Shown piece by piece: positions 1 through 64,000 of a stretch of DNA of 64,000 nt. The stretch is from Candidatus Woesearchaeota archaeon (GTDB taxonomy: Archaea; Nanobdellota; Nanobdellia; Woesearchaeales; ARS49), in NCBI GenBank assembly GCA_003599055.1, contig QZIM01000018.1, forward strand, positions 1-64,000, in the 5' to 3' direction. The notes below the pieces were generated by a model, which was given only the letters and a program-made list of their open reading frames with translations, was not told the origin of the DNA and searched no databases. Numbering within the stretch: the stretch's first letter is position 1; each line of letters begins with the position of its first letter. The position numbers were made by a program, and so were the translations under genes.

Positions 1-27
1 AAAAGAAAAAAAAGTTTAGCGTCTTCC

Positions 28-2772
28 TTAGACTGCTGCAACCGTCACATCAGTGAGCGTTGCGCCGGTCACTTCAGCTTCCATACCGGTGACCTTGCTA
101 ATCATACCGGTCGCAACCGCGCGTGCACCCTGGCGGGTGTTCATCGCAGTTCTACCGTTGACCAGCAGTGCAACGTTGCCGTTCGTGTGCTCAACGAGCT
201 TCACGAGCGCCTTGTTTTCACTGACTGACTCGTAGCACGGCTCGGGGTTGCCGAGAAGCGCTGCTGCAATCGGGTTCGCACACGGGCCACCGACAACGAT
301 TGCGTTGTACATTGACACGTCGCTCACTTCGCTTGCAAGCTTTGCTGCGCCAATCTGGATTGGCTGCACGCGCTCGACACCGCCAGCTTCGATTGCTCGA
401 GTGCTGACAACGCCGCCGGTCACGAAGACACGAGCGCCACGCTGGCTGAGCGGGTACTCAACCGTGAGGTCCTCTGCGTCATCGCTTCCTTCAGGGTCGA
501 AGAGTTCCAAGAACACTCCGTATCCTGAGAGCGCCTGGCTCAAGTCATCGTTCTCTTCAAGGCTGAAGAGACCGTAGAGCTGGCCTGCACCGCCTGCGGG
601 AGTGCCGTTTCCGACACTCTGCAATCCAACACGGCTCGAGGTTCTCGCAGTCACGTTAATGGAGATGTTCTCATTCGCCGCTGCTTCGTCGAACTCTTTT
701 GCAAGAGTAATCAACGACAGGTTGAACGAGGTTCCACCAATCGCGCCCGTTGCCACACCGTTCAAGCCGAAGTCCGGCAAGGATGCAGTGGTCAACGTTG
801 GCCACGCCTGCGTACCCAAGTCAAGGAGACCCTCGCCCTGGATGCCGATGAGCACTTTCGTGTTGTTCGTACGCATACCGTCGCCGTTCAGGTCGATAGT
901 CAAGTTCAGAGGTGCCGTTACGACTCCTGCTGCGTTCGAGACTCCAACCGTGTACGTGACTCCGCCAACGACGAGGTTCGCCAAGAAGGTGACCGCATCG
1001 TAGGTTACTTCACGCGTACCTGTTCCGAGGTCGGTGAACGTCAACTGACGGTTCGTGGTGTCCGCGCTGTCGAAGCGGAGCACGTGTGAGAAACACGTGT
1101 TGTCCGTCAACGTGCCAACCGGCAAGACACAGTTGCTCAAGACGAAGAAGTCATCGTCCGTGATGTAGAATGCGTCAAGCGGCAAACCTGCTGCCGTTGC
1201 AAACACTCCACCTGCATCTCCCGTACCGAGGTACTCGGTAAACCAGAGGTCGTCATCGTCGTCACCATACTTGAACTGGTGCGGCGCTGCCGGAGCAAAG
1301 CCAGTCAGTCCAAGTGCAGACACTGCATTTCCTGCCTCGTTGCTTGCCAAAGGAACATCGAAGAAGATGCCCTCCTGGTTGGTGAATTCGAGGTCATACT
1401 CGTCATCACCTGCAGCATCAACGCGGAGCAAGGTCACGCCCGTGTCCATCAGACCCTCGTAGCGGATGTCCCAGTTCGGAGTCAGCATTCCTTCAGGCTC
1501 GTCAAGCTGAGCGCGAACGCCTGTTCCCGGCGGGATGTACATATCGCCAAGAACTGCATCAGCAGTCAAGTTGTACCTGATGTTCTGCACTTCGAACTCG
1601 GAACCGGTGAGGCTTCCTGCTGCCGGCGGGTTCGTTACGAACTGACCGCGGATAGTCACGAAGGAGTCTTCGATGGTTTCCTCGTTCACTTCAGCGCCTG
1701 CAGGAACTGCGAGTGCGTCTGATGTGTTGGTGTCACGGAATTCAACCTTGTACGCGCCCAAGTAGAACTGGACGATGGACTTCTGGATGTCCTTACCGGT
1801 CGCGAGGATGTCGCGGATACCGATTTGGGTACCGTCAGCCAAGACGTCAGTTTCACCGTCTTCGAGCTCGTCAGTGATTTCTCCGTTGATGCGGAACTTC
1901 ACTGAACCCTCTCCTGCGTTGGACGTTTCGGAGATAACAAGGACTTCAACCTCGTATTCCTTTCCGTCAACCACGTAGGTTTCCTTGTCGTTTTCGCCAA
2001 GGACTGCTGAAACTGCGCCGCCGATAAATTCGATGACGAGGTCAGGGGTTGCGTTGGTTCCCGTAAGGGAGTTGCCGTTCGCACCGAGGTTTGAGAGAAC
2101 CTGGTTGTTCACGCGCAAGTCCGTGTCCACGATAACGAATGGCTGACCAAGCACGGTCACGTCTTCGTCTTCGAGGTCAACGAGGTCATCGTTTTCAACT
2201 TCTGATTCGAGACCCTCTTCGAACTCGAGCTCCCATTCAAAGATGACGTTTCCGTCGTCCCAGAACAGGTAGTGTCCAACACGGTCGCGCTCATCTTCTG
2301 CGAAGAGAACGACTCCTGATGTTGCATTGTTGGGGAAGCGGAGGTATTGGTTAAACTCCGTGCTGCCCTGGTCAGTGACAATCTGACCGCCCTTGAGCAT
2401 ATCAAGGTCAACTTCGGTGAGCGTCTCACGGACGTCTCCGATTGGTTCTCCGATTTCGAGAAGGTCCGATGTGGAGCCAATCTCTACTGCGTCGCCCTCA
2501 ACCACGAGTTGCGAAGGTTGACCGGCTGATGCAACCTTAACAACTGCCTGAGACTGGAGGCTCTGGATAATATCCACAGCTCCCACGACGTCAGAACCAT
2601 CTGCCTGGTCACCAACAATAATCGCCAAGTTGGATGCCGGCGTGCCATTCACTACGAATGGCGCAGGGTAGTCAGACAGCTTTGCTGCTGAAGCTCCGAA
2701 AATGGTCGCACCGACCATTGTCAAGCCCATACCCAAAGCCACCATCTTTTTTACCGCTTGTATTGCTTTCAT
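28..2772 (-). CDS. S-layer protein (archaeal S_layer-type)
   Basis: 914-aa acidic secreted protein with signal peptide; N-terminal YPAPFVVNG...IIVGDQADGSDVVGAVDI and C-terminal YNAIVVGGPCANPIAAALL...VALLVNGRTAMNTRQGARAVA, typical of archaeal S-layer proteins; strong SD (ggaggtg) upstream. Confidence 0.85.
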   Translation of the reverse strand: MKAIQAVKKMVALGMGLTMVGATIFGASAAKLSDYPAPFVVNGTPASNLAIIVGDQADGSDVVGAVDIIQSLQSQAVVKVASAGQPSQLVVEGDAVEIGSTSDLLEIGEPIGDVRETLTEVDLDMLKGGQIVTDQGSTEFNQYLRFPNNATSGVVLFAEDERDRVGHYLFWDDGNVIFEWELEFEEGLESEVENDDLVDLEDEDVTVLGQPFVIVDTDLRVNNQVLSNLGANGNSLTGTNATPDLVIEFIGGAVSAVLGENDKETYVVDGKEYEVEVLVISETSNAGEGSVKFRINGEITDELEDGETDVLADGTQIGIRDILATGKDIQKSIVQFYLGAYKVEFRDTNTSDALAVPAGAEVNEETIEDSFVTIRGQFVTNPPAAGSLTGSEFEVQNIRYNLTADAVLGDMYIPPGTGVRAQLDEPEGMLTPNWDIRYEGLMDTGVTLLRVDAAGDDEYDLEFTNQEGIFFDVPLASNEAGNAVSALGLTGFAPAAPHQFKYGDDDDDLWFTEYLGTGDAGGVFATAAGLPLDAFYITDDDFFVLSNCVLPVGTLTDNTCFSHVLRFDSADTTNRQLTFTDLGTGTREVTYDAVTFLANLVVGGVTYTVGVSNAAGVVTAPLNLTIDLNGDGMRTNNTKVLIGIQGEGLLDLGTQAWPTLTTASLPDFGLNGVATGAIGGTSFNLSLITLAKEFDEAAANENISINVTARTSSRVGLQSVGNGTPAGGAGQLYGLFSLEENDDLSQALSGYGVFLELFDPEGSDDAEDLTVEYPLSQRGARVFVTGGVVSTRAIEAGGVERVQPIQIGAAKLASEVSDVSMYNAIVVGGPCANPIAAALLGNPEPCYESVSENKALVKLVEHTNGNVALLVNGRTAMNTRQGARAVATGMISKVTGMEAEVTGATLTDVTVAAV

Positions 2773-3079
2773 CTAACAAACACCTCCGTGTTTTTCGGTA
2801 TCTTTACCATGTGGTGATGTAAAGACTGTGATTGGCGCAGAAACCCGTGAACGATATTTAAAACTTTTGTTAACGTATTGTCTGGAAAACATATGTTGCA
2901 TTATGTGTTTCCTCTTTTACAAGCCACTCTTTTTTTCCACAGCAGACACGTATGCCTGCTACGTATCCTACTAAAACCCTCGATGCTTTATAAATTTTTC
3001 GCACGACGCGCCGTATATCTGCCGACGAAAAACGTACTCTTTTTTGGCGATTTATCGACGGTGATTTAAATAGCTGCGC

Positions 3080-3625
3080 TCACATAAGCGCAAAACGGTC
3101 CTGCCCGCACATCACCAGCATCCGCACATTCGGATTTTGCCGCTGCAATTCACGAAGAACAGACGCGTCCTGCTCACTTGCCAAACACTGCGCAACCGGA
3201 TGGCTGTGCAAGTCAATGAGCACATCCGTCGGGCACGGCACGCTCACCACGTGCACGACATTTGCGCGAATCACCTCAGGAAAGGAAACGCTTTCTATAA
3301 TATAGGCGCCATCACCATCAATTAACCCAAACAGGCACGCCTTAATTTCCCGGTGCTGGTTTTGCACAAACTCCTCCTGAACGCGCGCAAGCGTCCCTTC
3401 CTTCCAGACGATACGCGCTTCGGAAAAGTCAAGCACGGCATCACGCACGCGCTCACTTTGCACGATACCCTGAACAGTATCCGACAATGTCCACGACACC
3501 ATCAGCACCAGCAGCAGAACCCCGATGAGTGAGAGCAACCAGCCGCTTGGGCGCGCACTTGGCTCTTTTTCCAATTGAGAGATATCTATTCCCTCAAACA
3601 CCGGGTCAACCGTCCTTGAATTCAC
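3080..3625 (-). CDS. Membrane-anchored JAMM/MPN-domain putative metalloprotease
   Basis: One N-terminal TM helix; HSHPVAQCLASEQD fits JAMM HxHx7Sx2D exactly. Confidence 0.7.
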   Translation of the reverse strand: MNSRTVDPVFEGIDISQLEKEPSARPSGWLLSLIGVLLLVLMVSWTLSDTVQGIVQSERVRDAVLDFSEARIVWKEGTLARVQEEFVQNQHREIKACLFGLIDGDGAYIIESVSFPEVIRANVVHVVSVPCPTDVLIDLHSHPVAQCLASEQDASVLRELQRQNPNVRMLVMCGQDRFALM

Positions 3626-4481
3626 GATACTCCTCCCACTGCCGCGCAGAAACTATCACCGCATCATACGGCAAACCAACGCTCTCTTTTGTAATTTTGG
3701 CTACCGCCTGACCATCGCGCGCGTATTCAGAAAACAAAAACGCCCGACGGGAAACACGATGAAACCCGGAAAATTCCTCAACCACAAACGGAACACCGTA
3801 ATGCGTGTCAAGACGCAACACTACGGTCGAATTTCCCGAAACGAAATGCAACGACTGATTTGAATCAATATCCTTTTTCATCACGCGCAGCGACTGACGG
3901 CCGGTTTCAATACGGGACGGCCCAACTCCCGCATACTGCCGCAAAACATCAACCGGGCCCGCAACAAAAACCGGCTGCAACCGCTGCCAGACCAGCTGCG
4001 TTTGCGAAAAAACAGGAATCACCTGACGGTCAAAAACCCGGTCAAACGACACCGAAAGCTCAAGATACGCCGGAAGAGTCCAGCCCGAATTCGGCGGCGC
4101 AACTCCCACAAACTGAACATACCACTTGCGGTCCACGTCCCCAAGAAACACCCACGCCTTCTTCGCTACCGTATCCCAAATAACATCACCCGAACGCCGA
4201 ACACTGCCAAACACCGCCGTCTCAACCCCATCCTCCTCAGAAAACCAATACGCATCGGGAATCACGTTTGGCGCGCCCGCTGACGCTTCTTTTTCATATA
4301 CCGCCGCGCCGACAACCGGCAGCGGACACTCACTGACCGCGGCCCTCACCGAGCCATCAAAACACTGCACGAGAACACGCTCGACCTCGACAACACGGTC
4401 AACAGGAACCTCCACTACCCGCTCAACAACCTGCGGCGCACACGCGCAAAACAGCAAAAAAAACAGGACGTAACCCCTCAT
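3606..4481 (-). CDS. Predicted secreted protein, possible lipoprotein
   Basis: N-terminus MRGYVLFFLLFCACAPQVVERVVEVPVDRVVEVERV resembles a lipobox plus extended linker; overlaps the JAMM gene by 20 nt. Confidence 0.55.
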   Translation of the reverse strand: MRGYVLFFLLFCACAPQVVERVVEVPVDRVVEVERVLVQCFDGSVRAAVSECPLPVVGAAVYEKEASAGAPNVIPDAYWFSEEDGVETAVFGSVRRSGDVIWDTVAKKAWVFLGDVDRKWYVQFVGVAPPNSGWTLPAYLELSVSFDRVFDRQVIPVFSQTQLVWQRLQPVFVAGPVDVLRQYAGVGPSRIETGRQSLRVMKKDIDSNQSLHFVSGNSTVVLRLDTHYGVPFVVEEFSGFHRVSRRAFLFSEYARDGQAVAKITKESVGLPYDAVIVSARQWEEYREFKDG

Positions 4482-4593
4482 ATGGGATGAAAACTAAAGA
4501 ACAACATAAAAGCGTTGCGGCAAATTAAAAAAAAATTGCCTGAAAACTTACTATCCCACGCAGCAAGCTGCGGATATCGTACCCAAAAGGAAA

Positions 4594-4983
4594 TCACCAA
4601 TTACGGTCATCAAACCGAACATACTCGTACTCCGCACGAGGCGAAAACGACGCCTGACGAATTGCAGACTGCGGCAAACAGCACCACTGCTGCCTATCCT
4701 CAAACCACATACACGGGTCAGGCCCATCAGGAGAACCACCGCACACGAGCTTATCCTTATTCCCCACAATCTGACCCTGATACATCTGAACGTCAAGCTG
4801 CTCCGGAGTCACGCGCGAAAGCCGCGCCTCCTGCTCCATCGCACGACGAAGCGCAGGACCGTACAGTTTCGACGCTGCACGATAATTCGTCACATCACCC
4901 GTAATTGACGTTTCCATAAGAACAGTCATAAAAGAAACCGCAACAATCGCAATAACCCACAACGTGACAAACTTCGTATCCAT
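4594..4983 (-). CDS. Hypothetical single-TM protein
   Basis: N-terminal TM helix then Cys-containing domain; same strand, upstream of 3606..4481. Confidence 0.5.
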   Translation of the reverse strand: MDTKFVTLWVIAIVAVSFMTVLMETSITGDVTNYRAASKLYGPALRRAMEQEARLSRVTPEQLDVQMYQGQIVGNKDKLVCGGSPDGPDPCMWFEDRQQWCCLPQSAIRQASFSPRAEYEYVRFDDRNW

Positions 4984-5073
4984 ACAACACCTCTTTACAA
5001 AAAAGAAGACACCTGAAGTTTATAAATGATGCTGTTGTAAAAATTTAAAAATCGAACCGGTTACCGCCGAACC

Positions 5074-5601
5074 ATGACCAAATACGTCTTTGCCGTTGAC
5101 GACACCAAAGTCATCCTCGCCCTTCTCAAGCAACAGCTCGAACCGCACGACATCATTGTCTACGGCCACCACTGCGAAAAAACCAGCACCATCGCAACCG
5201 CATTCGTCAATGCAATCGAGCAGGCAGGACTCCACGCAGCACAGGAACGCGGAGAAAAGCCATCAACACCAATCGACATCTACCGCGCCAAACTCAGCGG
5301 ATACATCGACGGCGTCATCCTCGACTACAACCTGCAGGACCGCATCGACGGCGGCATTGCAATTGGCATCATCGAGCGAACCGCACGAAACCGCGCGGAA
5401 ATGTACCCGTATGAATTCGGGACCCGATACCACAAGGCAGGCCTTCGAAAAATCCTCTTCACCGGCACACCCCCTGCAGAAATTAACCCTGCAACCATCA
5501 AAAAATTCAACACCGTAATACCCAAACCCACTGCCAGCAACCAAACTCTCAACTACCTCGTACACGCACTCTTCCCACCCTGCCGCGATTCACAATCGTG
5601 A
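5074..5601 (+). CDS. Stand-alone response-regulator receiver (REC)-like protein
   Basis: VFAVDDTKVI (acidic pair), GVILDYNL (phospho-Asp), ILFTGTP (T), VIPKPT (K) in REC order. Confidence 0.65.
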   Translation: MTKYVFAVDDTKVILALLKQQLEPHDIIVYGHHCEKTSTIATAFVNAIEQAGLHAAQERGEKPSTPIDIYRAKLSGYIDGVILDYNLQDRIDGGIAIGIIERTARNRAEMYPYEFGTRYHKAGLRKILFTGTPPAEINPATIKKFNTVIPKPTASNQTLNYLVHALFPPCRDSQS

Positions 5602-6102
5602 CAAACAAGCACAAAGAACATCCCATTCCTCAACAAAATACGGCTGCACCCTTTTGTCCTTTGCCGCGATGAAATTATCTATTTGCCCGTGCGATAGCTT
5701 CAACACTGCATCAACCTCCGGAGTTTTTGCAAAAGTACCGTCGTAAACACCGTGAAAATACACCGTGTGCAACCGCATAATCGTCCCGTTATGGGGCACT
5801 TCACGATATTCCTTGTGCAGAAGATGAAGTTCGCAACGAACGCCCAACTCCTCTTCAAGCTCCCTTTGCGCCCCTGCAAGATAGGTTTCACCCGCCTTCA
5901 CCGACCCGCACGCGGCAAAATCAAAACACCCCGGCCAGCGGGACTTCGTCTTTGCACGCACCTGCACGACATACATCCCTGCGCTGTCCCGCAAATACAC
6001 AACCACATTCCGCGTGATAACGTGCGGCTTACCCTGGTCATCACGCGAACACGTGCCGATGACTTCATCACGCTCGTTGACTAAATCAAGGAGTTCCACC
6101 AC
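5590..6102 (-). CDS. Nudix hydrolase (IPP isomerase/YfcD-like)
   Basis: LVNERDEVIGTCSRDD... and GSVKAGETYLAGAQRELEEELGV Nudix box. Confidence 0.8.
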   Translation of the reverse strand: MVELLDLVNERDEVIGTCSRDDQGKPHVITRNVVVYLRDSAGMYVVQVRAKTKSRWPGCFDFAACGSVKAGETYLAGAQRELEEELGVRCELHLLHKEYREVPHNGTIMRLHTVYFHGVYDGTFAKTPEVDAVLKLSHGQIDNFIAAKDKRVQPYFVEEWDVLCACLSRL

Positions 6103-6210
6103 GTTTTCTGCGCCAACCGAATCAACGCATAAATCTTTCGGAACCGTCCGGAAAGATTCTCAGTTTATCGTCGACACATTCTTAAATTCAAAAAGAAGAA
6201 AGAAAAACAC

Positions 6211-6328
6211 GCCAACGTCGGCGCAACCTGGTGGCGCCAGCAGTTTGTCAAGCTGCTATCCGAAAGGACATCCGGGTTCAAATACCTTGCGGTTTGACTC
6301 TGCGGGATTGAAAGTCCCGGCGCCGGCG
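6211..6328 (+). tRNA. tRNA-like locus (type II variable arm, apparent anticodon GTC) with probable T-loop intron; atypical, possibly a pseudogene
   Basis: D-arm-like GGCG-CAACCTGGTGG-CGCC, anticodon-like GCAGT-TTGTCAA-GCTGC, variable arm TCC-GAAA-GGA, T-stem CCGGG...CCCGG with TTCAAA...T separated by ~32 nt. The acceptor GCCAACG/CGCCGGC has two A-C mismatches. Confidence 0.35.
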
Positions 6329-6345
6329 CACTTTTTCGCGACACC

Positions 6346-6412
6346 ATATGCGGCGGACAGATACGAAAAATCACCTAATCCGTCAGCGATTTTTCAACCT
6401 GTCCGCCTCAGT
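6346..6412. repeat. Nested inverted repeat (hairpin)
   Basis: GGCGGACAG (6352-6360)/CTGTCCGCC (6399-6407) enclosing GAAAAATC (6365-6372)/GATTTTTC (6388-6395). Confidence 0.8.
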
Positions 6413-6454
6413 AAACTGCTCAGAAACAGCACTCCGTGCTTACAACTCTCCGTG

Positions 6455-6554
6455 ATATGCGGCGGACAGGATTACTTTTCCGAAGCGCAGCGAAGGAAAA
6501 GTTTCCGAAAATTCACGAGCACAGCGAGCGGGTTTTCGGAACGTTCGAATCCTG
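6455..6554. repeat. REP-like double hairpin beginning with a copy of the tRNA-Leu 3' end
   Basis: atgcggcggacaggatt (6457-6473); ACTTTTCC/GGAAAAGT (6474-6481/6495-6502); TTCCGAAAA/TTTTCGGAA (6503-6511/6533-6541); gttcgaatcctg (6543-6554). Confidence 0.75.
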
Positions 6555-6594
6555 CGACCATAAGAACGACAAGCGCAAAGCGCGATAAACTGAA

Positions 6595-6678
6595 TGCGGC
6601 GGACAGGATTCGAACCTGCGTGGGCACTAAGCCATTGGAGTCTAAATCCAACCCGTTGGACCGCTTCGGTACCGCCGC
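6595..6678 (-). tRNA. tRNA-Leu(TAG)
   Basis: Reverse complement GCGGCGGTACCGAAGCGGTCC...TTGGA-TTTAGAC-TCCAA...long variable arm...GCAGGTTCGAATCCTGTCCGCCGCA; 7-bp acceptor, discriminator A. Confidence 0.93.
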
Positions 6679-6729
6679 GCACAATAAATAGCTGCCCAAC
6701 GCTACTTAAATGTTTGCCGTACCGAACAT

Positions 6730-6773
6730 ATAGCGAATTGATTAAATACATAAGCTTTGAATCAATTCGCTAT
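6730..6773. repeat. Perfect 14-bp inverted repeat
   Basis: ATAGCGAATTGATT (6730-6743) / AATCAATTCGCTAT (6760-6773). Confidence 0.9.
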
Positions 6774-6774
6774 C

Positions 6775-6843
6775 CAGCAAGTTGACTCATAACCTCGCCT
6801 GTGAAAAGGCGGTAAAAAGTTCAATTATCAGGTCAACTTGCTG
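6775..6843. repeat. Perfect 12-bp inverted repeat with internal CGCC/GGCG stem
   Basis: CAGCAAGTTGAC (6775-6786) / GTCAACTTGCTG (6832-6843). Confidence 0.9.
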
Positions 6844-6872
6844 TAGAAAAAGAGAACCCTGCCAACACCACT

Positions 6873-7262
6873 ATGCTCACCTATTTCCTCTACTTCCTCA
6901 TCTTCGGCTTTCTTGGCTGGCTGCTTGACACAACGTACCGCGTTTTTGTCTCCCAAGAAGAACACGGAAATACATACTTCCCCTATTTTGCCGTCACGTA
7001 CGCTGTTGCCGGCCTTTTGATGCTTGCCCTCTACAAAAACACGCACTGGCCGTCCGCGGTCGACGTCTTCATCGGCGGAACCATCGCCACGCTTGTCGAA
7101 TTCACCGCAGGCATCTTCTGCGTCCACATCATCGGACGAAGACTCTGGGACTATTCAGAAAACCCCCTCAACATCTGGGGGCACGTCGACGCCCTGCACA
7201 CGTTTTACTGGTTCCTGCTCGCAGCACTCCTTCACGTACTGAACCCGTTCTTACCCGTCTAA
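6873..7262 (+). CDS. CmpB-like putative ABC-transporter type IV membrane protein
   Basis: GFLGWLLDTTYR..., RRLWDYSENPLNIWGHV motif; several TM helices. Confidence 0.65.
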   Translation: MLTYFLYFLIFGFLGWLLDTTYRVFVSQEEHGNTYFPYFAVTYAVAGLLMLALYKNTHWPSAVDVFIGGTIATLVEFTAGIFCVHIIGRRLWDYSENPLNIWGHVDALHTFYWFLLAALLHVLNPFLPV

Positions 7263-7287
7263 GAAACGATAATTGAGAAAAAAAGAA

Positions 7288-7473
7288 TTACTTTGCGCGC
7301 TTGCGCGTGTTCTTCCACGCGTACTTGCGCGTCTTGGGGCCTGCGCCATAGCCGCAGCTTGCACACACGCCCTTCGTTGCGTGATAGCTGCTTCTTCCGC
7401 ACCTTCTGCACGGAATATGCGTCTTTCCTTTTGAGCGCAACCCCTGGGAACCCGTACCGCCAAGACCTTTCAT
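7288..7473 (-). CDS. rpl37e: Ribosomal protein L37e
   Basis: CRRCGRSSYHATKGVCASCGYG zinc ribbon, KTRKYAWKN. Confidence 0.93.
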   Translation of the reverse strand: MKGLGGTGSQGLRSKGKTHIPCRRCGRSSYHATKGVCASCGYGAGPKTRKYAWKNTRKRAK

Positions 7474-7475
7474 TT

Positions 7476-7697
7476 TTACGCAGGGCTAATCAAAATGATG
7501 GTGTCGCCGCGAATAAACGCAGTGCCGAGCTTTCGCTTAACTTCACCATCAACCCTCTCCTCCGTATCGTCCAAAACAACATTTATGTGAATGTCAAATG
7601 CGCGCAATGCACCGGTATACTGGCGGCCATTCTTGCACTCAACAATAACTTTCTTATCCCGCGCACGATTGAGCGCATCTAACGGTCTTGCTTCCAT
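7476..7697 (-). CDS. LSm/Sm-like RNA-binding protein
   Basis: RPLDALNRARDKKVIVECKNGRQYTGALRAFDIHINVVLDD...FIRGDTIILISP; next to L37e as in many archaea. Confidence 0.92.
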   Translation of the reverse strand: MEARPLDALNRARDKKVIVECKNGRQYTGALRAFDIHINVVLDDTEERVDGEVKRKLGTAFIRGDTIILISPA

Positions 7698-7765
7698 TTC
7701 TTACACCCCAAAAAGGTAATGAAACCGAACTGCCCCGAAGGAGTATTTAAAGGTTTCGCACGCGC

Positions 7766-8989
7766 TCAGAAGCCAAAGCTCTTCTTTCGCCTTCGATAAT
7801 ACCGCACGGCAAACCGCCACACGTACGGCGATGCGGCAAGCGCCAACGCGATACCAAGAACATACCAATACCACGCAATACCCGACCGCGCCAAACCGAC
7901 ACTCTCCTGCGACGCATTACCCTCACCTTGCGTCACGTTCACCGCAGGAGCAACCATATCCGCAACCGCCTTCCTGACGCAATCATCACCCCTCCCATCA
8001 CCATCCGCATCCTCGCCTGTTCCGCCACGGAGCGGGCAATTATCCACAAAATCAGAAACATCATCCCCGTCTGCATCTTCATCGCGCGCAATGCGAATCA
8101 CCGCCTCACGCGTTCCATCCCCATTCAGGTCTCCTGTCTTTTCCTCATCAGAAGCAAAAATCAAGTCCCTTCCGAAAATGACCGGACCTGCACCATCCAC
8201 CTCAATTTGCGCAAAATTGCCTGACTTCACCGAATACCCGTATGACTTTCCGTCGCGTGAAAAGACGATGATATCATCATAGATTGCCGGCCGCTCCCCT
8301 TTGATATCCGTCACATTCGTCTCTTCCGTGCGAACATCCATAAACGCAATATTGCCGCCGGATACAAATGCAAGAATCCCTGACTTGCCGAGCGCAAGCT
8401 GCTCACCCGCCACTTTCGTATTTGACACCTGCCGCGATTCACGGTCAAGAATCCGTATGACCCTGTCCGAGAGGTCACCATCGGCATTCAAGTCAACACC
8501 AACATCACCCTCCCTTGTGACAAATGCAACACGGCGCGGCCCAATCACCGGATTATCACCTACTGCCTTTAAGTTTTGCACTTCACCCGTTTTCAAGTCA
8601 AGCTGACGAATAACCGCATCATCCAAGTCCCCGTCGTTTGAAAAATCAATGCCAAGCGCCCGCTCACTTGTGGAAAACACCGCAAAATCAGAATACACAA
8701 ACGGGCTCGTTCCATCAGCTTCGTGCAGCAAGGAACGCTCGCGCCCAAATACCTTTACCTTCCCTTCTGACTCAAACGCGACGGAAAAGCCAAAAATGTG
8801 CGGATTCTTCCCTGCGCCAAGAATTGTTTCCTCACGCCTCGAACCATCATATAAAACAACATTGCCCGCGCGCTCAAAGACAACCGCATCACCATACACC
8901 TGCGGACCTGCCCCGGGAAGCGCAACGTCCTCAATCAAAAGCGCCTCAACCATTCCCGCAAACAACAACAAGACGAGCATCCACCGCAT
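7766..8989 (-). CDS. Secreted beta-propeller-like protein with Ca-binding DxNxDGD repeats, thrombospondin type-3-like segment and C-terminal TM
   Basis: FSNDGDLDDAVIRQLDL, DLNADGDLSDRVIRILD, DLNGDGTREAVIRI; DEDADGDDVSDFVDNCPLRGGTGEDADGDGRGDDC; start chosen at MRWMLVLLLF. Confidence 0.6.
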   Translation of the reverse strand: MRWMLVLLLFAGMVEALLIEDVALPGAGPQVYGDAVVFERAGNVVLYDGSRREETILGAGKNPHIFGFSVAFESEGKVKVFGRERSLLHEADGTSPFVYSDFAVFSTSERALGIDFSNDGDLDDAVIRQLDLKTGEVQNLKAVGDNPVIGPRRVAFVTREGDVGVDLNADGDLSDRVIRILDRESRQVSNTKVAGEQLALGKSGILAFVSGGNIAFMDVRTEETNVTDIKGERPAIYDDIIVFSRDGKSYGYSVKSGNFAQIEVDGAGPVIFGRDLIFASDEEKTGDLNGDGTREAVIRIARDEDADGDDVSDFVDNCPLRGGTGEDADGDGRGDDCVRKAVADMVAPAVNVTQGEGNASQESVGLARSGIAWYWYVLGIALALAASPYVWRFAVRYYRRRKKSFGF

Positions 8990-9068
8990 ACCCTTCACGT
9001 TACCGAATGCCTTTAAAATCTTTTTCGCCCCAAAACACTTAAAAGCACCACCGCGGACTGAACACCTG

Positions 9069-9752
9069 ATGAAAAAAGTCAACGAGTACCCCGGCCCCTA
9101 CCACTGGTACCTCAGCAAATTCTTCAACCACAAGCACGCGTATGCAGCACGCCTTGCGCGCACGTTCCTGAAACGAACGTGGAAAGCCTGCGACATCGGC
9201 TGCGGAGACGGGCGCATGGAAGAACTCCTTGCCGATTCCGTCAAACAACTCGACGGGTACGACAACCAAGAACGCCCCCTGCAATTTGCACGCCTCTTGT
9301 GCACCAAAAAGAACGTTACCTTCACGCGAAATACCGGTTCCATTCCCGCGCAGGACAAAACATACGATGCCGTGCTCTGCTTTGACGTCATCGAACACAT
9401 CGCGCCAAACCAGCTGCGCGGATTCATCGATGAAATGAAACGCGTCCTCAAAGACGGCGGAACACTCATCCTCACCACGCCCAACAAGCGAGAACTGCGC
9501 GGGCGCATCTTCGGCCACAACGTCGACCCAAAACACTACAAGGAATACGACATTCCCGAACTTGAAGACCTGCTGCGGAAAAACGGGCTTACCGTCAAAT
9601 ACACCACCGGCATTTACGTCACGCCACCCCTTCCGCACGCAGAACACTTTGCCAGCGTGTACCCGTTCTTCTGGATTTTCCAATTCCTTGTTTGGCTCGG
9701 AACGGTTTTCCCCTCCCTTGCAGAAACAACCTTCCTGGTGGCAAAAAAATGA
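9069..9752 (+). CDS. Class I SAM-dependent methyltransferase
   Basis: ACDIGCGDGRMEELLA, FDVIEHIAPNQL, LKDGGTLILTTPN. Confidence 0.85.
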   Translation: MKKVNEYPGPYHWYLSKFFNHKHAYAARLARTFLKRTWKACDIGCGDGRMEELLADSVKQLDGYDNQERPLQFARLLCTKKNVTFTRNTGSIPAQDKTYDAVLCFDVIEHIAPNQLRGFIDEMKRVLKDGGTLILTTPNKRELRGRIFGHNVDPKHYKEYDIPELEDLLRKNGLTVKYTTGIYVTPPLPHAEHFASVYPFFWIFQFLVWLGTVFPSLAETTFLVAKK

Positions 9753-10402
9753 ATGTCTTCTCGTACGCCGCACACTGCTTTCACGAATCACCCACGCGCA
9801 TCCTCGAATACGAACACGCACGGCGCGTAACCCTGCACGGAAATGTTTTGGATTTAGGCGGAGGGTCGCTTGCGAGCTACGCAAAACTTATGCGCGGAAC
9901 GTACAAACTCACCTCCCTTAACATTGACCCATCCATTTCGCCAACACACGTGTGCGACATTACCAAGCCGTTTCCGCTTGAAACCGGCACATTTGACATT
10001 GCAATCTCATTTAACACCTTTGAACACGTCAAAGAACTCGACACGCCCCTTGCCGAAACCTTTCGCACCCTCAAACCGGGCGGGCGCGTCATCTTCAGCA
10101 CGCCATATTTGAAAGAGATTCACGCATCACCCGATGATTACTGGCGCATCTCCTCCAGCGCGTGGAAACACCTGCTTTTGAAACACGGATTTACCGACGT
10201 TCACGTAACCCCGCTCGGCTTTGGCCTTTTCACCGCGCGATTCGGACTCATATACGGACCGCTCCCGCGCATCCTGCGCCCCATTTGCGGATTCTTCTCC
10301 GCACTCCTTGACAAACTCTTTTCGAAACTGAGCAGGTACCGCCGCATGTGCGGCCCGCACATTTACCCCCTTGCATATATTGCCCAAGCACGCAAGCCAT
10401 AA
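9749..10402 (+). CDS. Class I SAM-dependent methyltransferase
   Basis: VLDLGGGSLASYAKLM, FNTFEHVKELD, LKPGGRVIFSTPY; ATGA overlap with upstream gene. Confidence 0.82.
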   Translation: MNVFSYAAHCFHESPTRILEYEHARRVTLHGNVLDLGGGSLASYAKLMRGTYKLTSLNIDPSISPTHVCDITKPFPLETGTFDIAISFNTFEHVKELDTPLAETFRTLKPGGRVIFSTPYLKEIHASPDDYWRISSSAWKHLLLKHGFTDVHVTPLGFGLFTARFGLIYGPLPRILRPICGFFSALLDKLFSKLSRYRRMCGPHIYPLAYIAQARKP

Positions 10403-10440
10403 CGAAAGCTTTTTAAATCCCCTCCTTCGCCTCGCTCCGT

Positions 10441-10821
10441 ATGGTTGTCATCTCAAGAGGACGCATGCACCGCAAGCCCACGGGCGGAAGATACCACCCT
10501 ATCGGGCGCAAGCGCAAATACGAAACCGGCAGCCAGCCGACCCACACCAAAATCGGCAAGCAGCACATCAGAACACGCAAGACCAAAGCACTCGCACAAA
10601 AAAGCAAAGTCCTCGTCGCAGAATTCGCAAACGTCTTTGACCCAAAAGCAAAGAAATACATCAAAAGCGCAATCAAGAGCGTCACCGACTCCCCTGCAAA
10701 CCGCCACTTCGTCCGTCGAAACATCATCGTCCAAGGCACCATCATCCAAACCGACGCAGGCAAAGCACGCGTCACCTCAAGACCCGGACAAGACGGGACT
10801 GTGAACGCGGTTTTGGTTTAA
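10441..10821 (+). CDS. rps8e: Ribosomal protein S8e
   Basis: SRGRMHRKPTGGRYHPIGRKRKYETG...; C-terminal SRPGQDGTVNAVLV. Confidence 0.95.
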   Translation: MVVISRGRMHRKPTGGRYHPIGRKRKYETGSQPTHTKIGKQHIRTRKTKALAQKSKVLVAEFANVFDPKAKKYIKSAIKSVTDSPANRHFVRRNIIVQGTIIQTDAGKARVTSRPGQDGTVNAVLV

Positions 10822-10876
10822 TTCTCTATTTTGAATACCCGAAATTAATTTTAATAACACCACGTGCCGCGCTTGT

Positions 10877-12283
10877 ATGGAATCATACAAAAAAGAGTTT
10901 ATCACATTCTTACTTGCCACCGGCGCACTCAAAGTCGGCGATGACCGCACGCTCAAAAGCGGACGCATCTCACCCTGGTTTGTCAACATCGGAGACTTCA
11001 ACGACGGAGAAAGCACCGCCAAACTCGGCCTTGCCTACGCAGGCGCGGTCAAGCAATCAGGAATTGATTTTGATACCCTCTACGGCATTCCGGAAAAAGG
11101 AGTAGGCCTTGCGATTGCAACATCCATCGGACTTGCGCAAGAAGGAATGAACCGACCGTGGTTCTTCACCCGCAAAATACCCAAAGGACACGGCGAAGGA
11201 ACCGGAACAGCGCAGGCAACTGTTGGACGGGCACCAAAAAACGGGCAACGCATCTGCCAACTTGACGATGTCTTCACCGCGGGCGACGCCAAATACCAAG
11301 CAAGAGACGACCTTGCCCGACTCGGCACGTTTGAACTTCCCCTCCTTACCATTGCGGTCGACCGCCAAGAAGTCGGACCTGACGGAACAAGCGCGATTGA
11401 AAAATATGAGCGCGATACGGGAACAAAAGTTGTTGCAATCGTCACTGCGAGCGACGTTTACCACTACCTTGCAGAAACAAAGCAGAACAGACGCGCACTC
11501 GAGCGCATGGCAAACTATTTGCGCGTTTACGGAACTTCAGAGGCACGCAAAAATATGGGAACACTTGAACAAAGAATCATCACACGCGACAGGAGCATCA
11601 TCCCCGCGTGCGACTTGGAAGACATTGGCGACTTTGAAAACCTCGTTCGTGAAACCGCAGACATTGACGGCATCGGCGGATACAAACTCGGATTTGAACT
11701 CGGCCTCACCTACGGACTTCCCCGCCTTGCGGAAGTTGCGCGAAAGCACACCGCAAAACCGCTTATTTATGACCACCAAAAAGCAGGAACCGACATTCCT
11801 GACACGGGCAAAAATTTTGCGCGCGTGTGCAAAAAAGCAGGAATTGACACCGTCATCTTCTTCCCGCAAGCAGGACCGGAAACCGAGCGCGCGTGGATAT
11901 TCCACGCACTCGACCACGGCCTTCACGTCATTGTCGGCGGCCGCATGACTCATCCCGCATACGCAGTCAGTGAAGGAGGATTTATCACGGATGACGGCGC
12001 GATGGAAATGTATCGCATCGCAGCCCGCGCAGGCGTGAATAACTTTGTTGTTCCCGGCAACAAACCGGACGTCATTTCCGCCGTTAAAACGACTGTTGAA
12101 TCTGAAGGAGTTGACCCTGTCTTTTACGCACCCGGATTTGTCGCCCAAGGCGGAGCAATCAGCGATGCGGCAAAAGCAGCAGGCAAACGATTCCACGGAA
12201 TCGTCGGGCGCGGACTGCTCAAGGACAAAGCGTACCGTGAAAACGCCATTGAATACACGAGCCAAATTGCACGAAACCCATAA
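10877..12283 (+). CDS. Fused orotate phosphoribosyltransferase - OMP decarboxylase (UMP synthase-like)
   Basis: N-terminal OPRT (TLKSGRISPWFVN, CQLDDVFTAGDAK); C-terminal OMPDC/HUMPS-like (DHQKAGTDIPDTG, GGRMTHPA, APGFVAQGG). Confidence 0.85.
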   Translation: MESYKKEFITFLLATGALKVGDDRTLKSGRISPWFVNIGDFNDGESTAKLGLAYAGAVKQSGIDFDTLYGIPEKGVGLAIATSIGLAQEGMNRPWFFTRKIPKGHGEGTGTAQATVGRAPKNGQRICQLDDVFTAGDAKYQARDDLARLGTFELPLLTIAVDRQEVGPDGTSAIEKYERDTGTKVVAIVTASDVYHYLAETKQNRRALERMANYLRVYGTSEARKNMGTLEQRIITRDRSIIPACDLEDIGDFENLVRETADIDGIGGYKLGFELGLTYGLPRLAEVARKHTAKPLIYDHQKAGTDIPDTGKNFARVCKKAGIDTVIFFPQAGPETERAWIFHALDHGLHVIVGGRMTHPAYAVSEGGFITDDGAMEMYRIAARAGVNNFVVPGNKPDVISAVKTTVESEGVDPVFYAPGFVAQGGAISDAAKAAGKRFHGIVGRGLLKDKAYRENAIEYTSQIARNP

Positions 12284-12309
12284 AAACCCCTCCTTCATCA
12301 GGCGCACGT

Positions 12310-13335
12310 ATGAACACCCAGGAAAAGCTTGCGCTCATCAAACGGAACACGCAGGAAATCATCACTGAAGATGAGCTCAAAACGCTTCTTGAGGCCAAAA
12401 AGACCCCTGTTGTCTATTTGGGAACCTCTGTTACCGGCTCACCCCACATCGGCTACTTTGTCTGGGTCACCAAAATGGCAGACTTTATCAGGGCAGGATT
12501 CAAAGTTAAAGTCCTTTTGGCAGACATCCACGGCGCGCTTGACAACACCCCCTGGCCCCTGCTTGAGAAACGATACGAATATTATTCGATTGTCATCCCT
12601 GCGCTCTTTGAATCCATCGGCGCAGACCTTCACAAACTCGAAATCGTCAAAGGGTCAGACTTCCAACTCAAAAAAGACTATTTGTTTGACGTCCTCAAGA
12701 TGAGCACTTTCGTCACCGTCCACGACGCAATGAAATCTGCCAGCGAAGTCGTCAAGTTCGGAGAATCACCCAAGCTTGCCGGACTCATTTACCCCGTTAT
12801 GCAGGCGCTGGACGAAGAACACCTCTGCGTCGACGTGCAATACGGCGGAATCGACCAGCGAAAAATTTTGGTTTTTGCCCGCGAAAATATGCCCAAAATG
12901 GGCTACAAAAGCCGCGTTGAAATCATGACACCGCTCATCCCCGGCCTTACCGCAAGCGGCAAAATGAGCAGTTCAGAGAAAGGCAGCAAAATCGACTTGC
13001 TTGACGATGAGAAAACGGTAAATGACAAGCTGAACGGCGCATACTGCCCCGAGAAACAAGTTGAGAACAACGGCGTCCTTGCATTTTTGAAACACGTTAT
13101 TCTGGTGCATAAAACAGACAAAGGCGAACGTTTTGTGATTGACCGTCCTGAAAAATTCGGCGGACCGCTGACATTCAAGACCTATGAAGAAGTTGAGCGC
13201 GCATACGTTGACGGAAAACTGCACCCGCTTGACCTCAAAAAAGCAGTCGCAAAAGAAATCAACACACTCCTTGCACCCATCCGCGCAAAACTCGCCGGAA
13301 AAGAACAATTACTACGGGACGCATACCCCGCATGA
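12310..13335 (+). CDS. tyrS: Tyrosyl-tRNA synthetase
   Basis: YLGTSVTGSPHIGYFVW, QYGGIDQRKI, KMSSS loop. Confidence 0.92.
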   Translation: MNTQEKLALIKRNTQEIITEDELKTLLEAKKTPVVYLGTSVTGSPHIGYFVWVTKMADFIRAGFKVKVLLADIHGALDNTPWPLLEKRYEYYSIVIPALFESIGADLHKLEIVKGSDFQLKKDYLFDVLKMSTFVTVHDAMKSASEVVKFGESPKLAGLIYPVMQALDEEHLCVDVQYGGIDQRKILVFARENMPKMGYKSRVEIMTPLIPGLTASGKMSSSEKGSKIDLLDDEKTVNDKLNGAYCPEKQVENNGVLAFLKHVILVHKTDKGERFVIDRPEKFGGPLTFKTYEEVERAYVDGKLHPLDLKKAVAKEINTLLAPIRAKLAGKEQLLRDAYPA

Positions 13336-14357
13336 TTCAACACTTCCAAAAAAGACTCTCGGAAACACCCTGCGACCTCGCCCTCTTTTTTGATTCCGAT
13401 TCAAACATCACGTATTTTGCCGGCGTTCGCACCGAACGTGCGTGCCTTGCAATACCGAAAGAAGGTGAGGCGATTCTCTTTGTCGTCGGATTTGAAGCAG
13501 ACCGGCACGCGCAAAACTCAACAACGAATGTTATCAAGACTGACCGAAAGATACTGGAAAAAGCAGCAGAACAGTTTCGCGCAAAAAATATCGGCATCGT
13601 CTCCTCCGCAGTCACGTATGCGGATGCGAAAAATATCCAGGACATCTTTGGCGCGCAATTATACGATGTTTCTGAAATCATCACCGCACAACGCGCGGTT
13701 AAAACGGACGGAGAAATTGCGCGCATCAAAAAAGCCTGCGCAATCACAGACGAACTCTTTGGAGAACTCATCCAAACTATTGGCACGCTCGCGACAGAAC
13801 GCGACTGCGCAAACTTCCTGAAAACGCGCATGATGGAACGAGGAGTTGAACCCAGCTTTACACCCATCATCGCGACCGCCGCCAACGCGGCAATTCCGCA
13901 CCACGAGCCAACCGATGCCAAACTGAACGGCTTTACCGTCATTGACTTTGGCGTCGTGTTCAAAAACTACTGCTCCGACATGACCCGCACCGTATTTGCC
14001 GGAACACCGACAGCAAAAGACAAGGAACACTACGAACGCGTCCTTGCCGTCCAGGAAGACAGCATTGCCTCTTGCATTCCCGGCGCCACACTTGAAGAAG
14101 TGCACGATGCTGCAAAGAAAAAACTCGGCGAGGCATTCATCCACCGCATCGGGCACTCCCTTGGCATTGATGTCCACGACACACAGCCAACCCCTTATGC
14201 ATTTCAAGAAAACTGCATCGTCACAATGGAACCCGGCATCTACTTTCCCGGAAAATTCGGCATTCGGATTGAGGATGACGTTGTTATCACAAACAAGACA
14301 CCAAACGCGCTCACGCAAACACCAAAAACACTTCTGCGATTTCATTCCCGACGATAA
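13332..14357 (+). CDS. M24 family Xaa-Pro aminopeptidase/dipeptidase
   Basis: TVIDFGVVFKNYCSDMTRTVFAG, HRIGHSLGIDVHD, VTMEPGIYFPGKFGIRIEDDVV. Confidence 0.9.
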   Translation: MIQHFQKRLSETPCDLALFFDSDSNITYFAGVRTERACLAIPKEGEAILFVVGFEADRHAQNSTTNVIKTDRKILEKAAEQFRAKNIGIVSSAVTYADAKNIQDIFGAQLYDVSEIITAQRAVKTDGEIARIKKACAITDELFGELIQTIGTLATERDCANFLKTRMMERGVEPSFTPIIATAANAAIPHHEPTDAKLNGFTVIDFGVVFKNYCSDMTRTVFAGTPTAKDKEHYERVLAVQEDSIASCIPGATLEEVHDAAKKKLGEAFIHRIGHSLGIDVHDTQPTPYAFQENCIVTMEPGIYFPGKFGIRIEDDVVITNKTPNALTQTPKTLLRFHSRR

Positions 14358-14438
14358 GAAAAGAAAATGTTAACTCCCGAGTGGAACAAAGGTAGTGAAA
14401 AATTATTTGGCAGACTATAGCTTGAGTTGCGTAAATGT

Positions 14439-14519
14439 TTAAATATCATTTCCATTTATTGTATTTTAGTCCGACGAAGACCACAATATGTTGTGGTTTT
14501 TGTCACTTCAAAAAAGTGA
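14439..14519 (+). promoter_or_regulatory. nrdR promoter/leader: TATA-like tttaaata, NrdR-box-like palindrome, second dyad
   Basis: tttaaata; ACCACAA-TATG-TTGTGGT at 14480-14497; tcactt-caaaa-aagtga at 14503-14519. Confidence 0.6.
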
Positions 14520-14539
14520 GTGAGAAAAAAAGGTGAACG

Positions 14540-15025
14540 ATGCGCTGCCCATTCTGTAAATTCGAAGACACCAAAGTCCTTGACAGCAGGCTCACCCCCG
14601 ACTTTGCCAGCATCCGCCGCAGGCGCGAATGCCAGGAATGCGAAAAACGATTCACCACTTATGAACGGATGGAAACAGAAGAACTCAGCATTGTCAAGCG
14701 CGACGGCCGACGAGAACCGTTCTCCCGTGAAAAGCTTCTTAAAGGAGTACTGCGCGCCTGCGAAAAACGGCCCGTGAAGCGCGAGCATATGGAGAACATC
14801 GTCGCGCTTGTTGAAAACGCAATCCGCGCAAACAGCAAAAACGAGCTGCGCACGAGCAAGGTGGGGGAAATCGTGATGAACGAACTTGGCAAAATAGATG
14901 ACGTTGCGTATGTGCGCTTCGCAAGCGTCTACCGCAAGTTCCGCCACGCAGACCAGTTCGTTGACGCAATCAAACACTTACGCAAAATGGAGACCGTGCC
15001 AAACGCAACCGCAGGTCTTCGCTAA
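14540..15025 (+). CDS. nrdR: Transcriptional repressor NrdR (Zn ribbon + ATP-cone)
   Basis: MRCPFCKFEDTKVLDSR...RRRRECQECEKRFTTYER...VKRDGRREPFSREKLLKGVLRACEKRPV. Confidence 0.93.
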   Translation: MRCPFCKFEDTKVLDSRLTPDFASIRRRRECQECEKRFTTYERMETEELSIVKRDGRREPFSREKLLKGVLRACEKRPVKREHMENIVALVENAIRANSKNELRTSKVGEIVMNELGKIDDVAYVRFASVYRKFRHADQFVDAIKHLRKMETVPNATAGLR

Positions 15026-15048
15026 AAAAACGGAGGGAAACAGAAATC

Positions 15049-17634
15049 ATGACACCAATAAAGAACGACGCCAAGGAAATCGCAAAAGAATGGGACAAGC
15101 CCCCTTTCGGAAACATCCCCCTTACGGAAAACCAGCGCAAAGTCATCACCGACAAATACCTCCGCGACGACCCCTCCGTTGAACACTGGCTCTGGAACAT
15201 TGCAAAAAACATCGCACTTGCAGAACTCCTCTACCACCCTGAAATTCCCCGCGCGCAAATCCTTGCAGGCGTCCGCCACACCCAGGAATGGGTCGATGTG
15301 GGCGCAGGAGAACAGAGCGAACTTCTCCTCATTCACGCAGGAGCCCGCGGCCACAACGACCAGGACCAAAACCACCACCGGTTCATCCAAAACCTCTACA
15401 AGCTCGTCGAAAACTCACCGCGCGCCCGGGAAATCATGCTCAAGACCGGAACACAATTCTACGATATGCTGGCAAATTTTGACTTTTTGCCCAACAGCCC
15501 GACACTTATGAACGCCGGACGGGAACTCCAGCAGCTCAGCGCGTGCTACGTCCTTCCCATTGAAGACAGCATTGAAGGATGGGGAGACCTTGTCAAGCAC
15601 ACCATGCTCATCCACAAGAGCGGCGGCGGAACCGGCTTTAGCGGCTGCCGCGTACGCCCAAAAGGAGACCGCGTCAAAAGCACCAAAGGAGTCGCATCCG
15701 GCGCGCTCTCGCCGCTTTCCATCATCAACCACGCAACCCAGGAAGTCAAGCAGGGCGGAACGAGGCGCGGCGCGAATATGGGCATTTTGCCCTACTGGCA
15801 CCCCGACGTCATTGAATTCATCAAGTACAAAGCAGAAGAAGGCAAGCTGGAAAACTTCAACATTTCCGTTGCCGTCGACAAAAAATTCATGGAAGCAGCG
15901 CGCAAAGGCGAAGACTACGATATGCTCAACCCGCGGACCAAAGAGCCCGTCGGCAAACAGAACGCGAAAGAAGTCTTCAACATGATTGCGGAATACGCGT
16001 GGAAAACAGGCGACCCCGGAATGATTTGGATTGACCACATCAACGAATCGCTCTCAAACCCAACCCCAAAAATCGGGCAAATTGAAAGCACCAACCCCTG
16101 CGGAGAACAGCCGCTTTTGCCGTACGAGCCGTGCAACCTTGGCTCGATTAACCTCGGCAAATTCGTCGTTATGGGAAAAATCGACTACGCACGCCTTGGA
16201 GAAATCGTCAAGCTGTCCATCCGATTCCTTGACAACGTGATTGACGTCAACAACTATCCTTTGCCGCAAATCGAGCACATCGCAAAAGGAAACCGCAGAA
16301 TCGGCCTTGGCGTTATGGGCTGGGCGGAACTTCTCGCACTCATCGGCGTCCCCTACGACAGCCCCGAAGCGATTGCAAAAGCGGAAGAACTTATGCAGTT
16401 CATCAACGCAAAAGCACTTGAAGCAAGCGAAGAACTCGCACTTGAACGCGGCGTCTTCGCCAACTTCAAAGACAGCATCTTTGATGCAAGCGGACCATAC
16501 CACCGCGAATACGCAAAAGGCCGCCCGCGCAACTGCGCGCGCACAACCATTGCACCAACCGGCACCATCGCCATTTGCGCAGGACTCCAGGGCGGAGGCA
16601 TCGAGCCGTTCTTCAGCATCGCATACACACGCTACAACGCAAAAGCACTCGATATGCTCAAGAAAGGACAAACCCCTGACGAAAAGGACGTGTTCCACGA
16701 AGTCAACCCGATTTTCCTTGCCGTCGCCGAAAAACACAACTATTTCGGCCTGAAACCGCAGGAACTCTGGAAAAAAATTGAAAACAACCACAACTCGGTC
16801 CGCGGCCTTAAGGAAGTCCCCGAAAACCTGCAGCGCGTCTTTGCCACTGCACACGACGTGAACGTTGAATACCACGTCAAACACCAAGCAGCATTCCAAA
16901 AATACACGGACAACGGCGTGTCAAAAACAATTAACATGCCCAACAGCGCAACGGTTGAAGACATCAAAAAGACCTATATGCTGTCCTGGGAACTCGGCTG
17001 CAAAGGAATCACCGTGTACCGCGACGGCTGCAAGAGCCACCAAGTGCTCAACGTCACCAAAAAAGAAGAAAAGGCCAAAGAAAAACCAAAAGCAGACCCT
17101 GCGGAAGGAATCGGCTCGGTTTATTACCAACTCGACACCGGACACGGGCCAATCCACATCCACGTTGACCACCACGACGGAGCAATCCAACGCGTGTTCA
17201 CCTCAATTACCCCCGTTGGGACGGAAATTTCCGGCCTTACCGCAGTTATGGGCATTTTGATTAGCAAATACCTGCAACTCGGCGGCGATGTCAATGAGAT
17301 ACGAAAACACCTCAACAGCATCAAAAGCGACAAGCCGCACGGCTTTGGCCCCAAACGCGTCGAAAGCATCCCGCACGCAGTCAGCGTTGCCCTGTCCAAA
17401 TTCATGGCACAATCAGGCGCACTGCCCGGACAACAGCTTTTGACCCCGCACACGGACAAGCCCACACCGGAAGTCCAGGCACAACTGTCCGTCACGGTCA
17501 AACAACCGGCCCAGGAACAACCGCACGCAGAAGACAACAAGCACTGCCCAAAATGCTTTAGCCCGAACGTTGCAATGCTCAGCGGCTGCTCCGGACCCAC
17601 GTGCTATGAATGCGGGCACTCTGAGTGCAGTTAA
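15049..17634 (+). CDS. nrdJ: Class II (adenosylcobalamin-dependent) ribonucleotide reductase
   Basis: NSPTLMNAG, SGGGTGFSGCRVRPKGD, NPCGEQPLLPYEPCNLGSINL, ARTTIAPTGTIA; C-terminal Cys-rich tail. Confidence 0.92.
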   Translation: MTPIKNDAKEIAKEWDKPPFGNIPLTENQRKVITDKYLRDDPSVEHWLWNIAKNIALAELLYHPEIPRAQILAGVRHTQEWVDVGAGEQSELLLIHAGARGHNDQDQNHHRFIQNLYKLVENSPRAREIMLKTGTQFYDMLANFDFLPNSPTLMNAGRELQQLSACYVLPIEDSIEGWGDLVKHTMLIHKSGGGTGFSGCRVRPKGDRVKSTKGVASGALSPLSIINHATQEVKQGGTRRGANMGILPYWHPDVIEFIKYKAEEGKLENFNISVAVDKKFMEAARKGEDYDMLNPRTKEPVGKQNAKEVFNMIAEYAWKTGDPGMIWIDHINESLSNPTPKIGQIESTNPCGEQPLLPYEPCNLGSINLGKFVVMGKIDYARLGEIVKLSIRFLDNVIDVNNYPLPQIEHIAKGNRRIGLGVMGWAELLALIGVPYDSPEAIAKAEELMQFINAKALEASEELALERGVFANFKDSIFDASGPYHREYAKGRPRNCARTTIAPTGTIAICAGLQGGGIEPFFSIAYTRYNAKALDMLKKGQTPDEKDVFHEVNPIFLAVAEKHNYFGLKPQELWKKIENNHNSVRGLKEVPENLQRVFATAHDVNVEYHVKHQAAFQKYTDNGVSKTINMPNSATVEDIKKTYMLSWELGCKGITVYRDGCKSHQVLNVTKKEEKAKEKPKADPAEGIGSVYYQLDTGHGPIHIHVDHHDGAIQRVFTSITPVGTEISGLTAVMGILISKYLQLGGDVNEIRKHLNSIKSDKPHGFGPKRVESIPHAVSVALSKFMAQSGALPGQQLLTPHTDKPTPEVQAQLSVTVKQPAQEQPHAEDNKHCPKCFSPNVAMLSGCSGPTCYECGHSECS

Positions 17635-17635
17635 A

Positions 17636-17662
17636 CTTTCTTTTTGTTTTCTTTTTCTTTAC
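17636..17662 (+). terminator. T-rich archaeal-type terminator
   Basis: ctttctttttgttttctttttcttta just after the nrdJ stop. Confidence 0.45.
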
Positions 17663-17703
17663 TGCCGAAATGCATAAATAGACCGAATTTTCCAAAAACA
17701 AAC

Positions 17704-18243
17704 ATGTCCATTTCCACAAAAACAGGTGACAAAGGAGAGACTTCGCTTATCGGCGGGGACCGCGTGCGCAAAAATGACTCGCGCATTGAAGCGTACGGAA
17801 CGGTTGACGAACTCAACGCGCTCCTCGGGGTTTGCCTAAATGTCATTGAAAGCCCGGCGATAAAAAGTGTTATTTCGCAAGTCCAGCACGACCTTTTTAC
17901 GATTGGGGCAGAACTTGCCGCGCTCAACGGAAAAGAAATGACGATGAACCTGCCCAAATTAACAGAAGAACACCTTGCATTCATTGACTCCGCGCTTGAA
18001 ACAACCGAAGGCGCGCTGCCACAACAGCGCAATTTCATCCTGCCAAAAGGAGTCCCGAGCGCTGCGCATTTGCACCTTGCACGCACGGTCTGCCGCAGGG
18101 CAGAGCGAGGCATTGCCGCGTGCGCATCACACAACCCCAACCCAAACATTATGCGCTATCTGAACCGCCTTGGCGATTTGCTCTTCCTCTTCGCACGGCT
18201 CGAAAACAAAGGAAAAGCCCCTGAAGAAGCAGTGCAGTACTAG
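17704..18243 (+). CDS. PduO-type ATP:cob(I)alamin adenosyltransferase
   Basis: STKTGDKGETSLIGGDRVRKNDSRIEAYGTVDELNALLG; LPKGVPSAAHLHLARTVCRRAER. Confidence 0.92.
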   Translation: MSISTKTGDKGETSLIGGDRVRKNDSRIEAYGTVDELNALLGVCLNVIESPAIKSVISQVQHDLFTIGAELAALNGKEMTMNLPKLTEEHLAFIDSALETTEGALPQQRNFILPKGVPSAAHLHLARTVCRRAERGIAACASHNPNPNIMRYLNRLGDLLFLFARLENKGKAPEEAVQY

Positions 18244-18295
18244 CACAGGACCGCTTGGCGCAAACTTTTTGAACCCCTTCTTTCGTGACACACCC

Positions 18296-18439
18296 GTGGA
18301 CCTTGACAAACAATTCAGCAAAACACTCCTTCAAACCGACTTTGACCCGTGCACGATTTGCGGAATGCCCATGGTCGCAAACAAGTGCAAAATCAATTGC
18401 CTGCACTGCGGCTTTCGACGGGACTGCTCCGACAGTTAG
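18296..18439 (+). CDS. Small zinc-finger protein (47 aa, GTG start)
   Basis: CTICGMPMVANKCKINCLHCGFRRDCSDS, paired CxxC motifs. Confidence 0.6.
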   Translation: MDLDKQFSKTLLQTDFDPCTICGMPMVANKCKINCLHCGFRRDCSDS

Positions 18440-18542
18440 AATCGCTATAAAAAGCCCTATTTAAACCTATAAATAGTTCACCGAAAGCTTTAAATATAAG
18501 TGTCGGGATTTTTCCGGTTCATGACTGACTCAGGTGAAGACG

Positions 18543-18875
18543 ATGATGGGCACTCACCTTCTGGTCAACCTGTATGGGTGCCCTAAAGAGAACCTTGAAC
18601 GGGCAGACACCGTTCTTACCTACCTTAATCAAATAGTCCAAAAAGCAGAACTCACCAAAATCGGCGAAAACGCCCACCAATTCGAGCCGTTCGGCGCAAC
18701 CGCAATCATCCTTCTTGCCGAAAGCCACATCAGCATCCACACGTGGCCCGAGCGCGGAGAAGCAGCAGTTGACATATTTACGTGCGCAGACGAAGCGCGC
18801 AACGAACGCGCATTCCAACACCTCATCGAACTTTTCCAACCGGAACGCTACGACAAGCAAAAGGTGGTCCGATGA
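18543..18875 (+). CDS. speD: S-adenosylmethionine decarboxylase proenzyme
   Basis: GATAIILLAESHISIHTWPE processing site; aggtga SD before ATG. Confidence 0.9.
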   Translation: MMGTHLLVNLYGCPKENLERADTVLTYLNQIVQKAELTKIGENAHQFEPFGATAIILLAESHISIHTWPERGEAAVDIFTCADEARNERAFQHLIELFQPERYDKQKVVR

Positions 18876-19678
18876 AACAAAACCTCACCTTTGCCACGGT
18901 TGAAATGCCGTCCATCACCCTTGCAGAAAAGAAGACACCCTACCAACACGTCCAAATCGTGCAAACAAAACAATTCGGCAAAATCGCACTCCTTGACCGC
19001 ATCGTCCAATTCTCAGAAAAAGACGAAGGGTTCTACCACGAAAGCTTTGTGCACCCCGGGATGGCACTTCACGAGTCACCGAAAAACGTGCTCATCATCG
19101 GCGGCGGAGACGGCGGAACGCTCCGGGAGGCGCTCAAACACCCCATTGAATCCGCAACCCTTGTTGAAATTGACGGCGAAGCAATGGAACTTATGCGCGC
19201 GCACATCCCTCTTGCGGAAGAAGCATTCACCGACAAGCGCACAACCGTCATCATCGGCGACGGGTTCGCCCACCTTCACGAAACACAAAATACATACGAC
19301 ATTATCCTCCTTGACCTGAGCGACCCGGAAGGCCCTGCGGAAAAATTATACCAGGAAGGATTCTACCAAACCGTCAAAAAAGCACTCGCCCCGGGCGGCA
19401 TCCTCATCAGCCACACGCCCACCGCAGACTATTACGCGCACCAAACACAACCCATCATCCGCGCGCTCAGCAAAACATTTGCCACCGTAACCCCCTACTT
19501 TGAATTCGTCCCCAGCTACTTTTGCAGTATGACCTTTGCCATCGCAAGCGACACCGCGCGCACAAACACGGTTGCGAAAACGCTCACCGAACGAAAAATT
19601 CTCCTCAAGACTTACACCCCCGAACAGCTCCAAAACCTGCTTTTGCCCAGCGCCCATCTCAAGGACATAAAAATTTAA
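18872..19678 (+). CDS. speE: Spermidine synthase-family aminopropyltransferase
   Basis: LLDRIVQFSEKDEGFYHESFVHPGMALH, VLIIGGGDGGTLREALKH, DIILLDLSDPEGPAEKLYQEGFY; ATGA overlap with speD. Confidence 0.9.
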   Translation: MKQNLTFATVEMPSITLAEKKTPYQHVQIVQTKQFGKIALLDRIVQFSEKDEGFYHESFVHPGMALHESPKNVLIIGGGDGGTLREALKHPIESATLVEIDGEAMELMRAHIPLAEEAFTDKRTTVIIGDGFAHLHETQNTYDIILLDLSDPEGPAEKLYQEGFYQTVKKALAPGGILISHTPTADYYAHQTQPIIRALSKTFATVTPYFEFVPSYFCSMTFAIASDTARTNTVAKTLTERKILLKTYTPEQLQNLLLPSAHLKDIKI

Positions 19679-19710
19679 ATAGCAGCAAAAGCACAATCCG
19701 GCGGGGTAAA

Positions 19711-20370
19711 ATGGGTGCAATTCATCAGCCTGAAGTCGTCGTTCTCACCTACGAAACACTCTACGAAATTCTCCGCAAGGAAAAAAACCGCGACGAACTC
19801 CAAAAAATCGATTCAAACTTCCTTGCCGATGCCCTCAACTACCTGCGCGAAAAACAACAGGCATACGATGACACCCTTGCCAAAAACGACATCTTCTCGC
19901 AATCCGAACGCGACAAGCTGCACATCCAAATCGCAAACATCAAAAAAATACTGCGCGACCTCTACGATTTGCGCGAGCGCAAAATCATCAATATGGCAAT
20001 CAACAGCTCCCGCATCAAAACCCACATTCTTGACTCCCAACACCTGCTCCCTCCCGAACAAAGCCTCTTTCAGAGCATCCACACCGTCCTTTTGCAGCAC
20101 CGCCAAGGCATCGTGAACCGCATCATCGAAGCGCGCGATGTCGAACTTATGCCGGTCGTCTTACCGCCGCCCGAACTGCACACGCCCGAAACATTTGAAT
20201 CACCCGCAAACACCTCAACCACCAAGCACGTCAAATTCCTCGACACCATCGAGCAGTTCGTCGGCGAAGAACTTGAAATGTACGGGCCTTATGCTGCGAA
20301 TGACGAGGCCGAACTTCCGCGGGAACTTGCCGACGTCCTCATCGGACAGGGGAAAGCTGCCGAACTCTGA
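19711..20370 (+). CDS. Archaeal GINS replication factor subunit
   Basis: N-terminal VVLTYETLYEILRKEKNRDELQKIDSNFLADALNYLREK; upstream of L44e/S27e/aIF2a. Confidence 0.75.
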   Translation: MGAIHQPEVVVLTYETLYEILRKEKNRDELQKIDSNFLADALNYLREKQQAYDDTLAKNDIFSQSERDKLHIQIANIKKILRDLYDLRERKIINMAINSSRIKTHILDSQHLLPPEQSLFQSIHTVLLQHRQGIVNRIIEARDVELMPVVLPPPELHTPETFESPANTSTTKHVKFLDTIEQFVGEELEMYGPYAANDEAELPRELADVLIGQGKAAEL

Positions 20371-20414
20371 CCCCAACAGTAAGCTTTTTAAACCCCTCCC
20401 TGTCAGAGCAGCGT

Positions 20415-20732
20415 ATGAAACTTCCCAAGACTCGCAAAAAATACTGTCCTACGTGCAAAAAGCACACCGAACACAAAATCATCGAGGGCAAAAAGAAAGG
20501 CAGAAACGCCACGCACCCGATGAGTTACGGCTCGCAAAAACGCATCCGCCACCGCGGCAAACTCGGCGTCGGCAACCACGGCAAATATTCACGCCCGCCC
20601 ATCAACAAGTGGCGTATGACCGGCCGCAAGACCAGCAAAAAAGTAGACCTGCGCTTTGAATGCAGCACCTGCAAAAAAATGCACGGGAAAGCCGACGGCG
20701 GCTTTCGCGCGCGAAAAGTGGAGTTCAAGTAA
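20415..20732 (+). CDS. rpl44e: Ribosomal protein L44e
   Basis: MKLPKTRKKYCPTCKKHTEHKI; second CxxC zinc motif. Confidence 0.95.
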   Translation: MKLPKTRKKYCPTCKKHTEHKIIEGKKKGRNATHPMSYGSQKRIRHRGKLGVGNHGKYSRPPINKWRMTGRKTSKKVDLRFECSTCKKMHGKADGGFRARKVEFK

Positions 20733-20734
20733 AA

Positions 20735-20923
20735 ATGAGAAACCGCATGAAAGAAACCGCAAGCAAGTTCGTCAAAATCAGCTGCCCAAAATGCAAAAAT
20801 GAACAACTCGCATTCGGCAAAGTCAGCTCAGTCGTCCTGTGCCTCATCTGCGGCAAAGAACTCGCAGAACCCACAGGCGGCAAAAGCAGAGTCAAGGCAC
20901 GCGTGCTTGAAGTGCTTGACTGA
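20735..20923 (+). CDS. rps27e: Ribosomal protein S27e
   Basis: SKFVKISCPKCKNEQLAFGKVSSVVLCLICGKELAEPTGGK. Confidence 0.93.
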   Translation: MRNRMKETASKFVKISCPKCKNEQLAFGKVSSVVLCLICGKELAEPTGGKSRVKARVLEVLD

Positions 20924-20982
20924 ATTTTTTCCTTCCTCTTTTTAACACAACTTTTTTAAACCAACCCTGAAATCTCCGCCGT

Positions 20983-21759
20983 ATGCTCCTCAAAAAACAG
21001 GGCCTTCCGCCCGACGAAGAACTCGTGCTGTGCACGGTGACCGGCATCAACCCGCACTCCGTCTTCTGCACCCTCGACGAATACGGCGGAAGGACCGGAA
21101 TGATACACATTTCCGAAATCGCCCCGGGACGCATCCGCAACATCCGCGAATTCGTCCAGGAAGGCAAAAAAGTTGTCTGCAAAGTCCTTCAGACCAACAA
21201 GGAAAAAGGACACATCGACCTCTCCCTTCGCCGCGTCAACGAGATGCAAAAGCGAAACAAGCTGAACCAGATAAAACAAGAACAGCTTGCGGAAAAAATT
21301 GTTGAGTATGCGGCACGGCAACAGGGCGACTCCGTCCTTTCCGTCTACAACAAGCTGTCCGAGAAAATCCTCCCAAAATACGGCACGCTCTTTGCCGCAT
21401 TCGAACAAGTCAGCCACGATGAGCTCAACTTGGAAACACTTGTTGACAAGAAAATAGCAAAATCACTCACTGATGCAATCAAGGCCAGAATCAAGCCCCC
21501 GAAAGTCAACATCAACGGAAACCTCAAGCTCACCACCTACTCCTCCCGCGGCATTGAAGACATCAAAGAAGCGTTATCATTTGCCGTCAAAGGCGGAATT
21601 GACGTCCACTACCTCGGCGCAGGAACATACCACCTCGCCGTTGAAGCACCAGACTACAAAGAAGCCGAAAAAAAGCTCAAGGCAGGACTTGATGCAGTCA
21701 TCGACTTCTGCGACAAAAAAGACATCCAGCACGAATGGCAGCGTGCGGAAGCCGCGTGA
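20983..21759 (+). CDS. Translation initiation factor aIF2 alpha
   Basis: S1 domain GRTGMIHISEIAPGRIRNIREFVQEGKKVVCKVLQTNKEKGHIDLSLRRV. Confidence 0.93.
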   Translation: MLLKKQGLPPDEELVLCTVTGINPHSVFCTLDEYGGRTGMIHISEIAPGRIRNIREFVQEGKKVVCKVLQTNKEKGHIDLSLRRVNEMQKRNKLNQIKQEQLAEKIVEYAARQQGDSVLSVYNKLSEKILPKYGTLFAAFEQVSHDELNLETLVDKKIAKSLTDAIKARIKPPKVNINGNLKLTTYSSRGIEDIKEALSFAVKGGIDVHYLGAGTYHLAVEAPDYKEAEKKLKAGLDAVIDFCDKKDIQHEWQRAEAA

Positions 21760-21929
21760 ACCATATTCTGAAGTGCCAGGCGTGCGGAAAGCACACGATG
21801 AAAGAGCACTGCTCGTGCGGCGGAATCGCGATAACCACCAAACCTGTCCGTTACACCATTGATGCGACAACCGCAAAGTACCGCGCAATGGCGAAAAAAG
21901 AACACTTGCAAAAGAACGGGCTTCTCTAA
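21756..21929 (+). CDS. nop10: H/ACA RNP protein Nop10
   Basis: LKCQACGKHTMKEHCSCGGIAITTKPVRYTIDATTAKYR; GTGA overlap with aIF2a. Confidence 0.9.
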   Translation: MNHILKCQACGKHTMKEHCSCGGIAITTKPVRYTIDATTAKYRAMAKKEHLQKNGLL

Positions 21930-21976
21930 CACAACCTTTTAATACGCAGCCGTGCTTTATAAACCAAAAAGAGACC

Positions 21977-23239
21977 ATGGCAAAAATACTCTCCGTTCAA
22001 GCACGGCAAATACTTGACTCGCGCGGAAACCCAACGGTTGAGTGCGACATCCTCACTTCCGCAGGGCTTGCGCGCGCGAGCGTTCCCAGCGGGGCAAGCA
22101 CGGGCGCGCACGAAGCTTGGGAACTGCGCGACCACGCAAAACCGTTCTTTGGACAAAGCGTGATGAAAGCGGTTGAAAACATCAACAAAAAAATCGCGCC
22201 AAAAATCAAAGGCAAAAACCCTGCAGACCAACGCGCAATTGATGCCCTGCTGCTTGCGCTTGACGGAACTGAAAACAAGCAGAAACTCGGCGCGAATGCG
22301 CTCCTTGCAGTCAGCCTGGCAAACGCGCGCGCTGCCGCCCAGGCAGCACACATCCCGCTCTACCAGCACATCAAAGATGTCAGCGGAACCAAAAAAATAA
22401 CCCTTCCCATCCCCGCACTCAACATCATCAACGGCGGAAAACACGCAGGCAACACGCTTGACATCCAGGAATATATGATACTGCCAACCGGCGCAAAAAG
22501 TTTTGCACACGCGCTGCAAATGGGCAGCGAAATCTACCACGCGCTCAAACAAAAACTCACCGCTGACTTTGGCAAGATTGCCGTTAACGTCGGCGATGAA
22601 GGCGGATTTGCACCACCCTATACCTGCGTTGAAGAACCACTTGAAGCAATCAGCTCAGTCATTGACAAACTCGGATATTCTAACGAAGTAAAACTTGGCA
22701 TAGACTGCGCGGCAAGCACGTACTGGAAAGGCGGCAAATACTATCTTGAAGGAAAAGGAATGACTGCCGACGAACTTTTGCACTTTTACGAAAACCTTGC
22801 CGAAAACTACCCTCTCATCAGCATCGAAGACCCGTTTATGGAAGACGACTTTGAGCATTTTGCAGAACTTACCCGACACAGCGAACTGCAAGTCGTCGGC
22901 GACGACTTACTCTGCACGAATCCCCGCAGAATCAATGCGGCAATCGCAAAACGCAGCTGCAACGCGCTCCTTTTGAAAGTCAACCAAATCGGAACACTCA
23001 CCGAAGCGCTCCGCGCAGCAGCGCTTGCGCGTGAAAACAAATGGAACATTATGGCCTCGCACCGCTCCGGAGAAACCGAAGACCCATTCATTGCAGACTT
23101 ATCAGTCGGACTTGCCAGCCCGCTCATCAAATCAGGCGCACCCGCACGGGGAGAACGCCTTGCCAAATACAACCAACTCCTTCGCATCGAAGAAGAAACA
23201 AAGGCACCCTATGCAGGAAAACACTTCAGAATACCTTGA
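21977..23239 (+). CDS. eno: Enolase
   Basis: RQILDSRGNPTVECD, SGASTGAHEAWELRD, VGDEGGFAP, SHRSGETEDPFIADL. Confidence 0.96.
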   Translation: MAKILSVQARQILDSRGNPTVECDILTSAGLARASVPSGASTGAHEAWELRDHAKPFFGQSVMKAVENINKKIAPKIKGKNPADQRAIDALLLALDGTENKQKLGANALLAVSLANARAAAQAAHIPLYQHIKDVSGTKKITLPIPALNIINGGKHAGNTLDIQEYMILPTGAKSFAHALQMGSEIYHALKQKLTADFGKIAVNVGDEGGFAPPYTCVEEPLEAISSVIDKLGYSNEVKLGIDCAASTYWKGGKYYLEGKGMTADELLHFYENLAENYPLISIEDPFMEDDFEHFAELTRHSELQVVGDDLLCTNPRRINAAIAKRSCNALLLKVNQIGTLTEALRAAALARENKWNIMASHRSGETEDPFIADLSVGLASPLIKSGAPARGERLAKYNQLLRIEEETKAPYAGKHFRIP

Positions 23240-23966
23240 CCTTGCGCTCACACTCACGCAAAAAAGCAGCAGACTCCTTCTGCGCATGCAGCCACACGCA
23301 AAAATCAACGTTGAAAAAGGCCAGGGCGACTTTGCACTTGACGCGGATATTGCAAGCGAAAAACTCATCGTTTCCGGAATACGAAAAAAATACCCCGCGC
23401 ACGACATCTTAACCGAAGAGTCAAAACACCAACACACTGATTCCGAATACCTCTGGATTATTGACCCTCTTGAAGGAACCCTCAACTACGCACATAAACT
23501 TCCCCTTTGGGCAGTCAATATCGGGCTTTGGAAAGGCGGAAAACCGCTTCTTGGCGTCGTGTACGCGCCGCTCCTGAACGAACTGTATACCGCAGTTTCG
23601 GGAAAAGGCGCGTTCCTGAACGGAAAACCAATCCGCGTCAATACCGACCGCGACCTTCTGCACACCTTTGTCGCAGGCTCAGTCAAGCACCTCGCATCCC
23701 TTAACCTCTCCGGACACGTCCTTCGCTCAATCGGCTGCTGCGCGCTCGAACTTTGCTGGGTTGCACGCGGAATGCTCGGCGCACGCGTTAAGCTCCACGG
23801 CAGCGACCCGTACGGCTACGGCCCCACCGCGTGCATCATTTCGGAAGCCGGCGGCAAACTTACCGACCCGCACGGAAAACCGTGGAAGCTCCGGAGTAAC
23901 GGAGCAGTTGCAAGCAACGGAAAACTGCACAAAAAACTCATCGCGCTTTGCGGTAATACCTCTTAA
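23211..23966 (+). CDS. Inositol monophosphatase / archaeal FBPase family protein
   Basis: TEES...WIIDPLEGTLNY, HGSDPYGYGPTACIISEAGGKLTD. Confidence 0.82.
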   Translation: MQENTSEYLDLALTLTQKSSRLLLRMQPHAKINVEKGQGDFALDADIASEKLIVSGIRKKYPAHDILTEESKHQHTDSEYLWIIDPLEGTLNYAHKLPLWAVNIGLWKGGKPLLGVVYAPLLNELYTAVSGKGAFLNGKPIRVNTDRDLLHTFVAGSVKHLASLNLSGHVLRSIGCCALELCWVARGMLGARVKLHGSDPYGYGPTACIISEAGGKLTDPHGKPWKLRSNGAVASNGKLHKKLIALCGNTS

Positions 23967-24627
23967 GAATGTTGTGCCTGTCCGTTGCAAGAAAAACGTG
24001 CTTTGGCAAACGCACTTCAGCCCACGCTGACTTTGGCGGCATTATTCTCGGGCCCCGCGTGCGCACAGTATACTCAAAAAAGTCATCGTACGGGTTCTCA
24101 AGCGCCATCATCTCCCTGACCGAAAGCTTCTCAAAATGACGCCTGAACGGGCGCATTGAGTTCCCGTGCGCAGAAATCGCAACGTTCACCCGATACTTTT
24201 TCACAAAACGCACCAAATCACGGATAAACGGGCGCACCCGCCGTTCGACCATCTTCACGCTCTCCCCTTTTGGCGGCGGAAAATCATACGCGCGATGATA
24301 CCGGTCAAACAATTCCTTTCCGTGCCACGCGATAAACTGCGCGTGCGACTTGCCCTGCAGCGTCCCGTAACACCGCTCAATCATCCGGTCATCAACCCAT
24401 ACCCGCTCACACTCCCGATGATACTTCAGCACTTCCCTTAGCGTGTTTTTCGAGCGCTTCAAATGAGAACAAAACGCCACATCAATACGCTTGCCGCTCA
24501 ACTTCCCTGCGGTTGACTTGGCATTGCTGTTGCCCTCTTTTGTCCACGTGGCATCAAGCCACCCGGTGAACCGCTTTGCCTTATTAAAATGCGTTTGACC
24601 GTGACGGAACAGATAAATCTTCGCCAT
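23938..24627 (-). CDS. 2,3-BPG-dependent phosphoglycerate mutase-like
   Basis: YLFRHGQTHFNKAKRFTGWLDATWTKEG, RCYGTLQGKSHA, AISAHGNSMRPF. Confidence 0.88.
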   Translation of the reverse strand: MAKIYLFRHGQTHFNKAKRFTGWLDATWTKEGNSNAKSTAGKLSGKRIDVAFCSHLKRSKNTLREVLKYHRECERVWVDDRMIERCYGTLQGKSHAQFIAWHGKELFDRYHRAYDFPPPKGESVKMVERRVRPFIRDLVRFVKKYRVNVAISAHGNSMRPFRRHFEKLSVREMMALENPYDDFFEYTVRTRGPRIMPPKSAWAEVRLPKHVFLATDRHNILKRYYRKAR

Positions 24628-24734
24628 ACTCCCTCTTTACCCAAATCCGTGTTTTTAAAGTTCATAAATGTTATCAATTTTCTCAAAAAAATTTGAGATA
24701 CCTGCTTAAATACCAGCACTGCTTTGCCGCAGTT

Positions 24735-25451
24735 ATGGAAATCACCCACGAAACAGAAAGAAAAATCCTGCTTAAACTCATCCACGCCCCCTCCCTTAGC
24801 TTTAACGAGCTTTGGTCAAAGGACGGAGAGAGCAACACATTTGCATACCATTTGGGAAAACTGGAAAGCAACGGACTCGTCGCGAAGAACAAAGACGGAT
24901 TGTATCAACTCACCGAAGAAGGGCGCAAGCTGAGCGCATTTATCGAAGGAGACACGGGAAAGCGCGCGGAATTCCCCAACTTCAGCCACGTCCTTTTGGT
25001 GCAAAACGGAGACAAATGGCTCACGCAAAAAAGACTCAAAGAACCGTTTTTTGGCTACTGGGGATTTGTGTCCGGCAAAATAAACTTCGGGCAAAACCTG
25101 TTTGAATGCGCAACACGCGACTTACTCGAAGAAGCCGGCCTTCACGCAACAGAATGGACCCTTCGCGCAATCGAGCAAGTAAAAACGTACGAAAACGGAA
25201 AATTACTGCACCACCACTACCTGTTCCACGTTTCTACCGATAACGTATCAGGCAACCTGAAAGAAAAAACCCATAAGGCAGAACACGCCTGGCTCACGCT
25301 TGACGAATACCGCCAAAAAGAAACATTCCCTTCAGAAAAATTCTTCTGCCACATCATCCCCAGCAAACGACCGCTGCTTATCGAAGCGGAAAGATATATG
25401 GAAAACGGAAAATTCACCGAGTACAAGACGCTCAGCGTGAAAGAACTCTAA
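24735..25451 (+). CDS. N-terminal winged-HTH + C-terminal Nudix-fold protein
   Basis: ETERKILLKLIHAPSLSFNELW...FAYHLGKLESNGLVAKNKDGLYQLTEEGRK; GKINFGQNLFECATRDLLEEAGL. Confidence 0.78.
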   Translation: MEITHETERKILLKLIHAPSLSFNELWSKDGESNTFAYHLGKLESNGLVAKNKDGLYQLTEEGRKLSAFIEGDTGKRAEFPNFSHVLLVQNGDKWLTQKRLKEPFFGYWGFVSGKINFGQNLFECATRDLLEEAGLHATEWTLRAIEQVKTYENGKLLHHHYLFHVSTDNVSGNLKEKTHKAEHAWLTLDEYRQKETFPSEKFFCHIIPSKRPLLIEAERYMENGKFTEYKTLSVKEL

Positions 25452-27259
25452 ACCTTTTCCACTGCAAGATTATGCGCCTCAACATAGCGCGCAATGAACT
25501 TCTTCCAGTCCGCGGTCGCTGCAACCTGCTGCGCCACAATCTTGTTCTCCGTCCTTTCCTGCTTGTTGAAGTGCGCGAACTTTGCCATCATATCCGTCAG
25601 CGCGGAAACGATTTCTTCCCGCGACTTTTTTAAGCGCGGAAGGACAAAAATCCCAGGATACTCCCCCTGCTTGCACTCATTGCACAAATAACGGCCAAAC
25701 CCTGCCAAGTCCGTCGTAATACTGCTCACCCCAAGCGCCGCCGCCTCAAGCGGAGTATAGCCCCACGGCTCATAATAGCTCGGGAAAACCCCCAAATGTG
25801 AGCCCTGCATACTCTCATAATAGCTCGTGTCAAGAAGGCCGTCCGCACCCGAGAGATAAATCGGGTAGAAAATCACTTTCACCACGTCTTCCTTGCGGTT
25901 CAAAAGACCGTGCTGCCGAAACGCGTTCATAATTGCATCCGCGCCCTCGTTTTCCAGCTCGTGCGTTGAGAGCGGCGGAAGCCCGTCCCTTTTGAGCCGG
26001 CGAAGCTTTGGCTTAATATCAAGCAGAAAATCCTCCCCAAGCAGCGATTCCCTTCCGATATCCTGGCCGGTCATCAACAGGTACAAAAGCTCGCTGTGAA
26101 TATCTTCGTGCGCATCATCAACCGTCTCCTTAATGTCACGGAAAAACGACTTGCCCTCCAAAATCTCAGGCCGAACACCCTTCACTCCGGCAGGAACCCA
26201 AAAAAACGCCACAATTGTCTTTTCGCATTTCTCCTTTTTCAACCGCTCATTTAACCGCGCGAGCGACTCGATGAACACATCAACACCCTTATCGTGAAAC
26301 TCATACCGCCCCGCAAGAAAATAAATGAGCGTATTATCAATGTCAAAACTGTAGAACGGAAAAAAGTACACCATCAAAAACTGCTTGATGCGGTTCTTGA
26401 ACAGCTTATGCTTGACGCTCGCCTCCTCAAACGTCGGAAATTTGGAAATGTTCAGCCCGTTGAAAAGGAGAACGTCAGGTTTTCGCCCAAGGAAATGCTC
26501 TGCCTCAATTCCCGTGATTTCGCTTACCGTCGTAAATATATGTGCATTCTGCGCGCTCATTTTTTCCAGAGAATGTTTCGCCCAAACGGACGGGCCCAGA
26601 TTCCTTGCCTCATTCTCCGCGTTGATTTGCTCAATTTGCTCGTAAATGTCGCGCTCCTGCATTGCAAGAGACCTGCCGATTGTGGTTGCGTGCGTCGTAA
26701 ACACCGTCCCTACCGGACTGTTGTTCTTTCTTAAGTAAAGCAGCCCCGCGCCCGCAAGCCATTCGTGAAAGTGCGCAACAATCTTCTTCTCCGGCCAAAC
26801 CCTGCTTAACTCCTCAATGAGGCGGCCCACTGCGTACGCCCACACCACCGGCTCATCAAAATCAAACCATTCCGTATTCAGGCTGTCAACCTGATACCAC
26901 TCCCACAGCTTTCTCTTCACGTCATTTTTTTGTGCGGAAAACTTAGTGAAATCAATGAGGAGCACCCGCGGGCTCCCTTGCGTTATCCACGTCCCGCAAT
27001 GCACCTCGATACCTTCCGCCTTCAGCGCGTCAAATGAGCCCCTGCAACTCTCCTCAGGCGCGTGCTCCTCAAAAATGCCATAGAGCTTCTTTGGGAAAAA
27101 CGGGCCGATAAGAATATAGTTTTCCCGGTACTGCTCTTTCATCGGCAAAATCTTGCTTTGAACTACGGTGAAGATGCCGCCAACTTTATTACACACTTCC
27201 CAGGAAACTTCCAAACACACATCGGCTTTTGCATCCATACCCCTGCCATATGCAGTCAT
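25448..27259 (-). CDS. Glycogen synthase (GT3/eukaryote-like type)
   Basis: CLEVSWEVCNKVGGIFTVVQSK, HFHEWLAGAGLLYLRK, TTHATTIGRSLA, GVFPSYYEPWGYTPLEAAALGVSSITTDLAGFG. Confidence 0.85.
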   Translation of the reverse strand: MTAYGRGMDAKADVCLEVSWEVCNKVGGIFTVVQSKILPMKEQYRENYILIGPFFPKKLYGIFEEHAPEESCRGSFDALKAEGIEVHCGTWITQGSPRVLLIDFTKFSAQKNDVKRKLWEWYQVDSLNTEWFDFDEPVVWAYAVGRLIEELSRVWPEKKIVAHFHEWLAGAGLLYLRKNNSPVGTVFTTHATTIGRSLAMQERDIYEQIEQINAENEARNLGPSVWAKHSLEKMSAQNAHIFTTVSEITGIEAEHFLGRKPDVLLFNGLNISKFPTFEEASVKHKLFKNRIKQFLMVYFFPFYSFDIDNTLIYFLAGRYEFHDKGVDVFIESLARLNERLKKEKCEKTIVAFFWVPAGVKGVRPEILEGKSFFRDIKETVDDAHEDIHSELLYLLMTGQDIGRESLLGEDFLLDIKPKLRRLKRDGLPPLSTHELENEGADAIMNAFRQHGLLNRKEDVVKVIFYPIYLSGADGLLDTSYYESMQGSHLGVFPSYYEPWGYTPLEAAALGVSSITTDLAGFGRYLCNECKQGEYPGIFVLPRLKKSREEIVSALTDMMAKFAHFNKQERTENKIVAQQVAATADWKKFIARYVEAHNLAVEKV

Positions 27260-27502
27260 TTAAAAAGAGTTTCACACCACTCTGAAGTGAATTGAAAGCG
27301 ATGTTTAACCACTTTTTTGTGATAAAATTTATATATTGCCTGAAAACTCCCGTATCCGGGCCAAGTGAAAACCGAAAAAAATGACTATTAAAGCAATCCA
27401 AGACCAAATAAAGAATCAAGAGCGAAAATACGCCCGAAAAAATCCCTGTTTAACAATACTGAGAAAGCATCAATAAAAAGACAACCGCCCAACACCACAA
27501 CC

Positions 27503-28834
27503 ATGGAAGAACCAACCACCACCCCCTCACTTGGCTGGCTTGACGAAGCAGACGAAACTCCCGTCATCCCGGAAAAAGACAGGCCTGCCGAGAAAAAAAC
27601 CATCTTCACCCACGTCCTTCAAGTACGGCCGGAAAAAGACGGCGACCGCCTCTTCTTTGGCACGTTCAACCCCGGCACCATCCCAATGGCAGTCTTCACC
27701 TATGACCCCCACTCAAAAACAGAACACTATGATTGGGAACCCCACGGGCTCAACGAAAAAACAACCCGATTCCACCACGCAGGACCCTTCTTTACCGGCG
27801 ACCAAACACGTGAAGAAAACGCACGCAAGGCAACTCAAGTAAAACGGCTCCCCAACGGCGTTGTCTTCTTCGGAGACGAGCACGCAGACGCCGAATTTAA
27901 AGAAGGACACACCGAACCCGTCTTCCAATCATACCCTGACGCCCTTGGCTACTTTCGCCAGGAAGCACACGTCGGCATCAAGAAAGCATATAGGCCCTGG
28001 TTTGACGTCCTTGACCGACAGGCAATCAACCTTCTCTCACTACTCTGCAGCGGCATCCGATTCGGCCACCACGACGACCCGGTCACCCTTGAAGACCGCC
28101 TCACGGCAATCACCACCGCCCACAACATCCAACAACTCCTCGGATTCGACGTTGCCGCGTACTGGCAGCAGTCAAACAGCGAAAGCCTGCGCATCAAGAG
28201 CAACGACTACAAAACCGACGCACAAACCACCCGCCCGGTCACGGAACGGCTCAGCCGCGCCCGCATCCAAATCGCAGAACAGCTCGGCAAAATAATCCGG
28301 CACCAAACACACTACGCATCAGAATCCACCACGCCCAACCTTGAAGACCACATTGCCAAAACAGTCCGCTCACTTCCCGTCCTCTACGGAATCACCCACC
28401 CCGCAAGCAGCATCCTTCTCCCCCTCACCCACACCGATGCAGAGTCATCGAACCAAACCGCCAAAAATCTCACTATGTTCCACCAAACCGTCCGCTCCCT
28501 CATCGGCTATTTCGGACACGAAAAAATCGCGGACGGAACAACGCTTCTCGAACACCTCAAAGAAGGTTGGGGCAATTTTGAAGGGCTTGCCCGCGAAGCA
28601 AAAGACCCGGTAAAACTCTTTGCCGCATCACCCTGGAAAAAACTCTACGCAGAAGGACACGCGCTCACCATTCCCGTTCCTGACATCCGTTCGGCCATTG
28701 AAACATCACAACAGTTCGGCTACACGTACGTGCTCGCCCCATCCCCCCTTGGACCAGGACTCTACGCAGAAATTTCCTTTGCCGACAACGAAGGCAAAAA
28801 ACACCGCCTCGGGCTCTACCAGCCAAACGTGTGA
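27503..28834 (+). CDS. Hypothetical protein (443 aa)
   Basis: Long intact ORF with ATG; no family recognised. Confidence 0.65.
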   Translation: MEEPTTTPSLGWLDEADETPVIPEKDRPAEKKTIFTHVLQVRPEKDGDRLFFGTFNPGTIPMAVFTYDPHSKTEHYDWEPHGLNEKTTRFHHAGPFFTGDQTREENARKATQVKRLPNGVVFFGDEHADAEFKEGHTEPVFQSYPDALGYFRQEAHVGIKKAYRPWFDVLDRQAINLLSLLCSGIRFGHHDDPVTLEDRLTAITTAHNIQQLLGFDVAAYWQQSNSESLRIKSNDYKTDAQTTRPVTERLSRARIQIAEQLGKIIRHQTHYASESTTPNLEDHIAKTVRSLPVLYGITHPASSILLPLTHTDAESSNQTAKNLTMFHQTVRSLIGYFGHEKIADGTTLLEHLKEGWGNFEGLAREAKDPVKLFAASPWKKLYAEGHALTIPVPDIRSAIETSQQFGYTYVLAPSPLGPGLYAEISFADNEGKKHRLGLYQPNV

Positions 28835-28844
28835 TACTTCTCAC

Positions 28845-28949
28845 TTACACATACGGCATTAACAACACAACAGAAAGCCCTATTACCAGCGTTACAACCA
28901 ACACTGCAGAATACAACTGAAACGCCTCACCGTGTGTGTGCATTGTCAT
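28845..28949 (-). CDS. 34-aa single-TM micropeptide
   Basis: MTMHTHGEAFQLYSAVLVVTLVIGLSVVLLMPYV; SD gaggtg 4 nt before ATG; absent from the ORF track because it is short. Confidence 0.55.
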   Translation of the reverse strand: MTMHTHGEAFQLYSAVLVVTLVIGLSVVLLMPYV

Positions 28950-28994
28950 AGAACACCTCAAAAAGAGAAAGAAAAAATAAAAAAATTAACGGTT

Positions 28995-29600
28995 TTAAAC
29001 CGTACCTGAGAGGCTTGGTGCCTCACAGCAGTGGCTGACACCGATGCTCTGTGCGTATTCCAGCACTTCGCGGGTCCTGCCGAATGCGTCAGGCGCAACA
29101 CGGTCTGCTTCAGACGCAAGGTCTGCAACACGCATGCAGCCACGGCCCATTGAGGCGTAGCTTTCTGCTTCCTGCACACTTGCCGGCTCTGAATAGCCCG
29201 GCCTGTTGCTGCGCTCAGCCATAAAGCTGCACGCTGCCTTTGACGGGATTTCCGTCAATGCGCGCTCGTAGGTCTTGCGGTAGTCGTACTGTTCGCCACG
29301 CGGCTCTGCGGTTCCACCAAAGGACTCGCCGCCCTGCATAACGCCAGCGCTACCCGGCCACTGCGCACTAAATGTCTCTACGTTGCCGGATGGATATTCC
29401 ATCGCACGGCCAGAGAATGCCCTCGAATACGGGTCTTGGACACCCTGAATTGCGCCACCGTATTCTTTCACGGACGGCACTGCGAACTCGCCTGCGGCCT
29501 TGCGCGCACCTGTAAACAGGAGCACCAAACCAACAATTGCGATAATCGCTACGATGCCAAGAATTACCAAGGCAACTCCTTTACCACTTTCTTCTGCCAC
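28995..29600 (-). CDS. Single-TM anchored protein, KGxALVxLGIVA anchor family
   Basis: KGVALVILGIVAIIAIVGLVLLF...YGGAIQGVQDPY; GTG start with gaggtg SD. Confidence 0.65.
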   Translation of the reverse strand: MAEESGKGVALVILGIVAIIAIVGLVLLFTGARKAAGEFAVPSVKEYGGAIQGVQDPYSRAFSGRAMEYPSGNVETFSAQWPGSAGVMQGGESFGGTAEPRGEQYDYRKTYERALTEIPSKAACSFMAERSNRPGYSEPASVQEAESYASMGRGCMRVADLASEADRVAPDAFGRTREVLEYAQSIGVSHCCEAPSLSGTV

Positions 29601-29696
29601 AACAAATCACCTCGTTTCGTTGTACAATAGCGTTTGATTTCATATTCGTCACCTGATTTAAATAGTTTTCGTTTGGCAAAACGTACTACCGTACGC

Positions 29697-30173
29697 TCAC
29701 TGCCCGGCGATACCTCCAACCATCGGCTCGTTCGGATACACACAAACGCCTGCCTTTTGGTCTCCGGTGTCAACAACCGCATAGCCACGGTAGCGATAGT
29801 AGTTCGCATCAACACCGTTGTCGCTCACATACGGAACCAGGAATCCTCCTCTGCCACACTTGGAAAGTGCGCTCGGAATGTCACTCTTCGGGTCACGCTT
29901 TGGGTCACCCTGGTAGTTCCAGTGCGTGGTCAAGTCACCACTGCTCGTCATACCCGGAGCCCACATATCACCCGGAATTGCTCCCGGCATATTGCGGGGA
30001 ACGCCGCGACCAGTCCAATAAGGATATTCAACCTGCTTAATTGCACCGCCGTACACGCCAAGCGCGGTCGACTGCCTGTCCTGCACATACATCAAGACGA
30101 GACCGACAACTGCGATCACGGCGACGATGCCAAGAAGCACCAATGCAATTCCTTTGTGTTGCTCTTCTTCCAT
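29697..30173 (-). CDS. Single-TM anchored protein, paralogous anchor to 28995..29600
   Basis: MEEEQHKGIALVLLGIVAVIAVVGLVLMY...YGGAIKQVEYPY. Confidence 0.65.
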   Translation of the reverse strand: MEEEQHKGIALVLLGIVAVIAVVGLVLMYVQDRQSTALGVYGGAIKQVEYPYWTGRGVPRNMPGAIPGDMWAPGMTSSGDLTTHWNYQGDPKRDPKSDIPSALSKCGRGGFLVPYVSDNGVDANYYRYRGYAVVDTGDQKAGVCVYPNEPMVGGIAGQ

Positions 30174-30183
30174 AGGGTTCACC

Positions 30184-30627
30184 TCAAACAAATATTCTGC
30201 CAATGTATGAACATCTCGTATACGCCTGCCTTCGACAGTCCGAACGCGTCCCGCGCAACACGCATTGCCGGTCACACGCCTTCACTGCATCACGCAAGCA
30301 CGCGCTTCGCTCGGTGAACTCGAACTCCCAGCCTGCCGGAAGCTCGCACGTCGCCCTGCGCACAGAATCAATGCACTCACTGTGCACTGCCCTTGCGCAA
30401 TCCGCGAAACACTTGCCTGAGTTCAATGTGCGGCACAACTGAATCCCGTCACGATAGCACGCAGGCGAAGTCACTTCAACTTCAACTGCAGCGCACGCAG
30501 TTGTGGGATAGTACCGCACGGGCTGATGATACACAAAGCGCGTTGCACGCGTGAACTCCGCCGCTGCGCCAACTGAGAGCACAGCAAGGAGCAACACCAC
30601 ACATAACACCCTTGCGTATTTCATCAA
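30184..30627 (-). CDS. Cys-rich secreted protein
   Basis: Signal peptide MMKYARVLCVVLLLAVLSVGAAA; about 12 Cys after it. Confidence 0.6.
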   Translation of the reverse strand: MMKYARVLCVVLLLAVLSVGAAAEFTRATRFVYHQPVRYYPTTACAAVEVEVTSPACYRDGIQLCRTLNSGKCFADCARAVHSECIDSVRRATCELPAGWEFEFTERSACLRDAVKACDRQCVLRGTRSDCRRQAYTRCSYIGRIFV

Positions 30628-30671
30628 CCGCCTCTTTTCACTGTATACTCTTTTGTATACTGCCCCAGTAT

Positions 30672-31115
30672 TTAAAGCTTGCGTTCAAATTTTTGACGCA
30701 GTGCGTCGATTAGAAGCAAAACTATCGCAATCGTTATTGCCGCGTCCGCCACATTAAACACCGGCCAGACTCTGACATCAACAAAATCAATCACCGAACC
30801 ATACCAAATACGGTCAATCAAATTACCAGCAGCGCCCGCAAAGACCAAGCCCGCTATTGCCTGTTCCTTGCGAACGAACCGCGAGTAGTTGCATATAATA
30901 TAGGCACAAACAACAAGAGCAAACAGGCCAAGAATAACCCCTGCCCCCTTTGCAAGACCAAAAACAGTCCCGGTATTCCGCACGTGCGTTAACGCGAACA
31001 GCCCAACATCACGGGAAACGCCGAGCGGAAGAAACGCAAGAACAGCCAGTTTCGTGATACGGTCAAGCAAAAGAACACCCAACGCGACCGACCAGAACAC
31101 TATATGTTTCGCCAT
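30672..31115 (-). CDS. lspA: Lipoprotein signal peptidase (SPase II)
   Basis: LLDRITKLAV, HVRNTGTVFGL, GAAGNLIDRIWYGSVIDFVDVRVWPVFNVADAAI. Confidence 0.9.
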   Translation of the reverse strand: MAKHIVFWSVALGVLLLDRITKLAVLAFLPLGVSRDVGLFALTHVRNTGTVFGLAKGAGVILGLFALVVCAYIICNYSRFVRKEQAIAGLVFAGAAGNLIDRIWYGSVIDFVDVRVWPVFNVADAAITIAIVLLLIDALRQKFERKL

Positions 31116-31510
31116 CGCTGCTGATACGGCCTCTCTTCAGGCACTGAATTTTTTCTTTCCATCGCGTCAAGACGGTTCAGCACCGTTTCCAATTGCGCCT
31201 TAATCGTGTCCAGTTTTGCCGCAATCAACTGTAATTGCTGGTCCTGCCCCGGCGGAGAAAAAGACTGCTGCGCGAATGACTGCTGCTGCGCCTGACCAAA
31301 TGCAGACGGCTGCGGCTGGCCAAAAGACTGCCGCTCATCAAACGGCTGGCCGGGCGCGGGACCCGGACCAATTGCAGGAGCATTAAAGTCAGGCTCGCCC
31401 CCCAGCGGCGGCGCAGACAACCCTTGCGGCGGATTAAACGCCGGCGGCTCACTCGGAAGTTCAAGAGAGTCATCCTTTTTCCAAAACCTGAGCTTATCCA
31501 TCACACTCAT
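31100..31510 (-). CDS. Hypothetical, P/Q-rich with C-terminal coiled coil
   Basis: MDKLRFWKKDDS...; LQLIAAKLDTIKAQLETVLNRLDAMER; overlaps lspA by 16 nt. Confidence 0.55.
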   Translation of the reverse strand: MSVMDKLRFWKKDDSLELPSEPPAFNPPQGLSAPPLGGEPDFNAPAIGPGPAPGQPFDERQSFGQPQPSAFGQAQQQSFAQQSFSPPGQDQQLQLIAAKLDTIKAQLETVLNRLDAMERKNSVPEERPYQQRWRNI

Positions 31511-31581
31511 ACTCCAAAAAACTGATTCGGACGGTTATAAAGGTTATGTACGGTGGTTGGTGGTTGGTCGTCGGTTGTCAG

Positions 31582-32259
31582 TTATCCGTGTTCGGTATCG
31601 GATATCGGCTTTTTTTTGAGACCCTGCAATTTTCCCTCTGCGACGAGCAGCGCGTGAAACTCATTGAAAAGCAGAACATCAGCAGGAAGTTCCTTGTGGA
31701 AAAAAGACTGCAACGTATGATAGTCAATGTCCGGCGCGCACAACCCCCGTGCCGCACACACACGTTTGGTGTACGCATCAATGACAAAAGAAGGGCGGCG
31801 CGCCGCATACACGAGAATACTGTCCGCAGTCTCAGGACCAACACCCCAAAGCGAAAGCAATTCCTCACGCAACTCATCAGTTGAACGCATTGGCGCAAAC
31901 ATTTCCTTCAAAGAACCGTGCCGCACCAAAACGTGCCCTGCAAAAATCCTGAGCTTTCTTGCCTTCTGGCGAAAATACCCGCTGCTCCTTATGAGCTGCG
32001 CAAGAGCAAGTTCGTCCATCTGAGAGAGCGCAGCCACACTCATCACGCCCGCCTCAAAGAGCGACGCTAACGCCTTCTCCACATTTGACCAATTCGTGTT
32101 CTGCGTCAGAATCGCGCCGATGCAAATTTCAAGAAGCTCTGAATCTGAAAAAAACCGAGTTGCATTCGATTCGTGATACCCTTTTGATTTCGTCGGCCAC
32201 CAGCCCTGCGGGCCGTGCCTTTGATACAATTCCCGATACAACTGAAGAACACCAGTCAT
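31582..32259 (-). CDS. HhH-GPD DNA glycosylase (EndoIII-related)
   Basis: GWWPTKS...CIGAILTQNTNWSNVEKAL, LLSLWGVGPETADSILVYAARRPSFVIDAYTKRV. Confidence 0.85.
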   Translation of the reverse strand: MTGVLQLYRELYQRHGPQGWWPTKSKGYHESNATRFFSDSELLEICIGAILTQNTNWSNVEKALASLFEAGVMSVAALSQMDELALAQLIRSSGYFRQKARKLRIFAGHVLVRHGSLKEMFAPMRSTDELREELLSLWGVGPETADSILVYAARRPSFVIDAYTKRVCAARGLCAPDIDYHTLQSFFHKELPADVLLFNEFHALLVAEGKLQGLKKKPISDTEHG

Positions 32260-33344
32260 TTCATATCATTGAGCACACGCTCAAGCTTTTGCACGGTCGC
32301 ATCCCAATCAAATTCAGCGCGAACTTTTGCCTGTAGCGACTGCGCGAGCGCCTGCGCGTGATTTGGGCCCGCAAGAAGCGCTTCTATTGCCTTTCGCAGG
32401 CCAGCCACATCACGCGGCTTCACCAGCACGCCGGTTTGCCCATCCCTGATAATTTCGCGCGTGCCACCCACATCCGTTGCAATCACCGGAACCCCGACTG
32501 AACCCGCCTCAAGAACCGATGTCGGGAGCCCCTCTGCATACGACGGATTGACAAACACGTCCGCAAAGGAAAGCGCCTCGCGAATACCTCCTGCGTCTTT
32601 CTCTCCAAGAAACAGGACGTTCTTGTGCGCGCGCTTCCTTAACTCCCCCGCATAATTCCCCGCGCCAACGATAACCGCCTTCACTCCCGTCATATTACTT
32701 GTTGCCGCAATCAAGTCCTGAACACCCTTTGCCTCAATCAAACGGCCGACAAATACAATTGCTTTCTCCCTGAACGGCTTCTTTGATGGAACCCTCACAA
32801 AAAATTCACTGTTGATTGCGTTCGGAAGAAGCACCGTCCGCTTCTTGCACAAATGCGCTGCGAATAACTCCGACGCCCTTGAAATTCCCGCAACCTTGGA
32901 CGCAAGACGAAGAACAAGCCAGCCAAGCGCGTGGTCGTAGAGCCAGTTGATTGCGTAGACAAACGGCTTTGCGCCCGTATGCGCAGTACCGTGCTCAATG
33001 TGCAAATGAGGAATTTTTCTTTTGCGCGCAAACCACGCGCCAAGCAAAGAGAGCGGATAAAACCGCGTGTGCGTGATAACCGCATCATACGTTCCAAGAC
33101 CGCTTAAAACACGACGCGAACGAGGAAGCGGCAAAGACCAGCGGTCCTTGAGCACTTCCCACGAATGCAGCCGAAAAACCTGAATACCCTTGTATGATTC
33201 AACTTTTCGAGTGCCCTGCAAGAGCGACGTTACGATAGCAACCTTGTGCCCCTTTGCAATCAGGCGAACTGCAGTCTCCTCAACATACTTTTCCACGCCG
33301 CCCTTATGCGGCCAAAAATACGCCGAAAAAACAAGAACCCTCAT
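32256..33344 (-). CDS. Glycosyltransferase family 4
   Basis: PHKGGVEKYVEETAVRL, FVGRLIEAKGVQDLI, FVNPSYAEGLPTSVLEAGSVGVPVIATDVGGTREII. Confidence 0.9.
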   Translation of the reverse strand: MRVLVFSAYFWPHKGGVEKYVEETAVRLIAKGHKVAIVTSLLQGTRKVESYKGIQVFRLHSWEVLKDRWSLPLPRSRRVLSGLGTYDAVITHTRFYPLSLLGAWFARKRKIPHLHIEHGTAHTGAKPFVYAINWLYDHALGWLVLRLASKVAGISRASELFAAHLCKKRTVLLPNAINSEFFVRVPSKKPFREKAIVFVGRLIEAKGVQDLIAATSNMTGVKAVIVGAGNYAGELRKRAHKNVLFLGEKDAGGIREALSFADVFVNPSYAEGLPTSVLEAGSVGVPVIATDVGGTREIIRDGQTGVLVKPRDVAGLRKAIEALLAGPNHAQALAQSLQAKVRAEFDWDATVQKLERVLNDMK

Positions 33345-33664
33345 TTTCTGCGAATCGCAATCTCGCGAACCAGCTTCGTCACATTATGCTCAAGAGATTC
33401 CAGACGGAGATATATGCGGAAGATGAGATAGAACAGGAGCAAAATCGAGGCATACACCACCAAGTCAATTGCACGGCCGATACCGAGCGGCTCAGAAACC
33501 ATCGCCGCAAGACCCGGCAAAAAGGCAACAACACCAACACCGCCCCAAATCAGCAGCCAAAACACCAGCCACTGCGCAGAAATACGCCGCTCGCGATAGC
33601 TCATCAGCGTGCGCAGTACCCCAAATACCATAATCACCAGTGCAATAATTTGTATCGGCTGCAT
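33341..33664 (-). CDS. DUF2304 family membrane protein
   Basis: 3-TM topology with YRERRISAQWLVFWLLIW; between GT4 and GT2 genes. Confidence 0.7.
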   Translation of the reverse strand: MQPIQIIALVIMVFGVLRTLMSYRERRISAQWLVFWLLIWGGVGVVAFLPGLAAMVSEPLGIGRAIDLVVYASILLLFYLIFRIYLRLESLEHNVTKLVREIAIRRK

Positions 33665-33666
33665 TG

Positions 33667-34350
33667 TTACCTCAAAAACTTGTGCAAAATCATCTTGTAC
33701 AAAATACGCAATGCGTTCCACGAGCTCTGGCCGCGCGCCTTGCTATAGTCCGTATATTTTATGATAACCGGAACTTCCCGATACCGCAAGCGCCTCCTGC
33801 GAATCTCATCAATAAACTCGGATGCGTGCTCCATCCTATCCGCGCGCAAGTCCATCTTCCTTGCCGCCTCCGCCGTGAACGCCCGAAAGCCATTATGCGC
33901 ATCAGTCATCTTCACGCCGTAAAAGAGCCAAATGACAAACACACTGCCCTTCAGGAGAACTTTTCTTGCAAACGGAACATCACTCTTCTTATCAAGGAAA
34001 CGCGAACCAATCGTGATGTCTGCATCCCCTTCGACTACCGGTTTGAGCATTGCCGGCAAATCCTCAACACGGTGCTGGCCATCCGCGTCAAACGTGACAA
34101 TATATTTTGCGCCCTGCAAAAGCGCATAATCAATCCCTGTTTTCAGCGCCGCTCCCTGGCCGCGGTTAATGACGTGCCGCAGCGCGTGCGCGCCGTGCTT
34201 TTGCGCAACCTCCCGAGTCTTATCCCGCGAGCCGTCATCAGTTACCACAATATTCTGATAACCCGCATCCTTAAGACCGTCAATCACGTGCCCTATCTGC
34301 TTTTCCTCATTATAACCCGCAATCACCATCCAGACATCAGACTTGTTCAT
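33667..34350 (-). CDS. Glycosyltransferase family 2 (DPM-like)
   Basis: VIAGYNEEKQIGHVI, VVTDDGSRDKT, NRGQGAALKTGIDYAL, FDADGQH. Confidence 0.9.
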   Translation of the reverse strand: MNKSDVWMVIAGYNEEKQIGHVIDGLKDAGYQNIVVTDDGSRDKTREVAQKHGAHALRHVINRGQGAALKTGIDYALLQGAKYIVTFDADGQHRVEDLPAMLKPVVEGDADITIGSRFLDKKSDVPFARKVLLKGSVFVIWLFYGVKMTDAHNGFRAFTAEAARKMDLRADRMEHASEFIDEIRRRRLRYREVPVIIKYTDYSKARGQSSWNALRILYKMILHKFLR

Positions 34351-34443
34351 CACCGACGACAGCTTGAATCGGGTTTTAAAAGGTTTGTGAATCCCATATT
34401 CGGGACAACACGCATAAATAGTCCCCTGAAAAAGGATGCACCC

Positions 34444-35238
34444 ATGCGCATTACCGTGCCGAACTTCAGCCTCAAACACACCCTTGATTCAGGGCAGTTC
34501 TTCCGCTATCGGCCCAAAGGGGACGGGTACGAATGCCGCGAGCGGGACTTGGCGTTCACGGTGCGACAAAAAGGCGATTACCTTGCGTTTTCCGGAACAA
34601 GCGAGGAACACGCCAGACAACTCTTTGGCCTTAATCAAGACTATGAAAAAATCATCGCAGACCTCAAAAAAGACAAAACACTCCTTCCCGCAATCAACAA
34701 ATACCACGGCCTTCGCATTATGCAGCGCGACCTTTGGGAAACCATCATCTCTTTTCAGTGCAGCATTATGAGCAACGTCAAAAAAATACGGCTCAATATG
34801 AACTGCCTTGCAACTGAATTTGGAAAAAACAATGCGTTTCCGGCACCCGGCCAAATGAACGACCTTGAGCGCATCAAAAAATGCGCAACGGGCTTTCGGG
34901 CAAAGTATATTTTGGCGGCAAATGAGCTTGTTGATGAAAAATGGCTTTTGCGCCTGCAAAAAATGAATTATGAACACGCACGCGAGAAGCTTATGGAAAT
35001 TCCCGGCATCGCGGAAAAAGTCGCCGACTGCATTTGTTTATTCTCACTCGGGCACTTTGCGGCATTTCCCGTGGACGTCTGGATAGAACGCATCATGGAA
35101 AAGACCTATTTTGACAGCAAAAAGACAAAACATAACGACCTCCGCGCATTTGCGCAAGAACGGTGGGGAGAACTTGCCGGCTACGCCCAACAATTTCTAT
35201 ACCACCACGCAAGGCACAATGAAAGCACTCAGCCTTAA
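34444..35238 (+). CDS. 8-oxoguanine DNA glycosylase (OGG-type HhH-GPD)
   Basis: LDSGQFFRYRP; SFQCSIMSNVKKIRLNMNCLA; MEIPGIAEKVADCICLFSLGHFAAFPVDVWIER. Confidence 0.88.
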   Translation: MRITVPNFSLKHTLDSGQFFRYRPKGDGYECRERDLAFTVRQKGDYLAFSGTSEEHARQLFGLNQDYEKIIADLKKDKTLLPAINKYHGLRIMQRDLWETIISFQCSIMSNVKKIRLNMNCLATEFGKNNAFPAPGQMNDLERIKKCATGFRAKYILAANELVDEKWLLRLQKMNYEHAREKLMEIPGIAEKVADCICLFSLGHFAAFPVDVWIERIMEKTYFDSKKTKHNDLRAFAQERWGELAGYAQQFLYHHARHNESTQP

Positions 35239-35596
35239 GCAACCCTGGGCAGAACTCGTCGTCTCGGGAAAAAAGACCATTGAGCTGCGCAACTGGAACA
35301 CCTCCTTTCGCGGCGAATTTCTCGTACACGCATCACTCAACCCGAACAAACAGGCAATGAACCGTTTGGGCTTTGCGGAACTGCCCCTTGGGTGCATCGT
35401 CGGCAAGGCGACGCTTGTCAGCGTGAAAACATATCAGAATAAACAAGAATTTGATGCGGATGCAAACAAGCACTTTGCGACACCCGGCTGGTATGACGAA
35501 CACGCAAAAGGTTTCATTTTACGCGATGCAACAAGACTTGAACCGAAACCGCTAAAAGGCAAGCTCAACTTCTTCGAGGTTATATGGGACAAGTAA
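35219..35596 (+). CDS. ASCH domain protein
   Basis: MKALSLKQPWAELVVSGKKTIELRNWNTSFRGEFLVHAS. Confidence 0.85.
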   Translation: MKALSLKQPWAELVVSGKKTIELRNWNTSFRGEFLVHASLNPNKQAMNRLGFAELPLGCIVGKATLVSVKTYQNKQEFDADANKHFATPGWYDEHAKGFILRDATRLEPKPLKGKLNFFEVIWDK

Positions 35597-36240
35597 CACA
35601 CGCAGACATTGACCACGTGTTGGCAATTCTCGTCAAGAAGGAAGGGTCCCTCACTATGCTTGGGCGCATGGGAGAGAAGTATGACCCGTTCAAAGTGCTG
35701 ATATCCACCATACTCTCCGCACGGGCAAAAGATGAAGTTACCGAAATTCTTGCAGAGAAACTTTTTGAGAAATATGATACTGCGGAAAAACTTGCGCGCG
35801 CAAAACAAAAAGACGTGATTCCCATCATCAAAAAAATCGGGTTCTACAACGCCAAAAGCAAAAACATCATTGAAACTGCAAAAATACTGGTTGAGAAGTA
35901 CGGCGGACGCGTGCCTGATACGCTTGAACAGCTGACTGAACTGCCCGGAGTTGGCCGCAAAGTTGCAAATTGCGTCCTTGTGTACGCGTACAAAAAAGAC
36001 GCAATACCCGTTGATATCCACGTACACAGAATCTCGAACCGGCTCGGATGGGTAAAGACAAAGACACCGGAAGAAACAGAAAAAACACTTGAAAAAATAC
36101 TGCCAAAAAAACACTGGCAAGCAATTAACGATGCGCTTGTGACACACGGCAAAACTATTTGCGCACCCGTATCTCCTTGGTGCAGCAAGTGCCCAATTGC
36201 GAAACATTGTAAAAGAACAGGAGTAGTAAGGTCACGATAA
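35584..36240 (+). CDS. nth: Endonuclease III
   Basis: ILSARAKDEVTEILAEKLF, LPGVGRKVANCVLVYAYKKDAIPVDIHVHRISNRLGW, CAPVSPWCSKCPIAKHC Fe-S loop. Confidence 0.92.
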   Translation: MGQVTHADIDHVLAILVKKEGSLTMLGRMGEKYDPFKVLISTILSARAKDEVTEILAEKLFEKYDTAEKLARAKQKDVIPIIKKIGFYNAKSKNIIETAKILVEKYGGRVPDTLEQLTELPGVGRKVANCVLVYAYKKDAIPVDIHVHRISNRLGWVKTKTPEETEKTLEKILPKKHWQAINDALVTHGKTICAPVSPWCSKCPIAKHCKRTGVVRSR

Positions 36241-37376
36241 TGGCAATCTACAAAAAAGACGCAGTGCAGCAGCTAAATGAACTTCTTGCCCTCCTCAAAA
36301 CCATCGGTGCGCAAAGCGCCCAAGAACTCAAATTGCCCGACATTCGCGAGGCAGGAAAAATCACCCTTGAAGACATCTCAACAGAAGACATCTTCGTCTT
36401 CCAAAAAATCAAGGAACTCCACCGGACAGGAATCCTGACATCCGCATTTGCAATGGAATGCCTCAAGTCAGCACAGGCATGGCACGAGCACATCACCTAC
36501 AAAATTGCAGGAAAAGGAACACCCCTTAGCCCACGCGCAGAAGCACTTGCCCACCAAGCACTGCGCCATCTTACCCAACTCCTGGAATCAGAACGAGCCC
36601 ATCAAATCGCCCAGGAAGCCGCAGGCAAATACCAATCAAAAACCGTACCTCTTCGTGACAAGCTGTGGACCTTCTTTCGCATCCGCATCAGCATCGCACA
36701 GGAAAACAACACCCCGTTCGCCCAATTCAAGGCAAACAACTATGCCGCACTCTCCATCTCTGCGAGCGACCTTTACCTTGAACTCCGCTCACAGGGAGCA
36801 ACACGCATCCCCGAACATCTCAGCCAAACGATTGCCGATGCGCACGAGGGAATCAAAGCACTCAAGCCCAACGCCATCGACCAAAAAGACAGCACCTGGT
36901 ACCACTATATGTTCATGGAATACGCCTATCAACTCCTCTACAAAGCATACCTGACCGTCGATACGGAACATCTGACTGCCCCCGCACTCATCGCAATTGC
37001 AGCAGCACTCCAAAAAACAAAAGTTCCATTCGCCCTTAAATTTGCCAAACGCTCATACGACTGGCGGGACACTGACAACATCGTCATCCACACTGACAGT
37101 AAGAACTCCGCATACCGACTCGGAACCATCGCAAAAGAAGCGCTCAACAAAAACGGCTGCAAATATGTTTGGCTCGAGACCGCACAGGATTTTCCCCTGG
37201 GAGAAAAGACCACGAGCTTCACTACACACCTCTCTGAACTTGCCCTCGCCCTGCTTCAGGAAGCACTTGAACGCACGCAACCAGACAGTTACCCTGAAGT
37301 TGAAGCCGTCATCGACTCAGTCTTTGGGCAAAACGGGACATTTGTCAAAAAAGTAGAGGAACTCACGCGTGGCTGA
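36240..37376 (+). CDS. Orphan alpha-helical protein (378 aa) inside the repair operon
   Basis: Intact ORF; start overlaps nth stop (taATG) and end overlaps the Nudix start by 8 nt. Confidence 0.7.
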   Translation: MAIYKKDAVQQLNELLALLKTIGAQSAQELKLPDIREAGKITLEDISTEDIFVFQKIKELHRTGILTSAFAMECLKSAQAWHEHITYKIAGKGTPLSPRAEALAHQALRHLTQLLESERAHQIAQEAAGKYQSKTVPLRDKLWTFFRIRISIAQENNTPFAQFKANNYAALSISASDLYLELRSQGATRIPEHLSQTIADAHEGIKALKPNAIDQKDSTWYHYMFMEYAYQLLYKAYLTVDTEHLTAPALIAIAAALQKTKVPFALKFAKRSYDWRDTDNIVIHTDSKNSAYRLGTIAKEALNKNGCKYVWLETAQDFPLGEKTTSFTTHLSELALALLQEALERTQPDSYPEVEAVIDSVFGQNGTFVKKVEELTRG

Positions 37377-37773
37377 CATCCACAAAATCGGCGCATTTGT
37401 CATCAGGGACAAAAAAGTGCTCGTGTGCCGCAAGGCAAAGGATGACTTTTACATCAGCTTGGGCGGAAAAATTGAAGACGGGGAAGACTATGAAACCTGC
37501 CTTTTACGTGAAGTTCAAGAAGAGACAGGATGCACTGCGACCAATATCAGATACCTCACGACCTGCCACGGAACCGTTCACGGCGCAGAAAACAAGACCA
37601 TCAAAATGGACTGCTACCTGTGCGACCTTACCGCAGAGCCGAAAATCAACCCAAATGACCACATTGTCGAACACCGCTGGATTTCACGAGAGTATCAGAT
37701 GCAGGGAATTAAAGTTGCTTCCCTTCTCGAAAAACACGTCATTCCCGAACTTATCAAGCGCGACCTTATCTGA
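37369..37773 (+). CDS. Nudix hydrolase
   Basis: GGKIEDGEDYETCLLREVQEETGC, full Nudix box; GTG start. Confidence 0.88.
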   Translation: MADIHKIGAFVIRDKKVLVCRKAKDDFYISLGGKIEDGEDYETCLLREVQEETGCTATNIRYLTTCHGTVHGAENKTIKMDCYLCDLTAEPKINPNDHIVEHRWISREYQMQGIKVASLLEKHVIPELIKRDLI

Positions 37774-37836
37774 TTTCTGCAAAATGATAATTGAACGATG
37801 GAAATGCAATTAAAATAAACGCGACCCCTTTCTCTT

Positions 37837-38232
37837 ATGGGAAACATCACCAAAGTGGCAGTCCTGCCGATAACCGACAAAAAGCTCCTTATGTGCCGAA
37901 AGCGCGGCATTGAAGCGCTGATTAACCTTGGCGGGCGCGTTGAAGAAGGAGAAACCGATACCGCTTGCGCCGAGCGCGAAGTCCTTGAAGAAGCACAGTG
38001 CGGAGTGGAAAACCTGCACCATTATACCACCGTCACCGCGCCACGCATCGATGACCCTCACTCACAAATTGAACTGCGCTGCTATTTTGGCGACCTTACG
38101 GGAGAACCCACCGTGCGCGAAAGCGACAGCATTATCGGCTTTACCCACATTGACCGAACCTATGACTCAACCAAACTCCCGCCCGCAATGCAAAAAGTGT
38201 TTGCCAAACTCATCTCTGACGGATACCTTTAG
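37837..38232 (+). CDS. Nudix hydrolase (paralogue)
   Basis: GGRVEEGETDTACAEREVLEEAQC, near-complete Nudix box; similar length and layout to the previous gene. Confidence 0.85.
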   Translation: MGNITKVAVLPITDKKLLMCRKRGIEALINLGGRVEEGETDTACAEREVLEEAQCGVENLHHYTTVTAPRIDDPHSQIELRCYFGDLTGEPTVRESDSIIGFTHIDRTYDSTKLPPAMQKVFAKLISDGYL

Positions 38233-38256
38233 GCAGAAAACCATTTAAACAGGCGA

Positions 38257-38841
38257 GTGATAATCTGCCGCATGGTCAATATGCTCAAAGTTCTCGTTGC
38301 CGTTGCCGTACTGCTCATCATTATCGGCCTTGGACTCCTTGGCAAAAACCTCAAACGCGCCTGGCTCTTCAGAAGCGCAAAAACAAACAGTTCCGAAAGC
38401 CTCGTTCTTGAAGCAGTCAGCGCGGGAATCGTCACCTTTTTTGCCGTGACCCATTACACCCGCAATGACCCTGCAGTAAACCCGCTTATGTGGATTGGCC
38501 TTTTCGTCTTTTTTGCCGGCGGAATCGTCCAACTCATCGCGCGCAAACACCTCTACGACGATTACAGCTTTGAAAAACGGCTCCACAGCGGGTTTGAAGC
38601 CGCACAAACCGGCATTTATTCAAAACTCCGGCATCCGAGCCAAACAGCACTCCTCCTCTTCCTCCTCGGGCTTTGCCTTGTCACCGACTCCCTTTGGGGA
38701 CTTGGCGTCTTTGTTGTCCTCTTCATCCCATCCGTCCTCTACCGCATAAGCCAAGAAGAACAAAAACTCCTCGACCAATTCGGCGAACGGTACGAAGCAT
38801 ACCGCTCAGACAGCAAAAGAATCATTCCCGGAATCTATTGA
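38257..38841 (+). CDS. ICMT/PEMT-like membrane methyltransferase
   Basis: TGIYSKLRHPSQTALLLFLLGLCL...YRISQEEQKLLDQFGERYEAYRSDSKRIIPGIY. Confidence 0.75.
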   Translation: MIICRMVNMLKVLVAVAVLLIIIGLGLLGKNLKRAWLFRSAKTNSSESLVLEAVSAGIVTFFAVTHYTRNDPAVNPLMWIGLFVFFAGGIVQLIARKHLYDDYSFEKRLHSGFEAAQTGIYSKLRHPSQTALLLFLLGLCLVTDSLWGLGVFVVLFIPSVLYRISQEEQKLLDQFGERYEAYRSDSKRIIPGIY

Positions 38842-38878
38842 CCGCAAGCTATATAAGCGCGGTTTTCGGAGTGAAATT

Positions 38879-39811
38879 ATGCCAAAACAAGAACCCAAAA
38901 AAAGCAAGCTCACCACCGTATCCGAACTTTTCATCCTCTTTGGCAACATCCTTAAATTTACCGTCATTGCATTCTTCACCCTCTTTATCCTTAGCGCGCT
39001 TGGCAGCGCCCTTGGAGAAGGATTAAAACAAGGAAACGTCGCAGTCATCCCAATCAAAGGATTAATTGCAAACGGCGATATCGCATTCCAAAGCGTCGCT
39101 GACGCAGACGACATCGTTGACCTCATTGAAGAAGCGCAGGAAAGTGCAGACATCAAGGCAATTCTCCTTGACATCGACAGCCCGGGAGGAACCCCCGTTG
39201 CAACCGACCAAATCGCCCACGCAGTCAAGAAAGCAAACAAGACCACCATTGCCGTCATCGGCGAAGCAGGAGCGAGCGGCGCATACTGGATAGCCAGCGC
39301 CGCAGACAAAATCTACGCCAACCGAATGAGCATCACCGGCTCAATTGGCGTTCAGGCAAGCAGACTTGAATTCGGCGGACTGCTTGCAGACTATAACGTT
39401 ACTTACCGCCGCCTCGTCGCAGGCAAATACAAAGACATCGGAACCAACCTTCGCGAAATGACCCGCGAAGAACAGGACATCTACCAAAAAGTCCTTGACG
39501 ACCTCCACACAGAATTTATCAGCGCAGTTGCGGAAAACCGCGGGCTGGATGCCGCGCACGTGCGCAACCTGAGCACCGGACTTGTCTTTTTAGGCAGCGA
39601 AGCCAAAAAATTGGGCCTTGTTGACGAACTCGGCGGCAAAGATGAAGCACTTGACTATCTCTCAGAGATGCTTAATATCACTGCAGAACCCGTCAGTTAT
39701 GAAAAGCCAAAAACATTCTTTGAAGAACTCGCCGGCGTCACCAGCAATGCGTTTTACAATATGGGACGCGGGATGACTGCGCAAAACGCGCCTGTTGTTT
39801 CATTCACGTAA
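38879..39811 (+). CDS. sppA: Signal peptide peptidase SppA (S49)
   Basis: AILLDIDSPGGTPVATDQIAHAVKKA, GASGAYWIASAADKIYANRMSITGSIGV. Confidence 0.92.
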   Translation: MPKQEPKKSKLTTVSELFILFGNILKFTVIAFFTLFILSALGSALGEGLKQGNVAVIPIKGLIANGDIAFQSVADADDIVDLIEEAQESADIKAILLDIDSPGGTPVATDQIAHAVKKANKTTIAVIGEAGASGAYWIASAADKIYANRMSITGSIGVQASRLEFGGLLADYNVTYRRLVAGKYKDIGTNLREMTREEQDIYQKVLDDLHTEFISAVAENRGLDAAHVRNLSTGLVFLGSEAKKLGLVDELGGKDEALDYLSEMLNITAEPVSYEKPKTFFEELAGVTSNAFYNMGRGMTAQNAPVVSFT

Positions 39812-40237
39812 AGTCGCGCGTGAGCCCACACGAATTCCCGAACGCGCAGAAGCGCCGGCGTTCACTTCCAACACATACCGTGCAGGAACTGATACATATG
39901 TTGGGCACGGGTCTTCCGTGCAGGGCGGAACGTTTTCCTTTACCTCAACTACTGTAAAGTTTTCATCCAGATAAATCATATCCAGCGGAATGAGCGTGTT
40001 CTTCATCCAAAAGCCGCGCGGAGCAGTATCGTCAAAAATGAAAAGCATCCCTGCATCGTCTGCAAGCGACTCCCGAAACATTAAGCCCTGCTGTTTTTCA
40101 ACAGCAGTCCTTGCAACCTCCAGCGTAAAAGACGCGTTTTCAAAAGAAATAGCCGGCACCTGTCCAACTGATTGCGGTTGGGTGCAGGCCAAAAAGAACA
40201 AGAGAAAAACTACTTTAAGCCCATCTGACTTTTCCAA
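39800..40237 (-). CDS. DUF192 protein, predicted lipoprotein
   Basis: VVFLLFFLACTQPQ lipobox-like; QGLMFRESLADDAGMLFIFDDTAPRGFWMKNTLIPLDMIYLDE. Confidence 0.85.
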   Translation of the reverse strand: MEKSDGLKVVFLLFFLACTQPQSVGQVPAISFENASFTLEVARTAVEKQQGLMFRESLADDAGMLFIFDDTAPRGFWMKNTLIPLDMIYLDENFTVVEVKENVPPCTEDPCPTYVSVPARYVLEVNAGASARSGIRVGSRATLRE

Positions 40238-40929
40238 ATCGGCACCTCATACGCCATCGGCTCTTTTTCCAATTTGACAATCCCTGCCTCAATGAGGTCA
40301 TCCACATTCACCATATTCACCCGCTCATCAGCAATACGCGGACAGGCAGTATTCACCCAAAAATCAATGAACGGAAAATTTTCAAACTGGCGCATATCAA
40401 GCTCATCGCACGCGAAAATGAAATACTCCTTGTCCGCCCTCTTTGCGAGCTCCAATGCCCGCACCAAATTCTTCTGGCCAATCTTCGTGCTTACAATAAT
40501 TCCGACAGACTTCGCGTGCAGGAATTTTGCGAGCTCGGCCATCTTGCGGCCCCCGTACACTATCGCCGCCTTGTCACTGAGTTGCCCGAGTTCCTGCGCA
40601 GCAGGATTCCAAAGCCACACTTCCTGATTCGTCTTCAGCGCGACATTAATCGGATGGAACTCACCACTTCCAACAAAAAGCCAGCGGTCAACCTTGTCCT
40701 TGAGCTTCTCGGCCGCAATCGCGTTACAGCCAAGCACCTGTCCTCCAGAAACCGCTCCCTTAAGCTGCGCAAGCACATCCCCAATCTTGTGCTCGTGCTG
40801 AATGGTCGTCACAACACCCCAACGGCATTTCGGCAGGAGCGCAAGCTTATCACTTGGCAATCTGATATCACGATTGCTCCTTGCGTGCACGTGCATTATC
40901 TTCATCATCACCGCAAAAATCCCCGGCAC
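40210..40929 (-). CDS. Dph2-like diphthamide biosynthesis enzyme (short)
   Basis: TTIQHEH...GQVLGCNA, FVGSGEFHPINVAL, ASNTACPRIADE-type third Cys (VNTACPRIADE). Confidence 0.78.
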   Translation of the reverse strand: MPGIFAVMMKIMHVHARSNRDIRLPSDKLALLPKCRWGVVTTIQHEHKIGDVLAQLKGAVSGGQVLGCNAIAAEKLKDKVDRWLFVGSGEFHPINVALKTNQEVWLWNPAAQELGQLSDKAAIVYGGRKMAELAKFLHAKSVGIIVSTKIGQKNLVRALELAKRADKEYFIFACDELDMRQFENFPFIDFWVNTACPRIADERVNMVNVDDLIEAGIVKLEKEPMAYEVPIWKSQMGLK

Positions 40930-40996
40930 GGTTTAAAAAGGTATTGCCTGCCCTCAAGAGAAACCATTAAATAACGCGCACGACTCAAAAACAAGG

Positions 40997-41233
40997 ATGG
41001 ATACCGTCCAACTCGCCATGCTTATCGGGATAATCGTTTTGGCACTTGTCGCGCTCAAAATCATTGCAGGAACCGTCCGCATCTTCGTCAGTTTAGGGCT
41101 CATCTTCCTCGCAATAGGAATTATGCTGTCCATTTATACCGGACAAGACCTCTTCGGCGTCGGGCCCGCAGTCGGCTATGTCGTCCACACCGTTAACGAA
41201 ACCGTCCGGACCGTGCCCCTTCCCTTACCTTAG
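40997..41233 (+). CDS. Small membrane protein (78 aa)
   Basis: Two TM-like segments. Confidence 0.5.
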   Translation: MDTVQLAMLIGIIVLALVALKIIAGTVRIFVSLGLIFLAIGIMLSIYTGQDLFGVGPAVGYVVHTVNETVRTVPLPLP

Positions 41234-41960
41234 CCCACAATTGCGGAATTACCTTTTTTGCAAGCGGCTGCAAGTTGATGATGTCCTCCTCATTATACCA
41301 AACCAGCTTCTCCAAATAGTCACGCTCACCCGTACTCTTCCACATCTGCCACAAATACACCGCATCCTCTCCCGTAAAACCTTCCACCTCCCTGCGCCGC
41401 CGCAAACCGATTTCCCTTTCAATCGCCTTAAGACCGCCTACAAGCCCCACTTTTTGGCAGACGAACCGCAAGTCAATATGCGGGACCTCACTCTTAAAGC
41501 CAAAATAACGCTCAAGAACCGGCAGGTCAAATGATGCACCATTAAATGTTATCAGCATTTTGTACCTCGACAATTCACGAAGAAATACTGTGCGGTCCAA
41601 ATTAAAGCCGCGCACGAACGTCTTCGTATCCTTGCCGTCATAGAGCCCGACCACCGTGACACCCCCGTAATAGCCGTCCGTTTCAATATCAAGAAAAACC
41701 GCATCATCCCTGAACAAGTCATACAACCTCCAGTGGTCCTGCCTGCGCAAAACGGAATGAAAAAAAGCGCCGTCCTCTTCCCTTGCACGCGCCTTTGCCA
41801 CTTTAAGCCGTTCATCAAAGAGCGCCTTGCGCACACCACTGAGCCCCTTGATACGCGATGCACCAAGAAAGTCATCCCACGAATGCACGCCTCCTGACCA
41901 GATACACTGCTCTTTGCGCTCGCGAACACCCGGCAAAATCACAAAAGACTGGTCCAGCAT
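41193..41960 (-). CDS. RNase H-like exonuclease-fold protein
   Basis: AVFLDIETDGYYGGVTVVGLY, ITFNGASFDLPVLERYF, WYNEEDIINLQPLA. Confidence 0.82.
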   Translation of the reverse strand: MLDQSFVILPGVRERKEQCIWSGGVHSWDDFLGASRIKGLSGVRKALFDERLKVAKARAREEDGAFFHSVLRRQDHWRLYDLFRDDAVFLDIETDGYYGGVTVVGLYDGKDTKTFVRGFNLDRTVFLRELSRYKMLITFNGASFDLPVLERYFGFKSEVPHIDLRFVCQKVGLVGGLKAIEREIGLRRRREVEGFTGEDAVYLWQMWKSTGERDYLEKLVWYNEEDIINLQPLAKKVIPQLWAKVREGARSGRFR

Positions 41961-42025
41961 TACCGACGACAACAATGCAGAAGATTTATAAACCATCTGA
42001 CCGCCCCTGTCCAGTGGAGAAGAAT

Positions 42026-42853
42026 ATGCCCGCACCACTCTTACACATCGACAGCTGCAAACGGCTCTTTGAACAGTTCAAGCTCCGCAAGGCAACCCTT
42101 CATTTCGCCCTTGTCGCCGTCGGCTCTGTCCTCACCGACCTTGAAGAAATGGGCGTTGTCAAAGGACTTCACTGGAAAGCAGAATCATTCCTTGCCTATC
42201 TTCTCAAAACAGACCCCAAATACGCTCCCCTTGCCATCGGCATGATTATGCACGAAGAAATGGACCGCACACTCGACACCCACTACGTTGAGCCCAACAT
42301 TCCCCGCGCGGAAAAAATCCTCAAAAAATTCAACAGCCAAATGTTTGCAAACGAAGGCCACTACTTCCTTGACCACGCGATGACCTGTGCATTTGTCTCA
42401 GATAACCCCTGCGTTGTGCGCATTGCGGAACGCGCCAAAAAAAGGCTCAAAGACAAGCACCTGCACAAAATCGCATACCACCTCAGCACCTTCTTTGGCG
42501 GAGACGAACAGGGCATCCTCTCTGCCCTTCACCACTTCAAGCACTTTGATATGGCAACCTACCTGTCCGATGAAAAAACCGCAGACATGTACGGAAAATT
42601 CAGCCTGCTTCGCGACGGATTCAGCCCGGACAAACGCAGCACCCTTGACAAAATCAAGCTTGCCCTGCGCTACCTCCAATTTATCCTCAGCAACAAAAAA
42701 TACCTCATCCTTGAAGCAACCCAGCACGCAAAAAAAGAATTCCGCAACCACAACCACGCATACAACCTTGCCTGCACCGCGATGAGCAAGCGATTTGCCA
42801 AACTGCACGCCAAACACCACCTCTCCTTCAAGAAATTCTCGAAAGCCTTATAA
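42026..42853 (+). CDS. Hypothetical His-rich protein (275 aa)
   Basis: Intact ORF; repeated His/Asp (MIMHEEMDRT, YFLDHAMT, HHFKHFD). Confidence 0.6.
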   Translation: MPAPLLHIDSCKRLFEQFKLRKATLHFALVAVGSVLTDLEEMGVVKGLHWKAESFLAYLLKTDPKYAPLAIGMIMHEEMDRTLDTHYVEPNIPRAEKILKKFNSQMFANEGHYFLDHAMTCAFVSDNPCVVRIAERAKKRLKDKHLHKIAYHLSTFFGGDEQGILSALHHFKHFDMATYLSDEKTADMYGKFSLLRDGFSPDKRSTLDKIKLALRYLQFILSNKKYLILEATQHAKKEFRNHNHAYNLACTAMSKRFAKLHAKHHLSFKKFSKAL

Positions 42854-42880
42854 ACCCACTTCGGGTTTTTCCGAAAACAG

Positions 42881-43222
42881 ATGAGCAAGAAAGAAGAAGC
42901 GGCAGCGCAACAACAGCAGCAGGAAGAAGAAATCCGAAGAACACCCATCCCGCGAGGACGGCAAGTCTTGGGCATCTGCGAACAGCGCGTTGGCGGCTCC
43001 CGTATGAAAGTACGCTGCATGGACGGAAAGACCCGCATCTGCAGAATCCCCGGACGCCTGAAACGGCGCCTGTGGGTCCGCGAAAACGACATCCTCCTCA
43101 TTGAACCCTGGGAACTCGGCGGCGATGAAAAGGGCGATGTCATCTTCAAATACCGCCCCCTCCAAGTTGATGTCCTGCGCAGAAAAGGACTCCTTAAGGA
43201 AATGACCAAAGAAGAATTCTAA
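42881..43222 (+). CDS. Translation initiation factor aIF1A
   Basis: QVLGICEQRVGGSRMKVRCMDGKTRICRIPGRLKRRLWVRENDILLIEPWE. Confidence 0.94.
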   Translation: MSKKEEAAAQQQQQEEEIRRTPIPRGRQVLGICEQRVGGSRMKVRCMDGKTRICRIPGRLKRRLWVRENDILLIEPWELGGDEKGDVIFKYRPLQVDVLRRKGLLKEMTKEEF

Positions 43223-43223
43223 G

Positions 43224-43481
43224 ATGGAAAACAGCATCTATGACCGAATCGGACCACTCGGCACCCTTGATGTTCTGCTCACCGCAACACCCTGGTATGC
43301 GCTTCCCGCAATGCCCCTTACCTTTATCACCTACCGGCAGCTTTTGCGAACCTCAAACAACATCGGCGAACTTGAAGAATCACACGTCCACCTGCGCTCG
43401 GCAAGCGCCTGGTACTGCTACGCCCGCCCGCTGCACCGCATCGCCCAAAGAAAACTTCGCGAATCCTACGGTGTTCGCTGA
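43224..43481 (+). CDS. Hypothetical protein (85 aa)
   Basis: Immediately downstream of aIF1A. Confidence 0.4.
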   Translation: MENSIYDRIGPLGTLDVLLTATPWYALPAMPLTFITYRQLLRTSNNIGELEESHVHLRSASAWYCYARPLHRIAQRKLRESYGVR

Positions 43482-43693
43482 GAAAAATTAAGCCCGCAAC
43501 GCGAATCCTCAACCCACCCGCTGTACGCCGCGCAACTCCCCTTGCACTGCCGATATTTGTAGCCAATCCCGTTCTCATCAAAACCACAATCAGGAAGCAA
43601 AAAACACTGGCACGACTCCGAGAACTTGGCCTCCGCGCCAACCAAGAAAAACAGCAGCAAAGACACTGCCGCGGTTAACTTGAACAAGTCCAT
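43466..43693 (-). CDS. Small Cys-rich secreted protein
   Basis: Signal peptide MDLFKLTAAVSLLLFFLVGAEA; CQCFLLPDCGF...CKGSCAAYSG. Confidence 0.5.
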   Translation of the reverse strand: MDLFKLTAAVSLLLFFLVGAEAKFSESCQCFLLPDCGFDENGIGYKYRQCKGSCAAYSGWVEDSRCGLNFSQRTP

Positions 43694-43812
43694 TGCGCGA
43701 TGAAGCATACCCGAACGATACCTTACGCCCTATAAAAAAGTGCAGTGCAACTCGCACGTTATGACACAAGTGCGTCATCACATTTACAAATAATGCCCCG
43801 CAAGAATACCGT

Positions 43813-44292
43813 ATGAGAAAAACCCTTTGCGCACTCATCCTTGCAAGCGGATGCGCAGGACCCTGTGTCCAAGACTGCGCGGAGCGAACGGTCCGGTTTG
43901 AAGATGCAATCAGCAGATGCGAGCGCGCACTCGAAACACAAAATCCCCTTGAGAGAGACTCATTTGGCATCTCATTCTCCCTTGCCGCGCGCGAGCTTCT
44001 TGGAACACCCCATATCACCTCGCGCATACAAGACATCTACCGACTTGACCCCGGGCACTTCCGCGCACAGCGCGAAACACTCCTTGACCTTTACGAAGAT
44101 GCAATAACCCGCGACCCACGGCTTGCCCGCCAGGAACTCAGCCTCATTGAAAAAGAATCGTACACGGAAAGGCAGTTCACTCCCGAACAAGTCGCTGAAA
44201 CGGTACGAGACGCACACGCCCCCCGCACGTACAACCCCGTCCTCAAATGGCTCAAAGGCACATTCGGCTGGCTTGTGCGCAGCCCCTATTAG
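43813..44292 (+). CDS. Predicted lipoprotein
   Basis: MRKTLCALILASGCAGPC lipobox. Confidence 0.6.
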   Translation: MRKTLCALILASGCAGPCVQDCAERTVRFEDAISRCERALETQNPLERDSFGISFSLAARELLGTPHITSRIQDIYRLDPGHFRAQRETLLDLYEDAITRDPRLARQELSLIEKESYTERQFTPEQVAETVRDAHAPRTYNPVLKWLKGTFGWLVRSPY

Positions 44293-45200
44293 TGCTTTGC
44301 GCCCGTCACGAACTTGTACGCCTCAAGCGCGGCAACCGCGCCGTGCCCCGCACTGATAACGGTCTGCTTATACGGAACACTCGTCAAATCACCGCACGCA
44401 TACAGCCCGGGCGTTTTCGTCCTCAGCAGCACATCAACCACGATTTCACCCGCCTGATTCGTCTCCACAAGACCCGCCACCATCCCCGTGTGCGTCTCCC
44501 AGCCAATCTCCGAGAAAATGCCCTGCACGGGAAGCTCCCTTCGTTCTTTTGAAACCGCATCCTCAACAACCAACGACTTCACAAATTTATCCCCCTTAAT
44601 CTCCGCAGGGGACGCATTCAGGATAATCTCAATTTTCGGCTCTGCCCGCGCCTTCTCCACCGTCACCTCATCCGCGCGGAACCGGTCCCTCCGATGGACA
44701 AGATACACCTTTCGCGCGATTCGCGCAAGCTCAAGCGCACCCTCAACCGCACTGTTGCCCCCGCCAATCACGACCGTGTCCTTATTCGGAAACAGCGGAG
44801 CATCGCACGTCGTGCACGTGCTCAAACCGCGGCCGAAGAACTGGTCCTCACCCGGAATGTTCAGCTTTCGGCGCTCACGACCATAACACAAAATAACCGC
44901 CCTTGACTCCATCTTTTCGCCGGAATCAAGCTCAAGCGTAAAATGGCCCGCGTGCGTTACCTTTGTAACTCTTGCTTCCTTTACCTGCACGCCCCACTTT
45001 TTTGCCTGCGCCCAAAACTTCTTCATCAACTCAGGACCCGGACCCTCATAGCCCGGATAGTTTTGGATGTCATTTGTCGAGTTCGTCTCACCGCCGATAT
45101 TCGGACCGGTAACAAGAACCGCATTGAGCTTTTTTCTCCCCGCATAAATTGCCGCAGTCAACCCCGCAGCACCCGCGCCGATGATGATGACGTCTTCCAT
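44289..45200 (-). CDS. trxB: Thioredoxin reductase
   Basis: IIGAGAAGLTAAIYAGR, CTTCDAPLF active site, VVIGGGNSAVEGALELA, LYACGDLTS. Confidence 0.93.
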   Translation of the reverse strand: MEDVIIIGAGAAGLTAAIYAGRKKLNAVLVTGPNIGGETNSTNDIQNYPGYEGPGPELMKKFWAQAKKWGVQVKEARVTKVTHAGHFTLELDSGEKMESRAVILCYGRERRKLNIPGEDQFFGRGLSTCTTCDAPLFPNKDTVVIGGGNSAVEGALELARIARKVYLVHRRDRFRADEVTVEKARAEPKIEIILNASPAEIKGDKFVKSLVVEDAVSKERRELPVQGIFSEIGWETHTGMVAGLVETNQAGEIVVDVLLRTKTPGLYACGDLTSVPYKQTVISAGHGAVAALEAYKFVTGAKH

Positions 45201-45329
45201 AAAAAAACACCTCGCCCAGAACGATAAAACGCAGCCGCCCTGCCAACATTAAAAACCTTTCCTTTACCGACGCCGAAGACCAAAACCCTGAAATGTCACT
45301 CCTCCTGAATAGAAAAACTTATTAAGCGC

Positions 45330-45776
45330 GTGATGGGCTCTGCCCTTATGCAGGAAAAAACAAAAGCACTCCTCACCGTTACCTTCATCGGGCTCGCCCT
45401 TCTCGTCTCCCTTTTGTTCCAAGTCCAACTCACCGGACCCGCCGGCCTTCACTTCTTTGCCCTGTGCGCGGCAACCCTCCTCTTTAGCATCATCCTCCTT
45501 GGCCTTTGGATAGAAGAGACGTGGGCATACCAGCTTAGCTCACTCTTCTTTGCCGGCGCACTCGCCGACATTATCTGGATGTTCACCCGAACGAACAACA
45601 CCGCCCTGAGCGCCGCAGGACTTCTCCTCTCGGCCACCGGCATGATTATTGCCACGACCCGCCACAAAAGCGACGACTACTACGCACTTGAAACATACGA
45701 CCTTAAAGAAAACATCCGCGACCTCAAGAAGGAACTTGAAAGCATCAGGCGCGCAAACAAAAAAGGAAAACGATAA
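45330..45776 (+). CDS. Hypothetical 4-TM membrane protein
   Basis: Four hydrophobic segments then charged coiled-coil tail. Confidence 0.55.
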   Translation: MMGSALMQEKTKALLTVTFIGLALLVSLLFQVQLTGPAGLHFFALCAATLLFSIILLGLWIEETWAYQLSSLFFAGALADIIWMFTRTNNTALSAAGLLLSATGMIIATTRHKSDDYYALETYDLKENIRDLKKELESIRRANKKGKR

Positions 45777-45821
45777 TTCTCCTTGCCTTCTTTTTCACTC
45801 TTTGACATCCCTGCAATTGCG

Positions 45822-48443
45822 CTACCTGCGCAAAAGCTTGTGCACTTCCAAATACGCAAAGCCGGCAAACGCAACTCCCGCAATAAGCAACCACTCCCCT
45901 AACGACAGCGAAACCACACCGAACACGCCCGCCAAAAACGAGGACTGCACAATGAGCACCTGCAATGCCGCCGACAACGCCACTGCCACCCACAACCATT
46001 TGTTCCTGAACATACCCGTCATAAACACCGGCCGCCGCACTGACTTACAGCTTATCGCCTGAAACAGCTCAAAGAACACCAGTCCCGTGAACGCGACTGT
46101 TCGCGCCTTCTCAACACCCTCACCCAAATACCCGTCAAAAAGCCAAAGCACCCCTGCAATGACAATAATCGGGTACACAACAACATACGGGCCGAGCCCC
46201 GACAAAATACTCGCACCCGGATTTCTGGGCTTTCTTTGCATCACATCCCCCTCCAGCGGCTCATTTGAAAGCGCAAGCGCAGGAAGGCCGTCCGTCACAA
46301 GATTAATCCACAAAATCTGAATGGCAATAAGCGGAAGCGGAAGACCAAGAAGAACTGATGAAACAATGACCAGCACTTCCGCCACGTTTCCCGAAAACAA
46401 GTATGCCACATACTTCTGAATATTGTCAAAAATCTGCCTGCCCTCCTCAATTGCGCGAACAATGCTTGCAAAATTGTCATCGGCAAGCACCATCGCGCTT
46501 GCCTCACGCGCAACATCGGTTCCCGCAAGCCCCATCGCAACCCCAAGGTCAGCGCGCTTTAACGCAGGCGCATCATTTACTCCATCACCCGTCATCGCAA
46601 CCACGTGCCCGTTCTTCCTTAGCGCCTCCACAATCCGAAGCTTGTCCTTTGGGTCAACCCGCGCATAAATCCCAATCGACTCGACCTCGCGCACAAGGTC
46701 CATTGACTGCAACTCGTCACCCATCACCACTCTTCCTTCAATACCCACTTCCTTCCCAATCGCCTCTGCCGTAAGCGCGCTGTCCCCCGTAATCATCACC
46801 ACCCGAATCCCCGCCGACCGGCACTTGGCAATTGCCTCCTTCACCTCCGGGCGCGGCGGGTCAATCATTGCCTGAAGGCCGACAAAAACAAGGTCCCGCT
46901 CCCAGCCCGCCTTATCCTTTGGCGACTCAATATCCTTATACGCAAACGCAAGCACCCGAAGGGCCCTTCGGGCAAACCGCGCGTTCTCTTCCAACAGTTT
47001 TTCTTTCTCATCCTTTGTCAAACGAACAATACGCCCGTTCATTTCCATTCTTGTGCAAAGGCCAATAACCATCTCAGGAGCGCCCTTCACGCACACCATC
47101 CCCCTCCAACCGCGCGTTCCCTTCCCCACCTTATGCACCGTCGTCATCCGCTTGCGCTCACTTGAAAATGAGACCTCCGCCACCTTCGGATACTCCTCCT
47201 GAATGCGCGCAGAATCAAGACCTGCCTTTCTTGCCGCAACAATCAGCGCCGCTTCAGTCGGGTCACCAACCACCTTCCAAGAACCCCCTTCCTTTGCCAC
47301 CTGCGCAGTGTTGTTCAACACACCGATTTTCAGCAGCATCTCAAACGATTTCGGACTGTGAGAAAATGCGCCGGCCGGCTCATACCCCGCACCCGCAACA
47401 TCCACCACCTGCCCGTTCACAAACAACTTGCGCACCGTCATCTCGTTTTTCGTCATCGTGCCCGTCTTATCCGCACAAATCACCGTGCACGCCCCAAGCG
47501 TTTCCGCACTCGGCAAATGACGAATCAGCGCATTCTTCTTCGCCATCCGCTGAACGCCAATACTGAGCCCCACCGTAACCACTGCGGGAAGCCCTTCCGG
47601 AATCGCCGCAACCGCAAGCGCAAGCGCCGTGAGCAGCCAAACCGTGAAATCCCCTCCTTTCAGGATACCCGCCGCGAAAATGAGGACGGCAACAACCCCG
47701 ACCACAACCCCTATCTGAATGCTTAACCTTCGCAACTGGCCCTGCAGCGGAGTCTCCCCATCGCGCTCGCCACTCAGCAAATGCGCGATTTTGCCAAACT
47801 CGGTTTGCATCCCTGTCCCCACAACCACCGCCCGAGCCCGCCCCGCCACAACATCCGTTCCCGCAAACACCATATTGCTGCGTTCAGAAACCGAACATTC
47901 CTTCCCCAGCACCGACACTTTTTTTGCAACCGGAACACTCTCACCCGTCAGCGCGCTTTCCTGCGCACGCACATCGGACGCATCCAAAAGATAGGCATCC
48001 GCCGCAACCTTCATTCCCGCCTCAAGCACCAAGATATCGCCCGGAACCACATCCTTTGCCGCTATTTCCTCAAGCCTGCCGTCACGCACCACCACTGCCT
48101 TTTGCGAAACCAACTTCCTTAGCGCCTCAATTGAGCGCTCCGCACGCCACTCCTGCGTGAATCCCAGAACCGCATTCAGAATGACAATAACACCGATTAC
48201 CGCAACATCAACTGTTTCCCCGACCATTAACCCAACCGCCATCGCAACCAAAAGCACCCACACAATCGGGCTTTTGAACTGGCGCAGCAGAATAACAAGC
48301 GGGCTTGGCGGCGGAACTTCCCGAAGCACATTCAGACCGTACACGCCAAGCCGCGCCCGCGCATCTGCCGAAGAGAGCCCATTTGCAGAAGACCTCACCT
48401 TTTCAAGAACCTCTTTTTGCGAAAGCAAATAATAGTCCGGCAT
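45822..48443 (-). CDS. Cation (Ca2+-type P2) transporting P-type ATPase
   Basis: ALTGESVPV, VICADKTGTMTKNEM, KGAPEMVI, MTGDGVNDAPALKRADLGVAMG. Confidence 0.93.
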   Translation of the reverse strand: MPDYYLLSQKEVLEKVRSSANGLSSADARARLGVYGLNVLREVPPPSPLVILLRQFKSPIVWVLLVAMAVGLMVGETVDVAVIGVIVILNAVLGFTQEWRAERSIEALRKLVSQKAVVVRDGRLEEIAAKDVVPGDILVLEAGMKVAADAYLLDASDVRAQESALTGESVPVAKKVSVLGKECSVSERSNMVFAGTDVVAGRARAVVVGTGMQTEFGKIAHLLSGERDGETPLQGQLRRLSIQIGVVVGVVAVLIFAAGILKGGDFTVWLLTALALAVAAIPEGLPAVVTVGLSIGVQRMAKKNALIRHLPSAETLGACTVICADKTGTMTKNEMTVRKLFVNGQVVDVAGAGYEPAGAFSHSPKSFEMLLKIGVLNNTAQVAKEGGSWKVVGDPTEAALIVAARKAGLDSARIQEEYPKVAEVSFSSERKRMTTVHKVGKGTRGWRGMVCVKGAPEMVIGLCTRMEMNGRIVRLTKDEKEKLLEENARFARRALRVLAFAYKDIESPKDKAGWERDLVFVGLQAMIDPPRPEVKEAIAKCRSAGIRVVMITGDSALTAEAIGKEVGIEGRVVMGDELQSMDLVREVESIGIYARVDPKDKLRIVEALRKNGHVVAMTGDGVNDAPALKRADLGVAMGLAGTDVAREASAMVLADDNFASIVRAIEEGRQIFDNIQKYVAYLFSGNVAEVLVIVSSVLLGLPLPLIAIQILWINLVTDGLPALALSNEPLEGDVMQRKPRNPGASILSGLGPYVVVYPIIVIAGVLWLFDGYLGEGVEKARTVAFTGLVFFELFQAISCKSVRRPVFMTGMFRNKWLWVAVALSAALQVLIVQSSFLAGVFGVVSLSLGEWLLIAGVAFAGFAYLEVHKLLRR

Positions 48444-48532
48444 TGTGCCTGCACAGGAACGAGCTTATATATAGTTAACGCGCAAGCATTAAAAACAAGC
48501 GCTGCATCAACAACCCAAAAAAAGGTGATGAC

Positions 48533-49384
48533 ATGACTTCCGCACAAGACCTGCTTGACAAGAACTACACCCGCATCGACGTCGAAGACACCGTCGGCAA
48601 ACTCTTTGGAACCCTCAAGAAAAACCGCGTCTCATCCGCACTCGTGTTCCGCAAAGAAACCTACCTTGGCGTTATCGAAAAACACTTCCTTGCACACTCA
48701 CGCCTTGACCCCGCAGTCACGAAAGTCAAAAACGCGGTCAAAAAACGAAGCCGCGCAAGAACTCCGTTCTTTGTCCCCGCGCTCAAGCCAACCGACGACC
48801 TGCACACGATGAGCAAACTATTCTCCGCTTCCGGGGTGAGCCAGCTTCCCGTCATAGAAAAAGGAAAAATCCTCGGCGTTGTTCACTCCGATGACGTCGC
48901 CCAAGAAGTGTGCAAAGAGTACGCCGGCGTCACGTGCGACCTTCTTGCATCGACCAAGCTCAAAGTCTGCCGCCTTGACGACCCCGTCAGCTCTGCAATG
49001 AAAACGCTCAGCTCGGAAGGAATCGACCATTTGCCCGTCATTGACCGCGACGGAACCCTTGCAGGAATTGTCAGCACCACAGACCTTTTGCGCAGCGGCC
49101 AGCTCTGGGACACAGACTCCCAGCGCGTCCCCGGCGCAGCGCAACATCAAGGATTCAAAAAATCAGGCTACGACCACGGCGAGAAAATCAGCGGCCTGAA
49201 CGTTCCCGTCAAGAATTTTACCAGCAAAAAGTCAATTTGCTGCGCGCCCCCCTCCACCAAAGTCAAAGATGCAATCACCCAAATGCGCAAGGCAGGAGTG
49301 CACACCCTTATCCTTGTCAAGAACCAAAAGCCCGTCGGCATCCTGACCGTGAAAGACATTCTCAACGATTACGCAAAATCATAA
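48533..49384 (+). CDS. Multi-CBS-domain protein
   Basis: Repeated CBS signatures LFSASGVSQLPVIEKGKILGVVHSDDV, LSSEGIDHLPVIDRDGTLAGIVSTTDLLR, MRKAGVHTLILVKNQKPVGILTVKDIL. Confidence 0.88.
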   Translation: MTSAQDLLDKNYTRIDVEDTVGKLFGTLKKNRVSSALVFRKETYLGVIEKHFLAHSRLDPAVTKVKNAVKKRSRARTPFFVPALKPTDDLHTMSKLFSASGVSQLPVIEKGKILGVVHSDDVAQEVCKEYAGVTCDLLASTKLKVCRLDDPVSSAMKTLSSEGIDHLPVIDRDGTLAGIVSTTDLLRSGQLWDTDSQRVPGAAQHQGFKKSGYDHGEKISGLNVPVKNFTSKKSICCAPPSTKVKDAITQMRKAGVHTLILVKNQKPVGILTVKDILNDYAKS

Positions 49385-49893
49385 TCGGTTTTTTTACGAA
49401 TTGAGGCGGAAAAATCCGCAAGCCTTCGCAAGTACTGCGCATTCTCCCTTGCCCCCTCTTCATCAAAAGAGTCAAGAAGCAGCGCCGCATCACGCAAATA
49501 CCCCTCATCAAAGAGCGGACCCTCGCTTACTATCCTGTCCAAAGACTCGTACATCCGAGCGCGGGCAGCATCCTTTCTTTTCTCCGCCAAAAGCCACGCG
49601 GAAGAAAAATCACCCCTTGCCTCATACTGCTGCAAACGCCCAACCTTTGCCCTTTTTTTCGGAAGAACTGCAAGCGCTGCCGCAACATCAACCGACCGCG
49701 CCCCTTCCCGCAACACGCGCGCAGCCTCATCAATATCAGTCTCTTCAAAAAACTCAAGCGCGACCTTTCGCAAATGCGGGGCATCCGAGTACCCCTTGCG
49801 CACACACTTTGCAATAAACGCCCGCCTGCCGTCACCGGAAAGCAAGCCGCCATACCGATGAAGAACACCTTCAATATACCGAGTCAGCATCAC
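49369..49893 (-). CDS. Hypothetical alpha-helical protein
   Basis: Intact ORF, Ala/Arg-rich helical. Confidence 0.5.
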   Translation of the reverse strand: MMLTRYIEGVLHRYGGLLSGDGRRAFIAKCVRKGYSDAPHLRKVALEFFEETDIDEAARVLREGARSVDVAAALAVLPKKRAKVGRLQQYEARGDFSSAWLLAEKRKDAARARMYESLDRIVSEGPLFDEGYLRDAALLLDSFDEEGARENAQYLRRLADFSASIRKKTDYDFA

Positions 49894-49983
49894 CCTGCAA
49901 GACCCGCACCATTATATAAATTATATAGCTTTTTGGCTTTGCCCGACGAAAGGTACAAATAGGCCGGCACTTGCCGCACCCCT

Positions 49984-50442
49984 ATGAAACTCACCGGCAA
50001 TTTTGAACACGGCAAAGACATTCCCGCAACGCACACCTGCGATGGGGCAAACACCATTCCGCCCCTTCTCATCAGCGACGTCCCGCCCGGAACAAAGACA
50101 CTTGCGCTCATTATGGACGACCCGGACATTCCCGACTTTGTCAAGCAAAAAATGGGAATAGACATCTTTGACCACTGGATATTGTTCAACATCCCGCCAG
50201 GCACCAAAACACTCGGGCCAGGAAACACTCCCGGGACACACGGCAAAAACAGCCCGGGAAAAAACGAATACACCGGGCCCTGCCCGCCCGACCGCAAACA
50301 CCGCTACTTCTTCAAACTCTATGCTCTTGACCGCTCGCTGCCCCTTGCGGAAGGCGCAACCAAAAAAGAAGTCATCTCGGCAATGAACGGGCACATCCTT
50401 GCACAAGCAGAACTGGTCGGGCTTTATGAGCGACAGCATTGA
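49984..50442 (+). CDS. YbhB/YbcL (PEBP/Raf kinase inhibitor-like) protein
   Basis: HTCDGANTIPPLLISDVPPGTKTLALIMDDPDIP, DHWILFNIPPGT, YTGPCPPDRKHRYFFKLYALD. Confidence 0.92.
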   Translation: MKLTGNFEHGKDIPATHTCDGANTIPPLLISDVPPGTKTLALIMDDPDIPDFVKQKMGIDIFDHWILFNIPPGTKTLGPGNTPGTHGKNSPGKNEYTGPCPPDRKHRYFFKLYALDRSLPLAEGATKKEVISAMNGHILAQAELVGLYERQH

Positions 50443-50788
50443 ATGCACGGTTGAAAACCTCACCAACGCAACCCTTGCCTCCTCCGGAAAAAAGATACCT
50501 TTTCACATCGGAGATGCGGTCCGCACAAATGCCCGCTGGACTAAACTTGCTCTCGAACACCCCTTTTTAGAACAAGACCTTGGCGGATTGCACACCATCC
50601 GCGCAATCCAAAAAATAACCTATCACCTACCCTACGGAAAACACACCGCAGTTTACGCAATACTTGACAATAAACGGGAAATCTCGCTTGCATACCTTCA
50701 GCACGCAAGGCCCGCACGCGCAAAAAATCATTCAAGCAAAGAGCACAGCCGCGCCGACCAGTACGCCAGCCTGTCAACCACTTCCTGA
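50426..50788 (+). CDS. Hypothetical protein (120 aa)
   Basis: Overlaps the end of the PEBP gene. Confidence 0.45.
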   Translation: MSDSIECTVENLTNATLASSGKKIPFHIGDAVRTNARWTKLALEHPFLEQDLGGLHTIRAIQKITYHLPYGKHTAVYAILDNKREISLAYLQHARPARAKNHSSKEHSRADQYASLSTTS

Positions 50789-51258
50789 CTTGCGTACTCC
50801 CTTCGCCGCGCATCTTCCGCTTCCGCATAGGTCAGCACTTCTGAATCAACCCGCTGCAAACACGCCGCATCCCCAAACAGCAAATACGTGAACTCGTGCA
50901 ACGGCTCCGTATTGCGCACCCTGCCAAGATAAACCCCGCACAGCCCGTCAACATCAAAAACACGATACCCCACCGCAATCCCAATCTCGCTCCCGTTCAT
51001 TCCCACCGCAGCACCCACTGACTTCCAATACACCGCGCGCGAAAAATCATCCGTTCGCGCGCCAATCTCATCATCAGTGAAGTCTTCCAAGCAGAGCAAT
51101 CGAACCCTGCCCCGCACCCGTTCACCACCCTCGTGCATTCGCGCCCAACGCGACGCGCCATCACCCGCCAACCTGCGCACATAATAGTCAACCCAGTCCA
51201 TACCCTCGCGCATTACGCATCGGAGCAGATAAAGATTCTTGTTCGATTTTAGGCACAA
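50728..51258 (-). CDS. Hypothetical protein
   Basis: Intact ORF; likely start at MREGMDW (51213). Confidence 0.5.
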   Translation of the reverse strand: MCLKSNKNLYLLRCVMREGMDWVDYYVRRLAGDGASRWARMHEGGERVRGRVRLLCLEDFTDDEIGARTDDFSRAVYWKSVGAAVGMNGSEIGIAVGYRVFDVDGLCGVYLGRVRNTEPLHEFTYLLFGDAACLQRVDSEVLTYAEAEDARRREYASQEVVDRLAYWSARLCSLLE

Positions 51259-51345
51259 CTTATGCTTTTTATTAGCTTAAGTAATAGCTATTTTAAGCAT
51301 AATCTTTAAATAGTATGAATAGCCCGCAGCATCCGAGAGTGTGTT

Positions 51346-51591
51346 GTGAGCAGAAAACATCGCAAAACCTACCGTGAGATACGCCAGTTAATACTGGACG
51401 CGTTCGATTCAGGTGAGCGCACGGTCAACGACATCGCCCAAACAACCGGCCTCACCTGGCGAACCGTCAACTTACACCTCATCTACCTTCTCGGCACGCA
51501 AAAAATCGAGCCCGTCTTTATCTCATCCTACGTCAAAATTTACCGCAAAAAAACAGAGCCGGCAAAAACCATCAGCGGAGGCAGACGATGA
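51346..51591 (+). CDS. Small winged-HTH regulator
   Basis: TVNDIAQTTGLTWRTVNLHLIYLL; GTG start; ATGA overlap with GT gene. Confidence 0.7.
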   Translation: MSRKHRKTYREIRQLILDAFDSGERTVNDIAQTTGLTWRTVNLHLIYLLGTQKIEPVFISSYVKIYRKKTEPAKTISGGRR

Positions 51592-52811
51592 AAAAGCCAA
51601 AAGTGCTGATGCTCGGATGGGAATTCCCCCCGTACAAGTCCGGCGGCCTTGGCACTGCCTGCTACGACCTCACCAAAGGGCTTGCCAAACTCGGAACCCG
51701 CGTCACGTTCGTTATGCCCTTTGCGCCAACCGGAGCGCGCGCAGAATACGTGAACCTCCTTGGCGCGGCAAAACTGCTCAAGAATGTCAAAATCAAAACA
51801 ATAACGAGCACCCTTCGCGCGTACCACACCAGCACGACCTACGCCCAAACACTTGCCGAAACCCACGTCTCACTTACCGGAACGGCGGGCGCAGTCTACG
51901 GCAAAAACCTCTACGAAGAAGTCCAGCGCTACACGCACGTTGCGCAGGAACTCAAAAACCGCACATTTGACGTGATTCACGCGCACGACTGGATGACCTA
52001 CCCTGCAGGCCTTGCACTCAAGAAAAAAACAAAAAAACCGCTCATCGTCCACCTGCACGCAACCGAATTCGACCGAACTGCAGGAAACCCCGACCCGCGC
52101 ATCAGCCACATCGAATACGAAGGCCTTTGCGGGGCAGACCACATCATCACCAACTCACACTTCAGCAAGCAAAACATCCTCAAACACTACGCAATCCCCG
52201 AAAACAAAATCGAAGTCGTCCACTGGGGAATCGATGACGAGCACATCCCGTCCCCAACGGAAAAAACCCTGCCGCACCACAGCGTCCTCTTCCTTGGCAG
52301 AGTGACCGTCCAAAAGGGCCCTGATTACTTTGTTGAAGCGGCAAAACACGTCCTTGCATTTGAGCCAAACACCAAATTCATCGTCGTCGGCGACGGCGAT
52401 ATGCTGCCCCGCATCATCAACCGCACGTGCGAACTTGGCATAGCCGACAAGTTCATCTTCACCGGAGCACTCAAGGGCGCAGACGTTCACCGCGCATTCC
52501 AAAACGCAAGCGTCTACGTCATGCCCTCAGTTTCAGAGCCGTTCGGCCTTGTCGCCCTTGAAGCAATCAAGAACGGAACACCCGTCATCCTCAGCAAAAC
52601 CAGCGGCGTCTCCGAAGTTGTCAGCCACGCCCTCAAGGCAGACTTCTGGGACACCAAGAGCCTTGCCGAAAAAATCGTCTCCGTCTTACGCCACGCCCCC
52701 TTGCGCGAAGAACTCCGCAAGAACAGCCTTACCGAATCAAAACAATTCACCCTCATTGAGCCCGCACGCAAAGTCCTTGACGCGTACCGCAGATTAACGG
52801 GAAAACATTAA
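51588..52811 (+). CDS. Glycosyltransferase (GT4/GT5 glycogen-synthase-like)
   Basis: MLGWEFPPYKSGGLGTACYDLTKGLAKLG, HAHDWMTYPAGL, FLGRVTVQKGPDYFVEA, PSVSEPFGLVALEAI. Confidence 0.9.
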   Translation: MKKPKVLMLGWEFPPYKSGGLGTACYDLTKGLAKLGTRVTFVMPFAPTGARAEYVNLLGAAKLLKNVKIKTITSTLRAYHTSTTYAQTLAETHVSLTGTAGAVYGKNLYEEVQRYTHVAQELKNRTFDVIHAHDWMTYPAGLALKKKTKKPLIVHLHATEFDRTAGNPDPRISHIEYEGLCGADHIITNSHFSKQNILKHYAIPENKIEVVHWGIDDEHIPSPTEKTLPHHSVLFLGRVTVQKGPDYFVEAAKHVLAFEPNTKFIVVGDGDMLPRIINRTCELGIADKFIFTGALKGADVHRAFQNASVYVMPSVSEPFGLVALEAIKNGTPVILSKTSGVSEVVSHALKADFWDTKSLAEKIVSVLRHAPLREELRKNSLTESKQFTLIEPARKVLDAYRRLTGKH

Positions 52812-52854
52812 AAAGACACAAGCCTATGCACACACAAAAAAGGGGAGAATCGGA

Positions 52855-54072
52855 ATGACCAACATTTGTCTCTATTTTCAAGTCCACCAGCCATACCGCA
52901 TTAAACAGTACCCTTTGTTTGACATCGGCAAGCACGCACCGTACTTTGACGAACACAAAAATGCGGAAATCATGCGCAAAGTCGCACGCAAATGCTATGT
53001 GCCGACAACACAACTCCTCCTTGACCTCATCCACAAGCATCCCTCCTTTTGCTGCAGCTTTTCCATCACCGGAACCGCCCTTGAACAATTCGAAAAATAC
53101 AGCCCGGAAGTCCTCGAACAATTCGAAAAGCTTGCCGCAACCGGGCGCGTCGAGTTCCTCTCCGAAACCTACCACCACTCCCTTTCCTTCCTGTATGACG
53201 CAGAAGAATTCGACCATCAGATTGCCCTCCACAAAAAAGCAATGAAAATGCACTTCGGCGCAAAACCGACCGTGTTCCGCAACACGGAACTCATCTACCA
53301 CAACGCCCTTGCCGCGCATTTGGAAAAGGCAGGATATGCCGCAGTCCTTGCCGAAGGATGGGACGGATTCTTAGGCTGGCGCTCCCCTGACTACGTATAC
53401 AAAGCAGCAGGCACGAAAAACGTGAAGCTGCTCCTTAAGAACTACCGGCTCTCCGATGACATCGCATTCCGGTTCGGCAACAAAAGCTGGAACGGCTACC
53501 CCCTCACCGCAGACAAGTATGCAGGATGGATAGCCCCTGTTATGGGCGACAGCATCAACCTCTTTATGGACTTTGAAACCTTCGGAGAACACCAATGGGA
53601 AGACACCGGAATTTTTGAATTTATGAAACACCTTCCGTTCGCCCTTGACCGCCACAACATCGGATTTCACCTGCCAAGCGACGCTGCCTGCGCAGAGCCC
53701 AAGGACGAACTCGACATCCACCACCCCATCAGCTGGGCAGACACAGAGCGCGACACCAGCGCCTGGCTTGGCAACCAGATGCAAACCAGCGCCATTGCAA
53801 AACTCTACCGGCTCAAAAAAGACGTCCTTGCAACCAAGAATGCGCACATTATTGACTCCTGGAGAAAACTCACCACCTCCGACCACTTCTATTATATGTG
53901 CACCAAGTGGTTCTCCGACGGCGACGTGCACAAATACTTCAACCCCCACAATTCACCCTACGAAGCATACATCAGCTTCATGAACGTGATTTCCGACCTT
54001 GAAATCGCGGCCAAGAAAAAGAATCCCGGCATGTTCACCAAACTTGCAAAACTCCTTGAGGTGAGCGCATGA
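52855..54072 (+). CDS. GH57 family glycoside hydrolase (alpha-amylase-like)
   Basis: ICLYFQVHQPYRIKQYPLFDIG, VEFLSETYHHSLSFL, FRNTELIYHN, LFMDFETFGEHQW. Confidence 0.92.
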   Translation: MTNICLYFQVHQPYRIKQYPLFDIGKHAPYFDEHKNAEIMRKVARKCYVPTTQLLLDLIHKHPSFCCSFSITGTALEQFEKYSPEVLEQFEKLAATGRVEFLSETYHHSLSFLYDAEEFDHQIALHKKAMKMHFGAKPTVFRNTELIYHNALAAHLEKAGYAAVLAEGWDGFLGWRSPDYVYKAAGTKNVKLLLKNYRLSDDIAFRFGNKSWNGYPLTADKYAGWIAPVMGDSINLFMDFETFGEHQWEDTGIFEFMKHLPFALDRHNIGFHLPSDAACAEPKDELDIHHPISWADTERDTSAWLGNQMQTSAIAKLYRLKKDVLATKNAHIIDSWRKLTTSDHFYYMCTKWFSDGDVHKYFNPHNSPYEAYISFMNVISDLEIAAKKKNPGMFTKLAKLLEVSA

Positions 54073-54413
54073 AAAAGAAAACAGGCAAAAAAACAACAAC
54101 CCAAAAACCGCGCGTGAACGTGACCGTCACAACCAAACTCCTCGGCAGGGCTCCCGAGACAAAAACGTTTGTTCTTCACGACGGGCGCAAAATAAAAAAC
54201 GTCCTTGAACTTGTTGACGAACTTGAAACCATGACTGAAGAAAACTTCCGCACATTCGTGAACGAAACGGAAAACCACTTCGCGAACTGGATAGAACACG
54301 TCTTTGACACCAAAGACCTCGCGGAAGAAATGCGCACAATCCACAACCGCATCGACACCCAGCGCGCAATCCTCAAAAAACTCGTCCGCGAGCTCGTCTC
54401 GGCAAAACAATGA
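54069..54413 (+). CDS. DUF5752-like protein (copy A)
   Basis: FVLHDGRKIKNVLELVDELETMTEENFRTFVNETENHFANWIEHVFDTKDLAEEM. Confidence 0.7.
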   Translation: MKKKTGKKTTTQKPRVNVTVTTKLLGRAPETKTFVLHDGRKIKNVLELVDELETMTEENFRTFVNETENHFANWIEHVFDTKDLAEEMRTIHNRIDTQRAILKKLVRELVSAKQ

Positions 54414-54952
54414 ACATCAACATCAAGGCAAAACACCCATTCTGGCTCAAGGGAGGGAAACCGCTCCACACCCTGCGGGACCTGCACGACGAACTCAAAA
54501 TCATGCCCCGCGACATCTTTGACCATCACGTGAACGCGCACAAAAACGACTTTGCCGCCTGGACAAAACACAGCATCGGACACGAACGCCTTGCGCAAAA
54601 ACTCGAACAGGCAAAAAGCCCGCGCGAACACGAAATGCACCTCCGTGACGCCCTTTTCCCGCAGAACGAAAAAAATGCGCCTGAGCAAAAGAAAACACCC
54701 CCTCAACCAGCCATCATTCATTCTGAAAACAAAACCCCCCTCATTGTAAGCACGCCGCGACAAGTTCACGTGAGCAATGAGCGCAGCCGCCTGCGGCTCA
54801 CCCACGCACACGAACGCATCCACAGCGAAAACAAAACACGGCTTCACCTGCGCGAGCCGCACGAAAAACACCCAAGCACACTCCTTGCTGCAAGCTACGT
54901 TGCCCTTGGCATTGTTTCAGGATGCGCCCTTACCATCCTTTTCCTCCTATGA
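54410..54952 (+). CDS. DUF5752-like protein with C-terminal TM (copy B)
   Basis: FWLKGGKPLHTLRDLHDELKIMPRDIFDHHVNAHKNDFAAWTKHSIGHERLAQKL; C-terminal TM. Confidence 0.7.
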   Translation: MNINIKAKHPFWLKGGKPLHTLRDLHDELKIMPRDIFDHHVNAHKNDFAAWTKHSIGHERLAQKLEQAKSPREHEMHLRDALFPQNEKNAPEQKKTPPQPAIIHSENKTPLIVSTPRQVHVSNERSRLRLTHAHERIHSENKTRLHLREPHEKHPSTLLAASYVALGIVSGCALTILFLL

Positions 54953-55914
54953 AATACGACGTTATTACACTCGGAAGCATCAGCACGGACATCTTTATGG
55001 TCACCCATAGCCCGCGCATTGAACTCATCCGCCTCCACGGCCACGAAGATTTGGGAATACCGGTCGGCGGAAAACTCCTCGTCGATGAAACGCACACCGC
55101 AATCGGAGGAGGAGGGGCAAACTGCGCCGTCAACTTCAGCACCCTTGGCTTTAAGACCGGCTATTTGGGCAAATGCGGAGCGGACGCGCGCGGCGACCAA
55201 TTGCTTGCAGAATTGAAACGCGAAAAGGTCGCATTCCTTGGACCTCGCGCAGGAGAGACCGGGCTCTCCTGCATCCTGTCCGGAATCAAGAATCGGACAA
55301 TTTTCTCCTATCGCGGAACCAACAATGACCTGCACGCACGCGAAGTCCCGTGGAAAAAACTGCGCGCGCGCTGGCTCTACCTCGGAAGCTTCCTTGGCGA
55401 GAGCTGGAAAACATCCCTTAAAATTGCAGACTATGCGCGGCAAAACAACACTCCCCTCAGCTGGAATCCCTCCATTTACCTGTGCGAAATGGGCGCAAAA
55501 AAACTGAAACCGGTCCTGGACGCGTGCAGCATATTGATTCTGAACAAAGAAGAGGCGCAGGCCCTTAGCGGAACCAAAAAAGAAACCGCATCCCTTTTGC
55601 GAGAACTGCACAAACTCGTCCCGCTTGTCGTGATTACAGACGGCCCAAACGGCGCCGACTCGTATGACGGCAAAGAACACTGGCACATCACGCCAAAAGA
55701 TGTTCCTGTTGTCGAGCCCACCGGCGCAGGAGACAGCTTTGCCTCAACGTTTGTTGCGGCACAACTCCTCGGCCTCGACGTTCCGACCTCACTACAATGG
55801 GGTGCAGCACAGGCAAACTCCGTCATCCGGCAGTTTGGGGCGACACACGACCTGCTGACCCGAAAAGAAATAGAAAAAGCGGCAAAAACATCAGGAACGC
55901 TCAGGCGCGTTTAG
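54949..55914 (+). CDS. PfkB family carbohydrate kinase
   Basis: DVITLGSISTDIFM, GGGGANCAVNFSTLGFKTGYLGKCG, VVEPTGAGDSFASTFVAAQL. Confidence 0.9.
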   Translation: MKYDVITLGSISTDIFMVTHSPRIELIRLHGHEDLGIPVGGKLLVDETHTAIGGGGANCAVNFSTLGFKTGYLGKCGADARGDQLLAELKREKVAFLGPRAGETGLSCILSGIKNRTIFSYRGTNNDLHAREVPWKKLRARWLYLGSFLGESWKTSLKIADYARQNNTPLSWNPSIYLCEMGAKKLKPVLDACSILILNKEEAQALSGTKKETASLLRELHKLVPLVVITDGPNGADSYDGKEHWHITPKDVPVVEPTGAGDSFASTFVAAQLLGLDVPTSLQWGAAQANSVIRQFGATHDLLTRKEIEKAAKTSGTLRRV

Positions 55915-56698
55915 TTAAATTATCAACAATTTGCCTTCGCAAACCGTCAATTTGCACCCGCGAAACTTCCCTTGCGCCATACAACAACTGCACGAGCTCC
56001 TCCGCAGGACGCCTGCCCTCCCGCCCGTGCGCGACCCGCAGATTGTCTATGATAAGCAAGTCACCTTGCTGCAGGACAAACGATTTCTCGCGCTCACTCA
56101 GGACGATGCCGTGCTTTCGGAAAAATGCACGCTCGTTCACCCTGCCGTCCTGAACATTACCATTTTCATCCTGATTGAACCACTCCGCAATCCGGTGCTC
56201 ACGCATATAGGACAACTCACTTTTTCCCGCCGCGGCATCGAGCAGTTGTCCTGCACACAAGATACGGCCGCTGTTATGGCCGTTCCAGCCCGCACCATAC
56301 TTTTTCACGTAATTGGTGAGCGCTTCCTCAACAGCACGCCCTGCAAGAAGACCGTCAATCGGAAGCAACCGGGTCTTCACCTCGCTTGCGGTTTCATTTT
56401 TTGGAATATGCAGGCAAAGAAGCGCGTGTACCCGTGTAGTTTCTTCAACCGGGATAACAGGCAGTCCCATCTCGAAATGGAGCGAGAGATGGCCCGTCTC
56501 AACCGCATCCTGACAGGACTTGTGCGGAACCCGCGCCACATTGTCAAGAGCAACACCTTGCCCAAACGGCCACGCAGTTCGCACTTCCTCCAAAAACAAA
56601 CCACACACTTCCTCTGCACCTGAAACATTCCTCAAAAGGACAAAACCGTCACGCAAAAAATCAGCCGGCGCAGATGTAGGGAAAATACTCCGCTGCAT
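55901..56698 (-). CDS. TauD/TfdA-like Fe(II)/2-oxoglutarate oxygenase
   Basis: TGHLSLHFEMGLP (HxE-like), QQGDLLIIDNLRVAHGREGRRP. Confidence 0.72.
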   Translation of the reverse strand: MQRSIFPTSAPADFLRDGFVLLRNVSGAEEVCGLFLEEVRTAWPFGQGVALDNVARVPHKSCQDAVETGHLSLHFEMGLPVIPVEETTRVHALLCLHIPKNETASEVKTRLLPIDGLLAGRAVEEALTNYVKKYGAGWNGHNSGRILCAGQLLDAAAGKSELSYMREHRIAEWFNQDENGNVQDGRVNERAFFRKHGIVLSEREKSFVLQQGDLLIIDNLRVAHGREGRRPAEELVQLLYGAREVSRVQIDGLRRQIVDNLTKRA

Positions 56699-56782
56699 AG
56701 TTTTTGCGCAGTTCTTCCCGTTAAATAATTTGCCCTCAGGTTTAAATACTCCCTTGCATAAACACCCTCAAAAAGGGGAACC

Positions 56783-57694
56783 ATGCTCGTACCGCTTCAC
56801 AAAATACTTGCAAAAGCGCACAAAGAAAACTACGCAGTCGGCGCGTTCAATATCAACAATATGGAAATCTGCCAGGCAGTTGTCGGCGCCGCAGTCGCGG
56901 AAAAATCCCCAGTCATCCTGCAAACCAGCGAAGGTGCGCTGAAATACGCAGGAATTGACTATTTGAAAGCGCTTGCAACCGTTGCCGCGATGAATAAAGT
57001 GCCCGTCACACTCCACGTTGACCACGGGCGCGACCTTAACCTGATTCGTTCCTGCATTAAAGCAGGCTGGACCGGAATCATGTACGACGGGTCGCACTTG
57101 CCCCTTGATGAAAACATCAAAAACACAAAAAAAGTCGTGCAGTGGGCGCACAAAAAAGGCATCGGCGTTGAAGGAGAACTCGGCACCATCGGCGGCGCGG
57201 AAGAGCAAATCATCGCGCGCAAAATCATCTACACAGACCCCGACGCCGCGGCAGAGTTTGTGGAAAAGACCGGAGTTGACGCGCTTGCAATCGCGATTGG
57301 CACATCCCACGGCGCGTACAAATTCGAAGGAAGCGGACGCCTTGACATACACTTGCTCAAAACGATTAAGGACAAACTGAAGATGCCCATCGTCCTTCAC
57401 GGCGCAAGCGGGGTTCCCGCATCACTTGTCACCATGGCCGCGCGCTTTGGCGCGGAACTCGGAAAGCCCGAAGGAGTCCCCGACGACCAAATCGCACTTG
57501 CCGTCAAAAACGGCGTCAACAAAATCAACACGGACACTGACCTGCGACTCGCATTTGACGCGGCTGTCCGCAAAGTCATCAAGGAAAGGCCCGAAGAATT
57601 CGACCCGCGGCACATCCTTGGTCCCGCGCGCGACCTTATGCAGCACATCGTACAGCATCGAATGAAACTCTTTGGCAGTTCAGGAAAAGCTTAA
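56783..57694 (+). CDS. fba: Class II fructose-bisphosphate aldolase
   Basis: AVGAFNINNMEICQAVV, VTLHVDHGRD, GWTGIMYDGSHLP, IVLHGASGVP. Confidence 0.92.
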   Translation: MLVPLHKILAKAHKENYAVGAFNINNMEICQAVVGAAVAEKSPVILQTSEGALKYAGIDYLKALATVAAMNKVPVTLHVDHGRDLNLIRSCIKAGWTGIMYDGSHLPLDENIKNTKKVVQWAHKKGIGVEGELGTIGGAEEQIIARKIIYTDPDAAAEFVEKTGVDALAIAIGTSHGAYKFEGSGRLDIHLLKTIKDKLKMPIVLHGASGVPASLVTMAARFGAELGKPEGVPDDQIALAVKNGVNKINTDTDLRLAFDAAVRKVIKERPEEFDPRHILGPARDLMQHIVQHRMKLFGSSGKA

Positions 57695-57719
57695 ATAGTC
57701 ATTTACCACCTTTACCACT

Positions 57720-57950
57720 ATGACCACTCTTAAAACCATCAAAATCAGCGAAGAAAACTACAAATGGCTTGTCCGCTACGCAGGCAGGCTTCAGGAAAAA
57801 ACGGGCGAGCCCGTATCTCTTGACAAAGCGCTTTCCAAACTCCGCCCGCAGGACCTTCACGCATACGCAGGATTCTGGAAAGAGTACGACGATAAAAAGC
57901 TCAAACAAATACTGAAAAGAGGCTGGAAATGGGAAATCCCGTCATTTTAG
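57720..57950 (+). CDS. VapB-type antitoxin
   Basis: MTTLKTIKISEENYKWLVRYAGRLQEKTGEPVSLDKALSKL; immediately upstream of PIN toxin. Confidence 0.75.
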   Translation: MTTLKTIKISEENYKWLVRYAGRLQEKTGEPVSLDKALSKLRPQDLHAYAGFWKEYDDKKLKQILKRGWKWEIPSF

Positions 57951-58324
57951 ACACGGACGTCATTATCGAATACATAAAGGGAAACGAGCAGGCCGTGCGA
58001 TTCATCACGGAAAACGAGGGCGACACTGTTTTTGGAACCACTGCAATCAACACATTTGAACTCTATCTTGGCGCACAACACTCCCCCTACAAAGACAAAC
58101 AACTCCCGAAACTTGATGAATTTATCAGCCAACTCCTCGTACTCCCCCTCACTCTCTCCGCATCAAAACGGGCGGCAAAAATCCAAGGGGAACTCCAAAG
58201 AAAAGGAAATTCCCTTGACTTCAAGGACCTTCTCATCGGTGCGCTTGCCATTGAAGAAGGATTTGCGCTCAAAACCAACAACAGAAAACATTTTGAGAGA
58301 ATCCCCGGACTCACCCTCATATGA
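57929..58324 (+). CDS. VapC-type PIN toxin
   Basis: VILDTDVIIEYIKGN, TTAINTFELYLGA, DFKDLLIGALAIEEGFALKTNNRKHFERIPGL. Confidence 0.88.
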   Translation: MGNPVILDTDVIIEYIKGNEQAVRFITENEGDTVFGTTAINTFELYLGAQHSPYKDKQLPKLDEFISQLLVLPLTLSASKRAAKIQGELQRKGNSLDFKDLLIGALAIEEGFALKTNNRKHFERIPGLTLI

Positions 58325-58635
58325 AACCCATCATCACGTACATCACCTGTAAAGACAGGAAAGAAGCAGACCGCATAGGCCGTGCGCTCGTCAAGGAAAA
58401 ACTGGCCAGTTGCGCAAACATCATTCCCGCAGCCGAATCAATCTACTTTTGGAACGGCAAAATTCAAAAAGACCGCGAAAGCATCATTCTTGCAAAAACA
58501 TTTGATGTTCAGTTCAGGGCACTTGAACAACGGGTCAAAACGCTGCACTCATACACTACCCCCTGCATCATCGCGCTTCCCGTGAGCTCCTCAAACAAAA
58601 AATACCTTGCGTGGAGCGCGGAGCAACTCTTATGA
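58321..58635 (+). CDS. cutA: Divalent-cation tolerance protein CutA
   Basis: ALVKEKLASCANIIPAAESIYFWNGKIQKDRESIILAKT, LHSYTTPCIIALPV. Confidence 0.93.
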   Translation: MKPIITYITCKDRKEADRIGRALVKEKLASCANIIPAAESIYFWNGKIQKDRESIILAKTFDVQFRALEQRVKTLHSYTTPCIIALPVSSSNKKYLAWSAEQLL

Positions 58636-59066
58636 GCTTTAGCAGAACTTTTGGCTTTGCCATCCATTCAAGCCTTATCGGCACCCTTATCGTCGCGCCC
58701 TCATTTATGCCCGCACCGCCCTATATGCTCCTTATTTTGGCCCTTGTCTCCGGCTTCTCCCTCATCGCATTTTTCGCACCCCACCGGCTTGAAGAACGAT
58801 ACGAAATCGTCAGCTTTGTATTCGTCCTTGCATCAGTCATCCAAATCATCCTTGGCGCCCTTGCCCAACTCGGACCATTCCTTCCCCGCAACATTATTCT
58901 GGAACTTGGCGTCTTGTTCCTTGGACTATTCACCCCGCTCTTTGCACTCTCGCGCATCACCGACGAGCCGCTCCCCTTCAAGCCACTCACGTGGAACCTT
59001 GCAAGCCTCGCCCTCTTTTACGCAATGGTCCAAGCAGCATACCTCATCACCGGAGGCATTGCATGA
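58632..59066 (+). CDS. Hypothetical membrane protein
   Basis: Four TM-like segments; ATGA overlaps both sides. Confidence 0.6.
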   Translation: MSFSRTFGFAIHSSLIGTLIVAPSFMPAPPYMLLILALVSGFSLIAFFAPHRLEERYEIVSFVFVLASVIQIILGALAQLGPFLPRNIILELGVLFLGLFTPLFALSRITDEPLPFKPLTWNLASLALFYAMVQAAYLITGGIA

Positions 59067-59494
59067 TTGTCCACCTCGGCGCGGACCACGCAGGATTCAC
59101 ACTCAAAGAATTTTTGAAGAAAAAACTGGCCAAAAAGGGATACACCGTTACCGACCACGGCGCGCACACACTTATCAAAACAGACGATTATCCCGACTAT
59201 GCGGCAAAAGTTGCCCGCGCAGTGCAAAAAAAAGGCACAGGGATTTTGATTTGCGGCTCGGCAGAAGGAATCTGCATCGCTGCAAACAAGTTCAAAAAAA
59301 TCAGGGCAACACCTGTTTGGACACTTGAAAACGCAAAGTTAAGCAGACAACACAACGACGCAAACATCCTTTGCCTCTCCGGCAGGCAACTCTCGACCAA
59401 AAAAGCCGAAAAAATCACGCTCACCTGGCTCACCACACCCTTTTCCGGTGCCAAAAGACATAAAAGGCGCATTGCCAAACTCAACACGCTATGA
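59063..59494 (+). CDS. rpiB: Ribose-5-phosphate isomerase B
   Basis: IVHLGADHAGFTLKEFLKKKLAKKGYTVTDHG, DDYPDYAAKVARAV, GILICGSAEGICIAANKFK. Confidence 0.92.
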   Translation: MIVHLGADHAGFTLKEFLKKKLAKKGYTVTDHGAHTLIKTDDYPDYAAKVARAVQKKGTGILICGSAEGICIAANKFKKIRATPVWTLENAKLSRQHNDANILCLSGRQLSTKKAEKITLTWLTTPFSGAKRHKRRIAKLNTL

Positions 59495-60003
59495 ACAAAC
59501 ACGCAACACTCGCCATCCTTCCCCTCATCGCCCTCCTCTTCTTTGCCTATACTGCGCACGGAATGATGCAAGCAGAAAAAAATCTTGTCACACTCTATGC
59601 AGCACATACTGACTTCATTGAACAGGCCGCCGCGAACCCCGACCAAAAAGAAAACCTCACCTCTGCATTCGCACAAAAAATCGCGCTCAGCAAATCAGAA
59701 GAGAACCGCATCAAAAGAAGCACCACGCTGCAACGCGCCATTGACACGCTCACCTTCAGCCAACCCCACTGCCTTGCACAGCCAAAAAGCACAAACTGCC
59801 TTGTCTATTCCGAAGACCTCATCCTCGAAGCCAACCGGCGACACAACCGCCTCTTCCTCCAAACAGGAACCGAGCCGCAACGCGAAAACATCCTTAGCGC
59901 CCGCGCGTATACGGCAAAAGACTATGGGCGCGCAGCCGTCATTCTTCTCCTTGAAACACTTGCCATCGGCGCAAGTATCCTTTGGGTGCTGACCAAACGA
60001 TGA
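59491..60003 (+). CDS. Hypothetical protein with N- and C-terminal TM segments
   Basis: Intact ORF; ATGA overlaps with rpiB and rpe. Confidence 0.55.
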   Translation: MNKHATLAILPLIALLFFAYTAHGMMQAEKNLVTLYAAHTDFIEQAAANPDQKENLTSAFAQKIALSKSEENRIKRSTTLQRAIDTLTFSQPHCLAQPKSTNCLVYSEDLILEANRRHNRLFLQTGTEPQRENILSARAYTAKDYGRAAVILLLETLAIGASILWVLTKR

Positions 60004-60641
60004 ACATCCTCCCCGGCATCCTTGCAACAACCATTCACGAACTCAAAGAACAACTCCACCTTGTCTCCTTTGCAAAAAAAGTCCACCTTGACGTTATGGA
60101 CGGCAGGTTTGTCTCAAACAAAACCGTCCTTTTGCACACGCTCAAAAAACACTTCCCAAAACAAGACGTCCAAGTCCACCTTATGGCACACAAGCCGCAC
60201 CGATACATCAAGCCATTCTCCCGCCTTGGCGCAAAAGAACTGATTATACACGCAGAAGCCACAACCCACCCGTGCGAAACACTCGAAGATATCAGGCTTG
60301 CCGGAATGAAAAGCGGCATTGCATTCAGCCCAAACACCCCCATCCGCGGCCACGAACACCCCCTCATCCATTCCGACCTTGCACTCGTCATGACCGTGCA
60401 CCCCGGCCATTCAGGACAAGCCTTCCTGAAAAAACCACTCGAGAAAATCGCGGCAATCAAAAAACACAATCCCGCCATTGAAATCGGCGTTGACGGCGGC
60501 ATCAATTTGGGAACGTGCGCGATTGCCGCGCGCGCCGGCGCACATTTCAGCATTGCAACAAGCGCAATACAGCACGAAAAACACCCACAGGCAGCATACC
60601 GCAAACTGCTTGCAAAAAGCAATGTGTCACCACGCATATAA
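60000..60641 (+). CDS. rpe: Ribulose-phosphate 3-epimerase-like
   Basis: KKVHLDVMDGRFV, VQVHLMAHKPHRYI, LVMTVHPGHSGQAFL, IGVDGGINLGT. Confidence 0.85.
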   Translation: MNILPGILATTIHELKEQLHLVSFAKKVHLDVMDGRFVSNKTVLLHTLKKHFPKQDVQVHLMAHKPHRYIKPFSRLGAKELIIHAEATTHPCETLEDIRLAGMKSGIAFSPNTPIRGHEHPLIHSDLALVMTVHPGHSGQAFLKKPLEKIAAIKKHNPAIEIGVDGGINLGTCAIAARAGAHFSIATSAIQHEKHPQAAYRKLLAKSNVSPRI

Positions 60642-60665
60642 AACCCGCATCATTGCAGCTTGCTT

Positions 60666-61448
60666 ATGCGCCGCCCATCATTTCTCCGTACCGCCTCCCT
60701 TGCAACACTTGCCGCAACCTTCGGCACGCTCAGCTGCAACACCCCTTCACCGCAACCCATTCCCTCCTGTGAACACACACTCACCCAGGACCACACTCCT
60801 CACCACCTCATCGAACGCCACCGGCCTGAACTTGAAGACCTCGCCCTTCGCGCACAAAAAGACAACATAGAACGCGGCGGTGTCATCATTGCAAACAGAA
60901 ACGGCACCCGATTCATCGAGCTTTACAACGTCTTTCGCGACGGCCCCTCCCTTATCGAACGCTATGCAAGCGGAGCACACGACCTTTACTCAACCCTTGA
61001 CGAACTCATCACCTCTGCCGCAACCGTTCGCACGAACTGCGCACCAAGCACATCCGCCCACAATCACGCCCGCGCAACAGAATTCCGAAACGCCCTTGCC
61101 GCCCTTCGAAATCCCGCCGTTGACCGAGACACATTCGCAGCCCAACTCCGCATCATCTACGCAGAACTCGCCCTTCACACCACCTACCGAAAACACCCCG
61201 AAGAACTCCTCCTCGCAGAACAGCAGGGAACCGTCCTCTTTCACGTCCACACGCACAACGACCCTGCCAAACGTGAAACCCCTCCGGACCACGACCCCTT
61301 AGCACCCTCCCGCCAAGACCTCCTCCTCAGCAAAACCCAACACGGCATCGTCACCGGAATCAACGCGGCAGGAGAACACCGCATATACCACTCATTTGGC
61401 GGAACATACCGCCTCATTGAACCACTCACCACCATTACCCTTCGCTGA
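60666..61448 (+). CDS. Predicted lipoprotein with JAMM/MPN-like domain
   Basis: Lipobox-like ATFGTLSC; VLFHVHTHNDPAKRETPPDHDPLAPSRQDLLLSKTQHGIVTGI (HxH...SxxD). Confidence 0.6.
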   Translation: MRRPSFLRTASLATLAATFGTLSCNTPSPQPIPSCEHTLTQDHTPHHLIERHRPELEDLALRAQKDNIERGGVIIANRNGTRFIELYNVFRDGPSLIERYASGAHDLYSTLDELITSAATVRTNCAPSTSAHNHARATEFRNALAALRNPAVDRDTFAAQLRIIYAELALHTTYRKHPEELLLAEQQGTVLFHVHTHNDPAKRETPPDHDPLAPSRQDLLLSKTQHGIVTGINAAGEHRIYHSFGGTYRLIEPLTTITLR

Positions 61449-61509
61449 CACACCGGACGAAGACTTTATAAATCACACCGCCGTAAATTTCTCCATAAAA
61501 AGAGGCACC

Positions 61510-62295
61510 ATGAACGACCTGCGCACTACTGCAAAGAACATCCGCCAAGACATCATCAAAATGCTTGCGCGCAGCGCGCACGGCACAGCCACCTCCCTTG
61601 GGCTCGTTGACATCCTTGTCGCCCTCTACTTTGGCGGAATGCAACACAACCCGCGAAACCCCTCCTCAAACGAACGCGACCGCCTCGTCCTCTCCAACAC
61701 CCACTGCGCCCCCGCACTCTATGCCACGCTTGCACACGCAGGATACTTCTCCAAAAAACACCTCTACACATTCACAAAACAAGGAAGCATCCTCCAAGGC
61801 AGGCCAACCCTGCAAACTCCCGGCGTAGACGCTTCCTGCGACACCCCCGGAAACGGCCTTGGCATTGCGTGCGGAATGGCACTTGCGGGCGAAACGCACA
61901 CGTTCTGCATCCTCGGAGACGGCGAACACCAAAACGGCACGGTCTGGGAAGCAGCACTCTTTGCCGCAAACCACAAGCTCCCCCTCATCGCAATCATCGA
62001 CCGCAACAACATCCAGGGCGACGGCAACACCGAACACATCGCCCCACTCGGCGACTTGGCCGCAAAATACCGCGCCTTTGGCTGGACCGTCCTTGAAACC
62101 GACGGCCACCACATTGCAGACCTCCAAAAAGCAATCACGGCAGGCAAGCAAACACCCGGCCCCGTTGCAATCATTGCACACACCACGAGCGGAAAAGGAG
62201 TCCGCTTCATCGAGCACGACCACCGCTGGCACAAGCCAGTCACACCCGCACAGGCAAAAATCGCACTCGCAGAACTCACATATGAAAAACACTAA
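61510..62295 (+). CDS. Transketolase N-terminal subunit
   Basis: AHGTATSLGLVDILVALYFG, DTPGNGLGIACGMALA, ILGDGEHQNGTVWEAALFAANHKLPLIAIIDRNNIQ. Confidence 0.93.
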   Translation: MNDLRTTAKNIRQDIIKMLARSAHGTATSLGLVDILVALYFGGMQHNPRNPSSNERDRLVLSNTHCAPALYATLAHAGYFSKKHLYTFTKQGSILQGRPTLQTPGVDASCDTPGNGLGIACGMALAGETHTFCILGDGEHQNGTVWEAALFAANHKLPLIAIIDRNNIQGDGNTEHIAPLGDLAAKYRAFGWTVLETDGHHIADLQKAITAGKQTPGPVAIIAHTTSGKGVRFIEHDHRWHKPVTPAQAKIALAELTYEKH

Positions 62296-63442
62296 ACACC
62301 CCATCCAAGACGCACTCACGGAAATCGCAGAATACCAAGACATCACTGTTCTCACAAGCGACATCGCGGAAAGCACCAAAACAGGCACTCTTGCAAAAAC
62401 CCACCCCTCCCGATTCATCAACACCGGCGCATCAGGCCCACTCTCCCTTCTCCTTGCCATCGGACTCTCCCTTCGCGGAAAAAAACCGGTCGTCATCACG
62501 TACGCCGCAACCCTTGAGCCGCGCCTTGTCAACCTCGCGCGCAAAAACAACGCAAACATCACCATCATCGCAAGCCACTCCGGAATCAGCACCGCACAAG
62601 ACGGAAACGCCCTGCACGCAACACACGATACCGCACACCTTCGCGCAATACCCACCCTCACCTTAATTGAACCTGCGGATTCAACAGAAACCCGCAGAGC
62701 AATCATTGCAAGCGCAAGCCGCAAAGGAATCAACGTCATCCGATTGGGCAAAGAAATCCCAGAAGGAATCACGGACAAACACCCCTTTCTCTTCGGCAAG
62801 GCAAACACCATTCGCTTGGGCAAAGATTGCACCCTTATCGCAAGCGGAAACTGCCTGCCCCTTGCCCTTCGCGCAGAAGAACGCCTCAATAGGCAAGGAA
62901 TCACCTGCACGGTCATCAACAACAGCACCCTCTCACCCATTGATACCCACACCCTCCTTTCCGCACTTGAAGAAACCGGATGCGGCGTCACCATCGAAGA
63001 ACACAACAAACACAGCGGCACAGGACACGCCCTGTCCGCACGCATTAAAGAGCCGATTGAAAAAGTCGGGCTCTCATCTGACACCGAAAGCGGCACCCGC
63101 AGCGAGATCCTCGGAAAACACGGCATCACCGTCGAACACATCATTGCATCGGCAAAAAAAGCAATCGCCCGCAAATGCCAGCACACTTCACGCGACAAAA
63201 AAACCTCTCCGCACACCGCATTTCGCCTCCAAAACGGAAAAACAATACACTCCCTTGGCGAACTTGCCGCAACCATCGCAACACTGGACGACGCAACATA
63301 CACCCATCACGCAAACAACACGCGCAACGACTTCGCACAATGGATACACGACGTGTTCGGCGAAAAAACACTCGCACAGGAAGTTGCCAGCGCAAAAAAC
63401 AAGCTTGCATCGGCAAGCACAATCCACCGGTGGCTCAAATGA
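62282..63442 (+). CDS. Transketolase C-terminal subunit with C-terminal DUF5752-like module (copy C)
   Basis: TSDIAESTKTG..., GSGNCLPLAL-type core (LIASGNCLPLALRAEERL); tail FRLQNGKTIHSLGELAATIATLDDATYTHHANNTRNDFAQWIHDVFGEKTLAQEV. Confidence 0.88.
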   Translation: MKNTKHPIQDALTEIAEYQDITVLTSDIAESTKTGTLAKTHPSRFINTGASGPLSLLLAIGLSLRGKKPVVITYAATLEPRLVNLARKNNANITIIASHSGISTAQDGNALHATHDTAHLRAIPTLTLIEPADSTETRRAIIASASRKGINVIRLGKEIPEGITDKHPFLFGKANTIRLGKDCTLIASGNCLPLALRAEERLNRQGITCTVINNSTLSPIDTHTLLSALEETGCGVTIEEHNKHSGTGHALSARIKEPIEKVGLSSDTESGTRSEILGKHGITVEHIIASAKKAIARKCQHTSRDKKTSPHTAFRLQNGKTIHSLGELAATIATLDDATYTHHANNTRNDFAQWIHDVFGEKTLAQEVASAKNKLASASTIHRWLK

Positions 63443-63681
63443 AGAAATCGCCTGAAAACCTACCACCCACTACCCACGTTGCAACAAGCCGCGAAGCATC
63501 CGGCGATTTCTGCCTTCCCCGCTGCGACTTCCCGCCGCACGCAGCGGAATATAGGTCCCAGCAGGGAATGAAATGTTCCAAATGCAATTACACGCCAAAA
63601 TTCACTGACGACTGCCCGCAATGCAGCATATGCACGTGCGGGAACAACATACTGAACTGCACGTGCTTGGAACGGCTTTAA
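63439..63681 (+). CDS. Small Cys-rich protein
   Basis: CSKCNYTPKFTDDCPQCSICTCGNNILNCTCLERL; ATGA overlap with transketolase C subunit. Confidence 0.5.
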   Translation: MKKSPENLPPTTHVATSREASGDFCLPRCDFPPHAAEYRSQQGMKCSKCNYTPKFTDDCPQCSICTCGNNILNCTCLERL

Positions 63682-63698
63682 AGAATAATTCGTTTGTC

Positions 63699-63971
63699 CT
63701 AATCATCAGTCTGACTTGTGAAAATTTTTTGCGCCGAACGCCACCCGACGGCGGGCCTGTAGTGGCCGATGTCGCCGTAGCAGCCGATGACGAACCAGCC
63801 GATGACGACGACGCGTCCAAACACCAAAGCCCGCTCCGGATATTCTTGCCGCGAGCCTTGGTCAGGAGTCCAAAGCCGAACTTCCCGCAAGTCGCCATTG
63901 TTTTGGCGCGAGGTAAAGTATTGGAATGCTGCAACGAGCTGACTTGGCTGAGCGGTGAAGAGGGCGCTCAT
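63699..63971 (-). CDS. Uncertain membrane ORF near window edge, possibly partial
   Basis: RALVFGRVVVIGWFVIGCYGDIG TM-like segment; an antisense ORF also covers the region. Confidence 0.3.
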   Translation of the reverse strand: MSALFTAQPSQLVAAFQYFTSRQNNGDLREVRLWTPDQGSRQEYPERALVFGRVVVIGWFVIGCYGDIGHYRPAVGWRSAQKIFTSQTDD

Positions 63972-64000
63972 TGCTGAATCAGACTGTTCTGAAATAGTTG

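Follow-up and report, generated by a model that had tools for sequence, protein, structure and literature searches.

The window analysed here, the whole stretch of 64,000 nucleotides from a Woesearchaeota contig, contains an nrdR-nrdJ locus whose leader carries a perfect palindrome. The following features were located on this DNA.

14438..14445, + strand: TATA-like box of the nrdRJ promoter, TTTAAATA, read directly
14449..14464, no strand assigned: upstream degenerate candidate NrdR box, TTTCCATTTATTGTAT, with a consensus score of 15/24, at an offset of -32 from the main box
14468..14468, + strand: predicted transcription start, ~26 bp past the middle of the TATA-like box, placed by general archaeal promoter geometry
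14473..14504, + strand: extended imperfect dyad, GACGAAGACCACAA-TATG-TTGTGGTTTTTGTC, with 14-nt arms that are 86% complementary and the potential to form a leader RNA hairpin
14481-14496, no strand assigned: main candidate NrdR box, CCACAATATGTTGTGG, conserved before nrdR in relatives; the perfect dyad extends to 14480-14497
14503..14519, no strand assigned: second dyad, TCACTT-caaaa-AAGTGA, judged to lie outside the operator
14532..14535, + strand: Shine-Dalgarno-like GGTG before nrdR, read directly
14540..15025, + strand: nrdR, encoding a Zn-ribbon and ATP-cone repressor of 161 aa (TIGR00244, 192.8 bits; cut-off, 124.65)
15049..17634, + strand: nrdJ, encoding a class II (adenosylcobalamin) ribonucleotide reductase (RNR) of 861 aa (TIGR02504, 640.9 bits; cut-off, 399.95)

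In bacteria, NrdR represses the synthesis of DNA precursors when these are abundant. The protein encoded in the window had a two-CxxC Zn-ribbon followed by an ATP-cone (Pfam Zn_ribbon_NrdR, 72.8 bits; ATP-cone, 85.6 bits) and aligned over its whole useful length with the solved bacterial NrdRs 7p37 and 9fxk. Cryo-EM of Streptomyces coelicolor NrdR assigned the DNA contacts to D15, R17, RRRR at 26-29 and R37 (PMC9110341), and all of these residues were kept at identical positions in the window protein, with K12 in place of R12. The nrdJ gene, presumed to be the co-regulated target of NrdR, began directly past the nrdR stop codon, and no ATP-cone was detected in its product by Pfam. A second, unlinked nrdJ in the same genome (L275; G000:C10:11160-12818) had its own ATP-cone and no NrdR box before it. 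The presence of these two copies suggests transcriptional control of the NrdR-linked enzyme and allosteric control of the other. A general rule, whereby NrdR control always replaces the ATP-cone of the enzyme, was rejected, as cones were present in nrdR-linked RNRs of four genomes (G016, G023, G024 and G025) and in the nrdD products that were examined. A gene for a PduO-type cob(I)alamin adenosyltransferase followed nrdJ (17704-18243); it seemed to have a TATA-like promoter of its own and had no NrdR box. This enzyme could provide the class II RNR with its cofactor.

A perfect 7-bp dyad, ACCACAA-TATG-TTGTGGT, had been described in the nrdR leader by the earlier note and was found at 14480-14497, 42 bp from the nrdR start codon. 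The dyad alone was unremarkable, as the window had 10 perfect dyads of 7 bp around a 4-nt centre. The NrdR-box consensus given in that note, aCaCwAtATaTwGtGt, was right, since a review prints it in the slightly shorter form acaCwAtATaTwGtg (PMC4009431). Agreement of the core, CCACAATATGTTGTGG, with this consensus had been put at 14 of 16 positions; recounting gave 13 of 16 (3 mismatches), with all of the strongly conserved inner positions matching. Only one consensus site with ≤3 mismatches was detected in the window versus 0.11 expected, and an exact, zero-mismatch CACWANATNTWGTG occurred at this site alone in the 1.15-Mb genome. No excess indicative of a wider regulon was observed in this genome, which had 76 sites with ≤2 mismatches versus 93 for the reversed-pattern control. 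Contig 23 had a site with one mismatch (L245), which was discounted, as it lay within an apparent long repetitive coding region. A TATA-like motif upstream of the dyad had also been noted, and TTTAAATA was present there, with its end 35 bp from the dyad; AATGTTTAAATA occupied the TATA-like position in aligned relatives. In several sister loci, too, nrdR was preceded by GGTG.

Conservation was examined in 117 nrdR loci of the same archaeal order (Woesearchaeota-type), which were drawn from the top of the NrdR-score ranking and many of which came from fragmentary assemblies. The 200 bp upstream of each gene was scored against the bacterial consensus with strong positions doubled (maximum, 24), a literature-based score and not a trained profile. 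A scan of relatives had been proposed as the check on the palindrome, and scores of ≥19/24 were obtained for 68/117 loci versus 1.4 expected from dinucleotide shuffles, counts that are not independent because the loci are related. No coding control scored ≥19. Approximately 40% of the sampled loci had no box before nrdR. The inspected close relatives had a related palindrome 5' of the gene. The pooled archaeal logo, aCAC(A/T)A(y)AT(r)T(w)GTGt, with an A-rich left flank and a T-rich right flank, agreed with the NrdR box.

Bacterial NrdR binds pairs of boxes with spacers of 14-17 bp (and 24-27 bp), and binding is two orders of magnitude weaker otherwise (PMC12051234). Every offset around the main box was scored for a partner in the 74 box-bearing loci. 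The best partner lay at an offset of -32 in 25 loci, -31 in 12, -33 in 6, +32 in 6, +31 in 5 and +33 in 1, and the mean score at -32 (z = 5.0) was the sole one at a distant offset to stand clear of the background. These putative partner boxes, 31-33 bp apart (15-17 bp spacer) and hence separated by three helical turns, fit the bacterial NrdR pair spacing. A tandem pair was clear in most relatives, whereas the partner at -32 in the window was present but degenerate (15/24); as this upstream box is weak, the pair may be bound with low affinity. The upstream box sat between the TATA box and the predicted start, and TTTC.A.TT.TAGTAT was observed at exactly this place in four sister genomes (L004, L008, L009 and L013). 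In relatives, TATA-like motifs were concentrated 10-27 bp 5' of the upstream box, which would put the start within or close to the first box and leave the second one in the leader. The earlier note had pointed to a second dyad about two helical turns further on. This dyad was present at 14503-14519, centred 22.5 bp downstream, but was out of register and not recurrent; no peak was detected at a spacing of 22.5 bp and the dyad was lost in most sister leaders, so its candidacy as a partner site was rejected.

The boxes were associated with RNR genes. The gene after a box-bearing nrdR encoded an RNR in 64/74 loci (45 nrdJ and 19 nrdD, the latter assigned by a sequence motif, with Pfam NRDD confirmation for two), compared with 3/43 for box-less nrdR genes (Fisher p = 2.5e-18). 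In 30 genomes with a box-less nrdR, 7/32 RNR upstream regions had high-scoring boxes versus 0.43 expected. For example, one genome with a stand-alone nrdR (L301) had ACACTATATATAGTGT before its RNR gene and a partner, ATACAATATATAGTGT, at +32; in most stand-alone cases, no box was found before the examined RNR gene either. Four family members lacking nrdR had no convincing box before their nrdJ genes, with one weak candidate at a score of 19 (L278). This distribution (linkage to RNR genes, occurrence in trans and co-loss) indicated that the motif goes with RNR operons and with NrdR rather than with the nrdR gene itself. Behind box-less nrdR genes, for example at L040, L043, L184 and L202, there was often a small gene resembling P-loop nucleotide kinases (MIIGLTGKNAAGKGE...), possibly for a dNMP or cytidylate kinase and hinting at another dNTP-related gene cluster.

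NrdR was encoded in 186/237 sampled genomes of the phylum, and box pairs were detected beyond the order. Class-level nrdR loci had a pair at exactly 32 bp in 6/7 of those examined. When GTDB species genomes were scanned for ACCACAANNNNTTGTGGTTTT, at least four archaeal loci were detected; among the matches listed, all four archaeal ones were nrdR-nrdJ leaders, three from Woesearchaeota and one from Aenigmatarchaeota. An Aenigmatarchaeota nrdR-nrdJ locus (L055:3951-4489) had a strong single box, CCACAACATCTTGTGG, ~100 bp before nrdR and directly after a TATATATA stretch. In haloarchaeal plasmid nrdR operons (L336-L340), paired NrdR-like boxes 29-30 bp apart were observed in 5/5, just after a TATA-like motif. 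Preservation of the palindrome upstream of orthologous archaeal nrdR-RNR loci, with the tandem spacing specific to NrdR, bore out the NrdR-box reading of the earlier note, and the palindrome is almost certainly, as judged by these comparisons, an NrdR box on an archaeal promoter. If so, a bacterial-type regulator would act on an archaeal promoter, with binding and repression both predicted.

It is highly probable that nrdR-nrdJ of this Woesearchaeota-type archaeon is controlled by a tandem NrdR operator, of which the palindrome forms the strong half. The sequence features, their conservation and spacing, the RNR link, co-loss and the contact residues support DNA recognition, spacing and targets; binding, nucleotide control and the mode of repression are inferred from homologous systems. 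Box 2 (14481-14496) and the degenerate box 1 (14449-14464) would lie on the same helix face, three turns apart, straddling the predicted start. At high dATP levels, NrdR carrying dATP and ATP (or ADP) would assemble into a tetramer that holds both boxes and bends the DNA; such a tetramer on both boxes was demonstrated by cryo-EM for S. coelicolor NrdR (PMC9110341). The bound tetramer would cover about -19 to +28 relative to the predicted start, occluding the loading of TFB/RNA polymerase and blocking promoter escape. Both nrdR and the class II RNR would be turned down as a result, while ATP-only NrdR would release the DNA. Control would be autoregulatory because nrdR is the first gene of the operon.

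The leader contains a further element with the potential to act as RNA. A CCGACGA sequence (14471-14477) was present in the inter-box spacer and, with its counterpart 3' of the main box (14501-14504; GTC or TCGTC in sisters), extended the dyad to a potential 14-bp RNA hairpin. The 14473-14504 segment folded as a 14-bp hairpin with z = -2.2, and CGACG/CGTCG occurred near boxes in 13/74 loci versus 2.5 expected, lengthening the hairpin in the family of the window. The extended dyad is a family-level feature. An archaea-specific route, in which a strong box directly after the start and a half-box between the TATA box and the start allow the tetramer to trap, and not exclude, TBP/TFB/RNA polymerase while the GACGA-flanked leader hairpin (14473-14504) adds RNA-level control, is conceivable but improbable.

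We consider it quite unlikely that the dyad acts as RNA alone, with the leader hairpin serving as an attenuator, terminator or stability element and not as a DNA operator. The hairpin does lie inside the predicted transcribed leader, its 14-bp fold is followed by five T residues and close sisters lengthen the dyad by GACGA...TCGTC flanks. Across 119 archaeal boxes, however, C4, A6, T11 and G13 were nearly invariant while positions 5/12 could pair in 65/119 and positions 7/10 in 33/119. The two-box spacing of 31-33 bp is a rule of the DNA helix, and boxes accompanied the RNR gene whether or not nrdR adjoined it. A terminator scan detected no intrinsic terminator (G+C-rich stem plus T run) at the leader, and there was no match to an Rfam covariance model even at E values up to 1.

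Still more remote is the prospect that the site serves a different archaeal transcription factor and resembles an NrdR box by coincidence. In its favour, many other regulators use palindromic operators close to archaeal start sites, and NrdR binding is itself a prediction. The archaeal logo, however, equals the published bacterial NrdR box (PMC4009431) and the pair spacing equals that of NrdR; moreover, the sites track RNR operons, and nrdR-less genomes lacked convincing boxes. A chance palindrome, for which the ten comparable dyads in the window could be cited, has a negligible probability, being refuted by the preservation of both place and sequence in sisters and across the order and by the unique exact consensus match in the genome.

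With the tandem NrdR operator thus preferred, the locus can be set against known systems. To our knowledge, little is known of gene regulation in DPANN archaea, and these findings would extend dNTP control to this group. NrdR-type boxes were present in at least three archaeal groups, and the sequences point to a concrete case in which one nucleotide-sensing repressor, with its operator, would serve bacterial (sigma) promoters as well as archaeal (TBP/TFB) ones. On every feature testable from sequence, including location at an RNR promoter, the candidate operator and its regulator agreed with membership of the NrdR/NrdR-box system. A 2014 review stated that NrdR boxes are absent in archaea (PMC4009431), and later papers describe NrdR as rare in archaea. 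No description of archaeal NrdR boxes, the haloarchaeal ones included, was found in the literature searched, beyond which others could exist. What is new is the domain, archaea, and the published negative of PMC4009431 is corrected.

The S. coelicolor nrdRJ operon (PMC9110341) shares with the window the nrdR-nrdJ order, a class II RNR, the NrdR domain plan and the contact residues, as well as a pair of palindromic 16-bp boxes that overlap the start region and are separated by about three helical turns. The window differs in having an archaeal TATA promoter and not a sigma-factor promoter and in having one strong and one degenerate box. In Escherichia coli, the nrdHIEF, nrdDG and nrdAB promoters have 16-bp boxes with 15-bp spacers, and box 2 of nrdAB, a weak or non-canonical partner, can still allow tight binding (PMC12176259). 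The E. coli targets are of classes I and III, whereas the window target is of class II; nrdD is found in other Woesearchaeota relatives. The haloarchaeal nrdR-nrdB-nrdA plasmid operons, which have been ascribed to transfer from bacteria (PMC3019208), likewise place nrdR ahead of RNR genes in an archaeon and have paired boxes, but differ from the window in their class I RNR and slightly shorter spacing.
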